The translations under genes and the position numbers were made by a program. The notes under the pieces were generated by a model. The model was not told the origin of the DNA and ran no database searches. It was given only the letters and a program-made list of their open reading frames with translations. This document shows positions 1-64,000 of a stretch of 64,000 bases of DNA, in pieces. The stretch is from Chryseobacterium luquanense (lineage in GTDB: Bacteria; Bacteroidota; Bacteroidia; Flavobacteriales; Weeksellaceae), in NCBI RefSeq assembly GCF_026460945.1, contig NZ_JAOVZV010000015.1, forward strand, positions 62,001-126,000, in the 5' to 3' direction. Positions within the stretch are counted from its first letter, which is position 1; every line of letters starts with the position of its first letter.

Positions 1-1
1 A

Positions 2-1309
2 AGAAGAAAGTTTCTTAAAAATAATAATATAGAATTTCGTCATGTTATTGATGAGTTTCAGCGTGTTGCTTTAGCCCACGAAAATCTGGAATTTTCTCTT
101 TTTCATGATGACGACCCTGTTTTTAAACTGAGAAAAGGAACTCAGATGCAGAGAATTGTCGATATTTTTGGCAGAAAACTTCATCCGCAGTTGATACCTA
201 TTAAAGAAGATATTCTTTGGTGCAAACTTCATGGCTTCGTAGCCAAACCTGAAGGTGCCAAGAAAACGCGTGGTGAACAATTTCTATTCGTAAACGGAAG
301 ATTTTTTAAAAGCCCGTATTTCAACAAAGCGGTTCAGGAAGCGTTTGAAGGATTGCTAATGCCGGGATATATTCCTACTTTTTTTCTTTTCTTAGAATTG
401 GATCCTGAAAAAATAGATGTCAATATTCATCCGCAAAAAACAGAAGTGAAATTTGAAGATGAACATCTTATTTTTGCTTTGCTTCGTTCGACCATTAAGC
501 GTTCTTTGGGAATTTACAATGTTGCGCCAAGTTTAGATTTTGAAAGAGATCCACAATTGGATGAAATCATGCAGAAAAGCTTTCCGAGCAAAAGCAATTC
601 AGCAAATATTAAAATGCCTGAAATTATTGTTGACCGTGATTACAATCCGTTTTTGGAAGAAAGACAGACTTCAAAAGCAGAAATTCAGAACTTAGCGGAA
701 ATGTATCATCAGAATATTTCTGCAGAACCTTCAAAAATAAATTTGTTTGAAGATGAAGATTTTGATGAAGACTTGATGCGACTTCCCAACGGATATTGGC
801 TTTTCAATAAAGGAGATTGTACATTGATGCTTGATTTAGGCAGAATGCACCGTCTTTTGGTTTCAGAAAATAATAAATCTGCAAAGAAAACCAACACTAA
901 CAGTCAGTCTCTATTGTTTTCTCTGGAATATCACATGAATGAGATTGAAAAGAATAAATATAAATCAATCAAAAAATATCTTCCCGAAATGGGATTTGAA
1001 ATGAGTATTGCTCATGAAAATGTTTTGAGAATTGAGGCTGTTCCGGAAGGTTTGAAAGAATCTCAGGTGATGAAATTTTTAGAGAATCTTTTTGAAATTT
1101 TAGAATACAGAACTGAGGAAGAATTTTTACAGTTTTATCAAAACCAATGGAACAAAATGCAGTCGAAATCCCGTTTTGATTTTATTTATAAAGTTGATGC
1201 AGAGCAATTAATTAAAGATTTTACCGCTCTCGGTTTCCCCGAATTTTTACCCAACGGAAAAAGATGTTTCTACGAAGTTCCGTTTAATGATTTTAAAAAT
1301 AAATTTTAA
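2..1309 (+). CDS. mutL: DNA mismatch repair protein MutL, 5'-truncated by the window edge
   Basis: C-terminal 435 residues of MutL, the ATPase linking MutS mismatch recognition to strand incision. The frame is open from base 2, so the real start is outside the window. The visible part has the end of the GHKL/S5 domain (VNGRFFKSPYF, then VNIHPQKTEVKF), an acidic linker and a C-terminal dimerisation domain. The endonuclease motif DQHA-x2-E-x4-E of many MutLs is not recognisable: the equivalent stretch reads LDLGRMHRLLVSE, and the usual CPHGRP element reads FLPNGKRCFYEVP. This suggests a MutL without its own nicking activity, but the family needs aligning. A rhomboid gene follows after 4 nt. Family assignment is secure. 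Confidence 0.95.
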   Translation, partial: RRKFLKNNNIEFRHVIDEFQRVALAHENLEFSLFHDDDPVFKLRKGTQMQRIVDIFGRKLHPQLIPIKEDILWCKLHGFVAKPEGAKKTRGEQFLFVNGRFFKSPYFNKAVQEAFEGLLMPGYIPTFFLFLELDPEKIDVNIHPQKTEVKFEDEHLIFALLRSTIKRSLGIYNVAPSLDFERDPQLDEIMQKSFPSKSNSANIKMPEIIVDRDYNPFLEERQTSKAEIQNLAEMYHQNISAEPSKINLFEDEDFDEDLMRLPNGYWLFNKGDCTLMLDLGRMHRLLVSENNKSAKKTNTNSQSLLFSLEYHMNEIEKNKYKSIKKYLPEMGFEMSIAHENVLRIEAVPEGLKESQVMKFLENLFEILEYRTEEEFLQFYQNQWNKMQSKSRFDFIYKVDAEQLIKDFTALGFPEFLPNGKRCFYEVPFNDFKNKF

Positions 1310-1313
1310 GTAG

Positions 1314-2036
1314 ATGTTTAATAATATACCGCCAATTACCCGAAATTTAATAATATTAAATATTGTAGTTTATATTGCAGCACTCATAATCCCACAGCTT
1401 GATTTTTATTTGGCTGCGTATTTCCCCTTATCACCACAATTTAAATCATGGCAGATTATTACACATATGTTTATGCATGGAAGTCCAATGCATATTCTTT
1501 TCAATATGTTTACTCTGTTCAGTTTCGGTCCTATTTTAGAGCAAAGTCTGGGAGTCAAAAAATATTTAATTCTCTATTTTTTAAGTGGATTAGGAGCATT
1601 TTTCCTTTTTAACTTATGGAATTTTGTAGAATATCAAGATGCTTATTCTCAATTAAGTAATTTGGGATTTGACATTCAAGGATATATTTCTGATCCAGAA
1701 AGCTTTGCGAATGCTCAGGTTTCGTTGAAGGTTCAAGAATTGATTAGTAAAGATATAAACCCAATTATATTTGGCCGAATGGTCGGTGCTTCAGGGGCTA
1801 TTTTTGGAGTAATTGCAGCTTTTGCAACTTTATATCCCGATGCTAAAATTGGAATTATGTTTATTCCGATTCCTGTGAAAGTAAAATACGTTTTGCCGAT
1901 TGTTATTATTGGATCGGTCGCATTGGGAGTTACTGGAAATGCAGGAGGAATTGCCCATTTAGCTCACGTTGGAGGAGCAATCGTAGGATTTATTTTAGCT
2001 AAAGTCTGGAAGAAACATTTGTATCGATTTAATTAA
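1314..2036 (+). CDS. Rhomboid family intramembrane serine protease
   Basis: 240 aa polytopic membrane protein. Six or so hydrophobic segments are visible. The rhomboid active site is complete: the loop motif HMFMHGSPMHILFNM (about residues 51-65), catalytic Ser160 in GASGAIFG, and His215/His218 in AHLAHVGG of the last membrane helix. Rhomboids cut substrates inside the membrane; the substrate is unknown. A longer than usual hydrophilic loop (about residues 103-150) sits before the catalytic helix. It starts 4 nt after mutL and ends 6 nt before the next gene, so it is probably cotranscribed. Confidence 0.93.
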   Translation: MFNNIPPITRNLIILNIVVYIAALIIPQLDFYLAAYFPLSPQFKSWQIITHMFMHGSPMHILFNMFTLFSFGPILEQSLGVKKYLILYFLSGLGAFFLFNLWNFVEYQDAYSQLSNLGFDIQGYISDPESFANAQVSLKVQELISKDINPIIFGRMVGASGAIFGVIAAFATLYPDAKIGIMFIPIPVKVKYVLPIVIIGSVALGVTGNAGGIAHLAHVGGAIVGFILAKVWKKHLYRFN

Positions 2037-2042
2037 TTTATT

Positions 2043-3038
2043 GTGAAAATTTTCCGATTAATACTTCTTTTACTGCATTTGGGATTGTTATTTCTTTTAA
2101 CGGGAGTTTTACTGAATGCTTACATTCCGCCGAAAATTTTTCCTTGGTTTAATTTATTGTCTTTAGGGTTTCCGATATTAGTAATAGCATATATTTTACT
2201 TACATTTTTCTGGATTTTCAGTTGGAAAAAAAGAGCATTTGTGTTTATGTTTTTAGGATTGTTTTTTTTGAATCCTGTAAAAAGATGGATTAATTATTCC
2301 TCTGAAAGTAAAGAAACTGCAAACCTCAAAGTTCTTACTTTCAACATAAAAGGAGGGAAATTAGGCAGTGAACAAATCATCGATTACATTGATAAGCAGA
2401 ATGCTGACTTAATTTTCATACAGGAATATGGTGATGGTGGTGAACTGAAACTTAAAAACGGTATAGGAAAACACGATCTTTCTATTATTTCATTATATAC
2501 CAATTACAAAGTTGTTTCCCGAAAAAACCTTTTTGAAAACCTTTCTGATGGAGACATTACTGCACAATGCGCACAAATAGATCTTGAAATTAAAGGAAAA
2601 ATTTATCGCGTTTTCAATGTTCATTTAGAATCATTCGGATTTTTAAAAAGTATGGTAAAGCTTAATGGAAATGGTGAAGAAGATGAGCAAAAAGTAAAAG
2701 GTGTTGTCAAAAAATTGATTCCGACTTTCAAATCGCACCAAGAGCAAGTGAAAATTCTTCGCGAAGCGATTGACAATTCTCCTTATCCTGTGATTGTTGC
2801 AGGAGATTTTAATTCGGTTCCCAATTCCTATGAATATTATGAAACTTCAAAAGGTTTAAAAGACGCTTTTTACGAAGTCGGTCGAGGAAGCGGAACAAGC
2901 TTTCATGATTATAAATATCCTTTAAGAATTGATTATATTTTCACGTCAGAATCTATACAACCTGTGACTTATGAAGTTGATCATTCTGTACATCTTTCCG
3001 ATCATTTTCCTGTGATTGCCACCTTTAAAATCAATTAA
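2043..3038 (+). CDS. Endonuclease/exonuclease/phosphatase family protein, copy 1
   Basis: 331 aa. Three hydrophobic segments (about residues 1-85) anchor a C-terminal EEP (DNase I-like) domain. Family signatures are visible: TFNIKGG, DLIFIQEYG (metal-binding Glu), VAGDFNSVP, and the terminal DYIFTS and LSDHFPVIA with the catalytic Asp-His. The fold covers nucleases, sphingomyelinases and inositol phosphatases, so the substrate cannot be told from sequence. Start is GTG, 6 nt after the rhomboid gene. The next gene is a close paralog of the same length, pointing to a tandem duplication. Confidence 0.88.
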   Translation: MKIFRLILLLLHLGLLFLLTGVLLNAYIPPKIFPWFNLLSLGFPILVIAYILLTFFWIFSWKKRAFVFMFLGLFFLNPVKRWINYSSESKETANLKVLTFNIKGGKLGSEQIIDYIDKQNADLIFIQEYGDGGELKLKNGIGKHDLSIISLYTNYKVVSRKNLFENLSDGDITAQCAQIDLEIKGKIYRVFNVHLESFGFLKSMVKLNGNGEEDEQKVKGVVKKLIPTFKSHQEQVKILREAIDNSPYPVIVAGDFNSVPNSYEYYETSKGLKDAFYEVGRGSGTSFHDYKYPLRIDYIFTSESIQPVTYEVDHSVHLSDHFPVIATFKIN

Positions 3039-3108
3039 ATCAATCACTTTAATCTAAAAATCATTAAGTGGCAAAATTTTTGTTGCCCAAAACTCATATT
3101 TGAGTTTC

Positions 3109-4095
3109 ATGAAGCGGCTGTCTATTTTTTTACTTTTACACTTAGGTGTTTTATTTTTTTTAATCTGCACATTTGCAAACGCTTGGATCGCTCCGACTTA
3201 CTTTAGCAAACTCAATATTCTCTCTTTATGTTTTCCTTATTTAATTTTAATTCATTTAATATTTACTATAATTTGGATTTTCAAAAAGAAAAAAATTGCT
3301 TATATCTTTATTTTTTCAACATTTATTTTTTATAACCCGGTAAGAAGATGGATTAATTTTTCGCCTCAGAATTCCGATATTATTAATACAAAAACAGATA
3401 TAAAGGTTCTGACTTATAATGTAAAATACGGAAGTTCAGGTTGGGGAAATGTGAAAAAATATATCACAGATCAAAATGCAGACATTATTTTGGTTCAGGA
3501 AAAAGATACAAATAGGGCTGTAAGACCGGATTTGGTAAAATATCCTTCCGTTATTCTAAAAACAAGACATAAAATTTTAAGACAGGCAGATTTAATCAAC
3601 GATCAATCAAAAGGAAATTCTTTTTATGCCGATGTAGAAATCAACGGTAAAATTGTGAGAATAATTAATGTTTATCTGGAACCTTTTAGATTAAATAAAA
3701 ATATGCTTGGAATGGAAGATGAAAATTCAAACAAAAAGGAACAAAATAAGTTTAAAACTATTTTTTCGAGGTTGATCCCAACATTCAGAACACATGAAGA
3801 GCAAGTGAGAAAAATCAGAAGAGCAGTTGATCATTCGCCTTATCCTGTAATTCTTGCGGGAGATTTTAATTCGGTTCCCAATTCCTGGGAATATTACAAT
3901 TTAGGAAAAAACTTAGACGATGCCTTTGTAAAAGCTGGAAATGGAAGCTCAACAAGTTTTCATGATTATAAGTTTCCATTGAGAATTGATTACATATTCA
4001 CTTCAAAAAATATAATTCCAAAAAGTTACAAAGTAGATTATTCGGTAAAATTATCAGATCACTATCCTGTAATTGCCGAATTTCTATTAAATTAG
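3109..4095 (+). CDS. Endonuclease/exonuclease/phosphatase family protein, copy 2
   Basis: 328 aa from the ATG chosen here (a TTG lies 9 nt upstream in frame). It has the same architecture as the preceding gene: N-terminal membrane segments followed by an EEP domain with LTYNVKYG, DIILVQEKD, LAGDFNSVPNSWEYY, SFHDYKFPLRIDYIFTS and LSDHYPVIAEF. Long stretches match copy 1 word for word near the active site, while the membrane part and the middle diverge. A 70-nt spacer separates the copies; a lipoprotein gene follows after 4 nt. Confidence 0.88.
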   Translation: MKRLSIFLLLHLGVLFFLICTFANAWIAPTYFSKLNILSLCFPYLILIHLIFTIIWIFKKKKIAYIFIFSTFIFYNPVRRWINFSPQNSDIINTKTDIKVLTYNVKYGSSGWGNVKKYITDQNADIILVQEKDTNRAVRPDLVKYPSVILKTRHKILRQADLINDQSKGNSFYADVEINGKIVRIINVYLEPFRLNKNMLGMEDENSNKKEQNKFKTIFSRLIPTFRTHEEQVRKIRRAVDHSPYPVILAGDFNSVPNSWEYYNLGKNLDDAFVKAGNGSSTSFHDYKFPLRIDYIFTSKNIIPKSYKVDYSVKLSDHYPVIAEFLLN

Positions 4096-4099
4096 TCGC

Positions 4100-4432
4100 A
4101 TGAAAAATGTAATTTTTGTCGCCTTAACTTTATCTGTTTTAACTATTGCCTGTTCGAAGCGTGAACCCGTTTCTGACAATGCTCAGGAATTAAAACAAAA
4201 ATATGATACGACGGCAATAGATTCTTTTTCGGCAGGAGCAACTTCCGTAGATATTGCAAGAAAAATCAGAATGTCTTCACAAAAATTTCAAGATTCTTTA
4301 AAAGAGGCCTTAAAATTGCAACAGGAAGAGAAACGAATTAAAGACGAATTAGAAAAAGAAAATAAGAAGAAAGCCGAAGATGAGAAAAAACAGAAGGCTT
4401 CCGAAACTTCAAATCAACAAAAACAAGAGTAA
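4100..4432 (+). CDS. Small predicted lipoprotein, function unknown
   Basis: 110 aa. The N-terminus is a lipoprotein signal peptide with lipobox LTIAC (Cys18). The mature part is highly charged; its C-terminal half is a Lys/Glu/Gln-rich helix (about residues 66-105) that looks like a coiled coil. No enzymatic motif is seen. It lies 4 nt after the second EEP gene and 14 nt before another small lipoprotein, so it probably belongs to the same transcript. Confidence 0.7.
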   Translation: MKNVIFVALTLSVLTIACSKREPVSDNAQELKQKYDTTAIDSFSAGATSVDIARKIRMSSQKFQDSLKEALKLQQEEKRIKDELEKENKKKAEDEKKQKASETSNQQKQE

Positions 4433-4446
4433 TAAAAATATACACA

Positions 4447-4854
4447 ATGAAAAAACACATTTTAGCAGCAGTTACAGTGTCTACACTGTTTGTTGCATGT
4501 ACACAATCTTCTACAAAAACTGAAAAAGTAGAAAATGCAGACGGATCTGTAACAACAACTACGACAACAGAAACCAATTCAGGATTGGTAGATACTTCTA
4601 AAATTGAAAAGGCTAAAAACGACATTAAAAACACTGTTGATAACACAGGCAATAAAATCGACAATACCGCTCAAAAAGCAAAAGAAGACATCAATAAAGC
4701 CGGAAAAGATATTAAAGAAGGAGCTGATAAAGTAGGCAAAGACATCAAGTCTGGAGCACAGGAAGTTGGTAAAGATGTAAAAAATACTGCAGCAACAGGA
4801 GCTCAAAAGGTTGAAGATGCCGCAAAAAAACTGAAAGAAGATTTAAAGAAATAA
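4447..4854 (+). CDS. Small predicted lipoprotein with LEA/YtxH-like amphipathic repeats
   Basis: 135 aa. Lipoprotein signal with lipobox LFVAC (Cys18), a short Thr-rich stretch (VTTTTTTETN), then a run of 11-residue-like amphipathic repeats built on K-x-GKDIK-x-GA (about residues 55-130). Such Lys/Asp/Ala repeats resemble LEA-type or apolipoprotein-like helices, which in other bacteria are tied to desiccation or envelope stress; here that is inference. A strong hairpin terminator follows directly. Confidence 0.72.
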   Translation: MKKHILAAVTVSTLFVACTQSSTKTEKVENADGSVTTTTTTETNSGLVDTSKIEKAKNDIKNTVDNTGNKIDNTAQKAKEDINKAGKDIKEGADKVGKDIKSGAQEVGKDVKNTAATGAQKVEDAAKKLKEDLKK

Positions 4855-4861
4855 TCTAAAC

Positions 4862-4893
4862 AAAAAACCGCAATTAATTTGCGGTTTTTTTTA
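4862..4893 (+). terminator. Bidirectional rho-independent terminator
   Basis: Stem AACCGCAA / TTGCGGTT with a 4-5 nt loop, flanked by A-runs on one side and T8 on the other. It can end the + transcript of the lipoprotein genes and the - transcript of the convergent GH3 gene. Confidence 0.9.
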
Positions 4894-6408
4894 TGCTCTA
4901 TTAAGCTCCAGTAAAGGATCTATATATTCTCTGTCATTACTTAGTCTCGGAACTTTGTTTTGTCCGCCCAATTTACCTTTAGATTCAAGCCAGCAATAGA
5001 AAAGATTGGGTTTTGCAATGTGAACCACCGGTTTTTTTAATGTAATATTGTTATATCTTTTGGCCTCGTAATCCGAGTTAATGGTTTTCAGATGACGGTC
5101 AAAAATATCGGTAAATAATTCAAGATTTTCAGGATGTTCGCTAAATTCAAAAATCCATTCATGAGCGCCACTTTCATTTTCTTTCATAAAAATCGGAGCT
5201 CCCGTAAAATCTTTTACAGAAGCATTGGTTTCCTGACAAGCTTTAGTTAAAGCCGATTCTACATTTGTAATCATTAATTCTTCACCAAAAGCATTAATAT
5301 AATGTTTTGTACGACCGGTAATTTTAATTCTGAAGGGATTTATTGATGTGAAAACAACGGTATCTCCAATTAAATACCTCCAAAGTCCACCATTTGTTGT
5401 AATCACCATTGCGTAGTTTTTACCAACTTCGACCCCTTCTAAACTCACTACTTTCGGATTGGAATGATGAAACTGATCCATCGGAATAAATTCATAGAAA
5501 ATTCCGTAATCGAGCATCAAAAGCATTTCATCACTATTCGATCTGTCCTGAATTCCGAAAAAGCCTTCAGAAGCATTGTAAATTTCGTAGTAATTAATAT
5601 TTTTTCCGATAATCGGTTTGTATTGTTCTTTATAAGGTTTAAAACTAATTCCACCGTGGAAAAATACTTCAAGATTTGGCCAAAGCTCAGAAACACTCTT
5701 TACATCAGTTTCTTTTAAAACTCGCTGTAAAAGCACCATCATCCAACTTGGGACACCCAAAATACTTCCAACATCTTCATTCTTGACTTCTGAAACGATT
5801 GCCTGTAATTTGCTTTCCCATTCTCCCATCAAAGAAACTTTCTTGCTTGGAGTGGTGGTAATTTCAACCCAGAAAGGAAGATTGTCAATTAAAATCGCTG
5901 AAAGATCACCAAATTTGGTATTGAAATCTGCGTACAATTCTGAACTCCCGCCCAAACGCAAATTTTTATTGGTAAAAAGTTGATTTTCAGGATGATTATT
6001 GGCATAAATGGAAACCATGTCTTTCCCTGCTTTCATGTGACAATACTCCAGACTTTCTGCAGAAATAGGAATGAATTTACTTTTCGCATTGGTTGTACCA
6101 GAAGATTTTGCAAAATGCTTGATATAACCCGGCCAACTTACGTCTTTATGACCCTGTCTTGCACGCTCAACGTAAGGCTCAAATTCTTCGTAAGAAACAA
6201 TCGGAACTTTATTTTTAAAATCCTGATAACTTGAAATAGAATTAAACCCATATTTCTTACCGTATTCAGTATCTTCTGCATGAAATAACTGAGAAAAAAG
6301 AATTCCTTTTTGCGTCTCAATAGGGTAATCCATAAAATTCTGAATCTGATCTATCCTTTGTTTGATAAACCAATTGACCACAGTATTGAAAAGTGCCTTC
6401 GTTGCCAT
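4891..6408 (-). CDS. GH3 auxin-responsive promoter family protein (acyl-adenylating enzyme fold)
   Basis: 505 aa. This bacterial GH3-like family is common in Bacteroidota. GH3 proteins belong to the acyl-adenylate/thioester-forming superfamily and join carboxylates to amino acids in plants; the bacterial substrate is unknown. Visible support: FAKSSGTTNAKSKFIP (ATP/phosphate loop, near residue 100), YNASEGFFGIQ and YLIGDTVVF (nucleotide-binding motifs), and TGRTKHYINAFGEEL in the C-terminal lobe. The ATG chosen here begins MATKALFNTVV; a longer in-frame start 60 nt upstream adds a non-conserved hydrophobic tail. It is monocistronic and convergent with the lipoprotein genes. Confidence 0.88.
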   Translation of the reverse strand: MATKALFNTVVNWFIKQRIDQIQNFMDYPIETQKGILFSQLFHAEDTEYGKKYGFNSISSYQDFKNKVPIVSYEEFEPYVERARQGHKDVSWPGYIKHFAKSSGTTNAKSKFIPISAESLEYCHMKAGKDMVSIYANNHPENQLFTNKNLRLGGSSELYADFNTKFGDLSAILIDNLPFWVEITTTPSKKVSLMGEWESKLQAIVSEVKNEDVGSILGVPSWMMVLLQRVLKETDVKSVSELWPNLEVFFHGGISFKPYKEQYKPIIGKNINYYEIYNASEGFFGIQDRSNSDEMLLMLDYGIFYEFIPMDQFHHSNPKVVSLEGVEVGKNYAMVITTNGGLWRYLIGDTVVFTSINPFRIKITGRTKHYINAFGEELMITNVESALTKACQETNASVKDFTGAPIFMKENESGAHEWIFEFSEHPENLELFTDIFDRHLKTINSDYEAKRYNNITLKKPVVHIAKPNLFYCWLESKGKLGGQNKVPRLSNDREYIDPLLELNRA

Positions 6409-6512
6409 TAAGACAAATATAATACTATTTGTATTTTCTGCGAATGATTTAAATAAAAAAACCATCACAAAATTTGTAATGGTTTATATATCAATTTTTA
6501 AACACTTGAATA

Positions 6513-6923
6513 TTAGCAATATTCGTCGTATGCAGCTTGTAGGTTTGCAGCAATTGCTCCCGCAGGATTTCCTTCAATATGATGTCTTTCAAGCATGTGA
6601 ACCAATTCTCCGTCTTTGAAAAGCGCCACACATGGTGAACTTGGAGGAAAAGGCGCTAAATGTTTTCTAGCTGCATCAACTGCTTCTTTATCATAACCTG
6701 CAAAAACAGTTGTTAAATGATCAGGTTTTTTATCTCCTGTCAAAGAATATACAACTCCAGGTCTTGCAGCTCCAGCCGCACAACCACATACAGAATTGAT
6801 TACTAAAAGTGTAGTTCCTGATTGTTTTAAAGCATCTTCTACCTGAGCAGGAGTTGCCAAATCTGAGAAACCTTTATCTGTAAGCTCAGCCTTCATAGGC
6901 ATTACTAAATCTGTTGGATACAT
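6513..6923 (-). CDS. Bacilliredoxin, BrxA/BrxB (YphP/YqiW) family
   Basis: 136 aa, the normal length for the family. The redox motif is C46-G-C48 in NSVCGCAAGAARPG. In Firmicutes these proteins remove bacillithiol from mixed disulfides. Flavobacteriia often carry the family, but bacillithiol use in this organism is inferred only. It has its own promoter directly upstream. Confidence 0.93.
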   Translation of the reverse strand: MYPTDLVMPMKAELTDKGFSDLATPAQVEDALKQSGTTLLVINSVCGCAAGAARPGVVYSLTGDKKPDHLTTVFAGYDKEAVDAARKHLAPFPPSSPCVALFKDGELVHMLERHHIEGNPAGAIAANLQAAYDEYC

Positions 6924-6946
6924 TTCTTATTTTTTTTAAGTGTTTA

Positions 6947-6978
6947 CAAATTTACAAATTTTCTGATGGTATAAACAA
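6947..6978 (-). promoter_or_regulatory. Bacteroidota-type promoter of the bacilliredoxin gene
   Basis: On the minus strand TTG (6978-6976) is followed after 21 nt by TAAATTTG (6954-6947), matching the TTG / TAnnTTTG pattern of the primary sigma factor in Bacteroidota. It lies 23 nt before the start codon. Confidence 0.7.
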
Positions 6979-7096
6979 TTTATAAAAACTATCAGATTGT
7001 TTGGCAAATAAAATCAATTAGAGGTAAAACATACAGATACCACAAAATATTTAGATAAAATTTGAATAATAATCACTAATATTAAATTTATTTTAC

Positions 7097-7297
7097 TAAA
7101 TTTGAAATGATTCTAAAAATGATTTCCATGAAAAAAACTTTATTAAATTAATTTTTTAGGAACATTAGAGTAAGATCTAGTGGCAATGTAATTCCCTCCC
7201 CTTTATCTTTGTTTGCTCATCAGTTTTTAGAATTAAAAAAACATTGATAAAGGATTTACAATAAATAAAGCCCGAAACTTTTTGTTCGGGCTTTATT
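7097..7297 (+). ncRNA. Candidate small transcript in the 444-nt spacer between the bacilliredoxin and T9SS genes
   Basis: The spacer separates two divergent genes yet has a good terminator in its middle (7264-7297). Two -7-like boxes precede it on the + strand: TAAATTTG at 7097-7104 and TATCTTTG at 7204-7211. This fits a short RNA of roughly 85 or 190 nt. Only a 14-codon open frame (7108-7152) is seen, so a coding role is unlikely. No known RNA family was recognised. Confidence 0.35.
7264..7297 (+). terminator. Terminator hairpin not attached to an annotated gene
   Basis: Stem AAAGCCCGAA / TTCGGGCTTT, followed by TATTATTTTTT. It sits upstream of both neighbouring genes, so it ends neither. 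The stem nearly matches the hairpin after the next gene (8641-8669). Confidence 0.75.
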
Positions 7298-7367
7298 ATT
7301 TTTTAAACATAATTTTAATTGAATTCTTAGAAATTTAAATATAGCTTCAATCTTAAAAACTCTATTT

Positions 7368-8618
7368 ATGAAGAAAATTTACACTTTTATTCTTTCGGCT
7401 TTTATAAGTGGAATTTGTTACTCACAAAATTGTACGACACCGCAGCTCACGGTTCCTCCTTCATCTACTTGCGGTCAGAATTCTGCAATACTTACTGCAA
7501 ATACCACAGCAACTGAAGTAAAATGGTACAACTCTGCGACAGCAACCGTTCCTATCGGGATAGGCAATACTTATACAACACCTGCAATAACTTCCACGAC
7601 ATCTTATTGGGCAGAAGCTTATAATTACGAATTGGGAACGCAAGTGACGGGTGGTAAAACCACTCCATTAACGAGCTCAAGTGCTGTTGTAGCCGCTACA
7701 AGTCCATGGGGATTGGCCTTTACTGCAAACAATAATTTTTTGATTCAATCAGTAGATGTATTTGCTTCTGCAGGTGGAACTTTAGCATTAGAACTTTTAG
7801 ATGCTAATTATGTAAAAATAGCCGAAAAAAGCGTAACTATTCCTGCAGGAGGAACATCAAGTACTCCATTACAATTTACGGTTCCAGTAGGATTTTCTGT
7901 GATTGGAGGAAATTCTTACAAACTCGTTGCAAGATCATCTCCATCAATGAGAAGAGATTCTGGTTCTGGAAATGCATTTCCTTATACTTTGGGAACGTTG
8001 GGAACGATCACAGGAGGTACCATAAATAGCGCTAACACCAATAGTGGTGTTTACTATTTCTTTTATAACTGGAAAGTATCACCAATTATAGGAACTTGTG
8101 CAAGCGGAAAAGTAGAAACTTTAGTCACTATAAGCGCTGCAACACCTCCTCCAACCGCTGTTGCAACACAAACTGTTTCTGCGGGATCAACTTTGGCAAA
8201 TCTTACTGTGACCGGTCAGAATTTAATTTGGTATACTTCTTCCGCTATGACAACGCAGCTTCCTTCAACAACTGTTGCAACAAGTGGAACAACATATTAT
8301 GTTACTCAAACAGTAAGCGGATGTCAAAGTTCAACAACAGCAATCACAGTAACAACGAATTTAAGTACATCAGATCTTACACTTGAAAAAAATATTAAAA
8401 TTTATCCTAATCCTGTTTCTGATTTCGTAATCATTGAATCAAAAGAGAAAATAGATAAAATCAGTATTTTTGATATGAGCGGAAAATTAATTGAAGTAAT
8501 TAATCCTGAAGAAAATCAATCTCAAAAAATCAATGTAAGTAAATACAATACAGGCAAATATATTTTAACCTTTGAAAATAAATCGGGAGCTTATAATTAT
8601 CATTTTATTAAAAAATAA
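7368..8618 (+). CDS. T9SS type A sorting domain protein with Ig-like segments
   Basis: 416 aa secreted protein. Order: Sec signal peptide (about 1-19, ending CYSQ); an Ig-like stretch of the type seen in flavobacterial surface proteins (EVKWYNSATATVP, TTSYWAEA); a central beta-rich region (about 85-240); a second Ig-like segment (LIWYTSSAMTTQ, TTYYVTQTVSGC); and the C-terminal type A sorting domain starting IKIYPNPVSD (about 344-416). The last domain directs export by the type IX secretion system and anchoring at the cell surface. No catalytic motif is visible. It is monocistronic, between two similar hairpins. Confidence 0.88.
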   Translation: MKKIYTFILSAFISGICYSQNCTTPQLTVPPSSTCGQNSAILTANTTATEVKWYNSATATVPIGIGNTYTTPAITSTTSYWAEAYNYELGTQVTGGKTTPLTSSSAVVAATSPWGLAFTANNNFLIQSVDVFASAGGTLALELLDANYVKIAEKSVTIPAGGTSSTPLQFTVPVGFSVIGGNSYKLVARSSPSMRRDSGSGNAFPYTLGTLGTITGGTINSANTNSGVYYFFYNWKVSPIIGTCASGKVETLVTISAATPPPTAVATQTVSAGSTLANLTVTGQNLIWYTSSAMTTQLPSTTVATSGTTYYVTQTVSGCQSSTTAITVTTNLSTSDLTLEKNIKIYPNPVSDFVIIESKEKIDKISIFDMSGKLIEVINPEENQSQKINVSKYNTGKYILTFENKSGAYNYHFIKK

Positions 8619-8640
8619 AACCAACATTCATATTAAAAAT

Positions 8641-8669
8641 GAAGCCCGAAACATTATGTTTCGGGCTTC
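8641..8669. terminator. Hairpin between the T9SS cargo gene and yqeY
   Basis: Thirteen-base perfect arms GAAGCCCGAAACA / TGTTTCGGGCTTC with a 3-nt loop. The + side lacks a clear T-tract; the - side runs into ATTTTTAATA, so it may end the minus-strand dcw/yqeY transcript and serve as a weak + terminator. Confidence 0.65.
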
Positions 8670-8699
8670 GTTAATCAAATCGATATGCAAAGGTTGAAT

Positions 8700-8783
8700 A
8701 TCCTTTTTTAATAGTTGATGGGTTTTTGTTGTTTGTTGATAGGTTTGAATCCAGCAACCAACAACTATAAACAATCAACCAAA
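8700..8783. repeat. Quasi-palindromic spacer downstream of yqeY
   Basis: The first half is made of GTTGATGGG / GTTGTTTGTTGATAGG words; the second half holds their imperfect complement (CAACCAACAACTATAAACAATCAACC split over 8755-8780). No gene is seen. It is of the same general kind as the spacers inside the dcw cluster. Confidence 0.5.
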
Positions 8784-9230
8784 TTATGAAAGCAGCTTTT
8801 TCGCCATCTCGGAAATACTTTTTCCGTCAGATTTTCCAGCTAGATTTTTTGAGGCTACTCCCATTACTTTTCCTAAATCTTTCATCGATTCAGCACCAGT
8901 TTCAGCAATAATGTTTTTTATTTCTGCTTCTAATTCTTCAGAAGACAATTGTGCCGGTAAAAATTTCTCAATAACTTTCATTTGAGCATCTTCCACTTCT
9001 GCCAAATCGCTTCTTCCCTGAGCCGTAAATTGCTCGTAAGAATCTTTACGCTGCTTGATCATTCTCTGAAGAATGGCAATTTCCTGCTCTTCAGAAACCT
9101 CAGCTCCTAAAGCTTCAGTTTTCAACAGTAATATCTGTGATTTCACAGCGCGAAGAGAATCTAAAGCTACTCTGTCTTTAGCTCTCATTGCTGTTTTTAT
9201 CGCTTCGCTTATTATTAATTCTAAACTCAT
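8784..9230 (-). CDS. GatB/YqeY domain protein
   Basis: 148 aa, full-length YqeY: a helical domain related to the C-terminal tRNA-binding part of the amidotransferase subunit GatB. Features include SEAIKTAMRAKD near the N-terminus and KDLGKVMGVASKNLAGKSDGK near the C-terminus, both typical. Cellular role is not well defined. It sits last in the dcw cluster behind ftsZ, after a 94-nt spacer. Confidence 0.9.
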   Translation of the reverse strand: MSLELIISEAIKTAMRAKDRVALDSLRAVKSQILLLKTEALGAEVSEEQEIAILQRMIKQRKDSYEQFTAQGRSDLAEVEDAQMKVIEKFLPAQLSSEELEAEIKNIIAETGAESMKDLGKVMGVASKNLAGKSDGKSISEMAKKLLS

Positions 9231-9324
9231 TTTTTTAGCTTTAAGCTTTTAGGCAATAAGCAGTAAGCCTCAATCAACTTTCGAATAGGAAAGCCTATAG
9301 CTTACTTCTTATCACTTATAGCAA
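9231..9324. repeat. Quasi-repeat spacer between ftsZ and yqeY (AAGCTT-word family)
   Basis: The spacer is built from AGCTTTAAGCTTTTAGG, AATAAGCAGTAAGCC and, further on, imperfect complements (AAAGCCTATAGCTTACTTC, TTATCACTTATAGCAA). The same words recur in the murD-mraY spacer at 19289-19343. No open frame or promoter is obvious. Confidence 0.55.
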
Positions 9325-11226
9325 TTAATCTACGTCTTTATTTAAAAATCTGTTTTCTCTGATTTGCATATTTCCATTGTTATCAGACAGATAGCTGTTG
9401 ATATTTTGGTCTGATGCGTTGCTTCCATCGATAGAAATATTCTTTCTTTTGAAAGCCGGAACAGATTCAAACTCATTCGCATTATCAAAATTTTGGTAAC
9501 GAGAATTGAATTCTTTTAATTTATTTCTTCTTTCTACAACTCTTTCCTGATCTGCAGGCTTATTTACGAATGTAAATTCACTTTCAGTCTGTCTCGGAGT
9601 TTCAATTTCAGTTCTGTTTTGGAAAACCGGTTTTTCTTCAACCTTAATTTCTTCTTTAGGCTGATAAAAATTCTCAATCTTTGGAGCAACCTCTTCTACC
9701 GTTTGTGTAAAAGTTTCAAACTCATTTTTTGGCTGTCCGAAATCTGATTTAGGTTCTACAATTGGCTCGTTTACCGTAAAGTTGAATTCCACAGGTTTCT
9801 CATTTGAAAAGCTGTTTGTGAAAGACTCGTTTTTTGGCTCTTCCTTTTTGTTTTCAAAATCAAAAGAGAACGACTGAATTTCTAAATCATTAGGATCATC
9901 ATCGAAAGAGAAAAGACTTACGTTATCTTCTTCGCCAGATTCTTCATTTCTCCAGCTTTGAATTGGGCTTTCTAATGTATCTTGTTCTCTATCAGAGAAT
10001 TTCATTTCGGTTCTAATCTCTTCATCCTCGATAATCATTTTTTTTTCAGTAGAAGACATCTTAAACTGTGGCGCATCTCTTTCTTCATCATCCAATCTGA
10101 AAAGATTTTTACCTCCAAAATCATATCCTTGTTCAGGCGTAGTTTCTCTTTCTTCTTTGGTTTTAAAAGGAGAAGACTTTGGCGTATCTAAAGCATCGTT
10201 CAAACCAATTCTGATTTTCTCAGTTGGCCCTGCAAATTTTTGATTATCATTAGAAAAACCTGTTGCAATGACCAAAACGCTTACTGCATCGCCCAACTCT
10301 TCATCTGCACCAACTCCAAAAATAATGTCTGCAGTATGACCTGCTTCTTTCTGGATATAATCCATGATGATTCCGATCTCATCCATTGTAGCTTCTTCTA
10401 CACCACTTCTGATCAATAACAATACATTTCTTGCGCCTGTAATTTTGTTATCATTCAATAATGGAGAATCCAATGCTTTTCTTACTGCTTCTTCAGCCTT
10501 ATTTTCGCCTGAAGCCATTCCTGTTGACATTAGTGCTGTACCGGAATTCTGAAGTACAGATTTAGCATCTCTAAAGTCAATATTTACATCAAAATAACCA
10601 GTAATAACTTCCGCCATACCTTTTGCAGCGTTTGTTAAAACTTCATCGGCTTTTGAGAATCCTTGTTTGAAACCTAAATTACCAAACTGCTGTCTCAGTT
10701 TATCGTTATTGATTACAATTAATGAATCAACATTATTTCTTAATTTTTCAAGACCTAATTCTGCCTGTTCAAGTCTTCTTTTACCTTCAAAACTGAAAGG
10801 AACAGTAACGATTCCCACCGTCAAAATTCCCATATCTTTGGCCACTTTAGCAATTACGGGAGCAGCACCGGTTCCTGTTCCACCACCCATTCCTGCGGTA
10901 ATAAAAACCATTTTGGTGTTTTGTCCCATTGAAGCTTTAATGTCTTCAATACTTTCAATAGCTGCTTTTTCTCCAACTTCAGGATCTGCACCCGCTCCAA
11001 GTCCTTCTGTGATAGTAACTCCCAACTGTACTTTGTTTGAAACCGGATTATTATCCAAAGTCTGAGCATCTGTATTACAAATTACGAAATCCACACCGTG
11101 AATTCCTTTCTCGTACATGTGTTTCAGTGCGTTGTTTCCACCGCCACCAACACCGATTACTTTAATAATCGACGAATTTCCTTTTGGTAAATCAAATGAA
11201 AATCCTTGTGAACCTATATTTTCCAT
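9325..11226 (-). CDS. ftsZ: Cell division protein FtsZ
   Basis: 633 aa tubulin-like GTPase that forms the cytokinetic ring. The GTP-binding loop GMGGGTGTG is at 112-120, with NTDAQTL near 51 and VITGYFDVNIDFRD in the synergy-loop region. After the core (about residue 330) comes a long acidic, disordered Glu/Phe/Pro-rich linker to about 600, much longer than in E. coli (383 aa in total) but usual in Bacteroidota. The C-terminal tail RENRFLNKDVD is the expected binding peptide for FtsA. It lies after ftsA in the division cluster, with a 103-nt spacer. Confidence 0.97.
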   Translation of the reverse strand: MENIGSQGFSFDLPKGNSSIIKVIGVGGGGNNALKHMYEKGIHGVDFVICNTDAQTLDNNPVSNKVQLGVTITEGLGAGADPEVGEKAAIESIEDIKASMGQNTKMVFITAGMGGGTGTGAAPVIAKVAKDMGILTVGIVTVPFSFEGKRRLEQAELGLEKLRNNVDSLIVINNDKLRQQFGNLGFKQGFSKADEVLTNAAKGMAEVITGYFDVNIDFRDAKSVLQNSGTALMSTGMASGENKAEEAVRKALDSPLLNDNKITGARNVLLLIRSGVEEATMDEIGIIMDYIQKEAGHTADIIFGVGADEELGDAVSVLVIATGFSNDNQKFAGPTEKIRIGLNDALDTPKSSPFKTKEERETTPEQGYDFGGKNLFRLDDEERDAPQFKMSSTEKKMIIEDEEIRTEMKFSDREQDTLESPIQSWRNEESGEEDNVSLFSFDDDPNDLEIQSFSFDFENKKEEPKNESFTNSFSNEKPVEFNFTVNEPIVEPKSDFGQPKNEFETFTQTVEEVAPKIENFYQPKEEIKVEEKPVFQNRTEIETPRQTESEFTFVNKPADQERVVERRNKLKEFNSRYQNFDNANEFESVPAFKRKNISIDGSNASDQNINSYLSDNNGNMQIRENRFLNKDVD

Positions 11227-11329
11227 TACTTATATTTTTAATAATTGATAATTGATGAATGATAACCGATGAATGACTAATAATCTATAAGTGATTATCT
11301 ATTATCATTAATCTTTTACCGTATATATT
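11227..11329. repeat. Quasi-repeat spacer between ftsA and ftsZ (TTGATGAATGATAA family)
   Basis: AT-rich spacer made of repeated GATAATTGAT / GATGAATGATAA words, with an imperfect complement (GTGATTATCTATTATCATT) in its second half. The words recur between murE and mraY (20586-20666). Confidence 0.55.
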
Positions 11330-12718
11330 TTACTCTACTTCTTCAAAGAATTTTTTTACTTTTTCCATCAAAGATTGTCCGAAAGTCAATCTCACTTTTC
11401 TCTGTTGCTGTTCTGCTGGAGTTTCGTACTCTTTTACAGGTTCATGAACAGTATGAGTTTGAGTTTCAGTGCTTGCAACGATTGGCTGTTCTTTTGATTC
11501 AGCTTTAGTATCAACTTCGATTTCAATTTCGTCTTCTACAGCCGTTGTTTTTTTATCTCTGATTTTTAAACTTTCCATCAGTAAACCGATAGAAGTTGCA
11601 AATTCCGGTCCTTTAAGATACTGATTTTTGTCGTTGGCAATATATTCATTTGCGAAACCAATTCTACTATCGAATCCTGTAGTATAATTTGCCAGCTGAC
11701 GAAGATGCTTCAAGTTTGAACCACCGCCTGTAAGAACAATTCCTGCAATAAGTTTTTTCTTTTGTTCAAAAGCTCCGTAAGCTTTTAATTCAGTGTTGAC
11801 CATTTCCAAAATTTCCTCCACTCTCGCATTGATGATCTGCGCTAAAGTTTTCAGAGAAATTTCTTTATCGGGTCTTCCGTGAAGACCTGGAATCGTCACA
11901 AATGTGCTGTCTTTTTCCAACTCTGGAACTGCAGAACCAAACTTAACCTTTAATTGTTCAGCATGCTTTTCAATAATTGAACAACCTTCTTTGATGTCTT
12001 CCGTGATAATTCCGCCTCCGTAAGGTATGACGCAAGTATGACGAATAATATTATCTTTAAAAATAGCAATATCCGTAGTTCCACCACCGATGTCTACAAT
12101 TGCTACACCTGCTTCTTTCTCTTCTTTAGTTAAAACAGCTTCTGAAGATGCTAAAGGCTCCAAAGTAAGCGCTTCCATCTCCAAACCTGCTTCTCTCACA
12201 CATCTTGCAATGTTTCTGATACTTCCCATTTGTCCGACGACAACGTGGAAATTGGCTTCCAGACGTTTTCCGTGCATTCCGACAGGCTCCTGAATTTCTC
12301 CTTCAGAATCAACCTTATATTCCTGTGGAAGTACGTGAATAATTTCTTCTCCCGGAAGCATTACCAACTTCTTTACCTGATCTTTTAACGCCTCAATATC
12401 ATCATCCGTGATGAATTTGTCGGGTTTCTCACGCATAATGTAATCTGAATGTTGCAATGAGCGAATGTGCTTTCCTGCAATACCGACAGTTACCTTATGA
12501 ATTGGAACTCCTGCGCTTGACTGTGCTTCAGACACAGCGGCTTTGATTGAGTTGATGGTTTGTGAAATATTATTCACAATTCCCTTATGAACTCCAAGAC
12601 TTTTGGCCTTACCAACACCGAGAATTTCTATTTTCCCGTGTGCATTCCTACGTCCTACAATGGCGACAATTTTGGTTGTCCCAATGTCCAGACCTACTGA
12701 ATACTCTTGATTTTCCAT
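11330..12718 (-). CDS. ftsA: Cell division protein FtsA
   Basis: 462 aa actin-like protein that ties FtsZ to the membrane and recruits later division proteins. The ATPase motifs of the actin/Hsp70 fold are visible: VGLDIGTTKIVAIVG (residues 8-22), VDIGGGTTDIAIF (phosphate 2) and IVLTGGGSNLKHL (adenosine motif). After a Glu/Thr-rich linker the protein ends in an amphipathic helix, LMEKVKKFFEEVE, fitting membrane attachment. Confidence 0.96.
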   Translation of the reverse strand: MENQEYSVGLDIGTTKIVAIVGRRNAHGKIEILGVGKAKSLGVHKGIVNNISQTINSIKAAVSEAQSSAGVPIHKVTVGIAGKHIRSLQHSDYIMREKPDKFITDDDIEALKDQVKKLVMLPGEEIIHVLPQEYKVDSEGEIQEPVGMHGKRLEANFHVVVGQMGSIRNIARCVREAGLEMEALTLEPLASSEAVLTKEEKEAGVAIVDIGGGTTDIAIFKDNIIRHTCVIPYGGGIITEDIKEGCSIIEKHAEQLKVKFGSAVPELEKDSTFVTIPGLHGRPDKEISLKTLAQIINARVEEILEMVNTELKAYGAFEQKKKLIAGIVLTGGGSNLKHLRQLANYTTGFDSRIGFANEYIANDKNQYLKGPEFATSIGLLMESLKIRDKKTTAVEDEIEIEVDTKAESKEQPIVASTETQTHTVHEPVKEYETPAEQQQRKVRLTFGQSLMEKVKKFFEEVE

Positions 12719-12841
12719 TGTTTTATATCGATTTGATTTAATTCTTATTTAATATTGTCGGCGACTTAATTGCCATTATATATTAATAGGATTTCATCCT
12801 ATTCTTTAGTAAATCGTCCTTTCAAGGATTGTTTTTCTACA
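12719..12841. other. 123-nt spacer between ftsQ and ftsA with two small palindromes
   Basis: Holds AATAGGAT-TTC-ATCCTATT (12785-12803) and an imperfect palindrome around TCCTTTCAAGGA (12812-12830). No T-tract follows, so these look like mRNA hairpins inside the operon rather than terminators. No gene is seen. Confidence 0.45.
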
Positions 12842-13807
12842 CTATTCTATTTTAACCTTTGCTTTTGACTTTGTAGTTGATTTCTTTTCCGTCATTTTAT
12901 TTTTATCCTTGGGTTTGACGACTGTTTTAGGTTTTGTGTTTTCCTTTGGTTTTAGAGAAGTTGAACTTGCTTTTTTCACTTCCGGTTTAAGATTGACTTC
13001 TGCTTTTTTAACAGGCACTGCCGCAACCGGAGTTTTAGCCAAATCTTTATGGCTTGCTTTTAAAATACTGTCGTTTTCTTTAAAATATGGGTTAAGCGTT
13101 GTTACAATCTGATTTTGATATTTTACCGAAATCATTTTGTACTTCTGCGGATCCTGAAACACTAAGTATTTTTCAACAAACGTTTTAAAACCTTTTACTT
13201 TTAATTCAATATTATCTAAATCTCCAATTTCAACTTTGTAGTTTCCTTCACTTGTAAGGAGGTTGTAGCTGTCTTTATATTTTGAGATTCCAATGAAATA
13301 TTTTTTACTGAAATCATCTTTATCAATTTTATCAACCAGTTCAGCCAGCTTTTCATATTCATCCTTTTTTACATCTCCCGTTACCAACATGCATGGATGA
13401 GAATATGTTCTGGAGATCGGAAATTCTGTGCCTTTTTCGTCTACATAAAAATCGTTTCCGTTGTAATTTAACCTGAAAACCGGAACTCTCTGTTTAATGT
13501 CCAAGTTCAGTTTTCCGTTTAAATTTAAATACACATTTGCGCTGTCTACAGCAGGAAGTGCATTGATTTTCTTTTCCAGTTCCGGAATATTCAAATCCCC
13601 CACTTTTCCTGACGGATTTTCTTTAATGACGATTTGTTTAATATCTTTTTCATCAATAAAATAAACCGGTGTTTTCTCATTCATTTTTACAGAAATTTTC
13701 TCATCCGTAATCTTCTGACCACTGAATTTCTTCAAAGAGAAACTCAGCAGGAAACCAAGAATGATCACTGTGATGGCAATTTTTAAAATTCTGTATTTGT
13801 TTTTCAT
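12842..13807 (-). CDS. ftsQ: Cell division protein FtsQ/DivIB
   Basis: 321 aa bitopic protein. A short cytoplasmic N-terminus and one membrane helix (about 8-25) lead into a periplasmic POTRA-like domain (about 40-115) and the beta domain (to about 250). The last 60 residues are an unusual Lys/Pro/Thr-rich tail (KPKTVVKPKDKNKMTEKKS). FtsQ links FtsA/FtsZ-side components to FtsL and the septal synthase. Sequence conservation is low, as usual, so the call rests on topology and on its place between murC and ftsA. Confidence 0.85.
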   Translation of the reverse strand: MKNKYRILKIAITVIILGFLLSFSLKKFSGQKITDEKISVKMNEKTPVYFIDEKDIKQIVIKENPSGKVGDLNIPELEKKINALPAVDSANVYLNLNGKLNLDIKQRVPVFRLNYNGNDFYVDEKGTEFPISRTYSHPCMLVTGDVKKDEYEKLAELVDKIDKDDFSKKYFIGISKYKDSYNLLTSEGNYKVEIGDLDNIELKVKGFKTFVEKYLVFQDPQKYKMISVKYQNQIVTTLNPYFKENDSILKASHKDLAKTPVAAVPVKKAEVNLKPEVKKASSTSLKPKENTKPKTVVKPKDKNKMTEKKSTTKSKAKVKIE

Positions 13808-13885
13808 ACTTTTTTGTATTCATGTATCAATGTAAAAAGTATTTATGAGCACTGCTTCATTAATACGTTCCCACATTAGTACTTT
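13808..13885. repeat. Quasi-repeat spacer between murC and ftsQ (TTCATG...GTATTTATGA family)
   Basis: Contains TGTATTCATGTATCAATG, AAAAAGTATTTATGAGC, TTCATTAATAC and CATTAGTACTTTTTACATTT. AATGTAAAAAGTA and TACTTTTTACATT form inverted arms. The same order of words recurs between murG and murC (15245-15318). Confidence 0.6.
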
Positions 13886-15244
13886 TTACATTTTATTTAA
13901 CCACTCACAAATCGGGTCGTACAGCGTATCAATATTTCCTGCACCCACCGTAAGCAAGATGTCAAATTCTTTCTCTTTAATTTTATCAAAAGCTTCAGAC
14001 AAACCTGAAATTTCCTTTTTGTCTAAAGTCACCTTTTCCAGTAACCAATCTGAAGTGATACCCTCAAAATTTTCCTGAAGTTCTCTTGCAGGATAAATAT
14101 CTAGCAAAATCAGTTCCTCGGAATTACTTAAACTTTCAGCAAATCCATCTACAAAATCTCTCGTTCTGCTGAACAAATGCGGCTGGAAAACCACTAACAA
14201 TTTCTTATCAGGATAGAACGTTTTGATCGAACCCACTACAGCATTAATCTCAGTTGGATGATGCGCGTAGTCGTCAATATAAATTTTACCGCCTGGATAA
14301 ATATGTTTTGTATATCTTCTTTTGATGCCTTTAAAATTGGCAATTGCTTTCTTCAACGTCTCAAAATCAACTCCCAGATTATGCAAAATCCCCAACGCAA
14401 CCGTAGCATTTTCCACATTATGAATTCCTGGAACATCCCAGACAAAATCTTTTACCGTTTCCGTTGGCGTATGAAAATCAAAATAGATTTTATCATAATC
14501 CATACGGAGATTATCTGAATAATAGTCAGCTTCTTCGTTGACGGCGTAGGTTTTATGGGCTCTGCCGATTTCTATTCCTTTTCTTACAAAAAGTTGCTTA
14601 TCATCAGGAACTAAAGCCGCAAACTGTCTGAAACCTTCTTCAATAGTGTTTTTGTCACCATAAATATCCAAATGATCTGCATCTGTAGAAGTAATCACCG
14701 CCCAATCCGGAGAAAGGTTGAGGAAACTTCTGTCGTATTCATCGGCTTCCACCACAGAAAATTCTGTTCCGTTAAACAGGAAATTTGATTTAAAATTCTC
14801 AGAAATTCCGCCTAAGAAACATGAGAAAGGCAAATCTGCTTCTTTACACAAATGTGATACCAAGGTCGACGTTGTTGTCTTTCCATGTGTTCCTGCAACG
14901 GCGATACAATTTGTATTTTCGGTTATTAAGCCTAAAACTTTTGCACGCTTTAAAACTTCAAAATCATTTTCATTAAAATAATCTAAGATCCCCAGTTTTT
15001 TGATTGCCGGAGTATATATTACCAATGTTTTTTCTTTCTCAAGCGTAGTTATTTTATCATCAATAATATCATCGAAAACAATATCAATACCTTCGCTCAT
15101 CAGCAATTGAGTCAGTTTTGTGTTGGTTTTATCATAGCCCAAAACATTCTTGCCCGAAGCATGGAAGTAGCGCGCCAAAGCACTCATCCCGATACCTCCG
15201 ATTCCGACGAAGTAAAAATTTTGATATGTTTCTAAATTGTTCAT
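13886..15244 (-). CDS. murC: UDP-N-acetylmuramate--L-alanine ligase
   Basis: 452 aa from ATG 15244 (an upstream in-frame ATG adds nine poorly conserved residues). It adds L-Ala to UDP-MurNAc in the cytoplasm, the first step of stem-peptide synthesis. The N-terminal UDP-binding motif GIGGIGMSALA is near 14-24, the ATP loop GTHGKTTT at 118-125, then DEYDRSF and YIDDYAHHPTEI of the Mur ligase domains. Confidence 0.97.
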   Translation of the reverse strand: MNNLETYQNFYFVGIGGIGMSALARYFHASGKNVLGYDKTNTKLTQLLMSEGIDIVFDDIIDDKITTLEKEKTLVIYTPAIKKLGILDYFNENDFEVLKRAKVLGLITENTNCIAVAGTHGKTTTSTLVSHLCKEADLPFSCFLGGISENFKSNFLFNGTEFSVVEADEYDRSFLNLSPDWAVITSTDADHLDIYGDKNTIEEGFRQFAALVPDDKQLFVRKGIEIGRAHKTYAVNEEADYYSDNLRMDYDKIYFDFHTPTETVKDFVWDVPGIHNVENATVALGILHNLGVDFETLKKAIANFKGIKRRYTKHIYPGGKIYIDDYAHHPTEINAVVGSIKTFYPDKKLLVVFQPHLFSRTRDFVDGFAESLSNSEELILLDIYPARELQENFEGITSDWLLEKVTLDKKEISGLSEAFDKIKEKEFDILLTVGAGNIDTLYDPICEWLNKM

Positions 15245-15318
15245 TCTTTTTGCTTGTATTATTGTATTCATGCAAAATGTATTTATGATTTCATTAGTAC
15301 ATTTTACATTGGTACTTT
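15245..15318. repeat. Quasi-repeat spacer between murG and murC (same family as 13808-13885)
   Basis: Contains TGTATTCATGCAAAATG, GTATTTATGATTTC, CATTAGTACATTTTACATT and GGTACTTTTTACATTTG, with the same order and spacing as the murC-ftsQ spacer but not identical. ATGTA-type words form imperfect inverted arms. Confidence 0.6.
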
Positions 15319-16422
15319 TTACATTTGATTAAAAATCTCATCCACAATCTCCTTCGCCGCATTGGGTTTGGCAAAATATTTCAGATTGTCTGACATTTCT
15401 TTTCTTACATTTTCGTTTTCGCAGATTTCTGAAAGTGTATTCCAGAATTTTTCCTGCATTTCAGCATCTTTCACCATTCTCGCGGCGTTTTTTTCAACCA
15501 GATTCATCGCATTTTTGGTCTGATGATCTTCCGCAGCTGTTGGTAAAGGAACCAAGATTACCGGTTTTTTTGCCATTGCCAATTCTGAAATAGCAATTGC
15601 TCCCGCTCTGGAAACAATCACGTCAGCCGCTGAATAAGCCGTTGCCATGTCGGAAATAAATTCTTTTAACTGAATTTGAGATTTGAGGTTTGAAATTTGA
15701 GATTCGCCACTCAATTCCCTGTAATCTAATTTTCCGGTTTGCCAAATCAATTGATAACCTTTTTCCTGTAATCTGTCCAAATTGTACTTCCAACCGTTGT
15801 TTAAAGTTCTTGAGCCTTGAGAACCACCCACTGAAAGAATTGTCAGTTTATTCTTATCCAAACCTAATTTTTCCTTTGCGCTTTCTAAGTCCGTTAAATT
15901 TGAAATCACATTGTGACGAACCGGATTTCCAAGGAAAAAAGTTTTTGTTCCATGAAAAAACTTCTCCATATTCGGATAGGCTGTAAAAATTGCTTTCGCT
16001 TTTTTACTGTTTGCCGTATTTGTTTTCCCCGGAAGAGAATTCTGTTCCTGAATGAAAGTAGGAATTCCCATTTTAGCTGCCATAAACAATGCTGGTCCGC
16101 TTGCAAAACCGCCTGTTCCAACTGCAAAGTCAGGTCTAAACTCTTTAATAATTTTTTTTGCTTTAATCAAACTTGAAATGAGTTTGAAAGGCAATCCTAT
16201 ATTTTTCAGCAGATTTCCTCTGTCAAAACCTGCTATGTTTAAACCTTCGATTTTGTAGCCAGCCTGCGGAACTTTTTCCATCTCCATTTTTCCGTTGGCA
16301 CCAATGAACAAAAATTCTGCATCAGGAAATCTTTTTTTGATCTCATCTGCAATAGCAATTGCCGGAAAGATATGTCCTCCTGTTCCGCCGCCGCTTAATA
16401 ATACTTTTAGTTTTTTGTTCAT
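15319..16422 (-). CDS. murG: UDP-GlcNAc--MurNAc-pentapeptide-lipid GlcNAc transferase
   Basis: 367 aa from ATG 16422. GT-B glycosyltransferase that makes lipid II from lipid I at the inner membrane face. Motifs: GGGTGGHIFPA (11-21), GTGGFASGPAL, a central GGSQGSRTLN and SRAGAIAISELA plus PLPTAAEDHQ in the donor-binding half. Residues about 230-245 (SGESQISNLKSQIQL) are a short unusual insertion encoded by repetitive TTTGAGATTTGAGG-type DNA at 15672-15706. Confidence 0.97.
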   Translation of the reverse strand: MNKKLKVLLSGGGTGGHIFPAIAIADEIKKRFPDAEFLFIGANGKMEMEKVPQAGYKIEGLNIAGFDRGNLLKNIGLPFKLISSLIKAKKIIKEFRPDFAVGTGGFASGPALFMAAKMGIPTFIQEQNSLPGKTNTANSKKAKAIFTAYPNMEKFFHGTKTFFLGNPVRHNVISNLTDLESAKEKLGLDKNKLTILSVGGSQGSRTLNNGWKYNLDRLQEKGYQLIWQTGKLDYRELSGESQISNLKSQIQLKEFISDMATAYSAADVIVSRAGAIAISELAMAKKPVILVPLPTAAEDHQTKNAMNLVEKNAARMVKDAEMQEKFWNTLSEICENENVRKEMSDNLKYFAKPNAAKEIVDEIFNQM

Positions 16423-16432
16423 CCTATCGATT

Positions 16433-16675
16433 TTAAGCTGTAGGTTGATTTTCAATTAAATCAATAAATTCTACATCGACCAAAATTTCTTTTTCAGCAT
16501 CAATTTCTTTCTCAGAAATAGACTTTACGGTATACATAGAATCGTTGAGCTCAATAACTTCGCCGACTTCCAATCTAAAAGTTTCAAGAAAACTGCCGAT
16601 ATTCTCGTTGGTATCAATAACTACAGGATTCTCTGAGTTTTTGTTATCGGTAAACGTAATTTTTCTTATTTCCAT
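16433..16675 (-). CDS. Unknown 80 aa protein between ftsW and murG
   Basis: Small acidic cytoplasmic-looking protein starting MEIRKITFTDNKN, with no signal peptide, membrane segment or recognised motif. Predicted strands alternate with charged turns (EVIELNDSMYTVKSIS). It lies 11 nt after ftsW and 10 nt before murG on the same strand, so it is cotranscribed with division and wall genes. I do not recognise the family; it is not one of the standard dcw genes. Confidence 0.65.
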   Translation of the reverse strand: MEIRKITFTDNKNSENPVVIDTNENIGSFLETFRLEVGEVIELNDSMYTVKSISEKEIDAEKEILVDVEFIDLIENQPTA

Positions 16676-16686
16676 TTTAATTTTTT

Positions 16687-17928
16687 TTAAGCAATATCAT
16701 TGATCTCGACGATGCTTTGTTTTTTGCCCATTCCTTCTTCATCATAGATTTGGATTCTTGAGCTTATATTTAAAATAATTCCAAGTTGGATGTAGGTTAC
16801 TAACATGGATGTTCCTCCATAACTTATCAGCGGCAATGGCTGTCCTGTTACGGGAATTAAATTCACGGCAACGGCAATATTTACTGCTAATTGTATAAAA
16901 ATCATCACTCCGAGACTGAGAACGAGTAACGAGCCGAAAAATGCGGGCATTTTACTTGCTATCATTACAATCCGGACAATCATTATCAAATACATACTGA
17001 TGAGAAATCCGGCTCCTATTAATCCATATTCTTCAACAATTACTGCAAAAATAAAATCGGAAGCAGACTGCGGAAGCATTTGTTTTAATGCAGATTTCCC
17101 TGGTCCCATTCCGGTAATTCCACCGTGAACGATGGCAGCTTTGGCCTGCATTACCTGATAGTTTTTTGCTTTTACGCTTTCATCATCAACATCTGCAGAT
17201 TTTGCTTTACTTGAAGTAAATGTTTCGATACGGCTCATCCATGTATGAACACGGTTTCCACCGATTAAATTTGTATTCAGAGCAATTAATAAAAACAAGG
17301 CAATGGCAACAAATGATGCAGATATAAATCCTGCAATGTACTTCCAGTGTAGCTGTCCGATAACCAAAACAATTACAGAAACCATTAAAATCATTAAAGC
17401 AGTCGATCCATTATCTTTTGCCACCAAAACGAAAACCAATAAAATCGGTCCGAAAATGTACATCACATTCTCTATTGGAAGTCTCTCTCTCGTAATCTTT
17501 TTGGTTAAATATCTACACAAATAAATAATCAACATTAAAAAAGCAAAAGACGAAGGCTGAAACGAAATCGGTGTTCCCGGAATTTTCAACCATCTTGAAG
17601 CACTCGCTCCGTCAATAGTTTGCCCGGTAAACATCGTGACAATCAACAGAATAATCATTAAACCCAACATAATACTGCTGAGTTTTCCCATATATTCATA
17701 CTTCACCGTTCCGACAAGCCTCATAATTGCCAAACCTAAAACTACAAAGAACATATGTTTCATAACGTGACCTGTTGTAGTTCCGTTGTTTACAATATAT
17801 TCTAAGTTTGAACTTGCAGAATATACCGGGAAAATAGAGAAAATGGAGATCACAAGAATGACCATCCAAAGTACTTTATCGCCCTTCAGAAATTCGAATC
17901 TGCTTTCTTCTATATTCTGTTCGTTCAT
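16687..17928 (-). CDS. ftsW: Septal peptidoglycan glycosyltransferase FtsW (SEDS family)
   Basis: 413 aa with about ten membrane segments. SEDS proteins polymerise lipid II; FtsW works with FtsI at the septum. Motifs include STALMILMVS, GGITGMGPGKSALKQMLPQSASDFIFAVIVEEYG-type loop (conserved Asp/Phe/Glu, about residues 272-305) and PLPLISYGGTSML near the C-terminus. Position between murD and murG supports FtsW rather than RodA. Confidence 0.95.
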   Translation of the reverse strand: MNEQNIEESRFEFLKGDKVLWMVILVISIFSIFPVYSASSNLEYIVNNGTTTGHVMKHMFFVVLGLAIMRLVGTVKYEYMGKLSSIMLGLMIILLIVTMFTGQTIDGASASRWLKIPGTPISFQPSSFAFLMLIIYLCRYLTKKITRERLPIENVMYIFGPILLVFVLVAKDNGSTALMILMVSVIVLVIGQLHWKYIAGFISASFVAIALFLLIALNTNLIGGNRVHTWMSRIETFTSSKAKSADVDDESVKAKNYQVMQAKAAIVHGGITGMGPGKSALKQMLPQSASDFIFAVIVEEYGLIGAGFLISMYLIMIVRIVMIASKMPAFFGSLLVLSLGVMIFIQLAVNIAVAVNLIPVTGQPLPLISYGGTSMLVTYIQLGIILNISSRIQIYDEEGMGKKQSIVEINDIA

Positions 17929-17950
17929 AATGTTTGCTATTCGCTTTTGG

Positions 17951-19288
17951 CTAATTGCTATTGGCTTTTAAAACCTGCTCTTTAAATTGATGACCTCTGT
18001 CTTCATAACTTTTGAAAAGATCAAAGCTTGCACAACATGGTGAAAGTAAAACTGTATCTCCATTTTTAACTAAAGATTTTGACGTTTTCACTGCTTCTTC
18101 CATGCTTGAAGTACTGTAAATGAATTCCTTTTTATCTTTAAAGAAATCGACGATTTTATGATTATCAATTCCTAAGCAAACAATTGCTTTTACTTTTCTT
18201 TTAACTAATTCTTCAATTTCGGTATAATCATTTCCTTTATCTACACCTCCAACAATCCAAACCGTAGGGTTTTTCATGCTTTCTAAAGCATAATACGTTG
18301 CATTTACATTAGTCGCTTTGCTATCGTTGATGTATTTCACACCTTCGATTTCTGTAACAACTTCCAATCTGTGCTCAACTGCCTGAAAAGTCATTAATGA
18401 ATTTCTGATACTTTCATTGTTGATTTCCAATATTTTACCTGCAATTGAAGCTGCCAAACTGTTGGCAACATTATGGTTTCCCAATAAAGACAATTCATCA
18501 ACTTTCATTGAAAATTCATCTTTTAGTTTCACCACAATTTTATCTTCTTCAACAAAACCTCCTTCTGTCAATTTTTCGTTGGTAGAAAAAGGAATCATTT
18601 TCGCTTTAATTTCAAATTTCTCAAGAATATTTTTGCTCATTTCGTCATCTTTATTATAGATGAAAAAATTATCGTTCTCCTGATTCTCAGCAATTCTGAA
18701 TTTCGCTAAAGCATATTCTTCATAGTTGTAATTGTACTGATCTAAGTGATCTTTAGACAAATTCAACAATAAAGAAATGTACGGTCTGAAATTCTGAATA
18801 TCATCCAACTGGAAAGAACTTACCTCCAAAACATAATATTCATGGTTTTCATCAGCAACCTGCTTTGCAAAACTGTACCCTATATTTCCGCCTAAACCCA
18901 CATTTAGTCCGTCGTTCTTCAGTATATAATAGATCAAAGACGTTGTCGTCGTTTTTCCGTTACTTCCTGTGATGGCGATGATTTTTGCATCGGTAAATTC
19001 AGAGGCAAACTCAATTTCAGAAGAAAGCCTGATTCCTTTCTCTTGAATTTTGTTGATCATATCTGCCTTTTTCGGAATTCCAGGGCTTTTTACAATCCAG
19101 TCTGCGTTGAGAATTCTTTCTTCATCATGGTTTTCTTCTTCAAAGTCAATATCATTCTCAGTCAAAAATTGTTTGTAGTGATCTTTAATGGCACCTTTGT
19201 CTGAAAGAAATACTTCCAAACCTTTCTTTTTAGCCAAATAAGCAGCACCACAACCACTTTCTCCTCCTCCTAGAACAACTATTTTCAT
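17951..19288 (-). CDS. murD: UDP-N-acetylmuramoylalanine--D-glutamate ligase
   Basis: 445 aa from ATG 19288 (MKIVVLGGGESG). It adds D-Glu to UDP-MurNAc-L-Ala. N-terminal UDP-binding GGGESG (7-12), ATP loop GSNGKTTT (108-115), SSFQLDD, the NLSKDHLDQY catalytic segment and YINDSKATN in the C-terminal domain are all present. A 22-nt spacer leads to ftsW; it too has AATTGCTATTGGC-type words. Confidence 0.96.
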   Translation of the reverse strand: MKIVVLGGGESGCGAAYLAKKKGLEVFLSDKGAIKDHYKQFLTENDIDFEEENHDEERILNADWIVKSPGIPKKADMINKIQEKGIRLSSEIEFASEFTDAKIIAITGSNGKTTTTSLIYYILKNDGLNVGLGGNIGYSFAKQVADENHEYYVLEVSSFQLDDIQNFRPYISLLLNLSKDHLDQYNYNYEEYALAKFRIAENQENDNFFIYNKDDEMSKNILEKFEIKAKMIPFSTNEKLTEGGFVEEDKIVVKLKDEFSMKVDELSLLGNHNVANSLAASIAGKILEINNESIRNSLMTFQAVEHRLEVVTEIEGVKYINDSKATNVNATYYALESMKNPTVWIVGGVDKGNDYTEIEELVKRKVKAIVCLGIDNHKIVDFFKDKKEFIYSTSSMEEAVKTSKSLVKNGDTVLLSPCCASFDLFKSYEDRGHQFKEQVLKANSN

Positions 19289-19343
19289 ATAATTTGCTTT
19301 ATGCATTAAGCTTTAAGCTTTAGCTTATCACTTATTGCTAATT
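19289..19343. repeat. Quasi-repeat spacer between mraY and murD (AAGCTT-word family)
   Basis: Consists of GCATTAAGCTTTAAGC, TTTAGCTTATCACTTATTGC and similar words that match the ftsZ-yqeY spacer (9231-9324), including CTTATCACTTAT and AGCTTTAAGCTTT. Confidence 0.55.
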
Positions 19344-20585
19344 TTATCTCATTTTCAACGTGATGAGACATACAATTGCTAGCATAACCCCTATGATAAT
19401 CATCCTGTTAACGATTTTACTCTCGTGAAAACCGTCTTTCTGATAATGATGATGTAAAGGTGACATTTTAAACAATCTATTATTTTGGGCGTATTCTAAC
19501 CCGAATTTTCTTTTTCTATATTTAAAAACAACTACCTGAAGCATTACGGAGATATTTTCAATTAAGAAAATTCCACAAAGCACAGGAATCATCAATTCTT
19601 TTCTTAAAATCACAGCTAAAACCGCAATGACTCCGCCTAACATTAAACTTCCGGTATCACCCATAAAAACTTGCGCCGGATAGGTATTGTACCAAAAGAA
19701 ACCAATCACCGCACCTACCATTGCGACGACAAAAATCGTGGTTTCACCCATGTTTGGAAGGAACATAATGTTCAGATAATCTGCGAAGATGATGTTCCCT
19801 GAAACGTAGGTGAAAAATGCAAGTGTCAGTAAAATAACCGTACTTGTTCCCGCTGCAAGACCATCAATTCCGTCGGTTATATTGGCTCCGTTTGAAACTG
19901 CCGTAACAATGAAAATAACAACAGGTATGAAAACAATCCAAGCCCATTCGTGAGCATCTTCATCACTCATCCAAAATAAAACACCACTGTAATCAAATTC
20001 ATTATTTTTTGTAAATGGAACGGTAGAAACGGTGATTTTTTCTGTCGGCATAAAGTTTTGTTCAACATTATTTCTGTTGACCACTTTTGCATCGGCATAT
20101 TTTCTTTTAACGGTAATATCTGGATGAAAATACATTGTAACTCCGATAATTAGACCTAAACCAACTTGCCCAACAATTTTGAATTTTCCACTTAGTCCGT
20201 CTTTATTTTTTTTAATCTTTTTTAAATAATCATCTATAAAACCAATTGCACCCATCCAAATCACCGTCACAATCAAGAGAACGATATAGACATTGGTTAT
20301 TCTGGTGAACAGCAAAACAGGAATTAATGTTGCAATAATGATGATGAAACCACCCATTGTCGGCGTACCTTCCTTTTGTTTTTGTCCATCTAAACCGAGA
20401 TCACGCACCAATTCGCCCATTTGTTTTCCTCTAAGATAATTGATGATGTTTTTTCCATAAACAAGAGCAATCATTAAAGACAACAAAACCGACATTCCAG
20501 CACGGAATGAAATGTACTTTAACATTCCCATTCCCGGAATGTGGATGCCTTGACTCGTTAGGTATTCGTATAGATAGTATAACAT
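19344..20585 (-). CDS. mraY: Phospho-N-acetylmuramoyl-pentapeptide transferase
   Basis: 413 aa polytopic enzyme that transfers phospho-MurNAc-pentapeptide to undecaprenyl phosphate, making lipid I. Motifs: [19 protein letters not shown] (catalytic Asp pair), [28 protein letters not shown] and MSPLHHHYQ. It is about 50 residues longer than E. coli MraY because of an extramembrane insertion (about 160-215, [11 protein letters not shown]...[12 protein letters not shown]), a usual Bacteroidota feature. Confidence 0.97.
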
Positions 20586-20666
20586 TCTTTATTTTTTTAT
20601 AAATGATAAATGATTATTGATGAATGATAAAATCAATTAACATTGATCAATTATCGATTATAAATT
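20586..20666. repeat. Quasi-repeat spacer between murE and mraY (TTGATGAATGATAA family)
   Basis: Built from ATAAATGATAAATGATT, ATTGATGAATGATAAAATC and complements ATTGATCAATTATCGATT. The core TTGATGAATGATAA is identical to that in the ftsA-ftsZ spacer (11227-11329). Confidence 0.55.
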
Positions 20667-22127
20667 TTATTTACTCATAAGCTTCCAAAGCTCATTGATT
20701 ACTTCTTTGTCATCAAAATGATGTTTTACACCATTGATGTCCTGATAATTTTCGTGACCTTTCCCGGCAACGAGGATTATATCTTTCGGTTCGGCAAATT
20801 TTATCGCCATTTTTATCGCTTCTCTTCTGTCGGGAATTGAAGTGTATTTGCTGAAGTTCTGAGGTTCAACACCTGTTTCAATTTCTTTTATAATTGCAGT
20901 AGGATCCTCCGTTCTTGGGTTGTCAGAAGTAATGATTGCCAAAGTTGATTTCTTTGAGGCAATATTTCCCATTTCAGGTCTTTTTGCGTGATCTCTGTCT
21001 CCTCCGCAACCGAAAACGGTGATCAATCTTTCGTTTTTCGTTCTGATGTCATTGATACTATCTAAAACATTTTCTAACGCATCCGGAGTGTGTGCATAAT
21101 CAACGATGAAGAAAATTCCGCCATCGGATTTGAAGGTTTCAAATCTGCCATTGACTCTTTTCAAAATACTAATTGCCTGAAGAATTTCATCTTGCTCAAA
21201 ACCTAACTCAGAAGCAATTCCAAAAACTAAAAGTAAGTTGTAAACATTGAATTTACCCGTTAAAGTCGTCCAAAATTCTTTTCCGTTGAAGTTTAACAAC
21301 ATTCCGTTGAAATCAACTTCTAAAGTTCTTCCGTGATAATCTGCCATCGTTTTCAAAGCGTAAGATTTTTTCTTGGCTTTGGTATTTTGAAGCATCACAT
21401 TTCCATTTTTGTCATCAACGTTGGTGATGGCAATGGCTCCATCATTTAATTCGTCAAAAAATCTTTTTTTCGTTTTTAAATACTCATCAAATGTTTTATG
21501 ATAATCTAAATGATCGTGTGTAAGATTGGTAAATCCTGCTATTTTAAAGTTTAAACCTTCAATTCTGTTTTGAGAAATTCCGTGTGAGCTTACTTCCATA
21601 AAGGCAAATTCACACCCTTGCTCAACAGCTTTAGCCAAAATCTGATTAATCGTAATCACATCAGGAGTAGTATGTGTTGCTGGAATGATTTCATCTCCGA
21701 TTCTAATTTCAACTGTAGAAAGCAAAGCCGAATTATATCCTAAATTTTTAAAAACATCAAAAAGCAATGTAGAAACAGAGGTTTTACCATTGGTTCCGGT
21801 CACTCCGATTAATTTTAATTTCTCAGAAGGATTTCCGTAAAAATTGGAAGCTAAATGTGCCAAAGTTTTTGATGAATCGTTTACTTTAATATAGGTAATA
21901 TTTTCATCTAAATTCTTTGGTAAATCTTCACAAACAATTGTTTTTGCACCTTTCTCAACTGATGATGCAATAAATGAATGTCCGTCTGCAACTGTTCCCT
22001 TCAGTGCAATGTAGAGTGAATTTTCTGAAACTTTTCTACTGTCGAAAACCAATGCAGAAACTTCACGATCATTATCACCGTGAATTTCTAATACTGGAAT
22101 TCTGTTTAATAATTCAACTAATTGCAT
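20667..22127 (-). CDS. murE: UDP-MurNAc-tripeptide synthetase, meso-diaminopimelate type
   Basis: 486 aa. Adds the third stem-peptide residue. ATP loop GTNGKTSVST at 111-120; HDHLDYH near 204-210; C-terminal SDNPRTEDP at 401-409. The DNPR motif is the signature of enzymes that use meso-diaminopimelate rather than lysine, so Gram-negative-type peptidoglycan is predicted. Confidence 0.97.
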   Translation of the reverse strand: MQLVELLNRIPVLEIHGDNDREVSALVFDSRKVSENSLYIALKGTVADGHSFIASSVEKGAKTIVCEDLPKNLDENITYIKVNDSSKTLAHLASNFYGNPSEKLKLIGVTGTNGKTSVSTLLFDVFKNLGYNSALLSTVEIRIGDEIIPATHTTPDVITINQILAKAVEQGCEFAFMEVSSHGISQNRIEGLNFKIAGFTNLTHDHLDYHKTFDEYLKTKKRFFDELNDGAIAITNVDDKNGNVMLQNTKAKKKSYALKTMADYHGRTLEVDFNGMLLNFNGKEFWTTLTGKFNVYNLLLVFGIASELGFEQDEILQAISILKRVNGRFETFKSDGGIFFIVDYAHTPDALENVLDSINDIRTKNERLITVFGCGGDRDHAKRPEMGNIASKKSTLAIITSDNPRTEDPTAIIKEIETGVEPQNFSKYTSIPDRREAIKMAIKFAEPKDIILVAGKGHENYQDINGVKHHFDDKEVINELWKLMSK

Positions 22128-22177
22128 TGTTAATGCTTTTATTTTATCTTAATAATTTATCCTTTCAGGACTCTTTT

Positions 22178-24169
22178 TTAATTCTGCAGAGACAAATAAA
22201 TCCTCTGATTTTTACTGATCGTTGTACCTTGTAAAGGGAATTGTTCTTTAATTCTTCCAACGCCTTTAAAGTCTACACGATATCCTAAATTTTCCAATTG
22301 CGGAATTACGTTTTTACCGATTAATCCAACCACACTCGGCATTTGCTTATTGTTTACTGCTACCTTTACATTTGGCTCAACCATTTTATTCAGATTGACC
22401 TTTCTATCGACAAGCATTTCTTTTTCAACATTTTGAGGTGTTTTAAGAAAAGTTTTACCCGCAATTTCTTTAAAAACAGGCGCGGAAACCGTACCTCCGT
22501 AAAATCCTTTTGCCGTATTTGGCTCGCTGATCATCACATAACACGTATATTTCGGATTATCTGCCGGATAAAAACCTGCAAATGACGCTCTGTATTTCAT
22601 CGGACCTGGAAGCCAGTATTCGAATCTTGCAGTTCCTGTTTTTCCTGCCATTTTTAAATTTGGCGTGAAAATACTTCTTCCAGTTCCTTTTTCAACAGCT
22701 TTGGTTAAAGCATCGGTCATCATTTTTACAGCTTTTTCTGAAGCCATCTTCTTCACCATTACCTGAGTCTGAGCCTCAAAAGTAACTTTCCCATTCTGCA
22801 TAATTTTGTCGATGAAAAGCGGTTTTACCATTTTACCTTTATTGGCAATTCCATTATAAAAAGTAGCAAGCTGCAAAACATTAATATTGGTTCCATAACC
22901 AAATCCTATGGAAGCCAACGCTCCCGCATTCCATCTTTTGCTTTGTGGCGTAAGATTGTTTGGCTTCGTGATTCCCGGAAGTTCAATATCCATTTTATCG
23001 AATAATTTCCATCTTCTTAAATGATCCAAGAAAATCTCCGGCTTCTCAGCATAGTATTTTGTGATCAATTTTGCTGTTCCAACATTACTTGATTTAGCCA
23101 AAACATCAGAAATATCATAAGTTCCGCCACCATGCCCGTCTGTAATCCTCTGTTTTGCATACACCCAGATTCCGTTTCCTACATTTACCGTAGTATTTTC
23201 ATCAATAAAACCGTCATCCATCGCAGCTAAAAGCGAAACTACTTTAAAAGTCGATCCTGGTTCGATATTATCTTTTATGGCGTAGTTGTAGGCATCAACA
23301 TAGTTTCCTTCCTCATCTTTTCGAAGGTTTACCATAGCGCGAACTTTTCCGGTTTCCACTTCCATTACAATTACAGTTCCGTGCTTCGCTTCGAAATTCA
23401 CGAGTTGTTTCTGCAGTGCTGAATGCGCAATATCCTGAATTCTAAGATCTAAAGTTGTATAAACATCTTGTCCATCTGTTGGTTCGCTAACTTTCCAGTA
23501 ATCAATTGGTTTCCATTGAGAAGAATTAACTCTTTGCTCCAATCTGCTTCCGTCAATTCCTGTAAGATATTTTGAAAAAGCCCCTTCAAGTCCCGCTTTT
23601 GCGACACCATTGTCGATTCCTATTGTTCCGGAACCAATTTCAGAAGTGGCCAATTCACGTTTGTAATTTCTGTCAACGATAAATCCGCCTTTATTTTTAC
23701 CTCTTTTAAAAATCGGAAATTTTCTGATTCTGTCATACTGATCAAAATCTAACCCTTTTACTAAAGAATAATACTGGTTTTTATGTTTCTTCTGCTCATC
23801 AAATCTTTTTCTGAAATCAGCTCTCGGTTTACCAAACATTTTGCTTAAAGAATCTGTAAGCGCACCAATATTATTGCTGTAAACAGTATCTTTTATGGTT
23901 TTAAAATCAAGAAAAATATCGTAGCGCATCACCGTTGTTGCCAAAATCGATCCATCTGATGCAAAAAGGTTTCCACGAGCCGCTTTTAAAGTTGCAGTAC
24001 GGTAATTGCTGTTGATGTAATCGTCTTTAATTTCCTGTACATTGGTATTCTGAAGAACAACAATTCTTGCTAAAAACATTACGAATATGCATAAAGCAAC
24101 AGTTGCGAACAGGTAACCCCATCGCAATGTTTTCTTTCTTTTGTTATCGTAATCATTTTGTTTTTGCAT
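22178..24169 (-). CDS. ftsI: Penicillin-binding protein FtsI (PBP3-like) with PASTA domain
   Basis: 663 aa class B transpeptidase. One N-terminal membrane helix (about 16-38), a dimerisation/pedestal domain, then the transpeptidase with STFK (306-309, acyl-serine), SSN (360-362) and KTGT (510-513). A single PASTA domain (about 600-663, MPSVVGLIGKNV) ends the protein, as usual in Bacteroidota. It crosslinks septal peptidoglycan with FtsW. Its 5' end overlaps ftsL by 17 nt. Confidence 0.96.
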   Translation of the reverse strand: MQKQNDYDNKRKKTLRWGYLFATVALCIFVMFLARIVVLQNTNVQEIKDDYINSNYRTATLKAARGNLFASDGSILATTVMRYDIFLDFKTIKDTVYSNNIGALTDSLSKMFGKPRADFRKRFDEQKKHKNQYYSLVKGLDFDQYDRIRKFPIFKRGKNKGGFIVDRNYKRELATSEIGSGTIGIDNGVAKAGLEGAFSKYLTGIDGSRLEQRVNSSQWKPIDYWKVSEPTDGQDVYTTLDLRIQDIAHSALQKQLVNFEAKHGTVIVMEVETGKVRAMVNLRKDEEGNYVDAYNYAIKDNIEPGSTFKVVSLLAAMDDGFIDENTTVNVGNGIWVYAKQRITDGHGGGTYDISDVLAKSSNVGTAKLITKYYAEKPEIFLDHLRRWKLFDKMDIELPGITKPNNLTPQSKRWNAGALASIGFGYGTNINVLQLATFYNGIANKGKMVKPLFIDKIMQNGKVTFEAQTQVMVKKMASEKAVKMMTDALTKAVEKGTGRSIFTPNLKMAGKTGTARFEYWLPGPMKYRASFAGFYPADNPKYTCYVMISEPNTAKGFYGGTVSAPVFKEIAGKTFLKTPQNVEKEMLVDRKVNLNKMVEPNVKVAVNNKQMPSVVGLIGKNVIPQLENLGYRVDFKGVGRIKEQFPLQGTTISKNQRIYLSLQN

Positions 24170-24518
24170 CGGTACTATCCAATTTTATTAACAATTTATG
24201 TGGGTGACTTTCTAAAGTCATCAATGAATCTACGGCGACTTCCTTACCCAATTCAGACTCCATTTTCACTTTGATCAGCTTGCTTTGTGCGTAAGCATTT
24301 CTCGATTTATACTCTTCTGTTTCTTCTTTTAAAGCGTTGACAATTTTTATTTTTTTGTTGACTAAATGATTGCTGTAAATCATTGCCATCATCAAAACAA
24401 ACAACAACAGGAAAAATTTGTAATGAACTTTTATTTCATCACGGTTCAGGAAATTTCCTTTTATAATGTCTATAAAAGTTAATCTTTTCTGAGGGCGATT
24501 TGTTGTTCTTTTTGCCAA
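24153..24518 (-). CDS. ftsL: FtsL-like cell division protein
   Basis: 121 aa bitopic protein: basic cytoplasmic N-terminus (about 1-34), one membrane helix (about 37-56, FFLLLFVLMMAMIYSNHL), then a short extracytoplasmic coiled-coil region rich in Lys/Glu. Primary sequence is poorly conserved in this family. The call rests on topology and on the fixed place between rsmH and ftsI, with a 17-nt overlap that suggests coupled translation. Confidence 0.82.
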   Translation of the reverse strand: MAKRTTNRPQKRLTFIDIIKGNFLNRDEIKVHYKFFLLLFVLMMAMIYSNHLVNKKIKIVNALKEETEEYKSRNAYAQSKLIKVKMESELGKEVAVDSLMTLESHPHKLLIKLDSTDAKTK

Positions 24519-24637
24519 AGACTTTGTCTTTTTATTTAAATTATGATCAATTTGCTTTGCCGTGAATTCACTTCGTTTGTCAATTGTGAATTTTTCAACA
24601 TTTTAAAATTGACTTTTCACCATTCACTTATTCACCT
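24519..24637. other. 119-nt spacer between rsmH and ftsL with inverted GTGAA/TTCAC words
   Basis: Contains GTGAATTCAC, TTGTCAATTGTGAATTTTTC, AAAATTGACTTTTCACC and ATTCACTTATTCACC, so it can fold on itself in several ways. It resembles the other dcw spacers in style but with its own words. No promoter or gene is evident. Confidence 0.45.
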
Positions 24638-25531
24638 TTACAATTTAATTCCAGTTCTCATTTTAGCACTTCTGGCTCTTGAGTTTTCTTCAATTTCCTT
24701 ATCATCAGGAATTATTGCTTTGCTCTTTACCAATTCGAATGCTTTTTCATAATTTCCGTAGATATCCCGTTGCGGCTCACCTTCAAACATTCCGTTTTTC
24801 AGAAATCTTTTTACCAAGCGGTCTTCCAGAGAGTGATAAGAAATTACCACTAATCTTCCTCCCGGTTTTAACATTTTATAAGACTGAACCAACATTTCTT
24901 TTAAAACATCAAGCTCCTGATTTACTTCAATTCTTATTGCCTGAAACAGCTGTGCATAAAATTTATTCACTTTATGAGGCGGAAGATAACTGAATAGCTT
25001 TTTCAGATCATCTGTTGTTTCTATTGTTTTGTTTTTTCTGTGGTGAACAATGTCACGAGCCAATTTTCTCGCTTCCCTCAGCTCACCATAATAATAAAAA
25101 ATATCTGCTAAAGATTCTTCATCATAATCATTGATCACTTTTTTAGCATCAAGACTTTGCATGACATTCATTCTCATATCAAGCGGTGCATTGCTTCTCG
25201 TAGAAAAACCTCTTACTGCCTCATCAAATTGATGTGAAGAAACACCTAAATCAGCCAAAATTCCGTCAACCTGAGAAACTCCGTACATCAGCAAAGAGTT
25301 TTCAAGAAATCTGAAATTCTGATTTATCAGTGTAAATTTTGGGTCATCTAACTTATTTTCAAGAGCATCAAGATCCTGATCAAATGCGTATAACTTTCCT
25401 TTTTCGGAGAGTCTGTCTATAATTTCGCGTGAATGCCCACCGCCACCAAATGTGCAGTCCACATATATTCCGTCTGGATTCGTCACCAAATCATCCACAC
25501 TTTGCTTCAATAAAACGGGGTTGTGATACAT
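24638..25531 (-). CDS. rsmH: 16S rRNA (cytosine1402-N4)-methyltransferase
   Basis: 297 aa, full length (formerly MraW). SAM-binding motif DCTFGGGGHSREI near residues 25-37; LADLGVSSHQFD and FSTRSNAPLDMRM follow; GGRLVVISYHSLEDRLVK near the C-terminal third. It methylates N4 of C1402 in the ribosomal P site. It starts 21 nt after mraZ, the standard order. Confidence 0.97.
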   Translation of the reverse strand: MYHNPVLLKQSVDDLVTNPDGIYVDCTFGGGGHSREIIDRLSEKGKLYAFDQDLDALENKLDDPKFTLINQNFRFLENSLLMYGVSQVDGILADLGVSSHQFDEAVRGFSTRSNAPLDMRMNVMQSLDAKKVINDYDEESLADIFYYYGELREARKLARDIVHHRKNKTIETTDDLKKLFSYLPPHKVNKFYAQLFQAIRIEVNQELDVLKEMLVQSYKMLKPGGRLVVISYHSLEDRLVKRFLKNGMFEGEPQRDIYGNYEKAFELVKSKAIIPDDKEIEENSRARSAKMRTGIKL

Positions 25532-25552
25532 GCTATATTTGTGCTTATTTAA

Positions 25553-26011
25553 TTATTCTTCATCAAAAGTTCCCATTACATCTTCTGCAAGACTTGCAAA
25601 ATCATCTTCATTGGTTGCAATTACTTTTTCGTATGCTTCTTTATCCCAAATCTCAAAAAGTTCTCCCGCACTTGTTACCACGATATCTTTCGTTAAATTT
25701 GCAAAATGCGTAAGATCTTTAGAAATTTGCAATCTTCCAGCGCTATCAAGCTCTACAGTTTTCACTCCGGCTGTAAACATCCTGATAAAATCTGCATTTT
25801 TTTTGATGAATCTGTTTAATTTATTAATCTTTTCCATCAGTTTATCCCATGCCTTCATAGGGTAAACTTCGAGACACGGTTGAAACACAGAACGCTTTAC
25901 CACAAAGGTTTTATCCTCAAAATCCTCCATCTGCTTAGTAAGCGATGAAGGTACTTTAAGGCGACCCTTGTCGTCTATTTTGCACTCATATGTTCCAATG
26001 AAATTTTTCAT
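25553..26011 (-). CDS. mraZ: Transcriptional regulator MraZ
   Basis: 152 aa from ATG 26011, giving the standard start MKNFIGTYECKIDDKGR. Two SpoVT/AbrB-type repeats are visible (IDDKGRLKVPSSL and LDSAGRLQISKDL). MraZ forms ring oligomers and represses its own dcw operon by binding TGGGN direct repeats. Three such repeats lie directly upstream at 10-nt spacing. Confidence 0.95.
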   Translation of the reverse strand: MKNFIGTYECKIDDKGRLKVPSSLTKQMEDFEDKTFVVKRSVFQPCLEVYPMKAWDKLMEKINKLNRFIKKNADFIRMFTAGVKTVELDSAGRLQISKDLTHFANLTKDIVVTSAGELFEIWDKEAYEKVIATNEDDFASLAEDVMGTFDEE

Positions 26012-26017
26012 TTGGGA

Positions 26018-26060
26018 CAAAATTAGAAATATTTTTCCAATATCTCCCACTTTCTCCCAC
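26018..26060 (-). promoter_or_regulatory. MraZ operator overlapping the dcw promoter
   Basis: On the minus strand TGGGA (26059-26055), TGGGA (26049-26045) and TGGAA (26039-26035) follow one another with 5-nt spacers, the arrangement known for MraZ sites. A -7-like TAATTTTG lies at 26025-26018. The repeats therefore cover the -33 region, which fits autorepression. The -7 box is only 6 nt from the mraZ ATG, so the mRNA would be nearly leaderless if this box is used. Confidence 0.85.
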
Positions 26061-26253
26061 TTTTTGACTTAATGTTAATAAGTTTTGATAACAACTGATA
26101 ATCAAATAGATAAATATTTAATTTAAAACAAATCGCAAAGCCTTTTATTCATCGCATAATAAAAAGAATTTCAAAATATAGCTACACTATTGCTTTATTA
26201 TATTATTTTTAGTTTAAATTAGATATATCAAAATGTTTTTGGTGTTTAATTTG

Positions 26254-26261
26254 TATTTTTG
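26254..26261 (+). promoter_or_regulatory. -7 promoter element of the alpha/beta hydrolase gene
   Basis: TATTTTTG fits TAnnTTTG and lies 21 nt before ATG 26283. It supports that start over the upstream in-frame ATG at 26259, which would overlap the element. No clean TTG at the right distance. Confidence 0.55.
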
Positions 26262-26282
26262 CAAGGCTTACACAGGCAACTT

Positions 26283-27044
26283 ATGAGATTTAGTACAAAA
26301 AAAGAAAAGAAATACAACTTTATAGAAGCTGGAGAAGGCCACCCGCTTGTGCTTTTGCACGGGTTAATGGGTGGATTGAGTAATTTTGATAAAATGGTGA
26401 ATTTTTTTTCAGAAAAAGGTTTTAAGGTTTATGTGCCTCAATTACCGATTTACGATTTGCCGGTACTCAATACCAATCTCACAACGATTGCAAAGTATGT
26501 TATAAAATTTATCGAAACCAATATTGGAAAACCCGTTACCATTGTAGGTAACTCTATGGGCGGTCATGTAGGTTTAATATTAACATTAGCCAGACCTGAT
26601 TTGGTACAAAATCTTGTATTAACTGGCAGTTCGGGTTTATACGAAAGAGCTTTTGGCGACAGTTTTCCAAGAAAAAACGACCGTTCATATATAAGAAAGA
26701 AAGCAGAAGAGGTTTTTTATGATCCCGCAGTAGCAACTGAAGATTTGGTAGACGAAGTTTTCAGTGTGGTGAACGACAGAATGAAAGGCATCAAAACCGT
26801 TATGTTGGCAAGAAGCGCCATCAAACACAATATGCTGAATGATCTTCCTAAAATATCAAGACCAACGTGTCTAATTTGGGGGAAACAGGACAATGTAACA
26901 CCTCCTGAAGTTGCTATTGACATGAATAAGTTTATTCCTAATTCAGAGTTGTTCTGGATTGATAAATGTGGTCACGCTGCAATGATGGAAAAACCAGATG
27001 AATTTAACGAAATTCTCTATAACTGGGTAAAAGACAAAATATAA
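26283..27044 (+). CDS. Alpha/beta hydrolase
   Basis: 253 aa. Oxyanion-hole motif LLHGLMGGLSNF (about 23-34), nucleophile elbow GNSMGGH (Ser near 87), an Asp in WGKQDNVTPP and the catalytic His in DKCGHAAMMEKP. The set is a complete Ser-Asp-His triad. Substrate cannot be told; the family includes esterases and C-C bond hydrolases. It stands alone between the divergent mraZ and downstream ysxC, and a terminator follows. Confidence 0.9.
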   Translation: MRFSTKKEKKYNFIEAGEGHPLVLLHGLMGGLSNFDKMVNFFSEKGFKVYVPQLPIYDLPVLNTNLTTIAKYVIKFIETNIGKPVTIVGNSMGGHVGLILTLARPDLVQNLVLTGSSGLYERAFGDSFPRKNDRSYIRKKAEEVFYDPAVATEDLVDEVFSVVNDRMKGIKTVMLARSAIKHNMLNDLPKISRPTCLIWGKQDNVTPPEVAIDMNKFIPNSELFWIDKCGHAAMMEKPDEFNEILYNWVKDKI

Positions 27045-27047
27045 AAT

Positions 27048-27084
27048 GATAAACCATTAAGACCTTCTTAATGGTTTATTTTTC
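27048..27084 (+). terminator. Terminator after the hydrolase gene
   Basis: Stem AAACCATTAAG / CTTAATGGTTT (27051-27077) with loop ACCTT and tail ATTTTTCT. Confidence 0.85.
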
Positions 27085-27102
27085 TAAATAAAATTCAAGA
27101 AA

Positions 27103-27726
27103 ATGGTTATAAAAACAGCAGAGTTTGTGAAAAGCAGTGGAAAATGGCAGGAATGCCCTGAAGGAACAATTCCGGAATATGCTTTTATCGGACGCTCAAA
27201 CGTAGGAAAATCTTCATTGATCAACGGAATGCTGAACAGGAAAGATTTGGCAAAAACTTCAGGAACTCCGGGAAAAACTCAGTTGATCAATCATTTCATC
27301 ATTAATGAAAACTGGTACCTTACCGATTTACCAGGATACGGATATGCCAAAGTCTCAAAAGTGATGAGAAGGGATTTTGAAAAATTGATTAATAATTATA
27401 TTTTAAACAGAAATAACCTCGTTAATCTATTTGTTTTGGTCGATTCTCGTCACAGTCCGCAAAGCATTGATTTGGAATTCATTCAATGGTGTGGAGAAAG
27501 TGGCGTTCCTTTTTCGATTGTTTTCACGAAAGCCGACAAACTTAAGCCAAACGTTTTGATAAAAAATGTAGAAGATTACAAAGCCGAACTTCACAAAACA
27601 TGGGAAGATTTACCGGAAATTTACGTCACTTCTGGCGAAAAGAAAACAGGTACAGAAGAAATATTAAGTTTTATTCAAAAAACCAACGAGTTTTTGAATA
27701 ATAACAGTGTGACATTTAATGAGTAA
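27103..27726 (+). CDS. ysxC: Ribosome biogenesis GTP-binding protein YsxC/EngB
   Basis: 207 aa small GTPase needed for late 50S assembly. G1 loop GRSNVGKSS (30-38), switch II DLPGYGYAKVS, and G4 FTKADKL are visible, in the circular order normal for the TrmE-Era-EngA-EngB family. It overlaps the next gene by 8 nt. Confidence 0.95.
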   Translation: MVIKTAEFVKSSGKWQECPEGTIPEYAFIGRSNVGKSSLINGMLNRKDLAKTSGTPGKTQLINHFIINENWYLTDLPGYGYAKVSKVMRRDFEKLINNYILNRNNLVNLFVLVDSRHSPQSIDLEFIQWCGESGVPFSIVFTKADKLKPNVLIKNVEDYKAELHKTWEDLPEIYVTSGEKKTGTEEILSFIQKTNEFLNNNSVTFNE

Positions 27727-28168
27727 TATTATTTGGAAAATAAAAAGTTTTGAAGAAATCACCACTTCCGAACTTTATGAAATAATCAGAGCGAGAGTTG
27801 ATGTTTTTGTGGTTGAGCAAAACTGCCCTTATCCTGATTTGGACGGATATGATCAAAAAGCAATTCACCTTTGGGCAGAGCAAGACAATAGTGTTTTAGC
27901 ATACTGCAGAATTTTCGATAAAGGAATAAAATATCCCGAAACTTCTATCGGAAGAGTTTTAACTACAGAAGAAGCCCGAGGAAAAAGTTTAGGCAAGCAA
28001 TTGATACAATATGCCGTTGAAACGATAGAAAATAGATTTAAAACTTCAGAAATACGAATTTCTGCGCAGGATTATCTGTTGAAATTTTATTCAGATTTTG
28101 GTTTTCAAGATACCGGAAAAAAATATTTAGAAGACAATATTCCGCATACGGAAATGTTTAGAAAATAA
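27719..28168 (+). CDS. GNAT family N-acetyltransferase, ElaA-like
   Basis: 149 aa. The N-terminal signature ELYEIIRARVDVFVVEQNCPYPDLDGYD is characteristic of the ElaA subgroup (quoted piecewise: RARVDVFVVEQ and YPDLDGYD). The acetyl-CoA loop is SIGRVLTTEEARGKSLGKQL. Acceptor substrate unknown. It overlaps ysxC by 8 nt and so is probably translationally coupled. Confidence 0.9.
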   Translation: MSNIIWKIKSFEEITTSELYEIIRARVDVFVVEQNCPYPDLDGYDQKAIHLWAEQDNSVLAYCRIFDKGIKYPETSIGRVLTTEEARGKSLGKQLIQYAVETIENRFKTSEIRISAQDYLLKFYSDFGFQDTGKKYLEDNIPHTEMFRK

Positions 28169-28171
28169 TTA

Positions 28172-28206
28172 AAAAGAGTTTCAATTTTATTTTGAAACTC
28201 TTTTTT
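28172..28206. terminator. Bidirectional terminator between the acetyltransferase and response regulator genes
   Basis: Stem AAAAGAGTTTCAA / TTGAAACTCTTTT with a short AT loop and T-runs on both strands; it separates two convergent operons. Confidence 0.9.
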
Positions 28207-28218
28207 GTTGAAATCAGT

Positions 28219-28863
28219 TTAGCACAAATTGTGTTTTAAGGCAAAAAGAACAAGACCAACTCTGTTTTTTATTTCCAGTTTTGTAAAAACAGAATCTCTG
28301 TAACCATCCACTGTTTTCGGGCTTACAAACATTTTGTCGGCAATTTCCTTATAAGTAAGTTCGCTACATGCCCATTTAATGAATTCCATTTCCCTGCCTT
28401 TTAATTCTGAAAGTAAAGAAGCTGTTTTAATATCTTCAGTTTTTACTTTTAATAGTTTTTGAGCAACAAAATCGGTGTAAAAACTTCCTTTTTCAAAAAC
28501 AGTATCAATTGCCTGAAAAAGCATTGAAGGCTGCATATCTTTTAATAAATATCCTTTGGCTCCTGCCTTAAGCATTTTGATGAGAATTTTTTCGTCATCT
28601 TCCATCGTCAATGCAATCACTTTGATTTCGGGATGATGTTCTGAAAGCCATTCTGTGGTTTCTATACCATTTTTAAAGGGCATATTGATATCCATTAAAA
28701 CTACAGCAGGTAATTCTTTGGTTTTTTCTAAAGCTTCAATAAAATCTTCGCCATTCGGCTGATTCATGATCACTCGATATTGAGGATTTTCCATAATCAT
28801 ATTTTCCAATGCTTTAGACATTAAAGTATGATCATCAACGACAGCTATCGGAATTGTTTTCAT
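28219..28863 (-). CDS. LuxR/NarL-type response regulator
   Basis: 214 aa. Receiver domain (about 1-125) with the acidic pair D10-D11, phosphoacceptor D58 in VLMDINMPFKNG and a C-terminal Lys in the YLLKDM loop. LuxR-type helix-turn-helix at about 148-212 (LTYKEIADKMFVSPKTVDGYRD). The partner kinase gene overlaps it by 4 nt. Target genes are not evident. Confidence 0.94.
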   Translation of the reverse strand: MKTIPIAVVDDHTLMSKALENMIMENPQYRVIMNQPNGEDFIEALEKTKELPAVVLMDINMPFKNGIETTEWLSEHHPEIKVIALTMEDDEKILIKMLKAGAKGYLLKDMQPSMLFQAIDTVFEKGSFYTDFVAQKLLKVKTEDIKTASLLSELKGREMEFIKWACSELTYKEIADKMFVSPKTVDGYRDSVFTKLEIKNRVGLVLFALKHNLC

Positions 28864-29630
28864 TGTACGTTTTTGTAATAGGTTATTGAAGTTTGAGTTC
28901 CTTTTTCGGGTTCAGATTGAATGAAAAATTCTGCATGAATAATTTTTGCTCTCAGCTCCATATTTTTTAATCCAGAACCATCTTTTTGAACGTTTGTATT
29001 AAAGCCTTTTCCGTTATCGGAAATAAGAATATTCAATTTTTCGTGGTTATCTTCAATTTTTATTAAAACATTTTTCGCTCTGGAATGTTTCAGAATATTA
29101 TTAATGCTTTCCTGAATTATTCTAAAAAGAATCAAACCATGTTTCGGAGCAATATCGATATCATGTTTTTTAGTAATTAATTCTACTGTAAGCAGTCTCA
29201 GTTTCCTGATTTTACTGATTTCTCTTTCCAAAGACTCTATCAAACCAAAATGAATTACCTGCTCTGTAATCAATGTTTTAGACAAATCTCGAATATCCTG
29301 AATACATTCACCCAATAACTCGTTTAATTCCATCAATTCTTCCTTTTCGGAATCTTTCATTCTAGCAATCAATTGATTTTGCCTTAATCTGACAACAGAT
29401 AGTTTTTGCCCTAAATCATCATGCAGTTCCTGACCGATATAATTCAAAGTTTGCTCTTTCATTTCGATTTGAGAAGTCGCCAATTCTTTTTCAAACCTCA
29501 TATCTTTTTCTTTCTGCTCAATCAATAAAGTTGTTTTTTTCTGAATGAAGATCACGTAAACGAAAATCATCGTTAAAACAATAATAAGTAGAGTAACCGT
29601 AAAAAGAATTACCAATTTGTTCTCTTCCAT
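28860..29630 (-). CDS. Sensor histidine kinase, HisKA_3/NarX type
   Basis: 256 aa. One N-terminal membrane helix (about 8-30), a coiled coil, the dimerisation/phosphoacceptor helix with H70 in IGQELHDDLGQKL, then an HATPase_c domain with N-box-like HDIDIAPKHG...FRIIQESINNILKHS and G-box SDNGKGFN and DGSGLKNM. It has no extracytoplasmic sensor domain, so the signal may come through the membrane protein or lipoprotein encoded just upstream. Confidence 0.93.
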   Translation of the reverse strand: MEENKLVILFTVTLLIIVLTMIFVYVIFIQKKTTLLIEQKEKDMRFEKELATSQIEMKEQTLNYIGQELHDDLGQKLSVVRLRQNQLIARMKDSEKEELMELNELLGECIQDIRDLSKTLITEQVIHFGLIESLEREISKIRKLRLLTVELITKKHDIDIAPKHGLILFRIIQESINNILKHSRAKNVLIKIEDNHEKLNILISDNGKGFNTNVQKDGSGLKNMELRAKIIHAEFFIQSEPEKGTQTSITYYKNVQ

Positions 29631-29645
29631 GCTTTACACTCAGTT

Positions 29646-30287
29646 TTATTTAAATTTATCGGGCTTGTTACAAAGCAATCCAAAGACAAGAACCGCATTA
29701 TTAATAAAGTTTAAAAGAAATAATATAAAAAAATAAAGATCTGGCGAAACTTTAGTTCTAAAATAAAAGATAGGAATAATTCCGATATAATAAATAAGTG
29801 AACTCACTGAAATCCAAAACGGAAGATAGTTTTTAATCTCAAATATTTTATCTGAATTAAACGTTTGATACAAAAACAAAATAATAGAAAATGTAAGCAA
29901 AATTATATTGATATACAGCATGTTGAAAGAAAATTTTCCTAAGAAATTTTCTTCAAAATAAAGCATACAAAAAACATTTACTAAAAAAATGATCAGTATA
30001 AAAGATTGAATCTTTTTAAGCAATCGAGATTCGAATAATTGGTAATAAAATAATAAATACAGAGAAAATACGACTGAAATTCCAACAACGAAAAAAGTAT
30101 CGGTGGGTAATTTTGTCAATTTAAAATAGAAATAGCAGAAAAAATCTAATAATGAAAATAATATAAAGCCTGCAAAGAACAATAAATTTACCTTCTCAAT
30201 TTTTCTGTAATTAATAAAAATTAAAATCAGCACTCCCATTAAAATTATCATGGTAGCCAGTTTACCAATTTCTACATCCCAAGTCAT
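29646..30287 (-). CDS. Predicted polytopic membrane protein, function unknown
   Basis: 213 aa with about seven hydrophobic segments and few charged loops, resembling the 7TM part found in some bacterial receptor kinases. No enzymatic motif. It ends 15 nt before the histidine kinase gene and starts 11 nt after a lipoprotein-like gene; a sensory input role for the kinase is inferred from context only. Confidence 0.65.
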   Translation of the reverse strand: MTWDVEIGKLATMIILMGVLILIFINYRKIEKVNLLFFAGFILFSLLDFFCYFYFKLTKLPTDTFFVVGISVVFSLYLLFYYQLFESRLLKKIQSFILIIFLVNVFCMLYFEENFLGKFSFNMLYINIILLTFSIILFLYQTFNSDKIFEIKNYLPFWISVSSLIYYIGIIPIFYFRTKVSPDLYFFILFLLNFINNAVLVFGLLCNKPDKFK

Positions 30288-30298
30288 TTTGTAATTAT

Positions 30299-30865
30299 TT
30301 AGTTCATTTCTTCAACAAAAGCTTTTGGTGGTGGCGCAAGATTCGTCATATTCATTGGCTGAATTTCTTTCACATCTTCGTTTTCGTCCGTAATTACACC
30401 TCTTCTTTTCTTCATACTGTTTGCAGAATCCTGAGATTTCTTTGCAGTTGGCATTAAGAAAACCGTTTGATAGCCTGCATATTCAGGTTTTGCCATTTTA
30501 TTTGCAGGATGATTTGTCGGATATTTTCCCATGTAAATTCTAATTCCTACATCTTTTAAGTTTTTTTCCTGAGCATTTTCTTTCACATATTTGATGTAGC
30601 CTTCCATTTCTTCAATAGAAAACCAATACCAACGGGAATCAGGATTTCCGTTCCGGGATTCCATAAGAACTTTATTGTTGGTAGCAGAATATTCATCAAA
30701 AAGAACTTTGGCTTCTTCATGAGTAATCAGCTTCTTTTTATAACTGTCATCAACAGGAGGTTCTGGAGGAGGCGGAGAACAACGAATAGCAGTCATTAAA
30801 AAAACACCTGAAAAAAGTACGCTCAAAAACGAACTTAAATTCTTAAACAAAATTGGAGTTTTCAT
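30299..30865 (-). CDS. Predicted lipoprotein, function unknown, first gene of a two-component operon
   Basis: 188 aa. A hydrophobic N-terminal segment ends at Cys29 in TAIRCSPPPPEPP; the lipobox is weak, but the Pro-rich start of the mature part is typical of lipoproteins. The central part has SRWYWFSIEEMEGYIKYV and IRIYMGKYP, a sequence style common to small uncharacterised Flavobacteriia proteins. It heads lipoprotein-membrane protein-kinase-regulator. Confidence 0.7.
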   Translation of the reverse strand: MKTPILFKNLSSFLSVLFSGVFLMTAIRCSPPPPEPPVDDSYKKKLITHEEAKVLFDEYSATNNKVLMESRNGNPDSRWYWFSIEEMEGYIKYVKENAQEKNLKDVGIRIYMGKYPTNHPANKMAKPEYAGYQTVFLMPTAKKSQDSANSMKKRRGVITDENEDVKEIQPMNMTNLAPPPKAFVEEMN

Positions 30866-30891
30866 CTTTTATAATTTATAAGGTTATGTAA

Positions 30892-30899
30892 CAAAAGTA
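30892..30899 (-). promoter_or_regulatory. -7 promoter element of the two-component operon
   Basis: TACTTTTG on the minus strand matches TAnnTTTG and lies 26 nt before the lipoprotein start. No well-placed TTG was seen. Confidence 0.5.
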
Positions 30900-31095
30900 G
30901 TTATAAGACAAAGTATAAAAAAGAGGAAAAACACTATTTTTTTATCTTGAAGTAAATTTTGAATGACAGATAATATCGAATTAGTTGGAAACCTCTTTAA
31001 AGAAGCGGTAAATTCACAAAATTGATTAATCAAATTTTTAGAATTAATTTGAATTTAATAAAAAAGATGTTTTATTAATGAAAGTTATAAAAACA
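30900..31095. other. Spacer between the two-component operon and the tRNA genes
   Basis: About 196 nt of AT-rich DNA. It holds a 20-codon open frame on the + strand (30963-31025, starting MTDNIELVG), possibly a decayed gene end or chance. No other structure stands out. Confidence 0.4.
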
Positions 31096-31130
31096 AAAAA
31101 GACTGCTAATCTATGATTAACAGTCTTTTT
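31096..31130 (-). terminator. Terminator of the tRNA operon
   Basis: On the minus strand AAAAAGACTG with inner TTAATC pairs to CAGTCTTTTT in a 25-bp hairpin region, just 3 nt beyond the end of the first tRNA gene. Confidence 0.85.
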
Positions 31131-31133
31131 GTG

Positions 31134-31215
31134 TACCCCAGACGGGACTTGAACCCGTACATCCGAAGATACAGGATTTTAAGTCCTGCGTGTCTACCAA
31201 TTCCACCACCAGGGC
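31134..31215 (-). tRNA. tRNA-Leu (anticodon TAA)
   Basis: 82 nt with the long variable arm of a class II tRNA. Anticodon loop CTTAAAA, T-arm GGGTTCAAGTCCC, D-arm TGGAATTGGTAGAC. No CCA is encoded. Third of three tRNA genes in one minus-strand transcript. Confidence 0.93.
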
Positions 31216-31223
31216 GTGATGAG

Positions 31224-31296
31224 AGCGAAAAACGGGACTCGAACCCGCGACCCCAACCTTGGCAAGGTTGTGCTCTACCAGCTGAGCTATTTTCGC
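31224..31296 (-). tRNA. tRNA-Gly (anticodon GCC)
   Basis: 73 nt. Acceptor GCGAAAA pairs with TTTTCGC; anticodon stem ACCTT-GCCA-AGGT region carries GCC; T-arm GGGTTCGAGTCCC. Lies 8 nt from the flanking tRNA-Leu gene. Confidence 0.95.
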
Positions 31297-31305
31297 AATT
31301 TGTAG

Positions 31306-31387
31306 TGCGGATGAAGGGACTCGAACCCCCACGCCTCACGGCACCAGATCCTAAGTCTGGCGTGGCTACCAATTACACCACATCCGC
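31306..31387 (-). tRNA. tRNA-Leu (anticodon TAG)
   Basis: 82 nt class II tRNA: acceptor GCGGATG / CATCCGC, anticodon loop CTTAGGA, long variable arm GTGCCGTGAGGC, T-arm GGGTTCGAGTCCC. First of the three tRNA genes. Confidence 0.95.
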
Positions 31388-31509
31388 ATTAATATTGAGT
31401 TATTTTAAAGAACTTGTTTCGTTTTTGTGAGTGCAAATATAGGGCAATTTTCTTTACTTCCAAACCTTTTCTGAAAAAAAATTAAATTTTGGTAAAATTT
31501 ATTTCCGTG

Positions 31510-31541
31510 TTGCTTTATTACATTTCAATTTACTACTTTTA
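31510..31541 (+). promoter_or_regulatory. Promoter of the DUF3127 gene
   Basis: TTG (31510-31512), 21 nt, then TACTTTTA (31534-31541), close to TAnnTTTG; 19 nt before the ATG. It lies inside the longer in-frame ORF, which argues that the ATG at 31561 is the real start. Confidence 0.6.
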
Positions 31542-31560
31542 CAAAGTTAATATTTACGAT

Positions 31561-31938
31561 ATGGAATTACAAGGAACAGTAAAGAAAATCACTGATGTTC
31601 AAACATTTGCGAGTGGTTTCCAAAAAAGAGAAATGGTTATTCTTACACAAGAGCAATATCCACAGCCAATCAACATTGAGTTTTTACAGGATAAAATAAA
31701 TTTGCTGGATCCTTTAAAAGAAGGTGAAAATGTAAAAGTAGGAATCAACATCAGAGGTAGAGAGTGGGTTTCGCCACAAGGAGAAACTAAATATTTCAAC
31801 TCTATTACAGGATGGAGAGTAGAAAAAGTGATGGATAATGGTTCTGAACCTACACAAGCCTCTCCTTCTCAATCTGCAGCTCCGGTTTCAAATGAAAACC
31901 CTTTTGCTGGAGATGACGATGATGATTTACCTTTTTAA
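31561..31938 (+). CDS. DUF3127 domain protein, OB-fold/SSB-like
   Basis: 125 aa from ATG 31561. The Bacteroidota DUF3127 family resembles single-strand DNA-binding proteins: a small beta-rich domain (MELQGTVKKITDVQTF to GWRVEKV, about 1-90) followed by a flexible Ser/Pro/Gln tail that ends in acidic DDDDDLPF. That acidic tip ending in PF is like the SSB C-terminal peptide that recruits repair proteins. DNA binding is inferred from this resemblance. Confidence 0.85.
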   Translation: MELQGTVKKITDVQTFASGFQKREMVILTQEQYPQPINIEFLQDKINLLDPLKEGENVKVGINIRGREWVSPQGETKYFNSITGWRVEKVMDNGSEPTQASPSQSAAPVSNENPFAGDDDDDLPF

Positions 31939-31959
31939 TTAAAAATAAAATCAAATAAT

Positions 31960-31993
31960 AATCCTGCTTTTTTAGAAAAGTGGGATTTTTTTT
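31960..31993 (+). terminator. Terminator after the DUF3127 gene
   Basis: AATCC-TG-CTTTT / AAAAG-TG-GGATT hairpin followed by T8, ending 6 nt before aat. Confidence 0.8.
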
Positions 31994-31999
31994 CCCATA

Positions 32000-32653
32000 A
32001 TGATACGATTAGACGAAAACGAAATATCATTTCCCGATCCTGCTCAATACGACGGTCATGAAGGCATTATTGCTTTTGGTGGAGATTTGTCGTTGGAAAG
32101 AGTCTGGTTTGCTTATCAGAACGGAATTTTCCCTTGGTTTGATCCGGGTGATGAAATTCTTTGGTGGTGTCCCGATCCGAGGTTTGTGATTTTTCCCGAT
32201 GAATTGAAAGTTTCTAAATCAATGAGAAAAATTTTAGATAAAAAAGTTTTTACCATTACTGAAAATCAAAATTTCGCAGAAGTCATCAGAAACTGCCGTG
32301 AAATTAACCGTCGTGGACAAGAAGGAACCTGGCTTTCTGATGAACTTATAGAAACTTTTACCACACTTCATCATTATGGCTTTGCAAGAAGTATAGAAGT
32401 TTGGCAAAATGACGAATTGGTTGGCGGACTTTACGGCTTGCAAATCGGAAAAGTCTTCTGTGGCGAAAGTATGTTTTCAAAAGTGAGCAATGCTTCTAAA
32501 GCAGGATTTATCCATTTTGTTGAAACTCATAAGAATGATCTGAAGCTGATTGATTGCCAATCTCACACTGACCATTTGGAAAGTCTGGGAGCGAGAATGA
32601 TTCCTAAAAGAGATTTTTTGAAAATTTTACACGAAAACAATGAACGCAGATAA
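32000..32653 (+). CDS. aat: Leucyl/phenylalanyl-tRNA--protein transferase
   Basis: 217 aa, full length. Adds Leu or Phe to proteins with N-terminal Arg/Lys, marking them for ClpS-ClpAP. Family signatures: FPDPAQYDGHEGIIAFGGDL near the N-terminus, YQNGIFPWF, EILWWCPDPR, WLSDELIETF, and LVGGLYGLQIGKVFCGESMFS. It overlaps the next gene by 14 nt. Confidence 0.96.
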   Translation: MIRLDENEISFPDPAQYDGHEGIIAFGGDLSLERVWFAYQNGIFPWFDPGDEILWWCPDPRFVIFPDELKVSKSMRKILDKKVFTITENQNFAEVIRNCREINRRGQEGTWLSDELIETFTTLHHYGFARSIEVWQNDELVGGLYGLQIGKVFCGESMFSKVSNASKAGFIHFVETHKNDLKLIDCQSHTDHLESLGARMIPKRDFLKILHENNERR

Positions 32654-33524
32654 AGAAAAATGGATACTTCTGATTGTACTCAGCATAATTTGGGGTTCTT
32701 CATTTATTTTGATTAAAAAATCTTTAGAACATTTCAGTCCTTATCAGGTTGGGGCTTTAAGAGTTTTGATTGCCGGAATTATCTTAATGCCGATTGCAGT
32801 TTCAAAATACAGGCTATTCCCTAAAAAACATTTGAAGTGGCTTATTTTAGCTGCTTTTACAGGAAATTTCATCCCAATGTTTCTATTTCCTATTGCCGAA
32901 ACGGAAATCAGCAGCAGTATCGCAGGAATTATCAATTCTATGATGCCGATTTTTGTGATTATTGTTGGTGCTTTAGTCTGGAAATTTGAAACTACAAAAA
33001 GACAGATGACGGGAGTTTTCATAAGCTTTACAGGAGTTTGTCTGCTTGCATTTGGCGGTGATGAAGGCGGACAATTTAAATTACTCCCGATTCTATTGCT
33101 TCTTTTGGCAACTTTGTGTTACGCAGTAAGTACAACAACTGTAAAATCTAAACTGATGGATGTTTCATCAACTGTTTTATCGGCATTTGTATTTTCATAT
33201 GTTTTGTTTTTGCCTTCTCTTATTTCGTTGGTTTTAACGGGTTTTGTTTCTGAATTTAGTTTTACTAAAGAAAATATGATAGGATTAGGCTTTGTAAGTC
33301 TACTTTCAATTTTTGGGACTGGTTTAGCAATGATGATGAATTATCGTTTATTGAAAGTTTCAACTCCGCTTTTTGCATCGACCGTTACTTTGCTGATGCC
33401 GATTGTTGCAATTATTTGGGGCGTTTTGGATGGTGAAAAACTGACTACTTTACAATTTGCAGGAACAAGTATCATTATTGCAGGTTTAATCTTTTTAAGA
33501 GCCAAAGCAGGAATTAAAAAATAA
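32640..33524 (+). CDS. EamA/DMT family transporter
   Basis: 294 aa with ten hydrophobic segments arranged as two five-helix EamA repeats (WGSSFILIKKSL and GTGLAMMMNYRLL mark the halves). Drug/metabolite transporters export or import small metabolites; substrate unknown. Start overlaps the 3' end of aat. Confidence 0.9.
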   Translation: MNADKEKWILLIVLSIIWGSSFILIKKSLEHFSPYQVGALRVLIAGIILMPIAVSKYRLFPKKHLKWLILAAFTGNFIPMFLFPIAETEISSSIAGIINSMMPIFVIIVGALVWKFETTKRQMTGVFISFTGVCLLAFGGDEGGQFKLLPILLLLLATLCYAVSTTTVKSKLMDVSSTVLSAFVFSYVLFLPSLISLVLTGFVSEFSFTKENMIGLGFVSLLSIFGTGLAMMMNYRLLKVSTPLFASTVTLLMPIVAIIWGVLDGEKLTTLQFAGTSIIIAGLIFLRAKAGIKK

Positions 33525-33568
33525 ACAATGTAATTTTCCTGTTACTCATTTAATCCCATAAAATTAAT

Positions 33569-33664
33569 TAAACGCAAAGTCTGCAAAGTTTTTTCTTATT
33601 ATTGAAAATATTTTTTCGTTCGCAAAGGCGTTTGACTTCGTCGAATCTTCGATTTCACTTAGTC
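33569..33664. repeat. Intergenic CGCAAAG-type repeat, copy A
   Basis: Begins TTAAACGCAAAGTCTGCAAAG and later has CGCAAAGGCGTTTGAC, then TCGTCGAATCTTCGATTTC. The ordered words TTAAACGCAAAGTC..CAAAG and CAAAGGCGTT recur at 49485-49590. No coding frame. Confidence 0.55.
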
Positions 33665-33673
33665 AAGAAATAC

Positions 33674-33700
33674 AAAAAATCCTGCATTAATGCAGGATGT
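33674..33700 (-). terminator. Terminator of the TPR protein gene
   Basis: Perfect 20-bp palindrome ATCCTGCATT/AATGCAGGAT (33679-33698), followed on the minus strand by T6. Confidence 0.85.
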
Positions 33701-33756
33701 TCTTATTTTAATTAAATGTTACTGTGAATTTTAGATTTAAAGATCAAGCTTTCAAC

Positions 33757-35139
33757 TTACAAGTTTTTCTTTTTTACCTTAGCTTTTGCTTTTTTCACCT
33801 CATCTTTAATGTAAGGATATTTTTTTTGCATATCAGTAATTAAAGATGGATCTAATTCTAACGCTTTTTCTAAAGAATCGCTGCCTTTTTCCTGATTTTT
33901 AAGAATAAAATAGCAGTTGCTCAACTGATAAAACAATTCGGCTCTGTAATGATGTTTTAAAGCTGAATCTAAAACAGTTACAGCTTCTTCATATTCTCCA
34001 ACCAACATCAAAACTTCAGAGTAAGCATACCAATTGTAAAATCTTGAAGGTTCGGCATCCACCAATTTTTTCAGACAAGAAAGACTTTCCTCAAACTTAC
34101 CAGAATCGATAAATAAAAATGCCAATCTTTTCTGATAATCAAGATTACTGTCATTTAGCAAAGTGGCTTCTCTTGCGAAATGTAAAGCTTCAGTCATTCC
34201 GCCCATTTCTTCGTAAAGATAAGACTGCTCCATCATCGCAAGATAAAACTGAGGATCTTCTCTCAACGATTTTTGGAAAGAATTTAAAGCAATAATAGGT
34301 TGTTTTAAAGCTTTATGACACAAACCGATTTTATAAAACGTAAATGCTTTGGTATATTCCAACTCCAACATTTCTTCGTAAACTTCAATCGCTTTCTGAT
34401 ATTGATTTAATGCTTCATAACAAGCTGCCTTGCTTGCATAAACTCCAACTGCGCTGGAATTTATCGCCAACATATAATCGAAACCTTTGATGGCTTCTTC
34501 GTAATTTTTTCTATTGAAATAATATTGTCCATACTCGCTCCATGCAATTTCTGAATACGGAAAATCATCAAGATAATCGTTCAGAAAAGCAATCGCTTCT
34601 TCACCTCTATTCAAATCATTAAAGCAAATCATTGCGTTTTCCAAAGAATATTCATCCATAGGATCTTCTTTGAGTGCTTGTTGATAATGTTTAAGGGCGT
34701 TAAAAGGATCTCCAAGATTTACATATTCGTCTGCAATAAAATTATTGAGGAAATTCTCTTCTTCCTTCAATTCCAGGGCTTTTTTGCAGATTTCTATGGA
34801 TCTTTTAGGATTTCCCAAATTCGAATAATACTTAGCGTAGCAAACCAAAAAGTCTGTATTCTCCATAGAAGAACCTTTTAACTCATTGATTAATTCTTTC
34901 GCCGCATTATAATCTTCCCATTCTAAAAGAACTTCCAGTTTTTTAATCTTTATTTCTAAAGAATTGGGATGAAGCTTCAGACCAAAATTCACAGCCATAT
35001 CTGCATAATTAAAATCTCCAAGCTCCAGATAATAGACAATAATGTCTTCTAACTCTTCTGTATCAAAGTAGAATTCATCATTGTTTTCCATCATTTCTTC
35101 GAACTTTGTTACAAGTTCATTTCCAAAATATTCTTCCAA
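33757..35139 (-). CDS. Tetratricopeptide repeat protein
   Basis: 460 aa, almost entirely TPR-like helical hairpins (for example ALKHYQQALKEDPMDEYS, AIKGFDYMLAINSSAVGVYA, AIEVYEEMLELEYTKAF, ALNSFQKSLREDPQFYLA). No signal peptide, so cytoplasmic. The C-terminus is Lys-rich (KKAKAKVKKKNL). TPR scaffolds bind partner proteins; the partner is unknown. Monocistronic with its own terminator. Confidence 0.9.
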   Translation of the reverse strand: MEEYFGNELVTKFEEMMENNDEFYFDTEELEDIIVYYLELGDFNYADMAVNFGLKLHPNSLEIKIKKLEVLLEWEDYNAAKELINELKGSSMENTDFLVCYAKYYSNLGNPKRSIEICKKALELKEEENFLNNFIADEYVNLGDPFNALKHYQQALKEDPMDEYSLENAMICFNDLNRGEEAIAFLNDYLDDFPYSEIAWSEYGQYYFNRKNYEEAIKGFDYMLAINSSAVGVYASKAACYEALNQYQKAIEVYEEMLELEYTKAFTFYKIGLCHKALKQPIIALNSFQKSLREDPQFYLAMMEQSYLYEEMGGMTEALHFAREATLLNDSNLDYQKRLAFLFIDSGKFEESLSCLKKLVDAEPSRFYNWYAYSEVLMLVGEYEEAVTVLDSALKHHYRAELFYQLSNCYFILKNQEKGSDSLEKALELDPSLITDMQKKYPYIKDEVKKAKAKVKKKNL

Positions 35140-35261
35140 TATAAAACGAGTTTTAAGATTTAAGACCAGAGAGATGAGATGTACAAATACTCGCTTCTGA
35201 TAATCTTATTACTATAAAGTTAATAAATAATTTTTTTAGAATGATGAATTTAGTTTAAATA

Positions 35262-36644
35262 TTAAATCAAACTTCTGATCTTTGCGATCATATCATCACC
35301 CAGTTTATCGGCTTCTTCCTGAGATTTAGCTTCTGTATAAATTCTGATAATCGGTTCTGTATTCGATTTTCTCAAATGAACCCAATTATTTTCAAAGTCT
35401 ATTTTTACGCCGTCTACCGTAGAAACCTCTTCATTTTGATACTCTTTTTCCATTTTAGTTAAAAGAGAGTCTACATCAATTTCCGGAGTAAGCTCAATCT
35501 TCTTTTTACCCATAAAATAGCTTGGATAACCAGCTCTTAATTCAGAAACAGATTTGTTTTCTTTAGCCAAATGCGTTAAAAACAAAGCAACCCCCACCAA
35601 AGAATCTCTTCCGTAATGTAGTTCAGGGTAGATAATTCCGCCATTTCCTTCACCACCGATTACTGCATTTTTTTCTTTCATTAAATTCACCACATTCACT
35701 TCTCCTACAGCACTTGCAAAGTATTCTGAATTGTGAGTCTGCGCAACATCTCTCAAAGCACGGCTTGAAGAAAGGTTTGAAATTGCTACACCATTTTTGT
35801 TTTTCAACAGATAATCAGCAACAGCAACTAAAGTGTATTCTTCACCGAACATTTCTCCTTTTTCATCAATCAGCGCTAATCTGTCAACATCGGGATCTAC
35901 TACAATGCCAAAATCTGCATTTTCTTTTATGACCAACTCGCAAATATCTCCTAAATGCTCTTTCAAGGGTTCAGGATTGTGTGGGAATTGCCCATTTGGT
36001 TCACAGTATAATTTTACCGTTTCACAACCTAATCGATCTAAAAGCATCGGAATTGCAATTCCGCCTGTAGAATTTACCGCATCTAAAACAATTTTATATT
36101 TTTTAGCTTTAATCGCTTCTACATCAACCATCGGCAAATCAAGAATCTGCTGAATATGAATATCAAAAGCATCATCTCTTGTTTCGTAGTTTCCTAAATC
36201 ATCAACTTCAGCATAATTGAAATCTTCGCTTTCAGCTAAAGCTAAAACTTCAGCACCGTTTTCTCCACTGATGAATTCTCCTTTTTCATTTAGTAATTTT
36301 AAAGCATTCCATTGTTTGGGATTGTGAGAAGCGGTTAAGATAATTCCACCATCTGCGTTTAATTCAGGAACCATTACCTCAACAGTTGGTGTGGTAGAAA
36401 GTCCTAAATCAATTACATTAATTCCTAACCCTTGTAACGTTGCGGTAGCCAGAGAATTAACCATACAACCGGAAATTCTTGCATCACGACCGATAATTAA
36501 GGTTAAATCTTTTTTATTTTTATTATTCTGAAGCCAGGTTCCGAAAGCGGAAACAAATTTTACAACATCAAGTGGCGTTAAATTATCACCTACTTTTCCG
36601 CCAATTGTTCCACGAATTCCTGAAATACTTTTTATTAATGACAT
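35262..36644 (-). CDS. glmM: Phosphoglucosamine mutase / alpha-D-phosphohexomutase
   Basis: 460 aa. Catalytic phosphoserine S106 in TASHNP, the metal loop VDPDVDRLALID, the sugar-binding GGEGNGG and the phosphate-binding RKSNTEPIIRIY near the C-terminus are all present. In this phylum such enzymes serve as GlmM, making GlcN-1-P for UDP-GlcNAc; a phosphomannomutase/phosphoglucomutase role cannot be excluded from sequence alone. Confidence 0.88.
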   Translation of the reverse strand: MSLIKSISGIRGTIGGKVGDNLTPLDVVKFVSAFGTWLQNNKNKKDLTLIIGRDARISGCMVNSLATATLQGLGINVIDLGLSTTPTVEVMVPELNADGGIILTASHNPKQWNALKLLNEKGEFISGENGAEVLALAESEDFNYAEVDDLGNYETRDDAFDIHIQQILDLPMVDVEAIKAKKYKIVLDAVNSTGGIAIPMLLDRLGCETVKLYCEPNGQFPHNPEPLKEHLGDICELVIKENADFGIVVDPDVDRLALIDEKGEMFGEEYTLVAVADYLLKNKNGVAISNLSSSRALRDVAQTHNSEYFASAVGEVNVVNLMKEKNAVIGGEGNGGIIYPELHYGRDSLVGVALFLTHLAKENKSVSELRAGYPSYFMGKKKIELTPEIDVDSLLTKMEKEYQNEEVSTVDGVKIDFENNWVHLRKSNTEPIIRIYTEAKSQEEADKLGDDMIAKIRSLI

Positions 36645-36773
36645 TTTATGTTGAGTTTTTTTCTGATTGTTAATTTGAATGCAAAGTGCATTTTTATTTT
36701 AAATTCCTTTAAAATATTAGATTATCTTTATTTTAATTTTTCCGTTTGCAAAGATACTCAAAAGACAGCTAAC

Positions 36774-37796
36774 TTATAAGATAGGAATCTTTTTCTGAAT
36801 TTTATCGTAATTCCTTTTTACAACCTTTGGAGGCGGAAAACGGTAGCCTATATACAAAAGCCCATAAACATTGTTATTTTCAACAGTCGCATTTTCTTTT
36901 TCATCATAAGCTATAGCCGTAAAATTGAGTTTTCCACCAAAAAGAAAGCGATCAGAGTTATATCCTATATGCAAACCTCCTGATCCTTTTACGGTTACAT
37001 ATTGTTCATTTTGTTTTGGTCCTTTTGATCCGTTTTCTAAGGTATCTTTGAAACTCGAAAATTTTCCGCCAATCCCTAAAGTTAAGAAAGGTGAAATATT
37101 CACTTTTTCGGCAATAACCCAATTATAAAAGTACCCTATATTTGCTCCGAAATTGTATTGATATTCTTTACTTTTCAGTCCGTCAATCATATTGCTGAAA
37201 ATTGTAAAATCATAATCCAAAAACGGAACCCAGCTTCCTTTACTGTTTTTCTGCCATTCACCTTGCGTGTAAAGGCTTTTTAATGAAAAATCTTTATTTA
37301 CTATATACGAAGTGGAGCCACCAAAAGTTTGAATCCTCAAATTCGGAAATTTAATGTAAGGATCTCTGTCTTTTTGCCAACCAGGAAGAAGATCCTGCAT
37401 ATTTTCCACATAAAAGCCTTTTACATTTTTATAGTAAACCGTCTGTATAAATCTTTTAGGGAAAAACCTGAATCTCAAATCAGTGTAAGAGCTGTTTCCT
37501 TTCCTTTCATTATCATTATTTCCCGGAAAGAAACGTGGCGTAAAAGATAATGTAGCACTTATGATTTTGTAATCGATAGATAATGAAGTCTTTGTTTTGT
37601 TATTGATGGAAAGTATGGTTTGATTTAAATTTTCTTCACCACCCTCAGAAAAAGTATAATTTTCTATATTCGTATCAAGATTTACACGAATCATTACTTG
37701 ATCTGCGTAAGACTTTATTTTTGTGCTGTCTGTTTGTGCTTTTGAATAAAAACCAGACAGACAAAGAAAAAAAACAGAGACTGCTTTTGAATTCAA
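36774..37796 (-). CDS. DUF4421 family outer-membrane-type protein
   Basis: 340 aa with a signal peptide (MNSKAVSVFFLCLSGFYSKAQ). Alternating aromatic and polar strands through the length (LSIDYKIISATLSFTPRF, LRFRFFPKRFIQTVYYKN) look like a beta-barrel. It matches my memory of the DUF4421 family (YADQVMIRVNLDTNIENY, then KGNSSYTDLRF). Function unknown. Confidence 0.75.
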   Translation of the reverse strand: MNSKAVSVFFLCLSGFYSKAQTDSTKIKSYADQVMIRVNLDTNIENYTFSEGGEENLNQTILSINNKTKTSLSIDYKIISATLSFTPRFFPGNNDNERKGNSSYTDLRFRFFPKRFIQTVYYKNVKGFYVENMQDLLPGWQKDRDPYIKFPNLRIQTFGGSTSYIVNKDFSLKSLYTQGEWQKNSKGSWVPFLDYDFTIFSNMIDGLKSKEYQYNFGANIGYFYNWVIAEKVNISPFLTLGIGGKFSSFKDTLENGSKGPKQNEQYVTVKGSGGLHIGYNSDRFLFGGKLNFTAIAYDEKENATVENNNVYGLLYIGYRFPPPKVVKRNYDKIQKKIPIL

Positions 37797-37846
37797 ATTG
37801 AGATTTAGTTTTAAGAAATGAAATTACTACAAATAATTTATATTTT

Positions 37847-37999
37847 CTAAGAACATCCACAATCTTTATCACATCCAGATCTTTTAGAACTGAATTTTTT
37901 AGGCGAAAAATTTTTTCTGATAAATCTGAACAATGAATAACATGCAAATGCAACTACAAGTGCAATAATTATGTACTGAAAAATTAATGAAAAATCCAT
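37847..37999 (-). CDS. FeoB-associated Cys-rich membrane protein
   Basis: 50 aa, not normally called by length filters. One membrane helix (about 5-24, FQYIIIALVVAFACYSLF), a basic stretch, and a C-terminal Cys cluster GCDKDCGCS. The ATG follows the feoB stop codon directly (TAA-ATG). Tiny Cys-rich proteins of this kind accompany feoB in many bacteria and are thought to help ferrous iron transport; that role is family knowledge plus context. Confidence 0.88.
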   Translation of the reverse strand: MDFSLIFQYIIIALVVAFACYSLFRFIRKNFSPKKFSSKRSGCDKDCGCS

Positions 38000-39985
38000 T
38001 TACTTTAAGATTTGATAAGCTATTAACGACACAAAATATGCCAAACCGGTCATCATTGCCACCTGAAAGCCAGTCCATTTCCAGCTTTTGGTTTCTCTGT
38101 AGACCACTGCAAGTGTAGAAACACACTGCATTGCAAATGCGTAAAACAACAATACCGAAACTCCTGTTGCAAAGTTGAAGACTTTCTCTCCATTCGGTTT
38201 TACATCGTGTCTCATTTTATCGATTACTTTTCCTTCCGGAGCGTCATCATCCAAACTATATAAAGTAGACATTGTTCCCACAAAAACTTCTCTGGCTACG
38301 AAACTCGTCAGAATTCCCACTCCCATTTTCCAATCATAACCAAGCGGCGCAATTGCCGGTTCGATAAATTTCCCCATTCTTGCTAAATAAGAATGATCTA
38401 ATTCAACATCGGTTGCAACAACTTCATCCGGATTTTGTTTTGGTCCGAAATAGCTCAACACCCAAATAATAATACTTACGATAAAAATAATCTTTCCGGC
38501 TCCCGTAATGAAATCCCAGACTTTTCCTAGAACCAGTTTAAAATCGTATCCGAAAAGCGGTTTTTTATACGTTGGTAAATCCATTACAAGATACGTTTTG
38601 CCGTCTTCCTTAATGAAATTTTTAAGAATTGCTGCCGATAATAAAGCTACGAAAAATCCTAAAAGATACATTCCTAAAAGCACCAAAGCTTTGTATTGAA
38701 TTCCGAAAATCGTTTTATCCGAGATAATTAAACCAATAATAATGCTGTAAACGGGAAGTCTTGCAGAACAGGTCATAAACGGTGTTACCAAAATCGTGAG
38801 TAATCTTTCCTTTAAATTTTCAATATTTCTTGTTGAAATAACAGCAGGAATCGCACAAGCTGTTCCTGAAACTAGCGGAACAATACTTTTTCCATTTAAA
38901 CCAAAAGGTCTTAAAAGCCTGTCCATCAAAAAAACAACTCTTGCCATATATCCCGAATCTTCCAGTAAATAAAGGAAATATAGAAGAATTCCGATTTGGG
39001 GTGCGAAAATGATGATTCCGCCTAAACCGGGAACAATTCCTTTTGAAATCAATGAATTTATGGGTCCTTCTGGAAGATGTGTTCCTGTAAATTCCGATAG
39101 CCAGGCGAAAGATTCATCAATCCAGTTCATCGGATATTCCGCTAAGAAATAAACACACTGAAAAATAATTAAAAGAATAAATAAGAAAACTACATATCCC
39201 CAGAATTTATTAACCAAAACTTTATCTAATTTCTCAGTCAGAAGTTCTTTAAATTGAGCTTTTTTAGTAATAACATCTGCCAAAATTTTATCAATATTTT
39301 GGTAACGTCTTACCGTTTCCTGAACCTGGAGTCTTTTCGGAACTATATTTTTTGATGCTGTATCTGATTTTTTCCCAAGTGTAAGATTAATCCAGGTTTG
39401 ATAATTATTTTCTGAATTGTTCTCTAAAATATTTTTATGTTCGGCAGGAATTTCAAAACTGGATTTTTCAGAAGTAACAAAATCATTGGTAAAAACAGCT
39501 TCCTGAATCACTTCTATTCCTATCTGTTCTTTTGCATTCGTCTGAATGACTTTGATGTTTAATGCTTTTGAAAGTTTTTCAACATCAATATGAACACCTC
39601 TTCTTTCGGCCTGATCGATTTGATTTAAAACCAAAATCATCGGAATTCCTAAGTCCTGAATCTGCTGAAATAACAAAAGACCTCTTTTAATGCTTAAAGC
39701 TTCCAGAATGTATACCACTCCGGCGTATTTTTTTTGCCCATCAATCAAAAATTGAGAGAAAATTGCTTCATCTTCAGAACTTGGATAAATACTGTAAGAA
39801 CCTGGAAGATCTACAATTTCTACCTCTTCGTTTTTATAAGAATAATTTCCTGAATGACTTGATACAGTAACTCCGGCATAATTTCCCGTTTTCTGCTTTT
39901 TATTGGATAGTGCATTAAAAACGGTTGATTTTCCTACATTCGGATTTCCGACTAAAAGTATCTGTTTTTTGTTATTTTCCTGCAT
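38000..39985 (-). CDS. feoB: Ferrous iron transporter FeoB
   Basis: 661 aa. N-terminal G domain: G1 GNPNVGKST (13-21), G3 DLPGSYS, G4 NQIDQA; then a helical GDI-like region and a polytopic membrane domain with the Gate motifs (conserved Cys in GTACAIPAV and MTCSARLPVY). It moves Fe2+ across the inner membrane. It overlaps feoA by 14 nt and is followed without a gap by the Cys-rich partner. Confidence 0.96.
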   Translation of the reverse strand: MQENNKKQILLVGNPNVGKSTVFNALSNKKQKTGNYAGVTVSSHSGNYSYKNEEVEIVDLPGSYSIYPSSEDEAIFSQFLIDGQKKYAGVVYILEALSIKRGLLLFQQIQDLGIPMILVLNQIDQAERRGVHIDVEKLSKALNIKVIQTNAKEQIGIEVIQEAVFTNDFVTSEKSSFEIPAEHKNILENNSENNYQTWINLTLGKKSDTASKNIVPKRLQVQETVRRYQNIDKILADVITKKAQFKELLTEKLDKVLVNKFWGYVVFLFILLIIFQCVYFLAEYPMNWIDESFAWLSEFTGTHLPEGPINSLISKGIVPGLGGIIIFAPQIGILLYFLYLLEDSGYMARVVFLMDRLLRPFGLNGKSIVPLVSGTACAIPAVISTRNIENLKERLLTILVTPFMTCSARLPVYSIIIGLIISDKTIFGIQYKALVLLGMYLLGFFVALLSAAILKNFIKEDGKTYLVMDLPTYKKPLFGYDFKLVLGKVWDFITGAGKIIFIVSIIIWVLSYFGPKQNPDEVVATDVELDHSYLARMGKFIEPAIAPLGYDWKMGVGILTSFVAREVFVGTMSTLYSLDDDAPEGKVIDKMRHDVKPNGEKVFNFATGVSVLLFYAFAMQCVSTLAVVYRETKSWKWTGFQVAMMTGLAYFVSLIAYQILK

Positions 39986-40244
39986 TAATCAAATCTTCTA
40001 CAATGATAAAATCTCCTTCTTCCTTACGAAGTGCAATACGGCTTTTTTCTTCGCCGAATTCTACATAAAGCGGTCCGTTGAAAGGTGCCTGATAAAGAAT
40101 TTTAAAAAGAGTTTCGGGAAGAAGCCCCATTTCTATAATTTTGGTCGGCATTTTCAGGTTATCATTATCATAACCCACTATTTTTCCGGTTTTGTTCCTC
40201 GGAAATTTGCTTAATGTATGTAATTGAATATCCTTCAAAGCCAT
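39972..40244 (-). CDS. feoA: FeoA family protein
   Basis: 90 aa SH3-like protein that regulates FeoB. Typical elements: LPRNKTGKIVGYDN-like start (here FPRNKTGKIVGYDNDN), GLLPETLFKILYQAPFNGPLYVEF and a final RIALRKEEGDFIIVE. First gene of the feoA-feoB-Cys-rich operon. Confidence 0.93.
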   Translation of the reverse strand: MALKDIQLHTLSKFPRNKTGKIVGYDNDNLKMPTKIIEMGLLPETLFKILYQAPFNGPLYVEFGEEKSRIALRKEEGDFIIVEDLINAGK

Positions 40245-40258
40245 TATTTTTGTGTCTG

Positions 40259-40292
40259 CAAAGATAGGTTATTTAAATTTAATCTAAATAAC
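40259..40292 (-). promoter_or_regulatory. feoAB promoter with a 25-bp palindrome (candidate iron-responsive operator)
   Basis: A -7 box TATCTTTG (40266-40259) lies 14 nt before feoA. Directly upstream, 40268-40292 reads on the minus strand GTTATTTAGATT, A, AATTTAAATAAC: twelve-base arms with one mismatch around a central A. It fills the space where the -33 element and polymerase would sit. The position fits a Fur- or DtxR/MntR-type repressor site; the protein is unknown. Confidence 0.7.
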
Positions 40293-40346
40293 TGTAGTAT
40301 TCATATTTAAAGGCAGTTAAATTATAAAATCTTCTATTACAGCAAT

Positions 40347-40386
40347 AAATAAACCCAAACACATTACTGCATTTGGGTTTATTTAA
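40347..40386. terminator. Terminator after the GLPGLI gene
   Basis: Stem AAATAAACCCAAA / TTTGGGTTTATTT with a 12-nt loop; AT-rich ends on both strands. Confidence 0.75.
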
Positions 40387-40409
40387 ATATAGTTTAGTTA
40401 ATATGAATG

Positions 40410-41303
40410 TTATTTTTTCTTCTTTGTTTTCTCTGCAACATTATCTATTTCAATAGAATTACTGTTTTCTCTAAGATGTTTTTTCAGCCTTTCTTCAGTA
40501 TCTCTCATCATTTGTGATATAGATGTTCCATCTGGCATTTTTGCATCTGCAGGAATTTGTGACAACTGTGATCTTACACTTCCAAACGGATCTTTTTTAT
40601 ACGCAGCATACATTTGTTCAAACTTATCTCTGCTCACCTCAATGCTATTTTTTCCCTGACCGAATTGTTTCATCAATTTCTCAGAATAACTTTCAGTATT
40701 ATAATCTGCAATTTTTTTGTTACCTTTTAACTCCCAAGAATAATTTTTAGAATCATCTTCTACTTTTACAATTAAACCAGGCAAACCTTTAAATTTATAT
40801 GGCCCATCCTGAAATGGGACATCTGTCGTAAACCAAGCAGTCCAATTTCTTCCCCCAAACGAAGTTGTTGCTTTTTGAGCATTATATTCTCCAATTTTAG
40901 CTTTATCACCTAAAATTTTCCAATCAAATGCGGTGTTATCTTTGTAGTTTACTTTATCCTGAAGAATGTAATCAGCATAAGAAACATCCATTGTAGGATA
41001 CGTTTTAGTTATTATATGCGAAAATTTAGGTTGTTTAACAGACTTTGAAAGATCTTTAAAAGTTCCCGCCTTCTGCATCGCCTCAACTTCAACTTTTAAA
41101 ATTGAATCCTGAGATACTGCAAGATAATCTCTATAAATTGATTTATCTTTTGTAATATCCAAAATTGTCATCTCCTTATTCTTTTTTTCTAAAGAATCTT
41201 TATTTGGAGCATACGTTAATTCGTAAAAAAATCTGTTTGCGGTTTCCTGTGCATTTGCAATTGCAAAAACTGCGATAAATAATATTGAAAATATATTTTT
41301 CAT
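40410..41303 (-). CDS. GLPGLI family protein
   Basis: 297 aa secreted protein (signal peptide ending AIANAQ). The defining motif is complete: YKFKGLPGLIVKVED, GLPGLI at 173-178, with the upstream TAWFTTDVPFQDGPY. In this phylum these proteins usually sit beside large beta-barrel receptors with unknown function. Here the receptor gene lies 700 nt upstream on the same strand, separated by a + strand DinB gene. Confidence 0.92.
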   Translation of the reverse strand: MKNIFSILFIAVFAIANAQETANRFFYELTYAPNKDSLEKKNKEMTILDITKDKSIYRDYLAVSQDSILKVEVEAMQKAGTFKDLSKSVKQPKFSHIITKTYPTMDVSYADYILQDKVNYKDNTAFDWKILGDKAKIGEYNAQKATTSFGGRNWTAWFTTDVPFQDGPYKFKGLPGLIVKVEDDSKNYSWELKGNKKIADYNTESYSEKLMKQFGQGKNSIEVSRDKFEQMYAAYKKDPFGSVRSQLSQIPADAKMPDGTSISQMMRDTEERLKKHLRENSNSIEIDNVAEKTKKKK

Positions 41304-41429
41304 TTTATAAAAGGTTTACTCAATTAGTTTACATTACTGGTTTTTTGTTACATAATTTTCTAATATTTATTAAACTTTTTTTGTTTCCTTAAAAGTTTTT
41401 AAATTTAAACTATCCCAAAACAAATATTT

Positions 41430-41927
41430 ATGGACACTTTAAAACAATTAAGAGACGAGCTTGAAACCGAATATCAGACAACAAAAAGGTTTTTAGAAAT
41501 CTATCCCGATGATAAAAATGATTACAGACCTCATCCGAAAAGTATGAAAATGATGCATCTTGCCACCCATATTACGGAAGTTTTTGGTTGGGCAGGATTT
41601 ATGCTGAATTCTTCTGAACTCGATTTTGCAAAAGGAGGAATGGAGCCAAAAGTTTTATTAACAAAAGAAGATTTGCTTCAGGTTTTGGATAAAAATTATA
41701 AAGCAAGTGAAGAAGCATTAAAAAAGGCAAATGAACAAGACTTAGAACCGACTTGGGCATTAAAAAATGACGGTCATGAATTGGCTTCTTGGACGAAATA
41801 CGCAGCAATTCGTCACAGTTTAAATCAAATTACCCATCACAGAGCACAATTGGGAGTTTATTATCGATTAAATGATATTGATCTTCCGGGAAGTTACGGT
41901 CCGACTGCAGATAATCCGAATTTTTAA
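41430..41927 (+). CDS. DinB family protein
   Basis: 165 aa four-helix DinB/YfiT-like protein. His residues in MHLATHITEVFGW and the terminal NQITHHRAQLGVYYRLNDI fit the metal triad of the family. Some members are thiol transferases; the activity here is unknown. It lies on the + strand inside a minus-strand receptor/GLPGLI pair. Confidence 0.88.
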   Translation: MDTLKQLRDELETEYQTTKRFLEIYPDDKNDYRPHPKSMKMMHLATHITEVFGWAGFMLNSSELDFAKGGMEPKVLLTKEDLLQVLDKNYKASEEALKKANEQDLEPTWALKNDGHELASWTKYAAIRHSLNQITHHRAQLGVYYRLNDIDLPGSYGPTADNPNF

Positions 41928-41960
41928 AACTAAATAAGACTTTTGAAGTATTTTAAAACA

Positions 41961-41990
41961 AAAACCAATCTCGGTGAGATTGGTTTTTAT
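41961..41990. terminator. Bidirectional terminator between the DinB and receptor genes
   Basis: AAAACCAATCTC-GGT-GAGATTGGTTTT stem with A/T runs on both sides; serves the convergent genes. Confidence 0.9.
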
Positions 41991-41994
41991 ATTT

Positions 41995-44739
41995 TTATTT
42001 GAAGTTGAATTTTACTGTAAACATTACTTGACTTGGTCGAAGTTGAATTCTTGTATATCTCACTGCATTTTGCGATGCTAAAATATCATATGTTTCGAAT
42101 ACTCTTCTGTTAGCAATATTCATCCATTTTAGCTCAAAGTCAATTTTCTTTGCAGACCATGCAAACTGGTAAGAAAGATCAAAAAATGCATTATCAAACT
42201 TTCTTGTTCCATCACTTGAGTTTACCTGATCCCAATTGAAACCTAAACTATGATTCTCTAAAGGATAAATAAAGGCTGCAAGATTATGATTGAATCCTTT
42301 ATTCGGTGCAAGCTTCCCTCCTTGAGGAAGACCTCTGTTTTCTTGTGTACTTCTTGAAATACTCACGTTATAGTCAACACTCATCCAACTAAAGTAAGTA
42401 TTGTTAAATTTAAGACCATAAGACTGAGTATTGTTTAAGCTTTCATACTGAGTATTATTAAAAAAAGCATCAGAAACAGTGTCGGAATTTCTATAGTTTA
42501 ATGATATATTAGATTTAAATTTAGGGAAATATTTTCCAATCTCTCCACTGAAACTATTGCTCGTTGAGCTATTGTCTTGATTTCTATACTGTATCAAAGT
42601 AAATCCTGTGCTTGGATCTAAAATTGGTGAAGAAAGTAAGTTTCGCTTTGTATCAGTAATTCTATAATTTACATTAAAAAACAAATTGTTTAACGGATTT
42701 CTATATTCTAATCTTGACCCTGCAGATTTTGTATCAATTTCCGGTATAGGATTATTTGGATCCATCACATTAAAACCAGAAGGGCTTAATAACATATATC
42801 CTGCATAAGCAGTTTGGATATCTCCGAAATTATTGCTGATATTTCCATTTAAGCTTGCTTTAAAGAATGAAGCAAATGAATATTGTATAAATGCATTAGG
42901 CGTAAAAGTAGTTTTGTTTAATGATTTTGAAACTCTTCTTAAATCATCTTTAGCATTAATATTGTTTAAATTAACAGGAACATTTGCAAATATACTCCAT
43001 GCATCTGATTTATAATTAATTCCGACAGACGCAGAAGGAACTGTTTCTGTGAAAGTTAAATTATTTTCATAAATTGAACTTGAAAAGTCAGGTTGAATAT
43101 TCCCAGGACTTGTAGGTATAGTCACCCCATCAAAGTTTGTATTTAGTTTGTCTGTTGAAAAATCGATCCCGATTTGTGGTGTAAAAGTCCATCCTTTTGT
43201 TGTAAAACTTATATTCGCAGAATGTGAAGTATCTAAAGTTTTGAGTCTAAAATTCTGAATAGCATTTGTTCCTGGCGCAAAATTTATAATTCCATATACA
43301 TCCGGATCCGTTGGATTTGCTTTTGGTTGCAAATATGGGAACTGCATATAACTTGCAGGAGAAACTTCTAATGTTTGTCTGTCATCTTGATAATTGATAT
43401 AAGATTTCAGGTTTACCATCTTTTCTTTCCAAGGAATTATTGTACTTAATGAATTTTGAAATGAAGATGTTGGAGATTCTGTCGACTGATTTCCTACCCC
43501 GTTGTTTCTATACGCCAATGCTCTGTCGGCATTCCAAAATTGAGAGAATGTTGTTGTATTTTTAAAAAAACCTTTCTTGGCATTTTTAGTAAAAATCAAT
43601 TCACCTTTTAACTTATCTGTATAAAAATTATTTTTGGTAGAAGTTGTAACTGTATTTAGACCGTTTGAATAAATAGTTTCTACATTATCTTCTCTTTCGA
43701 CAGAATTGTTGGTGTAGTTTGCATTTGCTTTTAGTTCCCATTCTTTTTTACTGTCGATATTAGTTAAATAATTAGCAGAAAGATAATGTACATTATTAAA
43801 TAAATATCTCTTTACAGGAAGATTAGGCGTGTTTGCATTTTCTACACCAAGCCATGTATTTTGTGAAGCATTTCCTCTTCTTCCTTCCCAAGAACTTCCG
43901 AAACCTAGAATATTTCCTTCGTTTTCAACCTGCTCTCCCATATTGTTGGTCTTATAATTAAGAACCCATTGTTGTTTTTTGCTGAAAAACATTGGTGTTA
44001 ATTTTAAATTCCAAAGCCACGGTTCGCCGAAACCTGAACCCACTTCTCCTCTACCCGTCATTGTAACAGCTTTTTTTAATTTAATATTAATTGCTGCTGC
44101 ATCAGAAGGAATCTTCCCTTGTAACATTTTTACAGGTTGGTGATTTTCTAAAACCTCAAGTTTTTGTATAGCATCTTTCGGTAACGAATTGGTGATTGTT
44201 CCGTAACCTCCTTCCATTAAATCTTTGCCTTCTACATAAAATTTATTGATTGCATTACCTTGATAAAGAATTGTACCATCGGTTTTTACTTCAATACCGG
44301 GAATTTTCTTCATCACATCTGCCAAAGTACGGTCGCTTTTACTGTCAAACGCCTTCAAATCATAAGCAATGGTATCACCTCTTGAAGTAATCATTTTGGT
44401 TTTCAGCTGTACTTCTTTAATTTCAGTGGCTTCAGACTGCATTTTGAATGTCAGTGACTGATCGCTGTTGCTTATTTGCTTTGTAAGAGGTTTTTGGTTG
44501 AATGCTTTTACTTTAAGATCTACATTTGATTCTGATGTTGTAAAAGTAACTTTGTATTCACCTTTAGAATTGGTAATTCCGTAAGCAAGAATGGCATCTT
44601 TTCCTGGCTCTTCAATGGTTACACTCGCACTTGGTATTGCCACACCATCCTCATCGGTAATTTTTCCGGAGATTGTTTTCTGAGCGAACGTTGTCACAGA
44701 GAAAAAAACCAAAAGGAAGAGGTAAACTTTTCTTTTCAT
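41995..44739 (-). CDS. Outer membrane beta-barrel (TonB receptor-like) protein with carboxypeptidase-regulatory domain
   Basis: 914 aa from ATG 44739 (MKRKVYLF; a longer frame adds 18 residues before the signal peptide). Signal peptide ends TTFAQ. Order: CarboxypepD_reg-like domain (about 21-105, KTISGKITDEDGVAIPSASV), a plug-like domain (about 110-220, RTLADVMKKIPGIEV), then a beta-barrel of the OMP_b-brl_3 type to the C-terminal Phe-rich end FTVKFNFK. Such proteins take up or sense large or chelated ligands; ligand unknown. Probably works with the nearby GLPGLI protein. Confidence 0.9.
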   Translation of the reverse strand: MKRKVYLFLLVFFSVTTFAQKTISGKITDEDGVAIPSASVTIEEPGKDAILAYGITNSKGEYKVTFTTSESNVDLKVKAFNQKPLTKQISNSDQSLTFKMQSEATEIKEVQLKTKMITSRGDTIAYDLKAFDSKSDRTLADVMKKIPGIEVKTDGTILYQGNAINKFYVEGKDLMEGGYGTITNSLPKDAIQKLEVLENHQPVKMLQGKIPSDAAAINIKLKKAVTMTGRGEVGSGFGEPWLWNLKLTPMFFSKKQQWVLNYKTNNMGEQVENEGNILGFGSSWEGRRGNASQNTWLGVENANTPNLPVKRYLFNNVHYLSANYLTNIDSKKEWELKANANYTNNSVEREDNVETIYSNGLNTVTTSTKNNFYTDKLKGELIFTKNAKKGFFKNTTTFSQFWNADRALAYRNNGVGNQSTESPTSSFQNSLSTIIPWKEKMVNLKSYINYQDDRQTLEVSPASYMQFPYLQPKANPTDPDVYGIINFAPGTNAIQNFRLKTLDTSHSANISFTTKGWTFTPQIGIDFSTDKLNTNFDGVTIPTSPGNIQPDFSSSIYENNLTFTETVPSASVGINYKSDAWSIFANVPVNLNNINAKDDLRRVSKSLNKTTFTPNAFIQYSFASFFKASLNGNISNNFGDIQTAYAGYMLLSPSGFNVMDPNNPIPEIDTKSAGSRLEYRNPLNNLFFNVNYRITDTKRNLLSSPILDPSTGFTLIQYRNQDNSSTSNSFSGEIGKYFPKFKSNISLNYRNSDTVSDAFFNNTQYESLNNTQSYGLKFNNTYFSWMSVDYNVSISRSTQENRGLPQGGKLAPNKGFNHNLAAFIYPLENHSLGFNWDQVNSSDGTRKFDNAFFDLSYQFAWSAKKIDFELKWMNIANRRVFETYDILASQNAVRYTRIQLRPSQVMFTVKFNFK

Positions 44740-45210
44740 ATGTATTAATTTATTTTTTAGAGGCTCATATGGAATCGCAAGATTTAGATTCATGATGGCA
44801 TTTTACCAATCACGGCGATTTCATAATTTATTATTTGAGTAATTAGTTATTGTTTAATGTTTTTTGTTACACATTATAGAGATATAAATTTTCCCTAATA
44901 GTTAAATTGCTAATTTATAACTACAAACATAGTTATAATTTTAAATATTATTTACCTCTGCAAAAAATTTAATTATAATTTATTAAACTTTAACTTTATT
45001 AATCCATTGCAGGAAACAAAAAGCATCTTTAAAATGCACTTCAAGATGACTGACACCAAAATATTTAAAACACAAAAATTTAGATTTAAAAGCAAAATCA
45101 ATTCTTATTTCGACTAAATAGAAATGTGATTAAGGTCATAGATTAAAAATATCTTAAATCATTTTCTGTAAGTAAATATTTAATAATTTTGTAACATAAA
45201 ATTTATAAGA
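44740..45210. other. 471-nt divergent regulatory spacer between the receptor and cupin genes
   Basis: Very AT-rich, no coding frame. A minus-strand -7 box TATGTTTG (44931-44924) could start the receptor mRNA with a leader of about 180 nt; a + strand box TAATTTTG (45184-45191) lies 19 nt before the cupin ATG. The rest shows no repeat or riboswitch I can recognise. Confidence 0.5.
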
Positions 45211-46095
45211 ATGGGGGTTATTCTAAAACCTATAGATATTGTTGATGATATCACTCAGGAAGAGTTTCGTGAGAAATATCTGATTCCAAGAAAGCCGGTT
45301 GTGATTAAAAACATGGCAAAAAAGTGGCCCGCCTATCAAAAATGGACGATGGATTATGTGAAAGAAGTGGTAGGAGACATTACAGTTCCTCTTTACGACA
45401 GCGCTAAAGCAGATCCTTCCGCTCCCATCAATACGCCGACTACCGAAATGAAATTTGCAGATTACATAGATCTCATTCAAAGAGAACCTACCGATCTACG
45501 GATTTTCTTTTTTGATCCTATAAAACATGCTTCAAAATTGCTTGACGAATATATTCCGCCGAAAGAATTGATGGGTGGATTTCTCGACAAATATCCGGGA
45601 ATGTTTTTTGGTGGTAAAGGTTCGGTAACATTTTTACATTTCGATATCGATTTAGCGCATATTTTCCATACCCATTTCAACGGAAGAAAACACGTTCTTC
45701 TTTTTGAATACAAATGGAAGGACAGATTGTATAAGTTACCTTATGCAACGTATGCACTGGAAGATTATGATATTGCCAATCCTGATTTTGAAAAATTCCC
45801 GGCTTTAGATGGTGTTGAAGGAATTGAATGTTTCCTTGAGCATGGTGACACCTTGTTTATGCCTACAGGATGGTGGCACTGGATGAAATATTTGGATGGC
45901 AGTTTCTCTATTTCCCTTCGAGCTTGGGATAAATCTTGGGCTGTAAAAGCAAATTCTCTTTGGAATCTTACCGTACAGAGAAATTTTGACAACTTCATGA
46001 AAGGTCGTTACAAAAAACGCTACATGGACTGGAAAGAGAAAAAAGCAGTCGAAAGAGCCAATTATGCTTTGAAAAAAGGTTTACCTAAAAGATAA
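45211..46095 (+). CDS. Cupin-like (JmjC/cupin_8) domain protein
   Basis: 294 aa. Fe(II)/2-oxoglutarate-type facial triad H143-x-D145 in LHFDIDLAH and H223 in MPTGWWHWM; GRKHVLLFEY supplies the co-substrate-binding strand. The N-terminus has RKPVVIKNMAKKWPA, typical of this hydroxylase-like family (FIH-related). Substrate, protein or small molecule, unknown. Own promoter and terminator. Confidence 0.9.
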   Translation: MGVILKPIDIVDDITQEEFREKYLIPRKPVVIKNMAKKWPAYQKWTMDYVKEVVGDITVPLYDSAKADPSAPINTPTTEMKFADYIDLIQREPTDLRIFFFDPIKHASKLLDEYIPPKELMGGFLDKYPGMFFGGKGSVTFLHFDIDLAHIFHTHFNGRKHVLLFEYKWKDRLYKLPYATYALEDYDIANPDFEKFPALDGVEGIECFLEHGDTLFMPTGWWHWMKYLDGSFSISLRAWDKSWAVKANSLWNLTVQRNFDNFMKGRYKKRYMDWKEKKAVERANYALKKGLPKR

Positions 46096-46132
46096 AAAAA
46101 TACGCTTCAAATAATTTGGAGCGTATTTTTTT
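46094..46132. terminator. Terminator shared by the cupin gene and the NAD/ADP-ribose operon
   Basis: Stem AAAAAATACGCT / AGCGTATTTTTT with inner CAAAT/ATTTG pairing. It follows the cupin gene at once; the minus-strand operon ends 117 nt away. Confidence 0.85.
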
Positions 46133-46248
46133 AAATAGAGCTTTATAATCATTGAAATTCATCTTCTAAACTATTTTTTCATTTTAAATCTGATAAATTT
46201 TAAGATTGAATGTTCAAAAGTACTTTTCAAAATGTTAGAGGAGAATCG

Positions 46249-47004
46249 TTAGTGATTTTTTGCTCTTATATTATAATTATTTCTTCCTTTTTCACCAGAG
46301 TATAAACTCGGAAGTGGATCGCTTTGCCAGAATTGTTTCGTATCAACATCCATGATCGTTAATGAACCCGTGAAAGCCGCTCCGGTATCAAGATTCCAGA
46401 TATTGGCTTTGTTGATGGGGTCTTTGATTCCTAAATGTAAAGTCGGCGTGTGACCGATGAAAATCTCATTGTATAAAAGAAATCTTTTCGGATATAATTC
46501 TGAATTTTTTGCTAATTTTCTATCCATTGCAACAGCGGTTTCCCAAAGTGTTCTGTCCCAACGGTAATTGCTGGAGTACACTTCTTTTTCAGGACCGTGC
46601 ATTGAAGAATAACCTGCATGAATAAACAAGCGGTTATCTTCATCGATATAATAATTTTTCATTTTTTCAAAAAACTCCAAATGTATTTCCAATTCTTCGA
46701 GAGAATATTCAGAATAACTATCAACAGTACTTTGTCCGCCATTGTGAAGCCAGACATCAGGAGCATTTCCGAAAGAAAGCCAATCTTCCGTCCAAGCATC
46801 GTGATTTCCTTTGATGAAAATACATTCCTGTTTTTCGGAAAGCTCTATTAAAAACTGAATAATTTGAGAAGATTCGCTCCAGCCGTCCACATAATCTCCG
46901 AGGAAAATTAATATATCATTTTCGGTAACTTGGGCTCTTTCAAAAACTTGTTTTAAAGCTTTGAATCCTCCGTGAATATCTCCTATTGCTAATGTTCTTT
47001 TCAT
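46249..47004 (-). CDS. Calcineurin-like metallophosphoesterase (PP2A/bis-nucleotide phosphatase type)
   Basis: 251 aa from ATG 47004, giving the usual start MKRTLAIGDIHGGFKAL. Metal-ligand motifs are complete: GDIHG (8-12), GDYVDGW, GNHDAW, and a late GHTP. The family contains serine/threonine phosphatases and diadenosine-tetraphosphate hydrolases. It is last in the NAD/ADP-ribose run and overlaps the 73 aa gene by 4 nt, so a phosphate-removing step in that pathway is plausible but unproven. Confidence 0.88.
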   Translation of the reverse strand: MKRTLAIGDIHGGFKALKQVFERAQVTENDILIFLGDYVDGWSESSQIIQFLIELSEKQECIFIKGNHDAWTEDWLSFGNAPDVWLHNGGQSTVDSYSEYSLEELEIHLEFFEKMKNYYIDEDNRLFIHAGYSSMHGPEKEVYSSNYRWDRTLWETAVAMDRKLAKNSELYPKRFLLYNEIFIGHTPTLHLGIKDPINKANIWNLDTGAAFTGSLTIMDVDTKQFWQSDPLPSLYSGEKGRNNYNIRAKNH

Positions 47005-47222
47005 TTTTTTTCTTTTGATTTGCCATATCTTTTTATATAATTCGGACAACCATTAAAAATCTTTTCAACATCTGATAACCTGCAATTTTTCTGCTCAATA
47101 ACAAAATGTGCAACATAAGCTGCAGGAAAACCATCTCCAAATAATTCATTAACTTTATCTTCCAAATTTTCTTTTTCCAAAGAAAAATCTTTTACTTTTT
47201 CTTCAAACTCCTTTAATGTCAT
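47001..47222 (-). CDS. Unknown 73 aa protein linked to kptA
   Basis: Small charged helical protein (starts MTLKEFEEKVKDFS, ends Lys/Glu-rich). Two Cys (NCRLSDVEKIFNGCP) but no recognised motif. It overlaps kptA by 4 nt at one end and the phosphoesterase gene by 4 nt at the other, so it is certainly within the operon. I do not recognise the family. Confidence 0.65.
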   Translation of the reverse strand: MTLKEFEEKVKDFSLEKENLEDKVNELFGDGFPAAYVAHFVIEQKNCRLSDVEKIFNGCPNYIKRYGKSKEKK

Positions 47223-47761
47223 CTTGAAATATATTTTGCTTCCACAAAATCTGTCAGCCAGACTTCATTTTCCGAAAGATAAAATTCTATTCCGTCCTCA
47301 AACATTTTTCCCGTGCTTATAGTTAGAATTACCGGCTTTCCGTGGCGCATTCCAACATTGGTTGCGGTTTCTTTATCGATGCTTAAATGAACGTGTTGTC
47401 GGCTTCTTTTTTCAATCCCTTTTTCTAAAATAGATTCGACATTGTTTTGAGCTGTTCCGTGATACAAAAATTCGGGAGGCTGTTGTGGAATTAAATCCAA
47501 ATTAATATCAATAGAATGTCCCTGACTGGCTCTGATTCTTGTTTTATCTTCATTAAAAGCAAATCGTTTTTTAGCATTGGTCTGCACAATTTCATCCAGC
47601 TCTTCAAAGGTAAAACCTTGAGAATCGTTGGTAGAATTTGTGATCAGTTCGTTAACATCTGCCCATCCGTTTTCGTCCAAATTCAGATTAATGAGTTCGG
47701 GATGATGCCTGAGAACGTAGCTCAGGAATTTGCTTATTTTTTTCTTTTGTTGTTCGTTCAT
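47219..47761 (-). CDS. kptA: RNA 2'-phosphotransferase KptA/Tpt1
   Basis: 180 aa, full length. Removes an internal RNA 2'-phosphate by transfer to NAD+, giving ADP-ribose 1'',2''-cyclic phosphate and nicotinamide. N-terminal winged-helix part with ISKFLSYVLRHHPE, then RIRASQGHSI, YHGTAQNN and HVHLSIDKETATNVGMRHGKPV. The conserved Arg-His-Arg-Arg set is visible. In bacteria its RNA target is uncertain. It is surrounded by other NAD+/ADP-ribose enzymes that could recycle its product. Confidence 0.95.
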   Translation of the reverse strand: MNEQQKKKISKFLSYVLRHHPELINLNLDENGWADVNELITNSTNDSQGFTFEELDEIVQTNAKKRFAFNEDKTRIRASQGHSIDINLDLIPQQPPEFLYHGTAQNNVESILEKGIEKRSRQHVHLSIDKETATNVGMRHGKPVILTISTGKMFEDGIEFYLSENEVWLTDFVEAKYISR

Positions 47762-47771
47762 GGTTTGTGTT

Positions 47772-48737
47772 TTATTTTTTTAATTTATTTTCTAATTTAA
47801 TACATAAGTTTTCGATATCATCTTTTCTCACCAGCTCCGTAATCCATTCTTCAGGAATACTTTCAAAACCATAATAAATTCCGGAAATTCCACCTGTGAT
47901 TGCTCCTGTTGTATCGGTATCTTCTCCTAAATTGACGGCTTTCAATACTGCTTCAGAATAGCTTTCTGAGTTTAGAAAACACCATAATGAGGCTTCTAAA
48001 CTGTGGAGAACGTAACCCGAAGAACTTATTTCTTCTTCCTCTAAAGTATGTAATGGAGCCAAATCATATTCGCCAACTTTTAATTCTAAAATTCGGTGAA
48101 ATTTATCCATTTCATCTTGAGAACAAATCGGATTATGATCCAAAAAGTTCCGAACTGTTTCCTGCATTGTTTTGTACGCTTCCCATTTATCTTTTTCTTT
48201 CAGAATTTCCAAAGCGAGTTCCAAATAAATAAAGCAAGCCAAAGTAGAACGAATGTGTCCATGAGTAATGGAAGAAACCTCTTTTATTCTATCAAAACGT
48301 TGTTCAATCGGAAAATCTTTGATATAAAATAATAATGGCAAAATTCTCATTAAAGAACCATTACCGTTATCAAACTCACTTGTTCCACCACATAAAGTAG
48401 GGGAAGTTCCTTTGCTAATTCTATGGATGGCTTGTGAAGTTGCTATCCCAATATCGAAAACTCTTCCGTGTGGTGTCCAAATTTCCGCATTGTACCACTG
48501 TAAAAACTTCAAAGCCATGTCTTCCAAATTATATCCATTACAAAGGCTGTCTGCAAGACATAATGTTAAAGAACCATCATCACTCCACGTTCCCGCAGGT
48601 TGATGATGTGTTCCTAGAGCTCTCATTTTTGTAACTGGCGAACGTTTTAATTGTTCCCTGCTTCTGAATTCCACAGGAACGCCCAAAGCATCGCCAATGC
48701 AAACTCCGAAAATTCCTGCTTTTACTGCATTTTCCAT
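47772..48737 (-). CDS. ADP-ribosylglycohydrolase family protein, intact copy
   Basis: 321 aa all-helical ARH/DraG fold enzyme. Metal-binding motifs: GVCIGDALGVPVEF (11-24), WSDDGSLTLCLADS, HGHIRST, and EDTDTTGAITGG (272-283). It hydrolyses ADP-ribose bonds on proteins, nucleic acids or small molecules; the exact bond is unknown. It starts 1 nt inside the sirtuin stop and ends 10 nt before kptA. Confidence 0.94.
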   Translation of the reverse strand: MENAVKAGIFGVCIGDALGVPVEFRSREQLKRSPVTKMRALGTHHQPAGTWSDDGSLTLCLADSLCNGYNLEDMALKFLQWYNAEIWTPHGRVFDIGIATSQAIHRISKGTSPTLCGGTSEFDNGNGSLMRILPLLFYIKDFPIEQRFDRIKEVSSITHGHIRSTLACFIYLELALEILKEKDKWEAYKTMQETVRNFLDHNPICSQDEMDKFHRILELKVGEYDLAPLHTLEEEEISSSGYVLHSLEASLWCFLNSESYSEAVLKAVNLGEDTDTTGAITGGISGIYYGFESIPEEWITELVRKDDIENLCIKLENKLKK

Positions 48738-49423
48738 TAGGCTAAATTTACCAATTTATCAAATAATAACTGCATCCCTTTTGTTGCGGTTTCTTTCATT
48801 ACGACAGCTCTTTGTCCGTATCCGAAGCCTGTTTCGTTGGGATTGATCACAATTAAAAGACAATCATCTTTAATATCATGAAGCAATCCTGCCGCCGGAT
48901 AAACCTGTAGAGACGTTCCGATAACCAGGAAAATATCTGCTTCTTTTGTTCTTTTTGTCGCTTCTTTCATCAAAGGAACATCTTCTCCGAACCATACAAT
49001 GAAAGGTCTTAACTGAGCTCCATCTTCGGCTTTGTCACCGATATTGATGTCTTCTTTTTGATCGTAAACAAGATTTTTATTGTTGCACGAACAAGATTTC
49101 AACAATTCTCCGTGAATATGAAGAATGTTTGTAGACCCTGCTCTTTCATGCAGATCGTCTATATTTTGCGTGATGATTTGAACGTCAAAATATTTTTCTA
49201 ATTCTGCAATTAATCTGTGTGCATCATTGGGTTCAACTTCATGAAGCTGGCGACGTCTTTGGTTATAAAATTCGAGAACCAATTCTCTATCTTTTCTCCA
49301 CCCTTCCGGACTTGCTACATCTGTTATACTATGATTTTCCCAAAGACCGTCTCCGTCTCTGAATGTTTTTATTCCGCTTTCGGCGCTGATTCCTGCACCG
49401 CTTAATATGGTTAATTTTTTCAT
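48737..49423 (-). CDS. cobB: Sir2 family NAD-dependent deacylase, class III (CobB-like)
   Basis: 228 aa. NAD-binding GAGISAESGIKTFR (9-22), TQNIDDLHERAG (85-96) and catalytic H104 in HIHGEL. Y53-x2-R56 in FYNQRRRQL is the motif of desuccinylase-type (SIRT5/CobB) sirtuins. The structural zinc site looks incomplete: only C111-x-C113, with no second Cys pair. Consumes NAD+ and releases nicotinamide and O-acyl-ADP-ribose, a macro-domain substrate. It overlaps the following gene by 1 nt. Confidence 0.93.
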   Translation of the reverse strand: MKKLTILSGAGISAESGIKTFRDGDGLWENHSITDVASPEGWRKDRELVLEFYNQRRRQLHEVEPNDAHRLIAELEKYFDVQIITQNIDDLHERAGSTNILHIHGELLKSCSCNNKNLVYDQKEDINIGDKAEDGAQLRPFIVWFGEDVPLMKEATKRTKEADIFLVIGTSLQVYPAAGLLHDIKDDCLLIVINPNETGFGYGQRAVVMKETATKGMQLLFDKLVNLA

Positions 49424-49484
49424 TTGTTTTTTAGCTTGAATATTAATTTCCTCAAATGTCCACTTTTAATAATAATGCCTTTTT

Positions 49485-49590
49485 TTAAACGCAAAGTCCA
49501 CAAAGATTTTGCAAGTAATGCTGTTGATTTTAAAGTTCACAAAGGCGTTCCACTCAGCAAAGAACACAAAGTCTTTTCAACTCTGATGGA
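49485..49590. repeat. Intergenic CGCAAAG-type repeat, copy B
   Basis: Lies in the only long gap (182 nt) of the NAD/ADP-ribose run, between nadR and the sirtuin gene. Words TTAAACGCAAAGTCCACAAAG and CACAAAGGCGTTCC match copy A at 33569-33664 in order; further CAAAG words follow. A + strand open frame over it (49424-49609) has no protein character. Confidence 0.55.
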
Positions 49591-49605
49591 TTATGGACAA
49601 TCAGA

Positions 49606-50601
49606 TTAATTTTTGAACATCATCTGTCTTTTCAAAATTAAATTTTTGATGTTTTCAACCGCCATTTTTTCCCTGTCATCCCAACTTCCGGAAATTTCCA
49701 GAAAATCTATTTTGTCTTCTTTTAAAATGTTTCGATGGCTTTCGTCTAATTTATTTCTGTCATCAATTTCAAGCCTTGTCCCGTCCTGAATGTATTCTGC
49801 ATCTTTTGTTGAATAAAGATAGAGATCGGCTTTATTTTTCTCTATAATTTCTTCCGGAACCGTTAGTTTTTTACCAAAAATAAATTCAGAATAAGATTTT
49901 GTAATGTGAATATCTGTATCAATTAACGTTAAAAAACTTTCTTGATAATTCACATTTTCAATTCGATTGGCGTGTTCTGTGTATACTTTTTCCAGATAAT
50001 TAAAATCAAATCCTTTTGAATCTGAAATGAGATCCCGTCCTGCTTCTGAAACTTTATTGGATTTAAAATATTCAGATAAATTATTTGTCATCACTGTTTT
50101 TCCGGTGGATTCCGTTCCGAGAAAAACAACTTTTAAGGCAAAATATTTCTGAACAGATAACGGAAGGTAATTCCAGTTTTCAAATAAATTTTCGCGGATT
50201 TCTGAAGCTGAAATCTGAATACTTTCCCTGTTTTCATCAAACATAAAATGGTCGATATCCATAATCATAGAAAGCATTTCTCCGTATTCTTCAGAAGTCA
50301 CGAGAAACTCCTCTTCTTTAAAATATTCTTTAAAAACTTCACTCCAGATTTTAGAAACTTCCCAGTCTGAAACAGACGTATTCGGGAAATTACTTTCATC
50401 GTATTTAAAAACTTTTACCTTCAGATTTTTATTGTTTTTAAAAGTTTCCTTAATCCATTCTTTTCTGATATTTCCGTCTATTTTTTCCTTTTCTTCTGCG
50501 CATACCAAAACCGTTACACTCCCTTTTTCAAGGGCAAATTCGATCATCTTCTGATGACCGATATGAAACGGATAAAATTTTCCAAATACAAAACCCTTCA
50601 T
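49606..50601 (-). CDS. nadR: NadR-like bifunctional NMN adenylyltransferase / ribosylnicotinamide kinase
   Basis: 331 aa. N-terminal nucleotidyltransferase with GKFYPFHIGH (HIGH at 13-16) and ISASEIRENL; C-terminal kinase with P-loop GTESTGKT (162-169) and later NKADLYLYS. It turns nicotinamide riboside to NMN and then NAD+. The E. coli-type N-terminal repressor domain is absent. It follows a TonB receptor gene by 1 nt, which points to a salvage route fed by imported nicotinamide riboside or a related precursor. No PnuC transporter gene is seen nearby. Confidence 0.93.
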   Translation of the reverse strand: MKGFVFGKFYPFHIGHQKMIEFALEKGSVTVLVCAEEKEKIDGNIRKEWIKETFKNNKNLKVKVFKYDESNFPNTSVSDWEVSKIWSEVFKEYFKEEEFLVTSEEYGEMLSMIMDIDHFMFDENRESIQISASEIRENLFENWNYLPLSVQKYFALKVVFLGTESTGKTVMTNNLSEYFKSNKVSEAGRDLISDSKGFDFNYLEKVYTEHANRIENVNYQESFLTLIDTDIHITKSYSEFIFGKKLTVPEEIIEKNKADLYLYSTKDAEYIQDGTRLEIDDRNKLDESHRNILKEDKIDFLEISGSWDDREKMAVENIKNLILKRQMMFKN

Positions 50602-50602
50602 T

Positions 50603-52582
50603 TTAAAAAACTTTAAATTTTAAAGAAGCCATAAAATTCCTCGGTATCTGAATAAAATATTTTCCTGTGCCATCTGCTTCTGTGTAACCGTAATTATAAT
50701 ATCGTCTGTTCGTTATATTATTCACCAAAAATCCGATTTGCCATTGATTCCAATCATATAAAACTCCGGAATTGAAAATTACGTAAGACGGAAGTATTAC
50801 TGTGTTTGAAAAATCCATGTACGAACTGTCCTGAAATCTAGAAGTTACATTAATTGTAAGATTCTTCAATATATAGCTTACTTCCTGATTTACAATAAAT
50901 TTTGGCGTCAATACCGGACTAAACGAAATATTTTCTTCTTTAATTCTTGAATACACAAAAGACGAGTTATTTTTCAAATTCCAGTGTTCATTAATCTGAT
51001 AATTGAATGAAACTTCTGTTCCCAATCTATAACTTTTATCCACTTTATTGGTCAACGCCAATCCGTTGGGTCCGAAGTTTCCGTTTAATACAATTTCATC
51101 CTTAAAATCCATGTAAAAGACATTAAATTCCAGTTTTATTTTTCCTTTATTAAAACGGTAACCTAGCTCATAATCAGTTACATATTCGGGCGTAACGGTT
51201 CCAAGAGCCAATTGATTATTTTCATCCAGCATCAAGTTATCATTTCCCATAAAAATATCATTTCTGGTTGGTTCTCTTCCTACTCTTCCCAAACTGAAAT
51301 ATACGTTTGACTCATTGTTAATCAGATAATTAATCCCAATTTTTGGATTGAAGAAATTCCATTCCAAATTATTTATCGAAAGATCTCCTTTATACCTGAA
51401 ATCTGTAAATCTATACTGAACATCTCCGGAGAAAATCCACTTTCCAGCCTTAAATTCTCCCTGAGCAAAAGCACTTACATCATTTTTATAGCCTGTATTT
51501 CTGTACAATTCTCCCAAAGTAAGCTCGCTTCCTGTGTGATTTCTACTGTATACATTTCCATTAAATCCCGCGACAATTTTCCCGTTTTTAAATTTATTCT
51601 GAAAATTGGTATAAAATCCCAAGAAATTTGAATTAAAAGCATAATTGTAAATTTCTCCGTTTTCCGGTAATCCGATGAAATTGTTTAAATTAAAATCATA
51701 ATTTCCATTCAAATGTGTAAAATGAATACTGCTTTGAAGAGAAGAAGATTCGCTCAATTTTGTCTGATTAAAAACCTGCAGAAAAGTCTGAAAAAACCGA
51801 TCTTTTTCATCTCTGTTTCCATTCGTTCGCGGATCTTTATCAATCTGCTCCTGCGTGACACCCAACCAAGCCAGTTGATTTCTCTGATTCCCCATCAAAG
51901 CATTGAATTTCAAGACACTTTTATCGCTAAAAATTCCACCGCTGATCAACGCAGACTGTCCATGATTAGAGGAATTATACTTGTAACCATCAGAATAAAT
52001 TTCGGATAATCTCACATGAATTCCCATATTATTTTTAATTCCTGAAGTGTATTTTCCGTACAACCTCAATGAATTATACGAACCGTAATTTGCTCCAAAT
52101 TCAAGATTTTTTTCTTTTAAATCAGGAGAAAATAACTGAATGCTTCCGCCATAACTTGCCGTTCCGTTCTTCGATAAACCTACTCCTTTCTGGATCTGAA
52201 TTTTATCAAAAGAATTAAAAATATCCGGATAATTCGAAAAATAAGAACCCTGATCTTCCGGTTCATTCATCGGTGCTCCATCCATCGAAACATTGATTCT
52301 CGTCTGATCAATCCCACGAATTCTGTAGTAAGAATAGCCATTATTTCCACCCGTATCCGAATACGCCGTGACCGACGGAACAGATTCTGACAATAAAAAC
52401 GAAGGTTCTTTTCCTACATTCTGAATACTTTTAGCAGGATTAATGTTGTGAAAATTGACCGCCTGTAATCTTCCCGCCTCACTTTGTATCACCACATCCT
52501 GGATATCCCTGATCGAATCTTTTTCCTGTGAAAAAGCGTTGGAAAATGGGATAAATATTGCTAAAAGTATTATTTTTTTCAT
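50603..52582 (-). CDS. TonB-dependent receptor, predicted for an NAD precursor
   Basis: 659 aa. Signal peptide (ends NAFSQ), plug domain with FLLSESVPSVTAYSDTGG and YRIRGIDQTRINVSMDGAP (about 60-105), then a 22-strand-type barrel ending in Phe (MASLKFKVF). No carboxypeptidase-regulatory domain. The substrate is inferred from its position in the NAD operon, 1 nt before nadR and 5 nt after the macro-domain gene; family membership is certain, ligand is not. Confidence 0.92.
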   Translation of the reverse strand: MKKIILLAIFIPFSNAFSQEKDSIRDIQDVVIQSEAGRLQAVNFHNINPAKSIQNVGKEPSFLLSESVPSVTAYSDTGGNNGYSYYRIRGIDQTRINVSMDGAPMNEPEDQGSYFSNYPDIFNSFDKIQIQKGVGLSKNGTASYGGSIQLFSPDLKEKNLEFGANYGSYNSLRLYGKYTSGIKNNMGIHVRLSEIYSDGYKYNSSNHGQSALISGGIFSDKSVLKFNALMGNQRNQLAWLGVTQEQIDKDPRTNGNRDEKDRFFQTFLQVFNQTKLSESSSLQSSIHFTHLNGNYDFNLNNFIGLPENGEIYNYAFNSNFLGFYTNFQNKFKNGKIVAGFNGNVYSRNHTGSELTLGELYRNTGYKNDVSAFAQGEFKAGKWIFSGDVQYRFTDFRYKGDLSINNLEWNFFNPKIGINYLINNESNVYFSLGRVGREPTRNDIFMGNDNLMLDENNQLALGTVTPEYVTDYELGYRFNKGKIKLEFNVFYMDFKDEIVLNGNFGPNGLALTNKVDKSYRLGTEVSFNYQINEHWNLKNNSSFVYSRIKEENISFSPVLTPKFIVNQEVSYILKNLTINVTSRFQDSSYMDFSNTVILPSYVIFNSGVLYDWNQWQIGFLVNNITNRRYYNYGYTEADGTGKYFIQIPRNFMASLKFKVF

Positions 52583-52587
52583 GGTTT

Positions 52588-53097
52588 TTAAAGATTTAAA
52601 AGTCGTTTATAAATCATTTCATTTTCATCATCAAAGCAAACAAAAACAACTTTTTCAATGATTTCAGATTGGAAATTCTCGACTTCACGAACAGCAATTT
52701 CTCCAGCCAGTTCTTTTGGAAATCTGTAAACTCCTGTACTGATATTTGGAAAAGCAATCGTTTTAACATTAAGGCTTTCCGCCAATTTCAAAGAATTTTT
52801 ATAGCAATTTGCCAATAATTCGGAGCTTTTTTCCTCATTATTATTCCAAACCGTACCAACCGTATGAATGACATAATTTGCAGGAAGATTTCCGGCTGTT
52901 GTCACGACAGCTTCACCGGTTTTACATTTCCCTTGTCTATTTCTAATTTCCATGCATTCATCTAAAATTTGCTTTCCTCCTGCACGATGAATTGCTCCAT
53001 CAACCCCGCCACCTCCCAATAAAGATGAATTGGCAGCATTGACGATTGCGTCTGCTTTTATTTTGGTGATGTCGCCTTTTATTAATTCAATTTTCAT
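52588..53097 (-). CDS. Macro domain protein (O-acetyl-ADP-ribose deacetylase, MacroD type)
   Basis: 169 aa from ATG 53097. The longer frame starts inside what should be the neighbouring gene, so [19 protein letters not shown] is the true start. Motifs: [26 protein letters not shown] split over residues 16-41, [13 protein letters not shown], and ISTGVYRFP. MacroD proteins cleave O-acetyl-ADP-ribose (a sirtuin product) and ADP-ribosyl-Asp/Glu bonds. The start codon overlaps the ancestral stop of the preceding glycohydrolase by 11 nt. Confidence 0.94.
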
Positions 53098-53986
53098 AAA
53101 ATTTACTTCGTTTCCAATTTTCCACATTTTTCGTCCATTGAGGAATTGTATTTTCATCACAACATAAAGCGCTTACTCCTCCTGCCATTGCGCAAGTCGT
53201 ATCTCCCCAATGCTGAAACGGTATTCCAAAGACATTCTTCAAAATTATTTCGATATCTTGACAGCTTCCAGATAACGATAGGAACAGTATCCTGAGCGGT
53301 CATTTTCGTTCCGTTTCCTAAGGTTTTCACCAATAATTCAATGCTTGGATTTCCTTCTAAATAAAGAACTTTATTCAGCTTGCTTTTCATATCCGAATCA
53401 TCTAACTCATTTTGAATTTTTTGGATAAATTCCTTTTGATTCAATTGTAAAATTCCTAATTTTTCCCGAATGGCAAAAGCCGCCGCCAACGCAATTGTTT
53501 TTGTTCCTTCTATCGCTTCTTTGTTGGCGTGAGTGACTTCGCAGGAAAGCTCTGCATTACGTTTAAGCTTATCCAAATCATCATAAAAATATGCGCCAAT
53601 CACTGACGCTCTCATCGCTCCGCCATTTCCCATCGAACCCTGTCCTTCAAACTTTGAATAAGAAACTTCTTTCCAGTTTTCCCCGCTTTTTACAGCTCTA
53701 AAATATTGATGCATTGACGGTCCATAACCTCTGTTGACATCCAAATAATAGTTCTTCGTAAACTCTTCTGCCAAAAAATTCCGATTTATTTCTCCGAATT
53801 TTTCCAAAGACTTAAAAACAGCAATTGCCATAATTGTATCATCTGTAATATCTAACGAGCTTTCGGGCAGAATTCTTTGATAAATATGGCTCTTCATTAA
53901 GCTTTCTTCTCCAAAAAAACTTTCACCAAAAGCATTGCCAAAGGAAATTCCTTTTATAGATTTTTGGCAATAATGAGTTTATCCAT
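53087..53986 (-). pseudogene. ADP-ribosylglycohydrolase, second copy, broken by two frameshifts
   Basis: The longest frame (53157-53897) lacks both ends of the enzyme. Just upstream the same frame encodes KGISFGNAFGESFFGEES, the first metal-binding motif, but has no start codon; the natural start ATG 53986 (MDKLIIAKN) is in another frame. One extra A in the A5 tract at 53961-53965 would join them. Near the 3' end the frame shifts out at 53197-53208: the expected GDRDTTCA motif is reduced to GDTTCA in the other frame, as if 4 nt were lost, after which [12 protein letters not shown] continues to a stop at 53087. Core motifs DITDDTIMA and GSMGNGGAMR remain. Probably inactive, unless the assembly is wrong. 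Confidence 0.82.
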
Positions 53987-54632
53987 TTTCATTTAATCTT
54001 AATTTTTTATTCAAATTATCATCAAATAGTAAAGATTTTTCTTCAGGAATCATCAAATTATACAAGTCATCATTTAAAACAAACTGATATTGTTCTTTCA
54101 CAAAATCTGAAATATTTTCAATTAAAATAATATCTTCCTGAGCAAAAGATTTGATGAAATCATTTCTTAACCCAATTTGAATTGCTCTTCTCTCCAATTT
54201 ATTTCCGAAAGGATCATGATCCGGATCCCACTGCAATCTCACAGATGATTCCTTTACCTGATCCTTTACCTGATTTTGCCATTCTTCTCTCGATAATTCT
54301 AACTTTTCATTATAAGATGAATAAACAGCATTGTCGAGATATTTTTTGAATGCTTCCATTTTTAAATGAATCGCTAAGACAAGTTCCTGTCCTTCTTTTG
54401 TTCCTCATCCATTTCGGTACATCATCCAGAGAAAATTAGGCTTAATCCAAGTCATTCTTTCAAGACTAAATGCTCCCCCAAAATATTGATTCTGAACTGC
54501 AAATTCACCAATTTCTTTTCGATAAGACTGATATACAATTATTTTTTCATCATCATATTGTGCCATGATGTGATATCCTTTTTTTGGCCAATCTTGTAGT
54601 TGTTCTTTATAACTTTTAAGTTTAAGTTTCAT
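53979..54632 (-). pseudogene. DUF4291 protein interrupted by an in-frame TGA
   Basis: Two frames that look separate are one gene: 54632-54405 encodes the N-terminal part ending RMTWIKPNFLWMMYRNG; then TGA (54407-54405); then in the same frame GTKEGQELVLAIHLKMEAF and VRLQWDPDHDPFGNKLERRA. From my memory of DUF4291 the interrupted position is the conserved Trp of YRSGWGTKEGQE, so one G-to-A change (TGG to TGA) explains it. Full length would be 217 aa, normal for the family. Biochemical role unknown. It overlaps both neighbours by 8-11 nt. Pseudogene, suppressed stop or base error are all possible. Confidence 0.85.
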
Positions 54633-55041
54633 TTTTTAATTTTAAAATTAAACTCTTAATTTCAGTGCTTTCAGATTCTCTGAAATCATTCCCAATAAAC
54701 ACTTTTGTCACTTCAATATTTCCAACAATTGCTTGATTAAATTTTTCTAATTCTTGTGCTGGAACCCATAGTTCATTATGATTTCTGGCTCCAACATTTT
54801 GTGAAGGATATTGATTTACAACTTCTTCCAATATTTCAAATTGGGTTACAAAACCTAAATAATTTCCTGCCTCATCTCTTGTATTCCATTTTTCGGCAAT
54901 TTCGGAGGCATAATTTTCATCCAATACAGGATAGAAAATTGGTTGCCACTCCAATCTTGGGGGAAATTTTTTGTAATTATCTTCTATAATTAAAACCATT
55001 TCCTTTTCTCCGACGGGTCTGTAAAGTGTTATTGTTTTCAT
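54622..55041 (-). CDS. ADP-ribosylation/crystallin J1-type protein
   Basis: 139 aa cytoplasmic protein. Opening ITLYRPVGEKEMVLI, then FPPRLEWQPIFYPVL, YLGFVTQFEILEEVV and NHNELWVPAQELEKFNQAI match the small family annotated under this name, known to me by sequence style only. No enzymatic activity is established. The operon context, between a SLOG-like gene (5 nt) and DUF4291 (11-nt overlap), supports a part in ADP-ribose or NAD+ metabolism. Confidence 0.75.
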   Translation of the reverse strand: MKTITLYRPVGEKEMVLIIEDNYKKFPPRLEWQPIFYPVLDENYASEIAEKWNTRDEAGNYLGFVTQFEILEEVVNQYPSQNVGARNHNELWVPAQELEKFNQAIVGNIEVTKVFIGNDFRESESTEIKSLILKLKNET

Positions 55042-55046
55042 GGTTA

Positions 55047-55451
55047 TTAGATCTTAATTTTACCCAAATTCAGGCATTTTTCAATATTTTTTAATGTTCC
55101 ACTTTTTCTTTTTTGATCGGTATTAAAATCCGTCGCAAGAAAATAACTGCAATTTTCAACTCCATAGGAATCCCGTTCAAAATCAGAAGTAAAACCTCCG
55201 ACAAATTTCCAGTTTATCACTTTGGTTTTAAACTTATTGACAAAATATCGTGGTCTTTGTCCGATATGAAGAATCGTCACATTTTCACATTTATCCTTTA
55301 AAAATTCCATCATTAAAGTATCGGTTCCTGAATAATCTCCGATGATAAATTCACACTCAAAAAGATTTAATTTTTTTAATGGTTCAATATAAAACTGATG
55401 AAAATTTTCCCAAGATACATTTCCATTTCCTGATACATAAATCTTTTTCAT
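55047..55451 (-). CDS. Possible SLOG/YspA-like Rossmannoid nucleotide-binding protein
   Basis: 134 aa. An N-terminal strand-loop KKIYVSGNGNVSW and the loop IIGDYSGTDTLMMEFL (residues 36-51) recall the GGxxGxD...A pattern of SLOG-fold proteins (YspA/DprA relatives), which bind NAD+, ADP-ribose or cytokinin-type nucleotides. Assignment is tentative; no exact family was recognised. It sits between the NADAR and crystallin J1-like genes. Confidence 0.55.
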   Translation of the reverse strand: MKKIYVSGNGNVSWENFHQFYIEPLKKLNLFECEFIIGDYSGTDTLMMEFLKDKCENVTILHIGQRPRYFVNKFKTKVINWKFVGGFTSDFERDSYGVENCSYFLATDFNTDQKRKSGTLKNIEKCLNLGKIKI

Positions 55452-55482
55452 AATTAATATACTGTGTTTGAGTGTTGTGTTT

Positions 55483-56025
55483 TTACCTTCTTAATTCATC
55501 TCTTACTTCCATTAAAGCAAATCCCAACAAATTTTCACCATTCCATAATGATGGGTTTTGTGATTTCGGGTCTGTTTCCAGCATTCCGATTCCCCAAATT
55601 CTGTCGTATGGACTGGCTTCAACTAGAATTTCATCATTGGTTGAAAGAAGAAAATCTTTTAGCTTTTCATTTTGCGAAAACTTCAAAAAATTTCCATTTT
55701 TTACAATTTCATATTTATTTTCTTCCCAAAGCTGAGCATCAAAATTTTTCACCTTTCTTCCTAAATCTTTTGCCTGTTTTGGGTTTTCAGATTTTAAAAT
55801 TTCTTCTAAAGTTTTATTATCATTAAAAAGCTTTGCTTTTCCAGCCATCATAAAATGTTCTGCCGTTTTGTAAATAATTCCGTCTTCCTGAAATTCAAAA
55901 GGAAACCATTGACTGAAACAAGCTTTTGTAATTTCATCTTTCACAGTGTGTCCCCAAAAGAACAGAAATTTCAATTTCTCTTTTCTCTGAAACTTTTCAA
56001 TTGTATTTTGTAATGTATATTTCAT
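55483..56025 (-). CDS. NADAR family N-glycosidase (YbiA/DUF1768)
   Basis: 180 aa, full length. Family elements: FFWGHT near the N-terminus, CFSQWFPFEF, YKTAEHFMMAGKAKLF, NGNFLKFSQNEKLKDFLL, LVEASPYDRIWGIGM and LWNGENLLGFALMEVRDEL. The E. coli homolog acts on riboflavin intermediates; others remove ADP-ribose from guanine. First gene of the operon, with one operator-like site between its promoter -7 box and start. Confidence 0.95.
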   Translation of the reverse strand: MKYTLQNTIEKFQRKEKLKFLFFWGHTVKDEITKACFSQWFPFEFQEDGIIYKTAEHFMMAGKAKLFNDNKTLEEILKSENPKQAKDLGRKVKNFDAQLWEENKYEIVKNGNFLKFSQNEKLKDFLLSTNDEILVEASPYDRIWGIGMLETDPKSQNPSLWNGENLLGFALMEVRDELRR

Positions 56026-56026
56026 A

Positions 56027-56045
56027 TTGTGTTAATTTTACACAA
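56027..56045 (-). promoter_or_regulatory. Operator-like site 1 of the NADAR operon
   Basis: Plus strand TTGTGTT-N5-TACACAA (56027-56045), an imperfect palindrome. It overlaps the last 3 nt of the -7 box. The same pattern occurs at 56081-56099 and 57071-57089. Confidence 0.7.
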
Positions 56046-56074
56046 ATTTAAAAGAATCTGGATTTATTAACCAA
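56043..56074 (-). promoter_or_regulatory. Promoter of the NAD/ADP-ribose operon
   Basis: Minus strand TTG (56074-56072), 21 nt, TAAATTTG (56050-56043); 17 nt before the NADAR ATG. It lies between two operator-like sites. Confidence 0.75.
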
Positions 56075-56080
56075 ATTTAT

Positions 56081-56099
56081 TTGCGTTAAGTTTACACTA
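56081..56099 (-). promoter_or_regulatory. Operator-like site 2, just upstream of the -33 element
   Basis: Plus strand TTGCGTT-N5-TACACTA. The core of 17 nt differs from site 1 at two positions. Confidence 0.65.
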
Positions 56100-56366
56100 A
56101 ATAATATAATCAATTGATTATCAATAATAAAATTTATTTAATTTAAACATGAATGAACTAAATATTTTAACAAATTACATAATTTAAATGATTGATGTTA
56201 AGTTTTGGCTAAAGTCAATTGCTGAATTTAAATAAAAAAAAAACGGACTCAAGTCCGTTCTTATTCAATGTAAAATATTGTCTGTTATTTTTAAGAATTT
56301 GTAAATTTTCAATTAAATGTTCTTGAAAATTAGTGTAAAACACTTCTATAAATTCTGTTTAGAAAA
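56100..56366. other. Spacer between the NADAR operon and the Nudix gene
   Basis: AT-rich, with the terminator at 56227-56257. No other gene or repeat is seen. Confidence 0.5.
56227..56257 (-). terminator. Terminator of the Nudix regulator gene
   Basis: AACGGACT-TG-AGTCCGTT on the minus strand followed by T10. It separates the Nudix transcript from the NADAR operon. Confidence 0.88.
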
Positions 56367-57062
56367 CTATTTAATTTCAAAATAAAAACCTTCTTCCTCA
56401 AGCTCTTTATATTTTTCTTGATTAAAAGTAAATAATTTTCCGGGTCTTCCGCTGCCTTCTTTTTTAACGTTATTTGTTTCATTCAAAAGTCCGTAACTCA
56501 TAATTTTCTTTCGAAAATTTCTGCGGTCAATTTCCTGTCCGACAATTGTTTTATAAAGATTTTCAAGGTCTGAAAAAGGGAATTCTTCATTAAGAAGATT
56601 GAAACCAATTGGCTGATATTGAATTTTTGTGCGAAGTCTTTTTAACGCAATATCAATAATGATTTGATGATCAAAAGCCAATTTCGGAAGCTCATTCACA
56701 CTGAACCACTGTGCATCATCTGCATCAGAATCGGCAAACAACTCATGATAAGAAGGATTGACCAAGCCCAAATAAGCCACGGAAACCACACGATTTCTCG
56801 GATCACGACCTACATTTCCAAAAGTATAAAGTTGTTCGAGAAAATCGGGTTTTATGCCTGCTTCTTCGTGAAGTTCTCTTTTTACTGCATCATCTAGATT
56901 TTCATCATCTAAAACTAAACCTCCCGGAAGAGCCCAACCGCCTTTGAAAGGATCAATATTTCTTTTTATCAAAAGAATTTGCAGATCTTTTTTATCAAAA
57001 TATCCGAAAATAACGGCATCAACAGCGACTTTAATGTCTTGTAGTTTTTTTGGAGAATCCAT
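56367..57062 (-). CDS. Nudix hydrolase-winged helix protein, NrtR-like regulator
   Basis: 231 aa from ATG 57062. N-terminal Nudix domain with a complete 23-residue box at 48-70 (GLVLDDE, then RELHEEAGI), and a C-terminal winged helix (about 155-231) with FRKKIMSYGLLNET and GRPGKLFTFNQEKYKEL. This order is that of NrtR, the NAD-metabolism repressor that senses ADP-ribose-type ligands; AraR-type sugar regulators share it. Many NrtRs have a degenerate Nudix box, so this one may also hydrolyse. Neighbouring NAD genes and shared operators favour NrtR. Confidence 0.85.
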   Translation of the reverse strand: MDSPKKLQDIKVAVDAVIFGYFDKKDLQILLIKRNIDPFKGGWALPGGLVLDDENLDDAVKRELHEEAGIKPDFLEQLYTFGNVGRDPRNRVVSVAYLGLVNPSYHELFADSDADDAQWFSVNELPKLAFDHQIIIDIALKRLRTKIQYQPIGFNLLNEEFPFSDLENLYKTIVGQEIDRRNFRKKIMSYGLLNETNNVKKEGSGRPGKLFTFNQEKYKELEEEGFYFEIK

Positions 57063-57070
57063 ACTTATAT

Positions 57071-57089
57071 TTGCGTTGCAAGTACACAA
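57071..57089 (-). promoter_or_regulatory. Operator-like site at the Nudix gene promoter
   Basis: Plus strand TTGCGTT-N5-TACACAA; overlaps the -7 box by the same 3 nt as site 1 of the NADAR operon, suggesting autoregulation by the Nudix protein. Confidence 0.7.
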
Positions 57090-57117
57090 AATTAACAATT
57101 ACAAATCTAAATTTCAA
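57087..57117 (-). promoter_or_regulatory. Promoter of the Nudix regulator gene
   Basis: Minus strand TTG (57117-57115), 20 nt, TAATTTTG (57094-57087), 24 nt before the ATG. Confidence 0.7.
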
Positions 57118-57190
57118 GATTAAAATAATATTTTTTTGAATCTTATTTTTTATTAAATTTATAAACAACTTAAAACTAAACAATTACGAA

Positions 57191-57239
57191 ATCGCAGTAA
57201 CTCAAATAACACCCACAATATTTATAAAAATACTGCGAT
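57191..57239. repeat. Long-spaced perfect inverted repeat upstream of the DUF1579 gene
   Basis: ATCGCAGTA (57191-57199) and TACTGCGAT (57231-57239) are exact complements 31 nt apart, ending 35 nt before the ATG. It could be a paired operator or an mRNA hairpin in the leader. Confidence 0.55.
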
Positions 57240-57274
57240 ATCATATGACAAAAGAAAACATTAAATATAAACAT

Positions 57275-57913
57275 ATGAAAAATTTATTCTTTGCAGCTTG
57301 TACTGCACTATTGTTTGTTGCTTGTGACAAAGTAAAAATGGATGTCAAAACAGGTTCAGACAAAACCGAAACTACAGAAAAAGAAGAATGGAAACCCGTA
57401 GATTCTGCAACCGCCATCAAAGCCTGGATGGAATTTGCGACACCGGGAGAAATGCAGAAAATGCTCGCAAAATCTGACGGCGTCTGGTCCGGAGAAAACA
57501 CCATGTGGATGGAAGACGGCGGAAAACCCACCACCAGTACCTCAACAACGACCAACAAAATGATCTTTGACGGACGTTACCAAACCAGCGAACATAAAGG
57601 TGATTTTATGGGAATGCCTTTCGAAGGAATGAGCATCACAGGCTACGACAATTCTAAAAAGAAATTCATCAGTACCTGGATCGATAATATGGGAACAGGA
57701 TTTATGAACATGGAAGGCGAATGGAATGCTACCAAAAAATCCATTGAATTTAAAGGCAAAATGACCGACCCGTCAAGACCCGGCAAAGACTGCGACGTGA
57801 GGGAAGTCTACACTTTTGTGGATGACACCCATCAGACTTTAGAGATGTACGGCCCTGATTCTAAAACCGGCAAAGAATATAAGACCATGGAGATAAAATA
57901 TACCAAAAAATAA
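57275..57913 (+). CDS. DUF1579 family lipoprotein
   Basis: 212 aa from ATG 57275, which gives a clean lipoprotein signal with lipobox LFVAC (Cys18). The domain (about 45-212) has KMLAKSDGVWSGENTMW, IFDGRYQTSEHKGDFMGMPFEGMSITGYDN-type segment and MEGEWNATKKSIEFKG, a beta-rich fold resembling lipocalin-like DUF1579. Function unknown. Codon use is somewhat richer in G and C than its neighbours. Confidence 0.85.
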   Translation: MKNLFFAACTALLFVACDKVKMDVKTGSDKTETTEKEEWKPVDSATAIKAWMEFATPGEMQKMLAKSDGVWSGENTMWMEDGGKPTTSTSTTTNKMIFDGRYQTSEHKGDFMGMPFEGMSITGYDNSKKKFISTWIDNMGTGFMNMEGEWNATKKSIEFKGKMTDPSRPGKDCDVREVYTFVDDTHQTLEMYGPDSKTGKEYKTMEIKYTKK

Positions 57914-57950
57914 ACAGTAAACCGTTTCAGTTGATGCTGTTTTTTCACAT

Positions 57951-57981
57951 AAAAAAATCCGCAGAAAAAATCTGCGGATTT
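57951..57981 (-). terminator. Terminator of lepA
   Basis: AATCCGCAGA / TCTGCGGATT with an A5 loop; T7 follows on the minus strand. Confidence 0.88.
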
Positions 57982-58036
57982 ACTTTATCCAGCCATTCCA
58001 TTTGGCTCGTTTAACTTTTTACCTGGCTCTTTCTTC

Positions 58037-59833
58037 CTAATCATTCAGCTTTAAAACAGCCATAAACGCCGACTGCGGCACCTCTACTCTACCAATCTGC
58101 TTCATTTTCTTCTTCCCTTCTTTCTGCTTTTCAAGTAGCTTTCTCTTTCTTGAAATATCACCACCGTAACATTTTGCAGTAACGTCTTTTCTCAAAGCTT
58201 TAATGGTTTCTCTGGCGATAACTTTCGCTCCCAAAGCTGCCTGAACAGCGATATCAAACTGCTGTCTCGGGATCAGTTCGCGCAGTTTCTCACACATTTT
58301 TTTACCGATGTAATAAGCATTCGAATCGTGAATCAATGAAGATAAGGCATCTACCATATCTCCGTTGATCAGAATATCCATTTTTACCAACTTAGAAGAA
58401 CGCATTCCAATCGGTGAATAATCGAATGATGCATATCCTTTAGAAATAGATTTCAGACGGTCATAGAAGTCGAAAACCACCTCAGCCAATGGCATATTAA
58501 AGGTCAGTTCCACTCGGTCTGCTGTCAGATAACTTTGATTAACGATCTCACCTCTTTTCTCGATACAAAGCGTCATGACAGGACCTACAAAATCAGATTT
58601 TGTAATGATTGAAGCTTTGATGTATGGCTCTTCCACTCTGTCTAAAAGATTGGGATCAATCATTTCAGACGGGTTGTTAATTAAAATGGTTGTCTCAGGA
58701 TCTTTCTTGGAATATCCATGATAAGACACGTTGGGGACCGTCGTGATTACGTTCATATCAAATTCTCTCTCCAGCCTTTCCTGAACGATTTCCATGTGAA
58801 GCATTCCTAAGAATCCGCAACGGAAACCAAAACCAAGTGCTGCAGAACTTTCAGGTTCGAAAACCAGAGAAGCATCATTCAGTCTTAATTTTTCAAGTGA
58901 AAATCTCAATTCCTCAAAATCTTCAGATTCAATCGGGTAAATTCCGGCAAAAACCATTGGTTTTACTTCCTCGAAACCGTCAATCGGCGCTTCCGCAGGA
59001 TTCACAAAAGAAGTAATCGTATCTCCCACTTTTACCTCACGGGCATCTTTAATTCCGGAAATAATATATCCTACATCGCCACATTCAATCGTTTTCTTCG
59101 GAACCTGTTTCAGTTTCAGAGTTCCCACCTCATCAGCACCATATTCTTTTCCGGTAGCGAAAAATTTGATCTTTTCGTTTTTAGAAATACTTCCGTTCAC
59201 CACTTTAAAATATGCCTCAATACCTCTGAACGGATTGTAAACCGAGTCAAAAATCAATGCCTGAAGCGGCGCCTTCGGATCTCCCACAGGAGCGGGAATT
59301 CTTGCAACGATCTGTTCCAACAGTTCGTGAACTCCTTCACCGGTTTTTCCCGAAACACGAAGAACATCTTCATATTTACAGCCGATCAGTCCCATAATTT
59401 CGTCAGTAACTTCCTCAGGGTTCGCAGACGGAAGGTCAATTTTATTCAGAATTGGAATAATTTCCAGATCGTTTTCCAAAGCAAGATAAAGGTTACTAAT
59501 TGTCTGTGCCTGAATACTTTGTGCGGCATCGACGATCAGAAGCGCACCTTCACAAGCCGCAATCGAACGGGAAACTTCATAAGAAAAATCTACGTGTCCT
59601 GGTGTATCGATAAGGTTTAAAATATATTTTTCGCCATTAAGCTCATAATCCATCTGGATGGCGTGAGATTTTATCGTAATCCCACGTTCTTTTTCCAGAT
59701 CCATATCATCAAGCGTCTGAGATTGTAATTCTCTCTGAGTCACCGTGTTGGTGTACTCCAAAAGACGGTCTGCCAAAGTAGATTTACCGTGGTCAATATG
59801 GGCGATTATGCAAAAATTTCGTATGTTTTTCAT
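58037..59833 (-). CDS. lepA: Elongation factor 4 (LepA)
   Basis: 598 aa translational GTPase. G1 AHIDHGKST (about 10-18), G3 DTPGHVDF, G4 NKIDL; the LepA-specific C-terminal domain ends [19 protein letters not shown]. It back-translocates or rescues ribosomes. Start [12 protein letters not shown] is typical. Confidence 0.97.
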
Positions 59834-59852
59834 TTAAGAACTATGTAATTTG

Positions 59853-59860
59853 CAAAGATA
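59853..59860 (-). promoter_or_regulatory. -7 promoter element of lepA
   Basis: TATCTTTG on the minus strand, 19 nt before the lepA ATG; no well-placed TTG. Confidence 0.5.
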
Positions 59861-59925
59861 AAAAAATGCAGGAGAATTCCATTTTTAATTTTTTGTTACA
59901 AATGCCATTTTAATTCTGATCTTTT

Positions 59926-59955
59926 AATAAAAAAGAGAGACAAATCGCCTCTCTA
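59926..59955 (-). terminator. Terminator after the 343 aa unknown gene
   Basis: AGAGAG / CTCTCT stem with a 9-nt loop, followed on the minus strand by T6. Confidence 0.7.
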
Positions 59956-59960
59956 TGTAT

Positions 59961-60992
59961 CTATTTAGATTTACCAAAATCTTCCGGCAAAATATAATTT
60001 CCAGTCAAAGGATCAAGCGAGACATAAGTTCCTGGCATTCCTCTTCGTTTTTGAGCTGCTTTCGAATCAATAGCTGCAATTGCAACATTTGCAACTAAAC
60101 TTCCTACCAAACCTCCAATTCCACCGCCTACCATTATAAACGGAGAATTAGATTCTGGAAACAGTTCTTCTTTTTTAACTTCAATAAAAAGTCCTTGATC
60201 ATCTCTGAAAATTTCAACATAACCAACCGGAATTACCTTAAACGGAACACCATTATGAATAAATGCATAGAAGTTACTGATATACTTTTTATCTTCACCC
60301 TTTACTGCTCTTGTCACAACACCTTTTTTATTGGTTTCAATTGTAAAACCAGGTTCGGGGTTGTGCGTGAAAAAACTGTAAGAATCTTTATAAACTCCTT
60401 CTTTCAAAGAATCTGATTTTAAAACATCAAGCTTATCAATTAAAATGGAATTATAATTTGCAAGTTCACTTTCTGAAATACCAAATTCCCAAGTTCTTTT
60501 ATTGTAAGAATCTTTCAACAAATCTGCCAATGACAATGTAATTTTTTTCGATAAACTTTGAGCTAAATATGGTGTATTTCGTGAGGATACTGTTGCAACA
60601 GTATCTATTTTGTTTACAAAATAATAGCCGTCATTTTTTTTGATGAACGTACTCGCTTTTAATTCAAGCTTTCCGATAGAATATTTTTCTTTAATATCTT
60701 CAGAAATATTTAAATTTTCCAATAAAAGAACTAATTCTTCACTTCCTTTTACTGTATTGTATTTATAAAACCAGTTTGAAATATCTTTAGTTGCATCGTT
60801 TTCAAAAATAATATTCACTTGCTCTTTGTGAAATAGTATACTCCCGATATCTTTGTTTGGTCGCTGATCGATTACTGTGAAAGTTTTAATTGTGCTTTTG
60901 CTGTCTTTTATAGATTTCGATAAATCAATCACTTCGGTTTTCTGCCCGAAAAACAAACTTGAAACTAATAGAAAGAAAATTATTTTATTCAT
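59961..60992 (-). CDS. Secreted protein of unknown function
   Basis: 343 aa from ATG 60992 (the ATG 9 nt upstream is also possible). Signal peptide ending SSLFFGQ. Mature part is mixed, with a Gly/Ala-rich hydrophobic segment near the C-terminus (about 300-325, FIMVGGGIGGLVGSLVANVAIAA) that could be a membrane anchor or glycine-zipper-like helix. I do not recognise the family. Monocistronic. Confidence 0.7.
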   Translation of the reverse strand: MNKIIFFLLVSSLFFGQKTEVIDLSKSIKDSKSTIKTFTVIDQRPNKDIGSILFHKEQVNIIFENDATKDISNWFYKYNTVKGSEELVLLLENLNISEDIKEKYSIGKLELKASTFIKKNDGYYFVNKIDTVATVSSRNTPYLAQSLSKKITLSLADLLKDSYNKRTWEFGISESELANYNSILIDKLDVLKSDSLKEGVYKDSYSFFTHNPEPGFTIETNKKGVVTRAVKGEDKKYISNFYAFIHNGVPFKVIPVGYVEIFRDDQGLFIEVKKEELFPESNSPFIMVGGGIGGLVGSLVANVAIAAIDSKAAQKRRGMPGTYVSLDPLTGNYILPEDFGKSK

Positions 60993-61133
60993 ACTGATCA
61001 TTTTAATAAAATTCAATTTCACTTTAAACAAAACTTTAGTTAAATTAAATTTACTTCACAAAAATAAGAATTAGCTTACTATTTTATTTGAAATAAATCA
61101 TTTTTATAAATATTTAATGCTTTTTTAAATCAA

Positions 61134-61163
61134 ACGACCCTTACAATAAATTGCAAGAGTCGT
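61134..61163 (-). terminator. Terminator of the ECF sigma operon
   Basis: ACGACTCTTGCAA / TTGTAAGGGTCGT arms (minus strand) around TTTA, followed by TTTGATTT. Confidence 0.7.
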
Positions 61164-61185
61164 CCAACATTAAAAAAATAAACTA

Positions 61186-61695
61186 TTATGGAGATTGCTT
61201 AGGTCTCGAATTGTTCTTTCCATCATGAGATTTCTTTTCGTTCATTTTATCACGCATCATCGCCTCAGAATTGAAAAGCTTCAAGACTTTCTGACAAGGT
61301 ATTACAGTCTGCATTTTTTCTGCATATTTTTTTCTATTGTCAAATAATTTTTGTCCCATATCAAAACTCTGTTGAAGCTTTACTTTTGCTTCTTCTTCGG
61401 TCAATTTCTCAGGATCAAAATTAGAATCGAACTGACTTTTTATTTTTTTCTGGTTATCAAGATATTCGTTATACATCGCAGTAAATTCTGCTTTATCCTG
61501 CGGTGCAACATCCAACATATCAACCACCATATTATTTCTAAACTGGGTAAGAAGTGCTTTTCTTTCATCCGGAGAAAGATTGTTTATTACCTCCTTTCTT
61601 TTCTCACGACTCATATTCTTCCAGTCATAATCTTTAATCTGAGCATTAAGCCCAAACCCAGAAATTATAAAAAGTGTAAATAATATTTTTTTCAT
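61186..61695 (-). CDS. Periplasmic Spy/CpxP-like helical protein of the sigma operon
   Basis: 169 aa with signal peptide (ends GLNAQ). Remainder is helical and charged; NLSPDERKALLTQFRNNMVV and EKLTEEEAKVKLQQSFDMG resemble the LTxxQ-type repeats of Spy/CpxP and zinc-resistance sensors. It is 7 nt after the anti-sigma-like gene and may help sense envelope stress. Inference from fold style and operon. Confidence 0.65.
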   Translation of the reverse strand: MKKILFTLFIISGFGLNAQIKDYDWKNMSREKRKEVINNLSPDERKALLTQFRNNMVVDMLDVAPQDKAEFTAMYNEYLDNQKKIKSQFDSNFDPEKLTEEEAKVKLQQSFDMGQKLFDNRKKYAEKMQTVIPCQKVLKLFNSEAMMRDKMNEKKSHDGKNNSRPKQSP

Positions 61696-61702
61696 CTTTC
61701 TT

Positions 61703-62422
61703 TTAATTATACAAGTCTAAATAAACATCCTGACTTGAGTTATTGGCTAACTCTGCAATTTCAGAACTGGTAAGAGACTCAATGTATTCATTCATATGAA
61801 TTTCGTTCGCTGGTTTTACCGTTTTTTTAGTCTGACTTGCAGAATTACTATTAACTGCCTGAGAAACCATAGGCTTTATATTAACCTGACTCTCAATTCT
61901 TTGATCATTATTTTCAACAGAAGTTAAATCTGATGCTAAAGTTTCATAAGCTACCTGACTTTCTTTTTTGGGCAAAGTTCTGTTATCAGCAATGTTATTT
62001 GTTGAATCTGAATTTATTGCAGAATCTGAATTTAAATTATAAATAAAAGCCGACCCAAAAATAAGAGCTAAAGACGCCGCTGCAGCATATCCCCAATTCA
62101 ATTTGAAAATCGGTGCTTTTTTCTCAACTTTTATCTCATTCAAAACTCGTTCCTGAATTGTTTCAAACAAATTCTCAGGAATTTTATAAATGTTTTTACG
62201 TTCTAATTCTTCTAGATTGAATTCTTTCACTTCGCCCAATACTCTATCCTGAACTGTTTGAAATAAGTTTTCAGGAGTTTTGTATATATTTTTGCGTTCT
62301 AAGTTCTCCAGATCGAAATCTTTCACTCCGCTCAACACTTTTTCCTGAATATTTTCGAAAATATTCTCAGGAACTTTATAAATGTTTTTACGTTCTAAAT
62401 TATCTAGATCAAAATTTTTCAT
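61703..62422 (-). CDS. Anti-sigma-like membrane protein with a triplicated N-terminal module
   Basis: 239 aa from ATG 62422. Residues 2-97 are three tandem copies of a 32-residue module marked by LERKNIYK.PEN.F; then a linker, one membrane helix (about 109-129, WGYAAAASLALIFGSAFIYNL) and a polar periplasmic part ending SSEIAELANNSSQDVYLDLYN. The gene is 18 nt after an ECF sigma factor gene, so an anti-sigma role is likely. The repeats would face the cytoplasm, where sigma is bound. Confidence 0.75.
   Translation of the reverse strand: MKNFDLDNLERKNIYKVPENIFENIQEKVLSGVKDFDLENLERKNIYKTPENLFQTVQDRVLGEVKEFNLEELERKNIYKIPENLFETIQERVLNEIKVEKKAPIFKLNWGYAAAASLALIFGSAFIYNLNSDSAINSDSTNNIADNRTLPKKESQVAYETLASDLTSVENNDQRIESQVNIKPMVSQAVNSNSASQTKKTVKPANEIHMNEYIESLTSSEIAELANNSSQDVYLDLYN
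62132..62419 (-). repeat. Three tandem 96-bp coding repeats
   Basis: Three 96-nt units inside the anti-sigma-like gene, similar at DNA level (ACGTTCTAA, CTCAGGAA.TTTTATA words repeat) but diverged, so an older in-frame triplication. Confidence 0.8.
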
Positions 62423-62440
62423 ACTTTGTTTTCTCAAAAA

Positions 62441-62992
62441 TTATCTTTCGTAATTTTCTTTGATATATTCTTCTATTTTCTGTTTGGCATAATGATAATT
62501 TGTTTTTAAAGTCCCAACAGACATATCTACAATTTTAGATATTTCTTCGTAAGGCAAATCATCATAGTATCGCATCATAAATACCAGTTTCTGCTTCTCG
62601 GGAAGGCTTTGTATAGCTTTTTGCAAAAAAACTTGTATTTCTTCGGCATCGCTGTGCGTATTATCGGCAACCAGATTCTGCATATAATATTCAGGGTCTT
62701 CATCTGTCTTCTGCATTCTTTTTAGCTTATTGATCTGCTGCAACGCTTCATTGGTCGCAATTCTGTAAAGCCAGGTATACAGCTGACTATCATTTTTGAA
62801 TTGATGAAAATTCTGATATGCTTTTATAAATGTTTCCTGCAAAGTATCCTGCGCAAGGTCTGCATCTACAATAATACGTCTAATGTGCCAATATAATCTA
62901 CTCTGATAAGCATCCATTAACACCCGAAGGCCTTTTTCAAGGGTTCGAGGATCTTGCATCAGCGCAATAATTTCTGCGTCTTTAATCTTCAT
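62441..62992 (-). CDS. ECF-type RNA polymerase sigma factor
   Basis: 183 aa. Sigma-70 region 2 (about 20-95: LAQDTLQETFIKAYQNFHQF and LYTWLYRIATNEALQ) and region 4 (about 125-175: LPEKQKLVFMMRYYDDLPYEEIS and TLKTNYHYAKQKI). No other domain. It heads the sigma / anti-sigma / periplasmic protein operon and has a good primary promoter. Confidence 0.94.
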   Translation of the reverse strand: MKIKDAEIIALMQDPRTLEKGLRVLMDAYQSRLYWHIRRIIVDADLAQDTLQETFIKAYQNFHQFKNDSQLYTWLYRIATNEALQQINKLKRMQKTDEDPEYYMQNLVADNTHSDAEEIQVFLQKAIQSLPEKQKLVFMMRYYDDLPYEEISKIVDMSVGTLKTNYHYAKQKIEEYIKENYER

Positions 62993-63017
62993 AAGATGCT
63001 TTCATTGTTTTGGATTA

Positions 63018-63050
63018 CAAAAATATCTAAAAGTTAAATTACTTATTCAA
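63018..63050 (-). promoter_or_regulatory. Promoter of the ECF sigma operon
   Basis: Minus strand TTG (63050-63048), 22 nt, TATTTTTG (63025-63018), 25 nt before the sigma ATG. Confidence 0.65.
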
Positions 63051-63131
63051 TTTTTGTGCTATAATTTAGATTCTTATCATTAAAAGTCAAAAACATCCTT
63101 TATCCACCTTCCATCACCCAACCAGAATATT

Positions 63132-63139
63132 TATCTTTG
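63132..63139 (+). promoter_or_regulatory. -7 element directly before the DUF2520 gene
   Basis: TATCTTTG, only 4 nt before ATG 63144. If used, the mRNA would be leaderless or nearly so. No good TTG upstream. Confidence 0.4.
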
Positions 63140-63143
63140 TTAG

Positions 63144-63896
63144 ATGCAAACAATCATTATAGGTTCCGGAAATGTAGCTTATCATTTAGCAAAAGCCTTC
63201 GTTCAGAATGGGATTCCTTTAAATCAAATATTTGGCAGGAACGAAACTGAACTTCAGAAAATTTCTTCAGAATTAAATATTCCTTACTCAACAGAAAGAT
63301 TGGAAGATGCAGATTTATACATTATTTGTGTAAGCGATAATTCTGTGGAAAATGTTTCTAAAATTATTTCTAAAAAAAATTGTTTGGTTGCTCATACTTC
63401 AGGTTCTCTTCCAAAAGAAATATTGATAGGAGAGTACAGAAAATCAAGCTTTTATCCTCTGCAAACTTTTTCAAAATCAAAAGAATTAGATTATAAAAAA
63501 ATTCCTTTCTTTATTGAAACTGAAAATTCTGAAGATCAGAAAATTTTAACTGAACTGGCTTCTAAAATTTCAGAAAATGTGATGGAAAGCAGTCATGAAA
63601 AGAGAAAATATATTCATTTGACCGCAGTTTTTGCCTGCAACTTTGTGAATCACCTTTTTACAAGAGCCAAAGAAATTTCAGATGCACAGGAAATTCCGTT
63701 TGATTATTTTTTACCCCTGATTGATGAAACGGTACAGAAAATTCATGAGATTGAACCAAAATCTGCGCAAACCGGACCGGCTGTAAGAAATGATAAAAGA
63801 GTTTTAGAATTACACGAAGAATTATTACAGGATGAAAGTCTTGAAATTTATAAAACCATGAATCATTCTATCAAAAAAATGTATCAATTGCCATAA
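63144..63896 (+). CDS. Rossmann-like and DUF2520 domain protein
   Basis: 250 aa. N-terminal dinucleotide-binding fold with IIGSGNVAYHLAKAF (about 4-18), then HTSGSLPKEI and FYPLQTFSK, and a helical DUF2520 dimerisation domain (about 125-250) with AVFACNFVNHLF and KSAQTGPAVRND. Similar to ketopantoate/pyrroline-carboxylate reductase-type NADP enzymes; substrate unknown. Confidence 0.9.
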   Translation: MQTIIIGSGNVAYHLAKAFVQNGIPLNQIFGRNETELQKISSELNIPYSTERLEDADLYIICVSDNSVENVSKIISKKNCLVAHTSGSLPKEILIGEYRKSSFYPLQTFSKSKELDYKKIPFFIETENSEDQKILTELASKISENVMESSHEKRKYIHLTAVFACNFVNHLFTRAKEISDAQEIPFDYFLPLIDETVQKIHEIEPKSAQTGPAVRNDKRVLELHEELLQDESLEIYKTMNHSIKKMYQLP

Positions 63897-63924
63897 AGTT
63901 TTAACTTTGAGGAAAACCAAAAAA

Positions 63925-64000
63925 ATGAATACAAATATTATTCGTTCCCTCATCATCGGAGCAGCCATCGTTACCACAGCTTTTGTATTAGGTTCAAGTT
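63925..64000 (+). CDS. Start of a membrane-anchored or secreted protein, cut by the window end
   Basis: Only 25 codons visible: MNTNIIRSLIIGAAIVTTAF, a short basic start then a hydrophobic helix. This could be a signal anchor; some SIMPL-domain proteins begin in this way, but too little is present for a call. Confidence 0.55.
   Translation, partial: MNTNIIRSLIIGAAIVTTAFVLGSS

Follow-up and report, generated by a model that had tools for sequence, protein, structure and literature searches.

Anti-sigma factors encoded beside ECF sigma genes are already known, and those covered by the available text of two reports contact and block both sigma2 and sigma4 (PMC7406223, PMC4598750). Class I factors (RseA, ChrR, RsiW, RskA) lie beside an ECF sigma gene and are often anchored in the membrane. 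Their anti-sigma domain is built of four helices, with a mean length of 101 residues (PMC7406223, accessible part). In the class II factor CnrY of Cupriavidus metallidurans, which accompanies the sigma factor CnrH and the periplasmic sensor CnrX, two helices embrace sigma (PMC7406223, PMC4598750), and the CnrY and NepR complexes are reported to superpose without sequence similarity (PMC4598750, in the portion available). Specific to Bacteroidota, the recently reported Dma proteins of Bacteroides thetaiotaomicron are described as dual membrane-spanning anti-sigma factors working with the ECF21 sigma factors Das, and the deletion of dma2 acts through its sigma (PMC13088901, in excerpt). THC0290_1773/1774 of Flavobacterium psychrophilum form an anti-sigma/ECF pair whose promoter has motif SM6, also present at type IX secretion genes (PMC9723704, partial text). 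Only 6% of Bacteroidetes ECFs have a class I anti-sigma neighbour, which leaves room for other classes, and in earlier work cited in the same source the RpoE-like group of Bacteroidetes had no conserved one (PMC7406223, available sections).

The protein considered here (239 aa) is encoded in a window of 64,000 nucleotides from Chryseobacterium luquanense. It shares with the class I factors its place beside an ECF sigma gene, but in its single-module relatives the membrane helix is preceded by only about 45 residues, instead of a 101-residue domain, and none of the anti-sigma models scored at its cut-off in the proteins scanned. Like CnrY, it is a membrane protein with a short, putatively sigma-binding cytoplasmic segment and, as with CnrH, CnrY and CnrX, it belongs to a three-part set of sigma factor, anti-sigma(-like) protein and (here predicted) periplasmic protein. 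A profile of the whole protein searched against PDB chains at E ≤ 10 recovered neither CnrY nor any other anti-sigma factor (two unrelated weak matches were returned); moreover, the CnrY segment is presented without mention of tandem copies in the consulted parts of PMC7406223 and PMC4598750. The likeness to Dma, judged from what is available of PMC13088901, consists of an ECF sigma gene next door, an N-terminal (here putative) sigma-binding part, a membrane helix and the occurrence in Bacteroidota, whereas Dma carries a long disordered tether and a C-terminal beta-barrel, for which the 239-aa protein has, in a comparison by architecture, a short tail of only about 109 residues after the membrane helix. 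THC0290_1773/1774 are comparable by their description, in the accessible text, as an anti-sigma and ECF pair of a Bacteroidota species. A search of the open-access literature, with most subscription papers outside its reach, gave no recognisable account of the module family or of its tandem arrays, both of which thus appear to be undescribed there.

The locus and its repeat array

The three genes follow each other on the minus strand in the order ECF sigma factor, 239-aa protein, 169-aa protein (Table 1). The first is an ECF sigma gene by its domains, since sigma-70 regions 2 and 4 both exceed their Pfam cut-offs (Sigma70_r2: E = 5.1e-13, 49.1 bits, cut-off 24; Sigma70_r4_2: E = 2.1e-15, 56.5 bits, cut-off 25.7), and NCBIfam TIGR02937 (sigma70-ECF) scores 93.7 bits for a cut-off of 42.9. 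Its stop codon stands 18 nt before the ATG of the 239-aa protein, in the same frame (62423–62443), which bears out the anti-sigma context proposed in the first-pass annotation. Ortholog N-termini, mostly MK[DNE]FD or MK[DNE]LD, fall at the same position as this ATG; an in-frame TTG at 62437, between the sigma stop and the ATG, is an alternative start, so that a slightly longer protein is possible from sequence alone. Of 80 named relatives, 51 have the two genes in separate reading frames.

Table 1. Features of the locus, in positions of the window (the profile that scored M1 to M3 was itself built with these modules included).
Feature	Positions	Strand	Basis
ECF sigma factor gene, 183 aa	62441–62992	minus	Pfam Sigma70_r2 and Sigma70_r4_2, NCBIfam TIGR02937
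Anti-sigma-like membrane protein gene, 239 aa, ATG start	61703–62422	minus	ORF; ortholog starts
Module 1 (M1), residues 3–34	62321–62416	minus	profile match 66.7 bits, E = 8.5e-18
Module 2 (M2), residues 35–66	62225–62320	minus	profile match 64.6 bits, E = 3.8e-17
Module 3 (M3), residues 67–98	62129–62224	minus	profile match 62.4 bits, E = 1.8e-16
Predicted membrane helix, residues ~112–130	62033–62089	minus	hydropathy and charge bias
Conserved extreme C-terminus QDVYLDLYN, predicted periplasmic	61706–61732	minus	family alignment
169-aa protein gene, signal-peptide-like start (by eye), charged body	61186–61695	minus	relatives in family loci

The N-terminal part of the 239-aa protein is made of three tandem units of 96 nt, i.e., 32 residues, at 62129–62416. 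The first-pass annotation had reported such a triplicated module at 62132–62419: the repeat is indeed there and the module stands as described, while the coordinates were off by 3 nt. Tandem Repeats Finder places it at 62151–62421 (period 96, 2.8 copies) with a score of 313, the highest of its 43 rows in the window, the runner-up scoring 58. A repeat search returned three 90-nt copies at spacings of 96 and 96, the reference copy being matched at 78% and 82% identity by the other two. At the protein level, pairwise identities among M1, M2 and M3 amount to 21, 21 and 23 of 32 residues, and three-fold tandem identity reaches 0.677 at best, whereas 200 shuffles averaged 0.173 and did not exceed 0.261; the three-fold repeat is thus far beyond chance. 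In the genome of C. luquanense, the module profile gives three matches at E ≤ 1.8e-16, all within this gene; the next one has an E-value of 0.40, and no further significant match to the unit lies outside the gene.

A basic linker separates the modules from the predicted membrane helix, so the units do precede a hydrophobic segment, as had been noted from the sequence. Its hydropathy maximum is moderate (1.5 over 19 residues), and K/R residues flank it on one side only (four in the preceding 15 residues, none in the following 15), which is why the modules should be cytoplasmic; the 239-aa protein is accordingly predicted to have a cytoplasmic N-terminus and a single membrane helix. At the other end of the protein, D232, Y234, L235, D236 and Y238 are invariant in eight aligned family proteins. 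Across the family, the last residues, QD[VI]YLDLYN, hardly vary; in wider Bacteroidota homologs, acidic motifs (e.g., [DE]xx[IL]xxYL) often occur towards the end of the tail, in some of them twice (by eye). The conserved tail may be a dock for the product of the third gene or for a protease.

The small product of the third gene is apparently exported, judging from its N-terminus. No Pfam family exceeds its cut-off on it; across the third-gene family, PF07813 (E = 0.014) and PF13801 (E = 0.046) match weakly, in one of 11 members each, and the best PDB match of the family profile is weak as well (E = 0.045). As the Pfam and PDB matches are weak only, kinship with CnrX/Spy is not claimed. In six distant loci of the phylum (L213, L214 and L216–L219), a small protein with a signal-peptide-like start also follows the module gene (by eye).

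The anti-sigma-like proteins that were scanned gave no match at cut-off to any Pfam or NCBIfam model. In one distant protein, PF13800 (Sigma_reg_N) matched the membrane-helix region with 14.6 bits, short of its cut-off of 26.3, and PF11859 (DUF3379) attained at best E = 0.0018, in three of eight proteins, with 13.7 and 17.4 bits (cut-off 33.2) in the two that were rescanned. Two matches were rejected as chance: Pfam GMP_synt_C on module 3 (E = 0.11, below cut-off and over 22 residues only) and, in the PDB, VPS9 for the whole-protein profile (E = 0.21). AlphaFold2 was run on sigma/anti-sigma fusions reading through the in-frame stop, one with the three modules of the window and one with the single module of C. 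oryctis, from shallow alignments of very similar sequences (45 and 41 rows, respectively, almost all from a single genus); with mean pLDDT values of 44 and 56, the models are uninformative on the sigma interface or contacts. The one-module model, of low confidence (pLDDT 56), has a short helix followed by a longer one, and the length would fit the two-helix segment of class II (CnrY/NepR-like) factors.

Module number in the genus, the family and the phylum

Relatives of the 239-aa protein were found in 172 of 173 genomes of the genus and in 257 of 296 genomes of the family, genus included; the best named relative among the matches listed, from a search that may omit the nearest records, is C. 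formosus (93% identity over the whole protein). We examined 120 loci, 90 from the genus and 30 from other genera of the family, and all of them hold the sigma gene, the anti-sigma-like gene and a relative of the third gene (phmmer, E ≤ 1e-3) together. According to the module profile, three copies are present in 18 genus loci, two in 39 and one in 33, and the variable repeat number, which the first-pass annotation expected between strains, holds between species; because the 90 loci were chosen to include the matches reaching furthest into the N-terminus, multi-copy cases are over-represented among them. The copy count covers this locus set; among the other 82 of the 172 genus genomes, the matches listed start at query residue 57–64, as do those of single-copy proteins. 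In the other genera, 27 loci have one copy and three have two. C. lathyri, C. indologenes and C. jejuense have one copy in every record (two to three named records each). On a quick tree of the 120 family loci, computed from the sigma factor, the third gene and the tail (modules left out), module number changes at least 12 times, a figure to be taken as an estimate in view of long branches and weak forks, the well-supported branches alone forcing three to five changes per state.

In single-copy orthologs, the N-terminal region comprises one module, the basic linker and the membrane helix, which makes the module their only substantial cytoplasmic segment. As it represents nearly all of the cytoplasmic part of these relatives, it is a natural candidate for sigma binding.

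Beyond the family, a strict family profile matched 14 of 296 Bacteroidota genomes at E ≤ 0.01, seven of them outside the family. Six of these seven matches are beside a sigma gene; the other one (L215, E = 0.0016), which sits in a 31-residue open frame without a sigma neighbour, was taken as chance, and the same genome yields a sigma-linked match with a looser profile (L276). This looser core profile (A5), seeded partly from the six sigma-adjacent matches, was run on 296 Bacteroidota genomes, of which 85 matched at E ≤ 0.1; the best-match locus of all 85 was examined, and sigma genes were called by a sigma-factor profile built from the family (E ≤ 1e-5). The module protein is directly behind an ECF sigma gene in 72 of the 85 genomes, and in 65 of 65 at E ≤ 0.005; since six of the 72 supplied seed peptides, from proteins already known to be beside sigma genes, this association is not a fully blind test, even though sigma itself is absent from the query. 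Among the weaker matches (E 0.005–0.1), seven of 20 genomes have the sigma gene directly upstream, and in 13 of the 85 (E 0.0077–0.093) no sigma gene was found in the stretch examined around the best match. The gap between the two genes in sigma-linked loci ranges from -14 to 120 nt (median 33). In all 66 genomes with both features measured, the strongest hydrophobic segment follows the last module, though the hydropathy of the presumed membrane helix is modest (<1.6) in 10 of them. Of the general traits of a membrane-bound anti-sigma factor, a conserved sigma neighbour is observed at both family and phylum level, and a cytoplasmic N-terminus with a single membrane helix is predicted from hydropathy and charge bias.

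Over the 72 genomes, one copy was counted in 41, two in 17, three in nine, five in three, six in one and seven in one, after dropping the duplicate loci L251, L257, L266 and L267 (from the same genomes as L248, L250, L249 and L238); profile counts are conservative, L241 and L270 each showing one more copy by eye. The seven-copy array (L248/L251, one genome) is the longest observed, with hardly any difference among its inner modules. A quick sigma tree of the 72 genomes requires at least 12 changes when copy number is coded in three states (one, two, three or more) and at least eight between one and several copies, with weak and long branches to be borne in mind here too. Positional comparison was limited to 13 proteins with three or more copies (L221, L232 and one L259 copy, without a full window, being left out): mean identity is 0.44 between copies within one protein, against 0.36 between first copies and 0.40 between last copies of different proteins, as repeated local expansion would give. 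Positional classes of modules differ only slightly (mean identity 0.34–0.40 between proteins), too little to argue for capping modules. Across Bacteroidota, the core of the module is roughly [FY]xVPxxYF together with a helix. The N-termini of Dma-type beta-barrel anti-sigma factors often have a motif of the type P-x-[GN]-L-W, which resembles this core.

Conservation of the copies and readings of their number

The 90 genus loci contain 165 modules, in all of which Y/F12, F/Y19, Q23 and V/I26 are present; the last three would share one face of the second helix. P15 is almost always kept in single or first modules (33/33 in one-copy, 37/39 in two-copy and 17/18 in three-copy loci) and is relaxed in later ones (20/39 in two-copy loci, 10/18 and 12/18 in three-copy loci). 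Pooled dN/dS values for modules 1 to 3, from 10 non-independent pairs of three-module genes, are 0.42, 0.22 and 0.17, all below 1, compared with 0.025 for the sigma gene; the higher value of module 1 coincides with a low synonymous rate and not with more amino-acid change. This low rate between species (pS 0.17 in module 1, 62321–62416; 0.41 in module 2 and 0.49 in module 3) perhaps reflects constraint on a translation start located just behind the sigma gene.

How the extra copies act can be read in several ways, the first of which we consider rather unlikely. Each module would bind a separate sigma molecule, so that one membrane protein stores several and releases them at a sharp threshold; the retention of the same core residues in the copies, the likeness of copies within a protein, which a single partner would predict, and the arrays of five to seven copies in five of the 72 genomes speak for it, while the single copy of 41 genomes and the relaxed P15 of later copies, which could mean weaker binding, speak against it. 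Rather doubtful, in our view, is a tighter 1:1 complex in which two or more modules grip different faces (sigma2, sigma4) of one sigma. It would agree with the known ECF anti-sigma factors, which touch both regions (PMC7406223, PMC4598750, available text), and with the difference between first and later copies at P15, but single-module relatives would need another route to both faces, and arrays of five to seven seem beyond the use of one sigma.

Neutral drift, under which any one module is enough and copy number rises and falls by recombination without consequence, strikes us as about equally doubtful. Copy number does differ among close relatives, and in L002 an identical 36-nt block (by eye) is common to modules 1 and 3 and absent between those of its sister L063, likely an exchange between copies; however, none of the 165 genus modules is decayed (the lowest profile score is 43.6 bits) and dN/dS is well below 1 for every copy. 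Different partners for different modules, an idea of the first-pass annotation, be they sigma paralogs or another cytoplasmic protein, would account for the contrast at P15, yet we regard them as improbable, because copies keep the same core residues and resemble each other more within a protein than first or last copies do between proteins. Finally, the idea that the modules bind something unrelated and that the neighbouring sigma merely transcribes the operon draws on the lack of a family model at cut-off or of a solved structure assigning a function, and is very improbable, given that an ECF sigma gene immediately precedes the module gene in 72 of 85 module-matched genomes and that the modules are predicted to be cytoplasmic.

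Proposed function of the module

We consider it rather probable that the 239-aa protein is a membrane-anchored anti-sigma factor with a short sigma-holding module, of which one copy is enough in many relatives and which has been tandemly duplicated here. The sigma-holding part would be a module of about 22–32 residues, built in the window's family as a short first helix, an [FY]x[VT]P turn and an amphipathic helix. While a single module would suffice in many relatives, tandem duplication would have led to the three copies of C. luquanense and, repeatedly and to differing extents, to those found elsewhere in Bacteroidota (one to seven observed). The product of the upstream sigma gene would be bound by the modules and retained at the membrane, to be freed by a periplasmic signal that the tail and the product of the third gene perhaps relay. 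Module 1, with its strict consensus, is probably the primary site, and the extra copies would raise capacity or avidity. By analogy, the action of the module is possibly CnrY-like: it might block the sigma2 and sigma4 surfaces as CnrY does, with less protein. We infer sigma as the binding partner from the gene neighbourhood and the single-copy relatives, and neighbouring genes indicate a shared function, not contact; the fold, the release route and the role of the extra copies are likewise what we infer.

A broader proposal, which we consider rather unlikely, about as much as the separate binding of several sigma molecules, is that of a Bacteroidota anti-sigma "comb", in which one to seven or more minimal sigma-binding modules are strung along a membrane-anchored protein. 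If true, the number of teeth would determine the number of sigma molecules in store or the sharpness of their release, and the teeth would belong to a module class absent from Pfam and NCBIfam. A module recurring beside ECF sigma genes would fill part of the anti-sigma gap of Bacteroidetes, next to the Dma class, and its natural relatives with one to seven copies would make the effect of the number of binding sites on sigma release testable without engineered proteins.
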